Virus record (IMG/VR): IMGVR_UViG_3300020192_000213 | Span: 1-24,254 of that record | DNA length: 24,254 nucleotides | Strand: one strand, 5' to 3' | DNA from: a virus | Shown: positions 1 to 24,254 of the stretch, one piece after another | Layout: each line of letters starts with the position of its first letter | How positions within the stretch are numbered: the first letter of the stretch is position 1 | Translations under genes and position numbers: made by a program | The notes under the pieces: generated by a model | Seen by the model: the letters and a program-made list of their open reading frames with translations, nothing else | Database searches by the model: none | Told to the model about the DNA's origin: nothing

Positions 1-155
1 AAGGTCTGTTCGTCGTGGGTGGCACGAACGCTCAGACGAAGAGCGATCACACCGCTTCGGGTAACTTCTTGTGGGCGACCGCCCTGTTTACGGGCGGCGA
101 CGTGGCCGTCACGAACGGTGACCAATTGAAGGTCACGTACACGGTCAGCGCCTAA
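1..155 (+). CDS. 3' end of a phage virion protein (partial)
   Basis: This is the C-terminal 50 codons of a gene that begins before the window; the frame starts at base 3 and ends with TAA at 153-155. The end of the protein is rich in Gly, Thr and Val and closes with alternating beta-strand residues (GDQLKVTYTVSA). Endings of the type GD-L-VTYT are common in small beta-rich phage virion proteins such as fibre, decoration or tail proteins. A strong terminator follows at once, so this gene ends a transcription unit. Its exact virion role cannot be given from the fragment. Confidence 0.7.
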   Translation, partial: GLFVVGGTNAQTKSDHTASGNFLWATALFTGGDVAVTNGDQLKVTYTVSA

Positions 156-172
156 TCGTTCTCTCCCTCGCC

Positions 173-216
173 TCGGCTGGGGCTGGACCTTCGGGGCTGG
201 CCTCAGCCGATTTTTT
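173..216 (+). terminator. Rho-independent terminator
   Basis: A hairpin with outer arms TCGGCTG (173-179) and CAGCCGA (204-210) continues inward through G-C and G-U pairs to a TTCG loop. A run of six T follows at 211-216. This is a textbook intrinsic terminator, placed 18 nt after the stop of the upstream virion gene and 18 nt before the next start codon. Confidence 0.9.
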
Positions 217-234
217 CTTTGAATGGAGGACAAC

Positions 235-1278
235 ATGGCAATGCTTTGGCTTGAAAGTTTCGATGCTGCCTTCGGCACGTCACCTGGAGCACCGACGCAA
301 CTTGCGTCCAAGTACACCGTCTCAGGGAGCACGACGAACACCGCATTAGTTACCGGCAGGGTGGGCGGTCTCGGACTCAAGATTCACAATGCTACGGGTA
401 GCGGAGCCTACATCTCGCCGCCCTCGAATGGTAACCAGCAAGACTGGGTTGTCGGCTTCGGCTTGCAGACAGGAATCCTGATTGATTCCCGCATCTTCTC
501 GATGTACGACGGCGGTTCGGAGCAATTCGCGCTCCGCATGACTGCCTCCGGGGCTTTGGCTGTGTACCGGGGTACTTCTGCCATCACACTCGGAGAATCG
601 GCCGCGGCTGTATTGACTGCTAGTTCTTGGCACTACGTCGAAGTCAAAGTACGTGTCGGGAACGCCGGTGTCGGATTCTACGAAGTCCGTGTGAACGGTG
701 TCAACGTAGTCAGTGACGCCAACGAAGATACGCAAGCAAGCGCCAACGCCTACGCGAACACGATCCGGTTCTGGGGCGTGTTTGATTCATCGTCTACGTT
801 CCAGTTTGCCTTCGACGATCTCTACATCTTTGACATGTCGGGGGCGGACAACAACGACTTTCTAGGTAGCCAAAAGATCGACTGCATCCGCTCCAACGGG
901 GCGGGTGACTCCACGCAGCTTACACCGAACACCGGCAGCAACTACCAAGCGGTCGATGATACTGGGCACGACGGAGATAGCACCTACGTTGAGTCTGGTA
1001 CGGTCGGGCATCAAGACCTGTATGCGTTCGCCAGCACGACCTTGTCTGACATCAAGGGTATGCAGATCAATGCCGTGTGCAAAGAAACGGACATGACCCC
1101 GTTCGACGTGAAGCTCGTTTGCAAGAGCGGTAGCACGGTTGATGAAGGTTCGTCCCAACCAATCGGCAGTACCACGTACCTTACTAGGCACCGCATCCTT
1201 GAAGAAGACCCGGACACCACGGCGCAGTGGGACGCAGCGGGCGTCAGCGCCGCTCAGTTTGGGATTGAGGTAGATTAA
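235..1278 (+). CDS. Phage virion protein with lectin/jelly-roll-like N-terminal domain
   Basis: The product is 347 residues. I chose the ATG at 235 rather than 223 because GGAGG at 225-229 then lies 5 nt upstream as the ribosome binding site. Roughly residues 1-205 are predominantly beta, with patterns typical of concanavalin/LamG-like sandwiches: an opening LESFDAAFG, then repeated strands such as WHYVEVKVRV, GFYEVRVNGV and FAFDDLYIFD. Such domains in virion proteins usually bind glycans or decorate the tail or capsid. The C-terminal part is a second beta-rich region ending in AAQFGIEVD, an ending often seen in phage structural proteins. The next gene starts 2 nt after the stop, which suggests translational coupling in a tail operon. 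Fold and virion location are inferred from pattern, not from a search. Confidence 0.7.
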   Translation: MAMLWLESFDAAFGTSPGAPTQLASKYTVSGSTTNTALVTGRVGGLGLKIHNATGSGAYISPPSNGNQQDWVVGFGLQTGILIDSRIFSMYDGGSEQFALRMTASGALAVYRGTSAITLGESAAAVLTASSWHYVEVKVRVGNAGVGFYEVRVNGVNVVSDANEDTQASANAYANTIRFWGVFDSSSTFQFAFDDLYIFDMSGADNNDFLGSQKIDCIRSNGAGDSTQLTPNTGSNYQAVDDTGHDGDSTYVESGTVGHQDLYAFASTTLSDIKGMQINAVCKETDMTPFDVKLVCKSGSTVDEGSSQPIGSTTYLTRHRILEEDPDTTAQWDAAGVSAAQFGIEVD

Positions 1279-1280
1279 CC

Positions 1281-3053
1281 ATGAGTCTTCGCGTAACGCA
1301 ACAATATGTCGATGTAATCGGAGAGAATACTGGCGGTAAGCTCCGAGCTACTCAACTGTACGTTGACGTTATCGGAACTCCAACGATCGAGCACCTTGCA
1401 GACGCCACGAGCACGCTGTCGCTCACATCTACGGCGGAGAATCAAGGTACTGTGCTGGGTGATGCAACCAGTACGCTATCCCTTACCCAGGAGGCGGTGT
1501 CAAACATCAAGAGTGTTAGTGCTACTAACACACTGACGCTGACGCAGTCTGCTGAGGGTATGGCGGCGAACTTGAATGCGGCGGCGGTCAGTACGCTGAC
1601 CTTGACGCAATCGGCGAACAACAGTTCGCTGACAGTCCAAGCTGCATCAAGCGCCATCACGTTCACGCAGTTTGCGACGAGCGGCCATCTTGTTGCAGCC
1701 GCCGGCTCGGTTATCGAACTCGACCACTTAGCTTACTCTGCTAACGAATACCCCGTGGCTGGGAGCCATCTGGCGTCGTTGACCCATTCGGCTGTGTGCA
1801 TGAACCTTCATGTGTACGCCGAGAGTGAGCTTGAACTTGTATCACTTGGCGATCACAGTGTCAAGGCTCGGTCGGCGACCAGCGAACTGAGCTTGACTCA
1901 GTCTGCTTTTGCCGAGCGTGTCTTCGTCGTTACCAGCGTGTTGAATCTGACTCAGTCAGCAACACAGGGTATCCTGACGGCTGCGGCCGAGGATCAGTTA
2001 GAACTGTCGCAGGAGGCGCGTGTCACCAACATCAATGTGGTGGCAAGCTCGACTGACCTGACCCTGACTCAGGAAGCCACGTCGAACATCAAGATGCTGT
2101 CGGTCACGAGCACGCTCGTGCTCGAACAGTCCGTCACGGTGCTTCGTCCGTTCTACGTCTCGGCGATCAGTGAGTTGCAGACGGTGGAGTCGGTGTTCGA
2201 CCTGGACACCTTCACCTTCGTCGATGTCATCACAGGTCTTACCGACGCTGCTAGTGCCCAGTTGGACGGGCCGCGATCGCTGTCACACATCATCTCGTTC
2301 TCGCAGACGGCCACGGCCAGTCTGGTGAGTGTCGATGCGATTGCTGCTGACGCCGAGAGCGTGTTGAGCCTGACGCAAGAAGCTCGGATCAGCATTCAGG
2401 AAGCAGCGATCTCGGCGATCGTCTTCACTCAGGTGGCCACAGCCGTCGTGAGTGAAGTCGCGACGAGCACGTTGTCCTTGTCGCAGTCCGCCAGCTTCAA
2501 CATTGTTCGGGGTGCGATCGCTGCGGCGAGCACGCTGGACATCAAGCAGGCGGTGGCCTTCGTCCTGGACCGAACGGACACGCTCTGTTCGTACAGCCCG
2601 TTCGTTGGTAGCTCCAGCGATCCCGATGCACCAACGCCGCCTCCCTCGACCTACCCGGCCGCGGGCGGCACTCCTGGCTTCCGGCTTCAATACCCGGAGA
2701 CTGGGTCAGTCACAGACGAGCTAATTCTCCGAGCACCCAACCTCGGGAACATCGACCGTCTGTCAATGGTGAGGATCAACCGAGAGACCCGTGGTGGGAC
2801 GCTCATTATCTACGCCGATCCAATCTGGCCGAAGGTGGAAACGCTCCTGCTGACGTTCTCCGGCTTGTCAGAGGATGAAGCACAAGACCTGCTCGATTGG
2901 ATGGAGACTTATCTCGGACAGGAGATTCGATTGATCGACTGGGAGGACCGTGTGTGGAAGGGCGTGATCGTCAACCCGCAGGACCCAGTCGTGCAGGATG
3001 GAAAGGGCTGCCAGTTCACGGCCAGCTTCGAGTTTGAAGGGAGCAAGGTATGA
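1281..3053 (+). CDS. Repeat-rich phage tail protein
   Basis: The product is 590 residues in three parts. Residues 1-38 hold two copies of a TQ-YVDVIG motif. Residues 39 to about 430 contain some 18 degenerate repeats of about 19 residues with the core S-T-L-x-L-T-Q-x-A, for example STLTLTQSA and STLSLTQEA. A Pro-rich hinge (DAPTPPPSTYP) follows, then a compact C-terminal domain of about 120 residues that resembles the whole of the next small protein. The repeats alternate polar and hydrophobic residues and would suit a beta-solenoid or stacked-strand shaft. The gene lies between a lectin-like virion gene and tail genes and overlaps the next start by 4 nt (ATGA), so it is probably a tail or fibre component. 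A GAGG about 10 nt upstream is the likely ribosome binding site. Confidence 0.75.
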   Translation: MSLRVTQQYVDVIGENTGGKLRATQLYVDVIGTPTIEHLADATSTLSLTSTAENQGTVLGDATSTLSLTQEAVSNIKSVSATNTLTLTQSAEGMAANLNAAAVSTLTLTQSANNSSLTVQAASSAITFTQFATSGHLVAAAGSVIELDHLAYSANEYPVAGSHLASLTHSAVCMNLHVYAESELELVSLGDHSVKARSATSELSLTQSAFAERVFVVTSVLNLTQSATQGILTAAAEDQLELSQEARVTNINVVASSTDLTLTQEATSNIKMLSVTSTLVLEQSVTVLRPFYVSAISELQTVESVFDLDTFTFVDVITGLTDAASAQLDGPRSLSHIISFSQTATASLVSVDAIAADAESVLSLTQEARISIQEAAISAIVFTQVATAVVSEVATSTLSLSQSASFNIVRGAIAAASTLDIKQAVAFVLDRTDTLCSYSPFVGSSSDPDAPTPPPSTYPAAGGTPGFRLQYPETGSVTDELILRAPNLGNIDRLSMVRINRETRGGTLIIYADPIWPKVETLLLTFSGLSEDEAQDLLDWMETYLGQEIRLIDWEDRVWKGVIVNPQDPVVQDGKGCQFTASFEFEGSKV

Positions 3054-3448
3054 GCTTTCAATTAGAGGCCCCTTACCCGGGCATCCAGACGACTTCGATT
3101 CTTGCGAACCCACAGTTCAGCAACGGCGAAGGTCTGGCGGACTCAGTAGCTTCCAAGCGTGCCACGGATGGCACGCTCTACACCTACGTGAAGCGGAGGA
3201 ACGGTCGGCGAAAGCTGAACTGGACCTTCCTCCTCGTGCGCCCCAAGGCACTCGAACTTCGCGCCTTCTTGACTTCTTACTTCGCATCCGATGTCCGTGT
3301 AACTGACCATAGTGGTCGCGTGTGGATCGGTAACTTCACGAACAACCCGTTCGAGTTTACTACTGATCGTCGCGCGGCTCCTGACCGTGGTGATCTGCGA
3401 GGCGAGTTGCAGACCATCACTCTTGAATTCGAGGGAGTAGAACAATGA
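3050..3448 (+). CDS. Small phage tail protein, paralogue of the preceding C-terminal domain
   Basis: The product is 132 residues. Its second half (a helical segment PKALELRAFLTSY, then RVWIGNFTNNP and a closing TITLEFEGVEQ) lines up with the C-terminal domain of the preceding gene (VETLLLTFSGLSEDEAQDLL, RVWKGVIVNPQDP, FEFEG). The two probably arose by duplication and may sit together in the tail. It overlaps its neighbours by 4 nt on both sides. No catalytic motif or membrane segment is visible. The tail role is inferred from the neighbours and the shared domain. Confidence 0.7.
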   Translation: MSFQLEAPYPGIQTTSILANPQFSNGEGLADSVASKRATDGTLYTYVKRRNGRRKLNWTFLLVRPKALELRAFLTSYFASDVRVTDHSGRVWIGNFTNNPFEFTTDRRAAPDRGDLRGELQTITLEFEGVEQ

Positions 3449-6189
3449 GGACCATTTCCGCGGGTGGCTTAGCTAAGCTAGCCCAGCAGAAAGGTACCGA
3501 GCCGATCGTCATCATTGAAGTGGACTGGGGCGGCAGCGCCCCGGTCTCCTATGCTGACCGGACCATCGGTGCCATCAAGGGTAAGATCATTCAACTGGGT
3601 GATCTCGATAACGTAATCGACATCCTTAACAGTAACAGTTCGCAATCTTTGGAGGTAGTGCTGGATGACACCGACGGAGCCATTAAAGGCATCATGGACA
3701 CCCAGGACATCCACCAACGGACTGTTCGTGTATACCAGTGGTTTGACGGGTTGGCGTTGTCCGACAAGTTCCTGCTCTTCGCAGGAAAGCTCAGCAGTCC
3801 AGTCCTCTGGTCCGAAGCCGACCGAACTGTCAAGTTCACCGTCGTCTCCCAACTCGAAGACAAGGAATTCGGCTTCAGCGCCGAAGAAGGACAGTTCCCG
3901 TTCATTCCCAAGGACATGGTAGGGAAGCCGTGGCCGGTGATCTTCGGGAAGTGTCTCGACGTGCCGGCACTCCAGGTGAACAAAGCCGTGAGCGGCTCCA
4001 CCTTGTGTGGCCTCGGGATCATCAGTGGAAAGGAACTCCACGGACAGATTGGGATCGGTGGCCAAGACTGCGGTCTCGGCATGTCGATCGCGATGATGAG
4101 CGCCCAGATCAGCTTCCTCAACATCACCTCGGCGGCATGGGAGGACGAGGACCCAGTCAAGTCGCTCCAACTGTTTGACCAGGCGAACGCGATCCGTGCT
4201 CAGATGGCTGCCTCCGCTGGTAGCCAGAATGACCAGCAAGCGTGCGCCAGTAACCTTCGCACTCGCAAGATGGAAGAAGCGGAAGAGCAAGGTCTTGGCT
4301 GTAACCCGGTCCGCATCCTCGGCGGTGAGGACTTCCCACAGAACACGCCTATCACGTTGAACATCAACGGCGGCTTGTTCACCGGGGTCATGGCGAACGA
4401 CTCGTTCACGATCTCCACCCGTCAGCACTTGGAGAATGATGCCAAGGCCGAGTCGATCTTTAGTGGTGTCGAGGAGTCCCAATGCGAGACACCTACGGCC
4501 AACCAGAACTTCGACTTCAGCATGGAAGTCCCTCCCGGTAAGGGCGACCTGGGTGGCTCGACGATCCGGCGAGAAGGCATCATCATCTGTACCATCAACG
4601 CGAAGTCGCGACCCGCGACTCCGCAAGTGGCACAACACTTCTGGGCCGACGCCGGTAGCCGAGTGGTGCTCCATTCGGATGAGCCGATCACCTACATCGT
4701 CAGCATCACCCCGGGCACCGTCCTAGCTGTCAAGGCGTTCAAGACGCTCAACAGCGAGCGGAAGCTCGTGAACGTACCGAACGACCTGTGGTACGTCGAG
4801 ACAAAAACTTACGGAACGATCACGGCCGTCCAGGTTGTGGTGCGTAAGCCACTCTCGACGATTGTCGATCAGGGATGGGACGATGACCTGTACATCACGT
4901 TCGAGTCCACCATCGGGCCGAACACGGTGGACATCATGGAGTACATCATCGACAACTGGACCGACCTCGGTTGGGACACAGCGAGCTTCAACGCCGTCAA
5001 GGCGAAGCTCGTCAACAAGCCGATGAACTTCCCCGTCCTGGAGCGTAAGAACACGCTAGAGATTTTGAACGAGATGGCCTACCAAGCGTGCTGCGCCCTG
5101 TGGCTCAGCAACGGCATCTTCTTCATCAAGTATCTGGCGGAAGAGCCGACATCAGATCAGACGATCACCGTCGCGGACATTGAGTCCGGCTCGGTGGAAG
5201 TCGGCCTGACGCCGACCGAAGACATTGTGACCTCGTGGGTTATCACGTGGTGGCTGAGCTATGCGGCTGAAGAGCCGGAGAAGATTCTGCTCAAGCACAA
5301 TGTCAACAAGTACGGCACCAAGAAGGGCGAGTACGAGTTTTACTGCTACAACCAGCCCGACATCATCTACAAGAACGCCACGTTCTGGATGATCCGGAAG
5401 GCCCACACGTTCAAGAAGCTCCGATTCAAGGGCTTCCTCAACTTGCTGAAGCTGGAGACCTACGACACGATCACGCTCAACCTGCCGTCCTACGTGGCCG
5501 CGGGCAACGTGAAGGGCGTCGTGGAGCAAGCCAGCTACGACTCGGAATCGAACACGATGCAGTTCGAGGTCTGGGTCCCGGTGGAAGTCGGGACCATGAC
5601 CAAGCTGGACGAAGCCTGGCCGGCAAGTCTCGCCGCGTCGTTCCAGTTCCCCACGGCTCACGACGTGGCTAATGGCCACGCTGGAGGGGCTGGGATCGGC
5701 ATTGGAGCGATCGGAGAACTACCCATCGGATACACGGATGGACTGCCGGATGGCGGCACCGTGATCGTGGGTGGCCCCAACGTGGCGTTCCGCCAGAAGG
5801 CCGACTGGGGCGACCGGACTCCTAGCGATTCCGGCTTCACGCCACAGACGATCATCCCCGGCGACGTGTTCGCCGAGGTGAACAGCCAGCAGAATCCGAA
5901 CCCCGACCTGTCGCTGAACTACATCGACCCGCTGCCGGCCGCGCAAGTGACCGACATCCCCAGCGGGACGGTCACGATCGACATCCGGAAGACGAGGATC
6001 ATCGACTCGGACAATCCTGGTGTGGAGGCGAAGCTCGACACGATCATCAGGAAGATCGCGGACGAAGAGTTGTTCCTGGACACGGAGTCCAAGTTCAGCG
6101 ATGGTACGAACGACGAGACCTTTGCGTTCGAGTTCGACGACGAGGAGTCGAAGTTCGGTGCCAAGATCGCATTCTTGAAGGACACCTAA
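3445..6189 (+). CDS. Large tail-tip / baseplate hub-like protein
   Basis: The product is 914 residues, the largest in the left module. Residues 1 to about 170 are beta-rich, with strands such as SLEVVLDDTDG, TVRVYQWFDG and LLFAGKLSSPVLW, followed by GKPWPVIFGK. This organisation is typical of phage proteins at the tail tip or baseplate hub that follow small distal-tail proteins. The middle is mixed alpha/beta with hydrophobic beta segments (FFIKYLAEEPTSDQTITVADI). The stretch near residues 735-790 is very Gly- and Pro-rich (GAGIGIGAIGELPIGYTDG) and looks flexible. The C-terminus is acidic and charged. It overlaps the upstream gene by 4 nt, and its last base is the first base of the protease start codon. 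The assignment rests on size, position and strand pattern; no enzyme motif was found. Confidence 0.65.
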   Translation: MRTISAGGLAKLAQQKGTEPIVIIEVDWGGSAPVSYADRTIGAIKGKIIQLGDLDNVIDILNSNSSQSLEVVLDDTDGAIKGIMDTQDIHQRTVRVYQWFDGLALSDKFLLFAGKLSSPVLWSEADRTVKFTVVSQLEDKEFGFSAEEGQFPFIPKDMVGKPWPVIFGKCLDVPALQVNKAVSGSTLCGLGIISGKELHGQIGIGGQDCGLGMSIAMMSAQISFLNITSAAWEDEDPVKSLQLFDQANAIRAQMAASAGSQNDQQACASNLRTRKMEEAEEQGLGCNPVRILGGEDFPQNTPITLNINGGLFTGVMANDSFTISTRQHLENDAKAESIFSGVEESQCETPTANQNFDFSMEVPPGKGDLGGSTIRREGIIICTINAKSRPATPQVAQHFWADAGSRVVLHSDEPITYIVSITPGTVLAVKAFKTLNSERKLVNVPNDLWYVETKTYGTITAVQVVVRKPLSTIVDQGWDDDLYITFESTIGPNTVDIMEYIIDNWTDLGWDTASFNAVKAKLVNKPMNFPVLERKNTLEILNEMAYQACCALWLSNGIFFIKYLAEEPTSDQTITVADIESGSVEVGLTPTEDIVTSWVITWWLSYAAEEPEKILLKHNVNKYGTKKGEYEFYCYNQPDIIYKNATFWMIRKAHTFKKLRFKGFLNLLKLETYDTITLNLPSYVAAGNVKGVVEQASYDSESNTMQFEVWVPVEVGTMTKLDEAWPASLAASFQFPTAHDVANGHAGGAGIGIGAIGELPIGYTDGLPDGGTVIVGGPNVAFRQKADWGDRTPSDSGFTPQTIIPGDVFAEVNSQQNPNPDLSLNYIDPLPAAQVTDIPSGTVTIDIRKTRIIDSDNPGVEAKLDTIIRKIADEELFLDTESKFSDGTNDETFAFEFDDEESKFGAKIAFLKDT

Positions 6190-6755
6190 TGAGACTTTCG
6201 AGGGAGAGCGTTGACCGCTTCTTCGATCATAACATCCACATCGAAAGTCGCACGATCTTCATCGGCGATGGTGGGGACGACGAGATCGACGGAGTGATTG
6301 CTAATGGAGTCATCAAGGCGTTTCATCTCCTTGGTGAGTCCACTGACAAGCCGATCAAAGTGTTCATCAACAGCTTTGGCGGCTGCTGGTTTGGAGGGAT
6401 GGCCATCTACGATGCCATCAAGCATTGCCCGTGCGAAGTGAATGCCTACGTGATAGGCTCCGCGATGAGTATGGGCAGCGTGATCCTCCAGGCGGCGGAC
6501 ACAAGAGTGATCTACCCAAACGCGACTCTGATGATCCATGATGGATACGAGACGCGAGTGGGTGACACTCCGCAGACATTCGCGAACTGGGCTGAGTTCA
6601 GCAAGAAGGGTCGCGAGATGATGTACCGAATCTACTCAGGAAGATCGGGTAAGCCGGTTGCCTTTTGGCGCAAGAAGTGCGGGTCGGACTTCATCCTAAC
6701 GTCGCAGGAAGCAAAAGAGTTAGGACTGGTCGATTCCATCTATGGAGAGACATAG
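6189..6755 (+). CDS. ClpP-fold serine protease
   Basis: The product is 188 residues, close to the length of bacterial ClpP (about 193 mature). The family landmarks are in order: the oxyanion-region glycines in INSFGG (residues 60-65), the nucleophile Ser94 in SAMSMGS, His117 in MIHDGYE, and Asp167 in GSDFILTSQEAKELGLVDSI, which aligns with the [20 protein letters not shown] end of E. coli ClpP. The full Ser-His-Asp triad is therefore present. ClpP-like proteases in phages often mature the prohead, but they normally sit near portal and capsid genes. Here the gene is the last of a tail operon, just before a terminator. The substrate is unknown; processing of a tail protein or acting as a stand-alone peptidase are both possible. 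The 3' end overlaps the convergent HNH gene by 16 nt. Confidence 0.88.
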   Translation: MRLSRESVDRFFDHNIHIESRTIFIGDGGDDEIDGVIANGVIKAFHLLGESTDKPIKVFINSFGGCWFGGMAIYDAIKHCPCEVNAYVIGSAMSMGSVILQAADTRVIYPNATLMIHDGYETRVGDTPQTFANWAEFSKKGREMMYRIYSGRSGKPVAFWRKKCGSDFILTSQEAKELGLVDSIYGET

Positions 6756-7282
6756 CAACCGTTTCGATAGGCCCCGGGCAGCTTAGGCTGCACCGGGGCT
6801 TTTTCGTTTGGAAAATTCAGCCAGGCGAACTCGCCCCACCAATCTACGGCAACCGCATCATACGCTCGGGCAGCAGTTACCGGATCGTCGAACTGACCAA
6901 TCGCGTAATTGTACCCACTGACGTAGATTTGTGATAACCATTTTCCATTAGTCTTGATGAACGACACACCCTTGTATCCAGACGTGTTGTTTTCCGGTAG
7001 ACCTCTGTTGGCCGCGTTCTGGACTGCGGTGGCTAGCCTCAGGTTTTCTCGCTGGTTGTTGAGTGTGTTCCGATCCTTGTGGTCAATTCGTCTTCCGTCC
7101 GTCTCAACGCCAGCCATCGCCATGATGGCCTTGCTGAGGCGAATGAATTTCACTTTCCCGTCGATTCGCACCGACCGATGAGGATAGCCATTGTTGTACG
7201 ACCACTTGAACTGGTTTAGTTGTTCAAAGAACTCGTCATCAACAAGGGCTTCCTCATTCTGTGAAAGTGGAAGCTTCTTCAT
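6740..7282 (-). CDS. HNH homing endonuclease with AP2 DNA-binding domain
   Basis: The product is 180 residues from the ATG at 7280-7282. That start overlaps the upstream stop as ATGA and has AAGGA about 8 nt before it, so it is preferred over a longer frame reaching 7363. Residues 45-95 hold the HNH_3 nuclease signature: DHKD (67-70), then NTLNNQRENLRLAT with the conserved Asn residues. Residues 101-158 form an AP2 domain (SGYKGVSF, KWLSQIYVSG, AARAYDAVAVDWWGEFAWLNFP). This pairing is typical of free-standing phage homing endonucleases, which cut DNA to spread themselves. The last 22 residues lie beyond the AP2 domain and are encoded across the + strand terminator and into the 3' end of the protease gene. 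The gene is the last of the leftward operon. Confidence 0.9.
   Translation of the reverse strand: MKKLPLSQNEEALVDDEFFEQLNQFKWSYNNGYPHRSVRIDGKVKFIRLSKAIMAMAGVETDGRRIDHKDRNTLNNQRENLRLATAVQNAANRGLPENNTSGYKGVSFIKTNGKWLSQIYVSGYNYAIGQFDDPVTAARAYDAVAVDWWGEFAWLNFPNEKAPVQPKLPGAYRNGCYVSP
6771..6804 (+). terminator. Rho-independent terminator of the tail/protease operon
   Basis: Arms GCCCCGG (6771-6777) and CCGGGGC (6793-6799), with inner arms GCAGC and GCTGC around a TTAG loop, are followed by TTTTT at 6800-6804. It begins 15 nt after the protease stop codon. It lies inside the 3' end of the convergent HNH gene. The reverse strand has no T run after the hairpin, so it should act mainly on + strand transcripts. 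Confidence 0.9.
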
Positions 7283-7707
7283 TGCCCATCCTTGAACGGA
7301 CAACCAAGACACGTCTCGACCAGGACCTTCTTCTGGTAGGTCTCGGCTTGCGAGCAGTTGCACACGACGTTCACGTCAACGGCCCCGTCGAGGTTCGCCT
7401 TGAGACCGTACATTCCCTTCCGGCACGCCGGCCACAAAGGTCGGAACAGGAAGGGATTCTCAGCGTCTCGCTGGTAGCCGCTGATCTCCGGCGGCTGGGC
7501 GTCGGCCTTCTCGTACTCGATGCTGCCGTCCTCGTGGACCTTGGGCGGCTTGAACAGCCGGCCGGCCACGCGAGGAACAGCATTCATCAAGACCTGCAAC
7601 GGGTTCTTGAACTGCTTGGCACCATAGACGATCTGGATGCCAGGCGCATCCGAAGGAGTCACGCTACCAATTCCGGTCAAGGGGCCACTACCATTACAAC
7701 AGCCCAT
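7279..7707 (-). CDS. Unknown Cys-rich phage protein
   Basis: The product is 142 residues. AGGAGA lies about 7 nt before the ATG. It carries several Cys: MGCCNG at the start, CRKGMYG near residue 96, and a C-terminal group CNCSQ with CLGCPF about 20 residues later. The last group has the spacing of a small metal site, but this is a guess. There is no signal peptide or membrane segment. It is translated between the coiled-coil protein and the HNH gene and overlaps the latter by 4 nt. I do not recognise a characterised family. Confidence 0.6.
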   Translation of the reverse strand: MGCCNGSGPLTGIGSVTPSDAPGIQIVYGAKQFKNPLQVLMNAVPRVAGRLFKPPKVHEDGSIEYEKADAQPPEISGYQRDAENPFLFRPLWPACRKGMYGLKANLDGAVDVNVVCNCSQAETYQKKVLVETCLGCPFKDGQ

Positions 7708-7716
7708 ACAATTCTC

Positions 7717-8805
7717 CTATGGTGGGGGTGGGTCGTCATCTTCTTCGGGTTCAATCAAGCAACACTTCGTGATGATTCGTTGGTTGGCGAACGCCTGTCG
7801 CTCCTGGGCGTCTTCCAAGTCTTCTTCCAAGTCATCCTTCTCGTTTTCCATGTCAGAGAGCGAGCCTTCAAGATCACTGACCGCAGCAAGGTAGGCGTTA
7901 TTGGCCGCGTTCTCCGCTGCCTCGTAGGCGGCGTGAGCGGCGTCCTCTTCCTCCGGCGTCGTGGCGGCGGCGAGTGCTGACTCCAGGGCAGCGGCCGCGG
8001 AGTCGAGTGCGGCTTCAAGGTTAGCGTTTGCCGATTCAAGGGCGGCAATGTCTTCCTCCAAGTCAGCGATCCTCTCTGTCGTGTCCGCAATGAAGTCGGT
8101 GAAGTCGTCGCCGATACCCGCGCACGACAACCGCAACCGGAAGATGTGGTAGTCCCTCTTGAACAACATCCCGTTGTTACCCGATGTGTCCGTCTCCATC
8201 TGGCCTACCGTTCCATCACAGAGCGCCACGACCGCGGGGTCCTCGCTGTCGTTTCCTGTCCCGATCGCCCCGCCGGCCACGACCGTTGTTGCCTCCGTCT
8301 CAATGACGACACGGTACAACAACCAGTTCATAAACTTGAAGCCGGGAGGCCCGAGCACACCGAGGCTATTGACATACGCGCCGTAGTCGAAGTAGCACCA
8401 ATCAATCATTTCGCCACCCCAGTAGGGCGAACGATAGTCGCAAGGAGCTTCAAATTCGATGATGGTGTACGGCGTCCCGAATGGGCAGGGGAACAGTTCC
8501 GAGGGGTCGCAATCGGGTTCGTCGTCTTCGCAGTCACACCACGCTTGGCCAAGCTTGCCTAGAATCTCACCGATGATGCTTTCTTTCCATGTCTCAGGAA
8601 TCTCATCAAAGGTGATGTCTGGGCACGTCTGCTTGAGCTTGTCGTGGACAGCACGGATGTCGCCCTTGCCCCACCGGTACTCCGGTGGAACGTGAGGGAT
8701 CGTGGAGACTGGATCGCAGTCTGTGTCTTCGGGTGGGTCCTCCAAGATGCCGTTGACGGCATCAAGGAGGCTGTTCCATTCTTCTCGTCGGTAGCCACTA
8801 GCCAT
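7717..8805 (-). CDS. Unknown protein with Cys-rich N-terminal half and long coiled coil
   Basis: The product is 362 residues. Residues 1 to about 230 form a globular region with many Cys and aromatic residues (for example WCDCEDDEPDCDP and WCYFDYGAYVNSLG). From about 235 to 345 the sequence is an Ala/Glu/Leu-rich coiled coil (RIADLEEDIAALESANANLE and similar heptads), followed by KCCL, an acidic run and five Pro at the C-terminus. That architecture, a head plus a long coiled coil, would suit a virion appendage or a scaffold, yet the gene lies downstream of replication genes on the other strand from the tail operon. Its start overlaps the exonuclease stop by 8 nt. The function is not known. 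Confidence 0.6.
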   Translation of the reverse strand: MASGYRREEWNSLLDAVNGILEDPPEDTDCDPVSTIPHVPPEYRWGKGDIRAVHDKLKQTCPDITFDEIPETWKESIIGEILGKLGQAWCDCEDDEPDCDPSELFPCPFGTPYTIIEFEAPCDYRSPYWGGEMIDWCYFDYGAYVNSLGVLGPPGFKFMNWLLYRVVIETEATTVVAGGAIGTGNDSEDPAVVALCDGTVGQMETDTSGNNGMLFKRDYHIFRLRLSCAGIGDDFTDFIADTTERIADLEEDIAALESANANLEAALDSAAAALESALAAATTPEEEDAAHAAYEAAENAANNAYLAAVSDLEGSLSDMENEKDDLEEDLEDAQERQAFANQRIITKCCLIEPEEDDDPPPP

Positions 8806-9424
8806 TGAGCATGTCCAACTTCAAGAGGGCACGATAGACTTCGGCCTCCGTGTAGCAGTCCTGGAGGGCGTCGTGCGCCGTGGGATTCGTAATGTGGAAG
8901 TGCTCACACAGATCACGAAGGCGGACTCGCTTGAACGGAATCCGTTCACCGGCGTAGAACGCACGATCGTTGATCGCGAGGGCATACGACATGGCATCCC
9001 GCGCGTGAGCGTGGAAGATGCGGTGTGTCAACTCGTGGCCGATCCACGCCTTCAGGAAACCGTTCTCGAAGGAGTAGTTGTGCGCCAGTGGGCACAGCAC
9101 CATCGACTTGGGTAGATCGAACTTCTCGAACCATTCGAGGAACAAGTCCTCCACCTCCTTCTGTGGAAGAGCGTTGGCCATCAACCAGTCGAGGCTGAAG
9201 CCGTGGACCCGCATGGCATCCTTCGTGGCTCTGTCCGGATTCTTCGGCTGGATGAACCGATTGAAGGGTGTGACCCCTTCCATCGGTTGCAGATTCCCGT
9301 CGAGCGGGACGGCGGCGAACTGGATCGGATCATGGTAGAACGGATCGAGACCCGTGGTCTCGAAGTCGATCGCACACATGATCGAGCCGTTCAGATGTGG
9401 CATCTGCTTGTACAGCTTAATCAT
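8798..9424 (-). CDS. DnaQ-like 3'-5' exonuclease (DEDDh type)
   Basis: The product is 208 residues. ExoI is IDFETTGLD with Asp20 and Glu22. ExoII is AHNYSFENGFL (residues 114-124). ExoIII is AHDALQDCYTEAEVY with His184 and Asp189, which makes it the DEDDh subtype. In ExoII the usual Asp (HNxxFD) is replaced by Glu120. DnaQ-family enzymes remove nucleotides from 3' ends as proofreading subunits or in repair and DNA recycling. The phage polymerase has its own exonuclease domain, so this stand-alone enzyme probably serves another role. The start codon shares one base with the stop of the kinase gene (TAATG). A later start at Met8 or Met16 is possible but would still keep ExoI. Confidence 0.85.
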   Translation of the reverse strand: MIKLYKQMPHLNGSIMCAIDFETTGLDPFYHDPIQFAAVPLDGNLQPMEGVTPFNRFIQPKNPDRATKDAMRVHGFSLDWLMANALPQKEVEDLFLEWFEKFDLPKSMVLCPLAHNYSFENGFLKAWIGHELTHRIFHAHARDAMSYALAINDRAFYAGERIPFKRVRLRDLCEHFHITNPTAHDALQDCYTEAEVYRALLKLDMLNG

Positions 9425-10068
9425 TAGGCCGCCACCCCGGCCGGGAGGACTTCGACGGCGAGAGCCTCTTGCTTCTGCCTCTCAGACTGCCGGTACCATG
9501 ACTTCAGCCCCAATGCGGCATCTGCCATGTGTCTCGCGTCGTAGCGAAGATGCTCGATGTCCCCGGACTCACCAAGGACGAGGTCCCAATCGGTGAAGCC
9601 GAGTAGCGCCTTGTCCGCCACCGTGTTCCGCGGACCGTAGCCCGGGCGGACGATCTTGATGAGCTTGCCGCCCGCCGCTCGGATGGCTTCCACCTCGTTC
9701 GGGAAGCGGACATCCGGGATCACGAGCACCTCGCACTGGTGATCCGTCTTCAGCACGTAGTCGATCCACGTGTTCTGGTAGACGTTCTGCCGCACGGCCG
9801 GCGTACCCATCGCAACCCAGATTTCAACAGGCGTCATGCCTAGGGCTTCAATGACTACATCTCGTAGGTGCTCGTTCGCCTTGTCGTCGTAAAACTCCAT
9901 GTCTTGGAGTCCGGCCCAACCGTAAAGCTCGTGGCAAACCTGTTTGAGCTTCTTAGCGAACGGAATCTTCTTGGCGGTGCCTTCCCTGGCAATTACCTGT
10001 GCTACCAAAGCGTTGGCGAAGGTGTCCTTACCTGTTCGCGAATAGTGGCCTAGTCCGATGACTTGCAT
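9424..10068 (-). CDS. Deoxynucleoside monophosphate kinase-like P-loop protein
   Basis: The product is 214 residues. A P-loop GHYSRTGKDT spans residues 7-16. The segment VLVIPDVRFPNEVEAIRAAGG is the characteristic central motif of phage dNMP kinases of the T4 gene 1 type, which convert dNMPs to dNDPs with ATP in the cytoplasm. The family supplies dNTP precursors for phage replication, in keeping with the adjacent primase-helicase and exonuclease. A good ribosome site (GAGAGGGGA) precedes the ATG by about 6 nt. The gene overlaps the end of the primase-helicase gene by 19 nt. Substrate bases cannot be told from sequence. Confidence 0.85.
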   Translation of the reverse strand: MQVIGLGHYSRTGKDTFANALVAQVIAREGTAKKIPFAKKLKQVCHELYGWAGLQDMEFYDDKANEHLRDVVIEALGMTPVEIWVAMGTPAVRQNVYQNTWIDYVLKTDHQCEVLVIPDVRFPNEVEAIRAAGGKLIKIVRPGYGPRNTVADKALLGFTDWDLVLGESGDIEHLRYDARHMADAALGLKSWYRQSERQKQEALAVEVLPAGVAA

Positions 10069-12863
10069 TCATTCCCCTCTCGTTTGATACGGTTGTTAAG
10101 GATGTAGTACGGAGCAGCGTCGGGGTTGCCCGGCGTCTTGCCCCACACGGCGTTGATGATGTAGGTGCGGTTCGCATTCCCGGTCCCCGACTGGAACGTC
10201 GCCGGGAGTTCCTTGCTGACACGCCCACGACTCCAGTTACCCTTCTCTTCATTAGGCAACCAAGCAACGAACTTCTCGAAGAACTCCGAGTACGCAATCA
10301 ACTCACCAGGTGCGGATGAAATCTCCTCCGCGATGAACGACTCCAGGAAGCTCTTGTTCCGTTGGGCGGATGCTTCCTTGAACTGTGTCTCGACGATGGG
10401 CACCCGCAAACGACCGGTGGCCGGTGGCAGCGTGAGGTCGAGCAGGGTCCGCATGAAGTGCGGAGCCTCTTCTTCAAGCCGCTTGAACAACACAGTCTTC
10501 GGGACTTCCGTTCCTTCCGGCAGGGCGGGCACGAAGATCATCGTGATGCGGGTGTCGCCCTCCTGGATCAAGCAGGCGTTCTCCTCGTTGGAGCATTGAA
10601 TCCAATGCGTGAGGTTGTCGGCCATGTAGCTGTTCTGCCGCATCTTGCGGATCGACAACCGCGGACTCGTGACTGCCGCCTTGATCTTCGCGAGCGCCCC
10701 TGGCGTCTTCGAGATGTTCTTCTCTTCCACGACGCAGAGGATGGCCCCTTCGAGTTCACCATTGAAGTCGGACTGACTGGTCAACGCGCGATCGGCCATG
10801 ACGACACCACCCGTGACCAACAACGAGAACGCCTCGTGGATGATCGACTTGCCGGAGTTCTCAGGACCAAACAAGAACAGGTAGGGCGTCTTCTCTTTCG
10901 GCTCGCGGAGGATCACAGCGAAGATCGAGCGGAGATAATCACCGCCGGTCCGGATGCCATACGTGATCGCCCAGTCCAAGTCCTTCAGGTACTTGGTCAG
11001 ATCGGAGCCGATGTGATTCAGTACCAGGTCCCAGTGTGGATGCCGCGAGGTCTCAGCGTCGTCTGAGATGGACTCACTTCGCGGAGCCGGCGGGTACTTG
11101 TATTGAGGTGCGTTCAAGTTCCAATGCCTCCCTCTCGGGTATTCAGGTTGAAAGGGTTCGCTCACGAGCTTCCAAGAGTTCCGCTCGTATCGACCCATGA
11201 TCTGTTCAGCTTCCGGCTTCGCATGTCCGAGGTCCTGGAGGACCGTCTTCACACTCCCCGCCATGCGGCGACCCCACTCCCCATCCAGTTTCTTGACGGC
11301 CCAACCAGCCGAGTGACTATCAGGAGTCTCAAGGCACCGGATGAGGGCGTCGTAGTCGCTGACTTCGAGCTTTTCCGGTTGAGCCGCGATTTCAAAAACC
11401 TGCGTCCACATTCCCTTCTTGTCGGAGTTGTTCCAGTTGCCGACATCCTGGTCCTTCATCACGGCGTCGTCGTGCTTCTCCTTGGGAATCTCCATCGCGA
11501 TCTGTCCATCCTTGGAGCGATCAATGATCGTCTTGCGATCCTTGATGTGGTCGGGGAGCGTCATCTCGAAGTTGGGCTTCAGTAGCTTCACGACCTCGGC
11601 CGCCTTCTCGGCGTTGTCGAACTCGTAGCCGCCCTTCTTCATCTTGCGGCCACCTAGAGCGCGGGCCGCCATTTCCAAGCTGGGCTTGACGTTGAACCAG
11701 CAGGTTGTTCGCCCCTGGTTGTCCTGCTCCCAAGCCGCGGCCTCAGTGATCTTGCCGCCGGAACCGAAGCGGTAAATCTTCCAACCGCCGTTGTCGGTGG
11801 GGAATGCAAAGCAGTTCGCTTCGCCAAGTTCCGTACCTCGCGACTTCGTGTCATACACTCCTTGGATTTCAAACTCTTCCTCGTTACCGGCGGCCGTCGT
11901 GTACCGGAGCGTCTTCTGCTCGAAGACTTTCTGGAACCCCGTGGTGTGCGTTTGCAGGAGGTGATGGTCGGTAACCCAGTGGCAGGCAATGCCGAGCTTC
12001 TGGATGTACTCGATGATCGCGAGATGCTTACCGTCCCGCTTCACTTGACGGTGCGCGGATGCAAGCTGGTTGAAGATGTCCTCCTCCTCTTCACCCATGT
12101 CGTTCACGAGTACCTTCGGCCGCTTGCGTTCGACGACTGGGAGATGGTTCCGCCAGTCATCCATCAACTGGTCAGCCTTGAACAACTCACCGGTCTTCTC
12201 CAGCTTCAGACCATCCGTGCCGGCACTCTTACGGTGCCAAATCCACATGTTGCCACCGCAGCCGTCGATGGTGGATTGGAAGTCAAAGCCGGCATCGCGG
12301 CTCATCACTTCCAACACGCACCTCGCGAGCGCGGCGTGCTCAGTGTGGTTGTCGGTGTCGAAGGCTGGATCGTCCTCGAAGAGGACGTAAAGATGCACGC
12401 CGCCGCCGCTCGTTGACAGTCGGACAGTTGCGTAGGGGAGACCCCTCGCCGCGGCTTTCACCCGATCCATCTCGGCCTTGGTGAGGCCCACGGCGTGGTC
12501 GGTGAGGGAGTCGAAGTCGAAGCCCACCCAGCGGGACCGCCGTGCCACCCAGTCCCAGCCCGTACAACCGATACCATCGGCATGTAGGTCGAGCGGATAC
12601 CGCATCTCGAAGTCGCGGAACTCAGGATCGGAGTCGGCCTTCTTCGGACAGCGGAAGGAGAACCACTGGTCAATGCCGTCCGTGTAGGTGGAACGCTTAC
12701 CAGCCACGGGTTCGCCCTTACCGGCGGCCACGTTGACCTGCGTCTCCATGTTGCACCCGTACTTCAAGTACAGGTCGATCAGGTCAGGTCCTTTGTGGCT
12801 CGCCTTGCGGGCCGTCAGGAAGCTGACGATTGCTTGTGTTGCTGTTACTTTCGCGGGGACCAT
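10050..12863 (-). CDS. Primase-polymerase / SF3-type helicase fusion
   Basis: The product is 937 residues. The N-terminal part has the archaeo-eukaryotic primase pattern: an opening DLIDLYLKYGCN, the metal-binding pair Asp116/Asp118 in VGFDFDS, and the nucleotide-binding SGGGVHLY with His157. A third acidic motif is probably near 194-200. The C-terminal part is a helicase: Walker A GPENSGKS (666-673), Walker B ILCVVEE (708-714) and a sensor Asn759 in QCSNEEN, the arrangement of superfamily 3 / D5-like phage helicases. A primase-polymerase joined to such a helicase resembles the NrS-1 phage enzyme, which primes and unwinds at the fork. The 300-residue middle is unassigned. It is the first gene of the leftward operon, with GAGGA about 11 nt before the ATG and a mirrored promoter element further upstream. 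Confidence 0.87.
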   Translation of the reverse strand: MVPAKVTATQAIVSFLTARKASHKGPDLIDLYLKYGCNMETQVNVAAGKGEPVAGKRSTYTDGIDQWFSFRCPKKADSDPEFRDFEMRYPLDLHADGIGCTGWDWVARRSRWVGFDFDSLTDHAVGLTKAEMDRVKAAARGLPYATVRLSTSGGGVHLYVLFEDDPAFDTDNHTEHAALARCVLEVMSRDAGFDFQSTIDGCGGNMWIWHRKSAGTDGLKLEKTGELFKADQLMDDWRNHLPVVERKRPKVLVNDMGEEEEDIFNQLASAHRQVKRDGKHLAIIEYIQKLGIACHWVTDHHLLQTHTTGFQKVFEQKTLRYTTAAGNEEEFEIQGVYDTKSRGTELGEANCFAFPTDNGGWKIYRFGSGGKITEAAAWEQDNQGRTTCWFNVKPSLEMAARALGGRKMKKGGYEFDNAEKAAEVVKLLKPNFEMTLPDHIKDRKTIIDRSKDGQIAMEIPKEKHDDAVMKDQDVGNWNNSDKKGMWTQVFEIAAQPEKLEVSDYDALIRCLETPDSHSAGWAVKKLDGEWGRRMAGSVKTVLQDLGHAKPEAEQIMGRYERNSWKLVSEPFQPEYPRGRHWNLNAPQYKYPPAPRSESISDDAETSRHPHWDLVLNHIGSDLTKYLKDLDWAITYGIRTGGDYLRSIFAVILREPKEKTPYLFLFGPENSGKSIIHEAFSLLVTGGVVMADRALTSQSDFNGELEGAILCVVEEKNISKTPGALAKIKAAVTSPRLSIRKMRQNSYMADNLTHWIQCSNEENACLIQEGDTRITMIFVPALPEGTEVPKTVLFKRLEEEAPHFMRTLLDLTLPPATGRLRVPIVETQFKEASAQRNKSFLESFIAEEISSAPGELIAYSEFFEKFVAWLPNEEKGNWSRGRVSKELPATFQSGTGNANRTYIINAVWGKTPGNPDAAPYYILNNRIKREGNECKSSD

Positions 12864-12899
12864 GCGGCTGCGTTCCTCGGTGAGCAGTTTCTAGGGCAT

Positions 12900-12957
12900 A
12901 CTTATCATGTCCCGATTCGATCCCCGTACCCGGACGCGCCGAGAAGATTTCCGAAGT
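12900..12957 (-). promoter_or_regulatory. Left copy of mirrored 58-nt element: candidate promoter for primase-helicase operon
   Basis: Read on the - strand, this element ends in CGGGACATGATAAGT (12914 down to 12900), an exact match to the right-hand copy. Its upstream half shares ACTT, AAATCTT and TCCGG in the same order and spacing as the other copy. GATAAG resembles a -10 box (ATAA in common with TATAAT). A transcript starting about 7 nt later would carry a leader of roughly 30 nt with GAGGA before the primase start. No clear -35 box is conserved, so an activator site or a phage-specific promoter are alternatives. Confidence 0.6.
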
Positions 12958-13140
12958 TGGTAGGCCCCTACAATCCCACCTTTTCCGTAACGTGTTATCC
13001 TGTTAGGGTTTACCATATTAGTTATCTAGGTAGGTAGGTAGGTAGAAAGCTTGAAGAATCATATAGAAGTGTGTTACCAGTTACCTATCACTGCGATGTG
13101 GGCACACTTAACTGGATACCTACCTAACTACTAGCAAGAA
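12958..13140. other. AT-richer core between divergent operons: candidate replication origin
   Basis: No gene is visible in this 183-nt stretch. It is poorer in GC than the flanking genes. It contains a (TAGG)4 tandem repeat, its 9-nt inverse ACCTACCTA at 13118-13126, and four short GTTAYC words in one direction at 12994, 13021, 13073 and 13080. The two mirrored elements close it on both sides. Its position beside the primase-helicase gene and at the only divergent strand switch fits an origin, but this is inference; no known initiator site is recognised. Confidence 0.4.
13027..13045. repeat. (TAGG)4 tandem repeat
   Basis: Four perfect TAGG units followed by TAG. The inverse arm ACCTACCTA at 13118-13126 could pair with it across about 70 nt. 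Confidence 0.9.
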
Positions 13141-13198
13141 ACTTTCGTAAATCTTTGCGATGCTCCGGATTCTTGCACTGGAACGGGACATGATAAGT
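13141..13198 (+). promoter_or_regulatory. Right copy of mirrored 58-nt element: candidate promoter for parB-like operon
   Basis: It ends in CGGGACATGATAAGT at 13184-13198, identical to the left copy in reverse. The -10-like GATAAG is at 13192-13197, so transcription would begin near 13203-13205, which is the parB-like ATG at 13204. No Shine-Dalgarno sequence lies before that codon, which agrees with a leaderless mRNA. The -35 region is not recognisable; the conserved upstream half (AAATCTT, TCCGG) may bind a regulator. Confidence 0.6.
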
Positions 13199-13203
13199 GT
13201 GTA

Positions 13204-14106
13204 ATGGAAATCGTCGCCACACTTGATCTCGACCAACTTCTCGAACCGAAGTACATCCTCCGCGAACTGAATCGACAGTCCGCCGAGTATCTGGAACTCC
13301 GAGATGGGATTCGCGAACTGGGCCTGACGAACTGCGGGTGCGCTCGCTACACGGAGGACCCGGACAAGTTCGAGATCGTAGACGGGTGGTTTCGATTCAA
13401 TGCGATCAAGGACCTCGGCCACAAGTCGATGCCCTTCATCCTGCAACATCTCACAGACTCGCAAGCACTGGCTAAGCAGGTCTCGGCTCAGGCACACCGC
13501 CCAGAGACGACGCCCGTTCAGATGGCCAGACACTTGAAGCTGTTGCAACTCCACTCGCCGGAGATGCGGTTGAGTGACCTGGCGGCTTCCATCCAGAAGT
13601 CGCCCGACTGGGTGTCACGGACGCTCGGACTGTTGAACCTCCTCCCTGGAATCCAGGAGTTGGTTGACGGCGACAGGATGGCCACGCTCAACGCCTACAT
13701 GCTCGCCAAGCTGCCCCCGTCGTGGCAAGGGAACTACATCGAGCACGCGAAGCACATGAACACCAGGGAGTTCAGCGCCCTGATGCGAACGGTGCTAAGA
13801 GACATGCGACTCGATCACCGTGCCGGACGCTTGAAGGCCAAGTTCAAATCCTTCGAGGCCATCCCGCACTTACGGACAGTCAACGAAATCTTAGCGGAGC
13901 TTGCAAGTAGCGAGGCGGCTAACACTGAGGTTAATCGGAAGCGAGACCCAAGAGATGCCTGGGACGCCGCCCTGAAGTGGGTCCTGCATCTGGATGACAA
14001 GAGCAAAGAGAAGCAGCGTCGGTTAGCTGAAGACCGTAACCAAAAACACGAGATCGAAAGGAAAGCCTATGTCGAAGCGATTGACTCAGTAGTCCCAGAC
14101 CCTTAA
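13204..14106 (+). CDS. ParB-like protein (ParB N-terminal fold plus HTH)
   Basis: The product is 300 residues. Residues 1-80 have the ParB/sulfiredoxin-like pattern: an opening beta strand with LDLDQL, then a helix (AEYLELRDGIRELGL), then FEIVDGWFRFNAIKDLG, where G-W-F-R (61-64) sits at the usual GERR nucleotide box. Residues 120-150 (MRLSDLAASIQKSPDWVSRT) form a helix-turn-helix. The C-terminal third is charged and helical. Family members bind DNA and, in true ParB, CTP. There is no ParA gene nearby, so plasmid-type partition is unlikely; a role in transcription, replication or DNA organisation is more probable. It is the first gene of the rightward operon and could bind the adjacent mirrored elements. 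The start is supported by the fold beginning at once. Confidence 0.75.
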   Translation: MEIVATLDLDQLLEPKYILRELNRQSAEYLELRDGIRELGLTNCGCARYTEDPDKFEIVDGWFRFNAIKDLGHKSMPFILQHLTDSQALAKQVSAQAHRPETTPVQMARHLKLLQLHSPEMRLSDLAASIQKSPDWVSRTLGLLNLLPGIQELVDGDRMATLNAYMLAKLPPSWQGNYIEHAKHMNTREFSALMRTVLRDMRLDHRAGRLKAKFKSFEAIPHLRTVNEILAELASSEAANTEVNRKRDPRDAWDAALKWVLHLDDKSKEKQRRLAEDRNQKHEIERKAYVEAIDSVVPDP

Positions 14107-14143
14107 CCCCGTTTCTTTTTTCTGTTTCTTTCTTGAGGTAGTA

Positions 14144-14887
14144 ATGTCTGACAACTCGTTAATGACTCTTGGCAACCGTCTTCCGTCCACGCAACTCGGT
14201 GGGGATGAGATTTACGGTGATCTCGCCAAGGGTTCGGATTTCTTGGGCCGTTTGCAATTGTTCACGAAGGGCAACGCCATCAACCGCCGGTTGATCGCCC
14301 CTGGTGAATACGGCATTCCGGTGTCGGAGGATGAAGTCATCGTTCTCGGTGACAGTGTCGATGTCATGCCGCTTGCTCGTCGCCCCAAAGCGATCGACAT
14401 GAGCGACAAGGACGCGATCATCACGAACTACGACGCCCACTCGGAAGTCTTCAAGGGCATCGCCGCGCGATCTGGAGAGCAAGACTCCGGGTGCATGTAC
14501 GGTATCTCGTTCCTCGTGATCGAGCGCACCACCGGCCGCTTCCTGGAGTTCTTCGCTGGTACCAAGACCGCCCGCACCGAAGCGGGGAAGATTTTCGGCT
14601 TCTTGCCAATCAACCAGGAGGCGATCGACGCCTTGGCCGCACGAGGCCAGGACGTGTCCAAGTTGGAGCCGCATGGCCCGCTTGCGATGACGCTGAAGGT
14701 CCGATTGATCGAGAAGGGTTCTTTCTCGTGGCACGGCCCCGTGGTCCTGAAGTGCTCGACTCCGTTCCTGAACCTCCCCACGGAGGAGAAGGCCATCGCG
14801 GAGATCGAGAAGTTCTTGACCGTCAAGGACGAAGGCGTCGAGAAGGTCGAAGAGCCGGCGAATAAGAAGAGCAAACGCTCTCGGTAA
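14144..14887 (+). CDS. Conserved phage protein, possible ssDNA-binding protein
   Basis: The product is 247 residues. GAGG lies 5 nt before the ATG. The sequence is globular with motifs such as FLGRLQLFTKG, EYGIPVSEDEVIVLGDSVDV, DSGCMYGISFLVIERTTGRFLEFFAG and HGPLAMTLKVRLIEKG. The last 35 residues are charged, moving from acidic to a basic end (NKKSKRSR). I believe I have seen similar proteins in other phage replication modules, but I know of no established function. Position between parB-like and helicase genes and the flexible charged tail make an ssDNA-binding role conceivable. That is inference only; no OB-fold motif can be proved by eye. Confidence 0.6.
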   Translation: MSDNSLMTLGNRLPSTQLGGDEIYGDLAKGSDFLGRLQLFTKGNAINRRLIAPGEYGIPVSEDEVIVLGDSVDVMPLARRPKAIDMSDKDAIITNYDAHSEVFKGIAARSGEQDSGCMYGISFLVIERTTGRFLEFFAGTKTARTEAGKIFGFLPINQEAIDALAARGQDVSKLEPHGPLAMTLKVRLIEKGSFSWHGPVVLKCSTPFLNLPTEEKAIAEIEKFLTVKDEGVEKVEEPANKKSKRSR

Positions 14888-14915
14888 TTGAACAGTCGCC
14901 GGTGTTGAGTGTAAT
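14888..14915 (+). promoter_or_regulatory. Possible sigma70-type promoter
   Basis: TTGAAC (14888-14893, 4 of 6 to consensus) and TGTAAT (14910-14915, 5 of 6) are 16 nt apart, directly after the preceding stop codon. Transcription would start near 14922, before the hairpin at 14930. It is a weak call by eye. Confidence 0.3.
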
Positions 14916-14929
14916 AACTAAGGACGAGC

Positions 14930-14956
14930 AGCCGGGCGGTCAACCCGCCCGGCTTT
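14930..14956 (+). terminator. GC-rich hairpin, terminator or attenuator
   Basis: Arms A-GCCGGGCGG (14930-14939) and CCGCCCGGC-T (14945-14954) enclose a 5-nt loop and are followed by only three T. The stem is very stable but the T run is short, so termination may be partial. It ends 8 nt before the start codon of the next gene, where it could also affect translation. Confidence 0.6.
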
Positions 14957-14963
14957 CAAACCA

Positions 14964-15476
14964 ATGAAGCCAGTCGCGATCCTCATCACCGAACCATCGG
15001 TGAACTTCTCCAAGCTGGTGTCGATCTCACACCAAGCGTTGGGCTACTCAGTCGCGGCGTCCAGTGACGCCAGCAACAAGACGCAGCACGCTGCGGAGAA
15101 GTTTCTGTCCTGTCTGGCTGCCCTGAGAGACCAACACGCAACCGTGGGTCTCTCCCCGAGCCTGCTGGCTCACGTGTCCTTCTCGATCCTCGTGGTCGCC
15201 GAAGAGTTGGACACCATCGAAGTCCTCGAATGCACCGGCGGGATGCCACTGGTGAGCACGGAGACTGTCGCACGAGGAGTTCAGTTGACGGTCCTGACAG
15301 GAACACTCGCCCAGTGGCGAGACGCCGTGGTAACCGGTAGTCGCAGGACAGGGGCAGTGCAAGCGTTGTACTGCCAGATCATGGGCGAGTTTGAAGCTCG
15401 CAATCTGAACGTCTGGCAAGACTTCAGTAAGAAACCATCCGGGACCATCTTCCTACTTGAGGATAAGCGCAAATGA
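14964..15476 (+). CDS. ThyX-like protein lacking the catalytic signature
   Basis: The product is 170 residues, shorter than the usual 210-250 of flavin-dependent thymidylate synthases. Several family landmarks appear in order: an opening strand and helix (ILITEPSVNFSKLVSISHQA), the H-x-SF strand (LLAHVSFSILVV, residues 67-78) and a C-terminal LTGTLAQWRD...AVQALYCQIM, which recalls the ThyX segment T-x-x-x-R-x-L-x-x-F-L...AQ-E-I. The RHRxxSxNxxSxRY signature is not there; the equivalent stretch is TGGMPLVSTETVARG. If this fold assignment is right, the protein probably does not make dTMP and has kept only a structural or binding role. There is no clear ribosome site before the ATG, and a hairpin lies just upstream. 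It overlaps the helicase gene by 4 nt. Confidence 0.5.
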   Translation: MKPVAILITEPSVNFSKLVSISHQALGYSVAASSDASNKTQHAAEKFLSCLAALRDQHATVGLSPSLLAHVSFSILVVAEELDTIEVLECTGGMPLVSTETVARGVQLTVLTGTLAQWRDAVVTGSRRTGAVQALYCQIMGEFEARNLNVWQDFSKKPSGTIFLLEDKRK

Positions 15477-17440
15477 CTGAAGTGATGGATTGTAAGCTGA
15501 TTACGGAGACTGCTAAGGGCACCCGTATTAAGTCCGCCGCGCAGCTTGCTTTTAACGACGGCCGCATCGAGTTCATCAAGTCGCCCTTCTCGTTGAAGAA
15601 CGAGATCAAGGCGATGAAGGGGAGCAAGTGGCACGGCTTCGACGAGAAGCCCCGCAAGATTTGGTCAGTCGAAGACTGCCCGCGGAACCGCTTCCAGCTT
15701 TCAGCGTTGATGGGCAACGACCCCTACGAGTGGTTCGATCGCGACCTTGAGAAGCAGAAGTACGAACGCCCGTTGATGGATCACCAATGTGATCTCGCGG
15801 ACGCTGGCCTAACGTACCACTACCAGATTTGGGCGGCCGAGATGGGCGTCGGTAAGACGCTCGCGGCCATCGAAGTCATCGAGCGATCTGGTGTGAAGGA
15901 ATGGTTCTACGTCGCTCCTAAGGCGGTGCTGAAAGCAATCGCCCGCGAGTTTAAGAAGTGGGGCCTCGACCCGTCCATCAAGGTGGAGCTTATCACCTAC
16001 GAAGGGCTAAACACCCTAATCGACAGTTGGCCCAAAGACAAGGTCCCGCCGCAAGGTGTGATCTACGACGAGTCCAGCCGTCTGAAGACGGAAGGATCGC
16101 AACGCACACGAGCAGCCCAGAAGCTCGCGGACATGATCCGCGCCCACTTCAACTACGACGGCTTCGTGATCCTGATGAGCGGCACGCCGTCGCCGAAGAC
16201 ACCGGTGGACTGGTGGAGCCAAGCCGAGATCGCCTGGCCGGGCTTCCTACGAGAAGGCAGCCCGAAGGCTCTCGAACAACGGCTCGCCTTCATGGTCAAG
16301 GAGGAGTTCGACTCCGGACCGTTCATGCGACGGATCGGCTGGAAGGACGACGAGTTCAAGTGTAACACGTGTGGTGCTCGCTATGAGGATGGCCCGCACG
16401 ACATGGAACAGATGCTCGAAGAGGGGCAACAGTTTCACCAGTTCGAGGGAAGCAAGAACGAAGTCGAACTCATGTTCGACCGCCTCATCGGCCTGGTCAT
16501 CGTCAAGCGGAAGAAGGAGTGCTTGAGCCTGCCAGACAAACGGTATCGCAAGATCGTCTGCAAGCCCAACAAGTCGGTGATGCGAGTCGCGCAAGCGATC
16601 GTCAACTCCGCAGAGAGTGCGATGCAGGGCAACCTCCAGCTTCGCGAACTCTCGGATGGCTTCCAGTACCGCGAAGTCGAAGACGGTAAGGTCCCCTGCC
16701 GACACTGTGCTGCCACCGGTGAAGTCGCTGAGTGGTACGACCGCGAAGACAAGGAGCGAACCTTCTCTGCGATCGACATGCTCAGCGCCGAGAAGGTACA
16801 GCGACTTGAGAAGCACATGATCGAATGTCCCGCCTGCGAGGGGACGAAGGAAGTCAAGAAGCTCAAGCGGGTAACGAAGGAAGTGCCCTGCCCGAAGGAT
16901 GACGCGCTCAATCAACTCCTGGAGGAGAACGACGAGCACGGCCGCATTGTGATCTTCGCCGGGTTCACCGGCTCCGTTGATCGCTGTGTGCGGCTATGCA
17001 CCAAGAAGAACTGGGATGTCGTGCGATGCGACGGCCGCGGCTTCGAGGTGTTCAAGTGCGACTCCAACGGTGATGTCAAGATTCTCAGCGGTGTGGATGC
17101 CCTGGACTACTGGGCAGATCGCGAGAACTTGCGAGTCGCGTTCGTCGCTCACCCGGAGTCCGGGGGAATGGGACTGACGCTGACCGAAGCCTGCATGGCC
17201 GTGTTCTGGTCGAACTCGTTCAAGCCGGAGTACCGGACGCAGTCTGAAGATCGTATTCACCGGCCGGGTATCGACGAGAACCTCGGTGCCACGATCGTAG
17301 ACCTCATCCATCTACCGTCTGACGACCGAGTCCTCCAGGTCATCCAGCAGGATCGCCATCTGGAACTGATGACGATGGGTGAGTTCAAGGATGTGCTCGA
17401 CATCGAAGTCGAAGGCGAAGAGTTGACGCTAGCAGCATAA
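15473..17440 (+). CDS. SNF2-type helicase with Cys-rich insertion
   Basis: The product is 655 residues. Residues 17-80 resemble the HARP-like domain of phage SNF2/SMARCAL1-type proteins. Helicase motifs follow: motif I AEMGVGKT (122-129), DEAD-box-like YDES (198-201), SGTP (236-239), the motif V region GGMGLTL (564-570), and motif VI QSEDRIHRPG (590-599) with Arg594 and Arg597. Between the two RecA lobes are Cys pairs C297/C300, C409/C412 (CRHCAATGEV) and C452/C455 (CPACEGTKEV), which look like zinc-ribbon or DnaJ-like Zn sites. Such enzymes use ATP to move on duplex DNA and anneal or remodel branched DNA. The gene overlaps its upstream neighbour by 4 nt and sits in the replication operon. 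Confidence 0.85.
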   Translation: MTEVMDCKLITETAKGTRIKSAAQLAFNDGRIEFIKSPFSLKNEIKAMKGSKWHGFDEKPRKIWSVEDCPRNRFQLSALMGNDPYEWFDRDLEKQKYERPLMDHQCDLADAGLTYHYQIWAAEMGVGKTLAAIEVIERSGVKEWFYVAPKAVLKAIAREFKKWGLDPSIKVELITYEGLNTLIDSWPKDKVPPQGVIYDESSRLKTEGSQRTRAAQKLADMIRAHFNYDGFVILMSGTPSPKTPVDWWSQAEIAWPGFLREGSPKALEQRLAFMVKEEFDSGPFMRRIGWKDDEFKCNTCGARYEDGPHDMEQMLEEGQQFHQFEGSKNEVELMFDRLIGLVIVKRKKECLSLPDKRYRKIVCKPNKSVMRVAQAIVNSAESAMQGNLQLRELSDGFQYREVEDGKVPCRHCAATGEVAEWYDREDKERTFSAIDMLSAEKVQRLEKHMIECPACEGTKEVKKLKRVTKEVPCPKDDALNQLLEENDEHGRIVIFAGFTGSVDRCVRLCTKKNWDVVRCDGRGFEVFKCDSNGDVKILSGVDALDYWADRENLRVAFVAHPESGGMGLTLTEACMAVFWSNSFKPEYRTQSEDRIHRPGIDENLGATIVDLIHLPSDDRVLQVIQQDRHLELMTMGEFKDVLDIEVEGEELTLAA

Positions 17441-17478
17441 CACCACTTTCACCATCAACCAAGGTCCGAGTTCTGAGT

Positions 17479-18768
17479 ATGAAGTTGAACGACAAGAAGG
17501 TCACCGAGATTAAGCGGGACCTGGCTGATAATAAGCCGCAACCTGAGATCGCTAAGAAGTTCAAGATCAGCCGCTCGACGGTGTCCGACATCGCGACAGG
17601 TCGCATCCATAAGAAGGTCCCTTGGCCGGACGGCGATCAACCGATCAAACGAGCGGGTGGCCAGCGCAAAGCTGTTCCTGGCTTTGATCCGACCGACGAG
17701 CGAGTACGCGAGCTAGAAGCCGACAACCTGCATCTTCGCGAGGAACGGGATCACGCACGCAAGTCCTTGCGGATGTCGAACAAGGAGCACGGTGTCTTCA
17801 AGGCAATCGTGAAGGAGATGGATGCCCGCATCCACCCCTTCAAGGCTCTGCCGCCGGCTCGACCAACGCGGGTGACCAAGGACACGATCGACGAACACGT
17901 GGTGCTCCATCTCAGCGACGGCCACCACGATCAGATCGTGACGCCCGAAGAGAGTGGTGGGTTGGAGGATTACAACTTCCCCATCTCGTGTCGCCGCGCC
18001 GAGGTGCTGGTTGACACGCTGCTGGACTGGACCCAGAAGACACTGAGTCCGCGGTTCAAGTTCCGGGTCTGTACGGTGTTCGCTTACGGTGACCACACCA
18101 GCGGCGAGATTCACGGTGCTGTTCAGCGATCGTACTTCCGCAACCAGTTCAAGAACTGCTTCGCGATCGGTCAGCTTCACGGCCTGATGTACCGAGACTT
18201 GGCCGCCTCGTTCGACCAGGTGAATGTGGTCTACCTCGCAGGTAACCACGGCCGCCGCTCGGTCAAGAAGGACTACCACGGTGCTCACGACAACTGGGAC
18301 TACCTCGTCGGTGAGACGGCCCGGATGCACTGCCGGGATATGCCGAACATCAACTTCCTGATCCCGAACGCCTTCAGCGTCAACGTGGACGTGAACGGTG
18401 TTGGCTTCAACCTGAGTCACGGCGACGACGTGCAAGGGAGCAGCGGGATTCCATTCTACGGAATGGTCCGCCGCCAGAAGGGTTTGATCGCCCTCAACTC
18501 GATCAATGGTAAGCAACGGATTCGCTACTTCTGCATGGGCCACCATCACGTTCAGGGTGCGTTGGCCGACATCGACGGAGAGCTTGTGCTGAACGGGGCA
18601 TGGGTTGGCACCGACAGCTATGCGTTCAACAGGTTCAGTGGCTATCGAGAACCGAGCCAACTGATCCACGGGGTGAATCCCAAGCACGGGATCACGTGGA
18701 GGATGAACGTGCATCTCCGGACTCAAGACGAGAAGAAGGGACCTCGCCGGTACAAGGTTGAAGTATGA
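17479..18768 (+). CDS. HTH - coiled coil - metallophosphoesterase fusion
   Basis: The product is 429 residues. Residues 5-46 are a helix-turn-helix (EIAKKFKISRSTVSDIATGR) of the kind found beside phage homing endonuclease domains. Residues 72-115 are a charged helical linker. From 138 on, the calcineurin-like metallophosphoesterase motifs run in order: SDGHH (Asp147, His149), YGDH (Asp205), GNH (255-257), SHGDD (His314) and GHHH (354-357). All metal ligands appear present. The fold hydrolyses phosphoesters, including DNA ends in Mre11/SbcD relatives, using two metal ions. The DNA-binding head suggests a DNA substrate. The next start overlaps the stop by 4 nt. No SbcC partner is seen. Confidence 0.83.
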   Translation: MKLNDKKVTEIKRDLADNKPQPEIAKKFKISRSTVSDIATGRIHKKVPWPDGDQPIKRAGGQRKAVPGFDPTDERVRELEADNLHLREERDHARKSLRMSNKEHGVFKAIVKEMDARIHPFKALPPARPTRVTKDTIDEHVVLHLSDGHHDQIVTPEESGGLEDYNFPISCRRAEVLVDTLLDWTQKTLSPRFKFRVCTVFAYGDHTSGEIHGAVQRSYFRNQFKNCFAIGQLHGLMYRDLAASFDQVNVVYLAGNHGRRSVKKDYHGAHDNWDYLVGETARMHCRDMPNINFLIPNAFSVNVDVNGVGFNLSHGDDVQGSSGIPFYGMVRRQKGLIALNSINGKQRIRYFCMGHHHVQGALADIDGELVLNGAWVGTDSYAFNRFSGYREPSQLIHGVNPKHGITWRMNVHLRTQDEKKGPRRYKVEV

Positions 18769-19277
18769 GCATTTACCACGAAGACGACATCGAAGACGAG
18801 GACGATGAAGACTGCGATGACTTCGTTGATGTCCTGGACACGGATGAAGACCTGGACACGGATGAAGACCTGGAAAACTTCCTTGAAGTGCGTCCCTTCG
18901 TCACCGAATTCGGTTGGGTCCGTGACCGTCGATACCCGGGCTTTAAGGAGTTTCAAAGTGTAATCCCGATCCTACTCGGTACAAGCATCACGCTTAGTGA
19001 CGCGATGTTGCAGACGGGATACCGGCACCATCTGGCTGACCCACTACTTGTTAGATCAGTCGCGATCTACTTGGAAGACAAACATGACGTTCGTCTCTGC
19101 GATAAGCGAAACGTGTGGGTGCAAGAGAAAAAGGTAGAGGCCGACTACGTTATCCCCATCGACCGCGTGGTGTGGGACAAGTTCGACAAGGATGGATACA
19201 AGCTCAGGGAGCAGGGCTTCGAGATTCGTGAAGGCGGGGTGACCAGAAGGGTGTGGAACGTCAATGGCAATTCTTAA
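18765..19277 (+). CDS. Unknown protein with very acidic N-terminus
   Basis: The product is 170 residues. The first 40 are almost all Asp and Glu with a perfect internal duplication LDTDED-LDTDED that follows an 18-nt tandem DNA repeat. The rest is a mixed globular region (RYPGFKEFQSVIPILLGTSI, then a basic C-terminal half). The acidic head could bind basic proteins or mimic DNA, but no family is recognised. It overlaps the metallophosphoesterase gene by 4 nt and the sulfotransferase-like gene by 14 nt, so all three are probably translated together. Confidence 0.6.
   Translation: MSIYHEDDIEDEDDEDCDDFVDVLDTDEDLDTDEDLENFLEVRPFVTEFGWVRDRRYPGFKEFQSVIPILLGTSITLSDAMLQTGYRHHLADPLLVRSVAIYLEDKHDVRLCDKRNVWVQEKKVEADYVIPIDRVVWDKFDKDGYKLREQGFEIREGGVTRRVWNVNGNS
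18833..18868 (+). repeat. 18-nt perfect tandem duplication inside a gene
   Basis: Two exact copies of CCTGGACACGGATGAAGA are followed by a partial third (CCTGGA). The copies are in frame and encode two LDTDED units of the acidic N-terminus. Slippage could change the copy number without breaking the gene. Confidence 0.95.
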
Positions 19278-19794
19278 TCGAAAGCACGGTTACCTGTTTC
19301 TTGCGGAGCCGCACTGCGCGACTCGTTCGATTGAACAGGTGCTCAAGAACCAAGATGGTGCGGTCGCCATTGATGCGTGGGTCCATGTGAGCCACGAAGA
19401 CCTCATCAAGAAGAAGATCATCAAGCCACACGAGCCGTTGTACACGTTCAGCGTCGTGCGGCACCCGGCCGACTGGATCGTAACCCGATACCACCATTTG
19501 ACCGGGTGGCACTCCAAGGGATTCCACCCGTTCGTCAAGTACCACCTTGAGAATAACTTGTGGGACCGCTCGGTGTTCATGCACGCCAAGAACACTGACC
19601 GAGTGATTCGGTACGAGTACCTGGCTCAGCAGTTGAACGAGATTCTGGAGAGCCGTGGCGCTCCTCCGGTCTCACTCGGCCGTCTGGGTCAGACGGCCAA
19701 CAAGCAGGAGTGGCGTTCGTACTTCGACCGCGAAGAACTCGAACAGCTACCGATCAAACTGAAAGACTTCTCCAACTACGGGTACAAGGTATGA
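19264..19794 (+). CDS. Sulfotransferase-like protein
   Basis: The product is 176 residues. Near the N-terminus, LFLAEPHCATRSIEQVL (11-27) takes the place of the PAPS 5'-phosphosulfate loop (PKxAgTSl...). YTFSVVRHPADWIVTRYHHL (60-79) matches the 3'-phosphate motif (VRnPxxRxvSxY), with Arg66 and Thr74 as the expected contacts. This is the layout of small sulfotransferases that move sulfate from PAPS to sugars or other hydroxyls. The usual Lys of the first loop appears replaced (His17 or Arg21 nearby), so activity is uncertain. The acceptor is unknown; a host surface sugar or a phage-made molecule are both possible. It overlaps both neighbours. Confidence 0.65.
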   Translation: MAILNRKHGYLFLAEPHCATRSIEQVLKNQDGAVAIDAWVHVSHEDLIKKKIIKPHEPLYTFSVVRHPADWIVTRYHHLTGWHSKGFHPFVKYHLENNLWDRSVFMHAKNTDRVIRYEYLAQQLNEILESRGAPPVSLGRLGQTANKQEWRSYFDREELEQLPIKLKDFSNYGYKV

Positions 19795-20132
19795 GTCTCG
19801 GACCGACGCGACGGATGGCACGGCGGATGACCCTCGTAGGGGACATTAAGCAATACCTGTTCCCGAGCAGCCCGATTGAAGTCCTCTGTGAAGGTAATGA
19901 GTGGCACATCTTCACTGAGGGGGAATGGAATCACAAGGTACTCAGCGAGGTCGAGTTGCGAATTTCGGTTGCTGAACTCATCGTGGCGAACGCGAACGAC
20001 TGGCTCCATCCGATCTTACACACGAATAAGGCTTGGGTCGGCTGGGCGAAGATCAGCAGATTCCAACTGCTACTCCTCAACGAGAGCAGGGACGAGATTC
20101 TGAAAGGTTCTTTTGATGAACTCGACAGTTAG
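19791..20132 (+). CDS. Small unknown protein
   Basis: The product is 113 residues. I chose the ATG at 19791 because it forms an ATGA overlap with the upstream stop; the longer frame back to 19710 would cover the upstream gene. The start is basic (MSLGPTRRMARRMT), followed by beta-type segments (PIEVLCEGNEWHIFTEGEW) and a helical end (SRFQLLLLNESRDEILKG). No family, metal site or membrane helix is recognised. Confidence 0.6.
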   Translation: MSLGPTRRMARRMTLVGDIKQYLFPSSPIEVLCEGNEWHIFTEGEWNHKVLSEVELRISVAELIVANANDWLHPILHTNKAWVGWAKISRFQLLLLNESRDEILKGSFDELDS

Positions 20133-20457
20133 TGACTTCATCGACATCACGAAGCTCCAGCTTCACGACAAGATCATCCTCGAAACCGAGGAGGAATCCT
20201 GGACGCTGAAGGTGATCGGCCCGGCCGCGGCCATCGTGGAACTGACAACGACGAGCAGGACGCTCCGGCTGACGAAGCCAGTCATTGGTCAGATCGTGGA
20301 AGCCTTCGAGTCGGATGAGTTCCAGCTTCGACATCCGCTGCGAATCATCAAGGGCTGGAAGATGCGAATCAAATTTGAAGACACGGACGTTGTCACTGCG
20401 GCTGTAACCACGGCCGTGATCGAAGGAGCGAGTGGTTGGTTTTACGAAGTGTTCTAG
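20116..20457 (+). CDS. Small unknown beta-rich protein
   Basis: The product is 113 residues. The ATG at 20116 has AAAGG 8 nt upstream; an in-frame TTG at 20113 is less likely. The sequence is mostly beta (DKIILETEEESWTLKVIG, IVELTTTSRTLRLTKPVIG) with a short helix. It overlaps the previous gene by 17 nt. The stop codon lies within the outer stem of the RNA structure that follows. No function is recognised. Confidence 0.6.
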   Translation: MNSTVSDFIDITKLQLHDKIILETEEESWTLKVIGPAAAIVELTTTSRTLRLTKPVIGQIVEAFESDEFQLRHPLRIIKGWKMRIKFEDTDVVTAAVTTAVIEGASGWFYEVF

Positions 20458-20574
20458 CGTCGTCCCTTCGGGGTGAACCTATACGACCGCATGGCTGGTG
20501 ACTAGGAGTGCTGGGCACGGCAGTAACGGTAGGCCCTGGCGTTGCTGCCAGGGAGTCATGCGGGTAACGACGCT
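20456..20574 (+). ncRNA. Candidate structured RNA element (multi-helix)
   Basis: Nested and adjacent stems fill this non-coding gap: an 8-bp closing stem AGCGTCGT/ACGACGCT (20456-20463 with 20567-20574); a CCC-TTCG-GGG tetraloop hairpin (20464-20473); a 7-bp stem CCGCATG/CATGCGG (20487-20493 with 20557-20563); inside it a weak GTGC/GCAC hairpin (20508-20518); and a strong hairpin CCCTGGC/GCCAGGG (20534-20540 with 20547-20553). The closing stem ends 7 nt before the SD of the next gene. It could be a cis-regulator, a processed RNA or a ribozyme. It does not match a class I recognise; there is no T run, so it is not an ordinary terminator. Confidence 0.55.
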
Positions 20575-20592
20575 TTCTACAAGGAGAGGTAA

Positions 20593-20787
20593 ATGGGTTG
20601 GTCAAGAGGTTCGGCTCTCGCAGGAGAGCTATGGGACGAGGTTCGTGACTTCATCCCAGAAGAGAAGCGACAAGTCGTCGCAGAGAAGATCATCAAGGCA
20701 TTTCAGGACTACGACTGTGACACGCTCGGTGAAGCAGAGACTCTCGTTCGGGATGCCGGATTGGAGAGCGAGTTCTACGATGAGTGA
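20593..20787 (+). CDS. Small conserved phage protein of unknown function
   Basis: The product is 64 residues. It has the strongest ribosome site in the region, AAGGAGAGG ending 3 nt before the ATG. The sequence WSRGSALAGELWDEVRDFIP...KAFQDYDCDTLGEAETL is of a type I recall as small phage early proteins with a WSRG start and a DxDT-L-E end. It is acidic and helical. The function is unknown. The RNA structure just upstream may control it. It overlaps the next gene by 8 nt. Confidence 0.7.
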   Translation: MGWSRGSALAGELWDEVRDFIPEEKRQVVAEKIIKAFQDYDCDTLGEAETLVRDAGLESEFYDE

Positions 20788-21001
20788 GAATCAGATTGTT
20801 GTTCGTAGGGGCGTCGGGTTCCTCCCGTTGCTCACGCTGTTGTTCATCGGGCTAAAGCTCGGGAACGTGATTAACTGGTCGTGGTGGTGGGTCTTGGCTC
20901 CGATGTGGGGTCCGCTGGCGATCATTGTCGCCCTCGCGGCCTTGCTGGGCTGCCTCATGCTCGTCATCGCGGTCATCGACGAATTCCAAAAGCGGCGGTA
21001 A
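20780..21001 (+). CDS. Small phage membrane protein (Tmemb_185A / fragile-X-F-like)
   Basis: The product is 73 residues from the ATG at 20780; the same frame is open back to 20498, but that part overlaps the RNA element and the 64-residue gene and is not coding-like. Two hydrophobic segments are visible: 13-28 (GFLPLLTLLFIGLKLG) and about 33-66, with WSWWWVLAPMWGP at the turn. The LLFIGLKL...I-WSWWWVLAP pattern is that of small phage proteins often named transmembrane fragile-X-F. Both ends are charged. The role is unknown; holin-like activity cannot be judged. Confidence 0.75.
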   Translation: MSENQIVVRRGVGFLPLLTLLFIGLKLGNVINWSWWWVLAPMWGPLAIIVALAALLGCLMLVIAVIDEFQKRR

Positions 21002-21005
21002 GTAA

Positions 21006-23513
21006 ATGAGCTTGCTCTTCATTGATAGCGAAACGTGCGGCTTGCACTCCATGATGGTGCTCCTCCAGTACGCTGAAGACGATGGTCCGATCCATCTCTA
21101 CAACGTCTGGAAGGAGCCGGTGTGGAAGACGCTCGAACTTCTGGAGTGGATCGCCCAGAACACGGTCGTCGGGTTTAACCTGGCGTTCGACTGGTTCCAC
21201 GTCGTGAAGATTCACACGATCTGGTCTCTGCTACCGCAGGACTGGATTCCGGAAGAGCACATTGAAGAGATCGCCATGATGGAGCCGAAGGGCCGCGACG
21301 GGCTATGCCTCAAGCCGGCGGCCGCATGTGATCTGTTGCTCCATTCGCGAAAGAACCAATACCAAGCACTGATGGCCCGCGAGGACATCCGCATTCGGCG
21401 AGTACCGACGGTACTCGCTTATTCATTGGCGGACGAGTTGGAGAAGCGTGTCCAGATCGACGGCATCTTTTTCGCTCGCTCGAAGGACCCGGAAGCGCCA
21501 CGTTGGAAGGTCTACGACATCTTCAAGAAGAACGTCCTCGACGAGGACTTCAAGGATGTCGTGCTGAAGTTCAAGCCGGCCGGCGGGTTGAAGTTCCTGG
21601 CTGAGTACGCCTTGGGCTTCGTCCCGAAGTTCCACTTCTCGGACGTTGAACTCGACAAGTCGTACCGGCCTGTCGAGCTTGGCTACGCGCCGATGGCACT
21701 CGCGATCAGCAGTCCCGAGAAGGGCTGGGAAGTCGAAGTCATCGAGAAGAAGAAGGCCCGCGACGGTAAGACGCTCAAGAAGATCAAGAAGAAGGGCTTC
21801 GCTTGGCCGGCGAAGATTCAGGCTCACATCGACCACTGGGCGATGAACGAGCCTGCCCGTGAGTACGCCTCCGACGACATCCTGTACACCCGGGAATTGT
21901 ACAAACACTTCGGCAGCCCGGCTGCCGGCGACGACGACTCTACTCTGGCCTGCATGGTCCCCATCGTGAGGTGGAGAGGGTTCGAGATCGACCGCGAGGG
22001 TATGGAAGGACTGTTGCAGAAGGCCCAGGACACGGTCGCGAATGCACCGTGTAACATCAACAAGCCGACCGCAGTCCGCGCCTACCTGACTGAGGTGATG
22101 GATGAGATCGAAGCGGTCTTCATTGAGGATACCACGAAGAAGGCGAAGCTCGAAGGTATCGCTACCTGGACGGCCGACGATGACTTGTCGCCGCATCCCG
22201 CGGCGATCCGCGCGAGAGCGATCCTGAATGTGAAGCACGCCTCCAAGGAGATCGAGCTTTACAACAAGCTGCTCATCGCGGGACGCTTCCATGCGTCCTT
22301 TAACGTCATCGGAACGATGTCTAGTCGTATGTCCGGCGGCGACGGGCTGAACGCTCAGGCAATCAAGAAGACGAAGGAGGTACGCAAGAACTTCCCATTG
22401 AAGTGGGACGGCTACGAGCTATGCGGCGGTGACTTTGATGCGTTCGAGGTGACCCTCGCCGACGCCGTCTACAACGATCCGCAGCTTCGCAAGGCGTTGG
22501 TCACCTTCATCGACTGCCATAAGTGCAAGGCGACTGGCAAGGTGAAACCGCTGTGCAAGTCCTGCAAGGAGTTGAAGAAGGCCAAGAAGGAACTACTGCC
22601 TGACTGTCCTGGTTGTGCCTTGATGGAGGATGAAGTCTGCGGCGGCTGTGAAGGCGCGAAGAAGACCACGAAGAAGATTCACGGTCTGTTCGGCATGGCG
22701 TTGTTCCCGGGCAAGACGTATGAGGAAATCCTCGCGTCTGAAGGCACGGACCACGACATGTACACGATGGCGAAGAGCGGTGTGTTCGCGATGATCTACG
22801 GCGGTAACGCCGAGACACTTCATCGCAACCTGGGTATTCCTTTGGACGTTGCCCAAGCTGCTTACGAGATGTGGGGGAAGATGTTCCCCGGCATCGAGAA
22901 GGCTCGTCAACGCATCTTCCGGAACTTCTGCTCGATGCGTCAGCCGGACGGCCGGCAAGTCCTGTGGGAGGACCCGGCCGACTACTGCGAGACGTTCCTC
23001 GGCTTCCGCCGGTACTTCACGCTGGAGAACAAAATCTGCCGCGAGTTGTACCGGATGGCTCAGTCACCTCCGAAGGAATGGAAGTCCTGCCCGGCCAAGG
23101 TTGTGCGACGGCAGCGAGTTCAGACGGCTGGCGGGGCGGTGTCCTCAGCCCTGTACGGGGCTGCGTTCTCCCTCCAGCAGACGAACATGCGGGCCGCGGC
23201 CAACCACGAGATTCAGTCTCCTGGTGGCGAGATCACCAAGCGGGTGCAACGGAAGATTTGGGACCTGCAACCTGCCGGTCTCGACACGCTGTTCGTCGCA
23301 CCCATGAACATCCACGACGAACTGGAATGCGTCACGCACCCGTCGTACATCGACCCGGTCGCGGAAGCGGTCCGGGAAGGCGTGGAATCCTACCGCGCGA
23401 AGGTCGCGCTAATCGGCATGACCTGGAATAAGGGAATGCTGAACTGGGCAGAGAAGAAGGGTGGCTCGGTGACGGTGAAGATCAAACCGCCGGAGCTACA
23501 AAATGCCGTTTAG
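21006..23513 (+). CDS. Family A DNA polymerase with Cys-rich insertion
   Basis: The product is 835 residues. The N-terminal proofreading domain has ExoI IDSET (Asp7, Glu9), ExoII GFNLAFD (Asp62) and ExoIII YASDD (Tyr287, Asp291). The polymerase domain has SSRMSGGDGLNAQAI (439-453), motif A GGDFDAFEV with Asp476, motif B around MAKSGVFAMIYGG (588-600) and motif C NIHDELE (His770, Asp771, Glu772). All catalytic acids are present. It copies the phage genome 5' to 3' with proofreading. Between motifs A and B, residues 504-548 carry four Cys pairs (CHKC, CKSC, CPGC, CGGC), an insertion not found in Pol I or T7 polymerase. The start is 4 nt after the upstream stop. Confidence 0.93.
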   Translation: MSLLFIDSETCGLHSMMVLLQYAEDDGPIHLYNVWKEPVWKTLELLEWIAQNTVVGFNLAFDWFHVVKIHTIWSLLPQDWIPEEHIEEIAMMEPKGRDGLCLKPAAACDLLLHSRKNQYQALMAREDIRIRRVPTVLAYSLADELEKRVQIDGIFFARSKDPEAPRWKVYDIFKKNVLDEDFKDVVLKFKPAGGLKFLAEYALGFVPKFHFSDVELDKSYRPVELGYAPMALAISSPEKGWEVEVIEKKKARDGKTLKKIKKKGFAWPAKIQAHIDHWAMNEPAREYASDDILYTRELYKHFGSPAAGDDDSTLACMVPIVRWRGFEIDREGMEGLLQKAQDTVANAPCNINKPTAVRAYLTEVMDEIEAVFIEDTTKKAKLEGIATWTADDDLSPHPAAIRARAILNVKHASKEIELYNKLLIAGRFHASFNVIGTMSSRMSGGDGLNAQAIKKTKEVRKNFPLKWDGYELCGGDFDAFEVTLADAVYNDPQLRKALVTFIDCHKCKATGKVKPLCKSCKELKKAKKELLPDCPGCALMEDEVCGGCEGAKKTTKKIHGLFGMALFPGKTYEEILASEGTDHDMYTMAKSGVFAMIYGGNAETLHRNLGIPLDVAQAAYEMWGKMFPGIEKARQRIFRNFCSMRQPDGRQVLWEDPADYCETFLGFRRYFTLENKICRELYRMAQSPPKEWKSCPAKVVRRQRVQTAGGAVSSALYGAAFSLQQTNMRAAANHEIQSPGGEITKRVQRKIWDLQPAGLDTLFVAPMNIHDELECVTHPSYIDPVAEAVREGVESYRAKVALIGMTWNKGMLNWAEKKGGSVTVKIKPPELQNAV

Positions 23514-23522
23514 AGGTGAACA

Positions 23523-23927
23523 GTGGGTAAGCAGCGGTGTAATAAAGGTAGACCCGAGTGGCACATACAGCAAGCCTTGATCGAGTTCCTCGGACATCGC
23601 GACTGGCTCGTCGAAGCCACACACGGCAATCTGTACCAGAAGGGGCTACCTGACCTCTTCATCCACCACATCAAGTGGGGATACCGCTGGATCGACTGCA
23701 AGGTGAAGGGAAGATACTCCTTCACCAAGGCACAGAAGATCAAGTGGCCCATCTGGGAAGCCCACGGCGTTGGCATCTGGATTCTCACCGGTGCTACGCA
23801 AGAAGAGTACGACAAGCTCTTCGACTCGCCCAACTGGCGAAAGTATTGGAAGCCCTCCTGGGGAGTGCTTCCCGACATTGACGCACTCCTCGACGAGATT
23901 ACCGATGGACCTGATCCGGAAGACTAA
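23523..23927 (+). CDS. VRR-NUC type nuclease (PD-(D/E)xK fold)
   Basis: The product is 134 residues, starting at a GTG with GAGGTG 5 nt upstream. The motifs are Glu12 in the first helix (PEWHIQQALIEFL), then GNLYQKGLPDLF with Asp44, IDCK with Asp58 and Lys60, and a Gln71 after it. This is the restriction-like nuclease core of the stand-alone VRR-NUC domain, which cuts branched or structured DNA. The middle acidic residue is Asp rather than the common Glu (DCK in place of ExK). It follows the polymerase by 9 nt and probably resolves DNA structures formed in replication or recombination. Confidence 0.85.
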   Translation: MGKQRCNKGRPEWHIQQALIEFLGHRDWLVEATHGNLYQKGLPDLFIHHIKWGYRWIDCKVKGRYSFTKAQKIKWPIWEAHGVGIWILTGATQEEYDKLFDSPNWRKYWKPSWGVLPDIDALLDEITDGPDPED

Positions 23928-24254
23928 TGGGTGGTCGTGCATTCTCGAAGCCTTCGCGATGGCGATGGGCACGACCACTGAGGAACTGATTCGAGAGATC
24001 GGCCACGACGGCAGCCTTGTCCTCGACGAGACGCTACATGATCCTCTCGGCCGACGTGGCTTCCACGTCCAGGAGTTGATTCAAGCTGCGATCCACGCTG
24101 GTAAGTCCGTCACGCCCTTCGAGTTGATCCCGGCGATCTTGCTCCCCTCCGGGGGAACATTGCCGATTCGAGACATCGGACGGGGTGTCATCTTCAACCA
24201 TCTGGTTGCATCCAGCCGCGGTGTCTTAACAGGGCGAAGTCGCTCTACCCCTCA
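23905..24254 (+). CDS. 5' part of a possible Cys-peptidase-like protein (partial)
   Basis: The frame from the ATG at 23905 stays open for 116 codons to the edge of the window and overlaps the nuclease gene by 23 nt. The N-terminus has NGWSCILEAFAMAMG with Cys13 ahead of a helix, then EELIREIGHDGS and RRGFHVQELIQAAIHAG with a His about 40 residues on. A Cys at a helix start followed by a His recalls papain- or C39-like peptidase folds, and I recall similar phage proteins. Without the rest of the gene this is a guess. No strong ribosome site is visible; translational coupling is likely. Confidence 0.5.
   Translation, partial: MDLIRKTNGWSCILEAFAMAMGTTTEELIREIGHDGSLVLDETLHDPLGRRGFHVQELIQAAIHAGKSVTPFELIPAILLPSGGTLPIRDIGRGVIFNHLVASSRGVLTGRSRSTP

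Follow-up and report, generated by a model that had tools for sequence, protein, structure and literature searches.

The polymerase gene and its inserted module

The stretch of DNA analysed here, called the window below, comprises all 24,254 bases of IMG/VR record IMGVR_UViG_3300020192_000213 (positions 1 to 24,254). The gene at 21006..23513 encodes a family A DNA polymerase of 835 residues with a 3'-5' exonuclease domain. A preliminary description of this DNA had already labelled the protein a DNA polymerase, and this is confirmed by Pfam, where PF00476 (DNA_pol_A) is matched above its gathering score (62.9 bits vs a cut-off of 34.3), by an agreeing match to PHROG 17 (DNA polymerase), by structural comparison and by residue conservation. 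The AlphaFold2 model, based on an alignment of 71 sequences, has a pLDDT of 91.8 and a pTM of 0.90. Its best solved Foldseek match is the Klenow fragment (1kfs, E 4e-14), and the model of a relative, L034, matches Bst Pol I with a VIA Z of 19.7; both comparisons cover the polymerase fold only, as the inserts discussed below are not represented in the matches.

IMG/VR and a single scan of GTDB genomes supplied the relatives, of which 113 distinct polymerases of more than 630 residues were aligned. All features of the polymerase and helicase genes given here are on the plus strand. Motif A (GGDFDAFEVTLADAVY, residues 474-489, 22425..22472) contains D476 and E481, which are invariant in the 113 relatives. 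Motif B, the O helix (residues 586-599, 22761..22802), has K590, F594 and Y598, and motif C (NIHDEL, residues 768-773, 23307..23324) is assigned from residue conservation. All of these polymerase-domain catalytic residues, including H770-D771-E772, are present and conserved in the relatives, and the same is true of the exonuclease residues D7, E9, D62, Y287 and D291. One deviation is seen in motif B (22761-22799), where the tyrosine Y586 replaces the arginine corresponding to R754 of Klenow. A tyrosine is found in 112/112 relatives covering this site, i.e. the arginine that contacts the dNTP phosphates in Pol I and T7 is a tyrosine in the whole window clade.

Downstream of motif A, and ahead of motif B, there is a module with four CxxC motifs at a site that we call S2 (residues 500-556, 22503..22673). 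It consists of CHKC (residues 504-507, 22515-22526), CKSC (517-520, 22554-22565), CPGC (534-537, 22605-22616) and CGGC (545-548, 22638-22649), and the chain then rejoins the polymerase fold at the segment KIHGLFGMALFPG (22674..22712). The histidine of this segment, H559, is kept in 112 of the 113 relatives and aligns by motif with His734 of Klenow, a residue that contacts the dNTP, which places the module just ahead of that position. The earlier description, with four CxxC motifs within residues 504-548 and a location between motifs A and B, is thus confirmed. When the window protein was shuffled 20,000 times, no shuffle had four CxxC motifs within 45 residues, and the maximum of three was reached in 12 shuffles.

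The view that the module is an insertion also stands. Relatives that lack it have a five-residue linker at S2 and read L-SGKK-IHALFG or LSGKK-IHALFGMALFPG through the same point, and the polymerase of phage HMO-2011, discussed below, has no S2 insert either. Window residues 500-556 are therefore an insertion between the helix that follows motif A and the KIH segment. The zinc-less relatives that have only the linker keep the catalytic residues, which means that the module is optional. As had been stated, Pol I and the T7-type enzymes have no such metal-site-like module. In the AlphaFold2 model the region is predicted as an ordered insert, with pLDDT values of about 80-93.

The nature of the insert becomes clearer from the nearest relative of the window polymerase, L001 (on the same contig as L049), which is 68% identical. 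All eight module cysteines are identical in the two proteins, compared to only 19 of the 47 other module residues, while the flanks agree at 84/100 and 67/83 positions; it is thus the cysteines that are selected. The module of L001 has intact DnaJ-type CxxCxGxG repeats and exceeds the cut-off of PF00684 (DnaJ_CXXCXGXG; 34.0 vs 32.7). The window knuckles read CHKCKATG, CKSCKELK, CPGCALME and CGGCEGAK, with most of the DnaJ glycines lost, and the Pfam search of the window gave no PF00684 match over the cut-off in the polymerase. We infer from these comparisons that the window carries at S2 a degraded zinc element of the DnaJ type (CxxCxGxG), the cysteines of which are still under selection.

Two other inserts were seen in this part of the protein. 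L001/L049 and L150 are among the few relatives with an extra insert of ~35 residues just ahead of the motif A strand (APDLSLIRDRLEAFLGLDDEALEAHWHYVKACYLGVD). In L168 and L171, the S2 insert (CERCDGQ...CKSCG) looks by eye like another zinc-ribbon type rather than the DnaJ type, which suggests that unrelated zinc elements may have used the same S2 loop.

The same replication region also contains a gene for an SNF2-type helicase (15473..17440; phrog_62, 1.7e-51) with CNTC, CRHCAATG and CPACEGTK motifs. Its CxxC pairs start at residues 297, 409 and 452, and the hairpin is located at about 16697-16849. This hairpin is present in 28 of 30 helicase relatives, including those encoded beside polymerases without any module. 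Being near-universal, the DnaJ-type hairpin of the helicase is a standing feature of the replication region, and what varies is whether the polymerase has one. Elsewhere in the window, an ORF on the minus strand (6740-7363) resembles by eye an HNH/AP2 homing-type endonuclease; it adjoins a ClpP-like protease gene (6189-6755).

Two insert sites in the polymerase clade

A second site, S1, is found in a thumb loop that follows the TTKKAKLEGI helix, about 30 residues ahead of GRFHASFN. By motif, this helix corresponds to STSEEVLEEL in the thumb of Pol I. In the window polymerase S1 is empty (residues 387-398, 22164..22199).

Knuckle-bearing inserts occur at S1 only in 59 of the 113 polymerases, at both sites in 28, at S2 only in six (the window polymerase included) and at neither in 20. 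The preliminary description had treated a cysteine block common to a large polymerase clade as evidence against a special module, and here the outcome is divided: zinc-type modules are found at S2 in 34 of the 113 relatives and at S1 in 87, and 93 have one at either or both sites. Most inserts (31/34 at S2 and 84/87 at S1) have an even CxxC knuckle count, as expected if one metal site takes two knuckles. Together with the selective conservation of the cysteines, this is consistent with the earlier suggestion that the module has enough of them for two sites.

On a tree built without the insert columns, the minimum number of parsimony changes is 10 for S1 and 13 for S2, compared to averages of 24 and 29, respectively, for shuffled labels. 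The states of the two sites are hence partly inherited, yet they have often been gained or lost. In the sister of the window polymerase both sites are filled, and the most direct reading is therefore that the window lineage has lost its S1 hairpin. Judged from these alignments, the module of the window belongs to a set of exchangeable inserts that occupy two sites, and represents one of its states. The original reading thus holds in part, for an inserted metal-site-like module, which is now refined to a worn DnaJ-type element that can be swapped between two loops. In one further relative, L174, the tblastn match (3001-6537) spans 3.5 kb vs an ORF of 2.7 kb, and there may be an additional segment or an intervening sequence near the start of the ORF.

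It should be stressed that a family A polymerase with DnaJ-type repeats is already known from phages. In the HMO-2011-type marine phages, two CXXCXGXG motifs form part of a 'partial DnaJ central domain' of the polymerase (PMC9038755, PMC6918029; NC_021864 gp12), and the likeness to the present clade is that this domain is inserted between exonuclease and palm. The enzyme belongs, however, to another polymerase lineage, accompanied by a DnaB-type helicase, and it lacks a J domain as well as the S2 insert. Its hairpin is in the thumb region, whereas the window polymerase has S1 empty and its module at S2 instead. According to the helix motifs, the HMO-2011 hairpin precedes the STSKTNLELLE helix while S1 follows the equivalent helix; hhalign overlays the two hairpins, and the pairing made by both MAFFT and hhalign conflicts with the surrounding helix motifs. 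The HMO-2011 hairpin is accordingly in or adjoining the S1 region, with the helix motifs and hhalign disagreeing on the exact site. Between the HMO-2011 polymerase and the window clade there is only a weak profile match. A tblastn search of the window polymerase against 50,697 phage records gave no match at 1e-5, whether to the HMO-2011 type or to any other; relaxing the threshold to E 10 brought up partial matches only, which among the matches listed cover at most 33% of the query at 23-30% identity.

The central domain of DnaJ (Hsp40) itself, PF00684, shares with the inserts the paired CxxCxGxG knuckles, and the sister module is above the Pfam cut-off. The differences are that the element here is within a polymerase, that the window copy has few glycines and no Pfam match, and that the substrate-binding C-terminal domains of DnaJ are absent.

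A J domain within S1, and the hosts of the clade

In five relatives (L030, L031, L033, L034 and L035) a J domain sits between two knuckles of the S1 hairpin, as in CGRC...AAYRRLAKQYHPDHGGNAEDFKRLQEAFE...CARCGGTG. Pfam DnaJ (PF00226) scores 32.5-44.9 bits in these proteins vs a cut-off of 27.8, and the HPD motif is present in 5/5. In L034, the only one modelled, the J region is predicted to form helices at 428-437, 445-459 and 467-482, which is the expected three-helix J fold, and by sequence it matches the solved J domains of DNAJA1, CbpA and SV40 T antigen. In the window polymerase, with its empty S1, PF00226 has no match.

The J domain requires five changes on the tree, no fewer than with shuffled labels, and its five bearers are scattered among close relatives without it; this points to a cassette that was acquired recently or is easily lost. 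The identical L035 protein was found in contigs from two data sets, which argues against an assembly chimera. All catalytic residues are kept in L031, L033, L034 and L035. The fifth polymerase, L030 (6001-8139), lacks the segment running from motif B to motif C, and may represent a broken gene or a misassembly. L060 was considered as another bearer and rejected, as its HPD string belongs to KRPHPDCPEC of the S2 insert. Phage contigs often encode stand-alone J proteins, and no further J-bearing polymerase was found there; all the others were short stand-alone proteins.

Regarding the hosts, relatives were found in contigs of Planctomycetota MAGs. Two of these contigs, L099 (444 kb) and L096 (290 kb), also hold genes for ATP synthase subunits, ilvD and transporters, and these cellular genes indicate that the polymerase copies there are integrated, i.e. 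belong to prophages. PF07596, used as a host test, had no match on the prophage contigs themselves. Clade members also occur in two Chloroflexota MAGs and in one Pontiellaceae MAG. At least some members of the clade thus likely have Planctomycetota as their hosts, and the window virus probably infects bacteria of this phylum.

Possible roles of the inserts

The explanation that we favor, with a probability of roughly 0.6, is that the module is a zinc-stabilised DnaJ-type hairpin in a surface loop, providing an accessory contact surface that is outside catalysis and grips DNA or a replisome partner. The S2 module is inserted in the surface loop between the palm helix that follows motif A and the fingers helix with the dNTP-contacting histidine, where it most likely serves to hold DNA or a replisome protein in a lineage-specific manner. 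The fast change of the non-cysteine residues would then reflect lineage-specific partners, and the SNF2 helicase, with the same type of hairpin, would be the first candidate partner. Zinc binding, the contact function and the recruitment of DnaK considered below are all predictions from sequence.

Such a contact role would resemble that of T7 DNA polymerase, in which an inserted thumb loop holds the thioredoxin of the host. T7 polymerase, too, is a phage enzyme of family A that recruits a host protein by means of an additional loop segment, and the T7 loop can serve as a model for how S1 with a J domain could work. In the five relatives, the nested J domain would, by prediction, draw host DnaK to the polymerase, and with this domain, added in a few relatives, the enzyme may be able to hold on to a helper protein of the host. 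The T7 loop differs in that it has no zinc motif, binds thioredoxin and is another loop of the thumb, and S2 is outside the thumb altogether. DNA polymerase theta, a eukaryotic repair enzyme of family A, has clade-specific thumb and palm loops that alter DNA handling; unlike the present inserts, these have no cysteine knuckles. In the open-licence papers searched, we found neither a J-domain polymerase nor a family A enzyme with a zinc insert between its motifs A and B, and no report of the S2 site, of two-site swapping or of a nested J domain.

Some observations count against the contact role, namely that many relatives do without any module and that the window polymerase has no J domain. With few DnaJ glycines left, the module of the window may also have drifted from the function of the intact form. 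In one alternative, the inserts would have no job, surface loops simply tolerating small self-folding elements that drift in and out. The patchy distribution, with its 13 changes at S2, the fast-changing non-cysteine residues and the fact that the window polymerase has lost the S1 hairpin still present in its sister all agree with this possibility. We nevertheless consider it unlikely, because all eight cysteines are kept while their neighbors change, the same two loops are reused repeatedly with the same hairpin type, and the helicase hairpin is so widely kept (28/30). The repeated gain and loss of modules, and their occurrence also at the thumb site, speak against a redox or metal sensor whose cysteines would shed the metal under oxidation or zinc shortage and thereby switch the polymerase. 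The even knuckle count is, moreover, what a structural site requires, and although the module adjoins the dNTP-contacting His559, a conceivable place for a conformational switch, we find such a sensor very improbable. CxxC pairs are able to ligate iron-sulphur clusters too, but a cluster in place of zinc is hardly to be expected here, as the CxxCxGxG knuckle of the relatives is the zinc signature of DnaJ.

The alternative that the inserts derive from DnaJ and mimic it, so that Hsp70 is brought to the replisome to assist in assembly, remodelling or polymerase folding, draws on the true J domains with HPD in the five polymerases. A phage J domain that acts on host DnaK is known from Rki of phage RB43, which like the J-bearing relatives has such a domain but is a stand-alone protein and not part of a polymerase (PMC3486835), and lambda replication requires DnaK/DnaJ according to work cited in PMC9038755. 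The J domain is, however, present in only 5/113 polymerases and absent from that of the window, and such zinc hairpins are widespread as a fold element. In DnaJ, furthermore, the stimulation of DnaK comes from the J domain and not from the zinc domain alone. On balance, we regard mimicry as rather unlikely. A more far-reaching proposal is that of a cassette system, in which two loops take zinc hairpins and the tip of the thumb hairpin takes a J domain, making the polymerase an Hsp70 co-chaperone; this we regard as tentative and rather doubtful. It is with similar reserve that we suggest, along the same line, that host DnaK would be brought to the fork and that the S2 module of the window would be one docking piece.

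A DNA polymerase that contains its own J domain would link phage replication with the host Hsp70 system within a single polypeptide. The close relatives with and without J domain or zinc hairpins constitute natural matched pairs for the function of the inserts. The results suggest, finally, that the thioredoxin loop of T7 is not the sole route to host- or DNA-binding inserts in phage family A polymerases.
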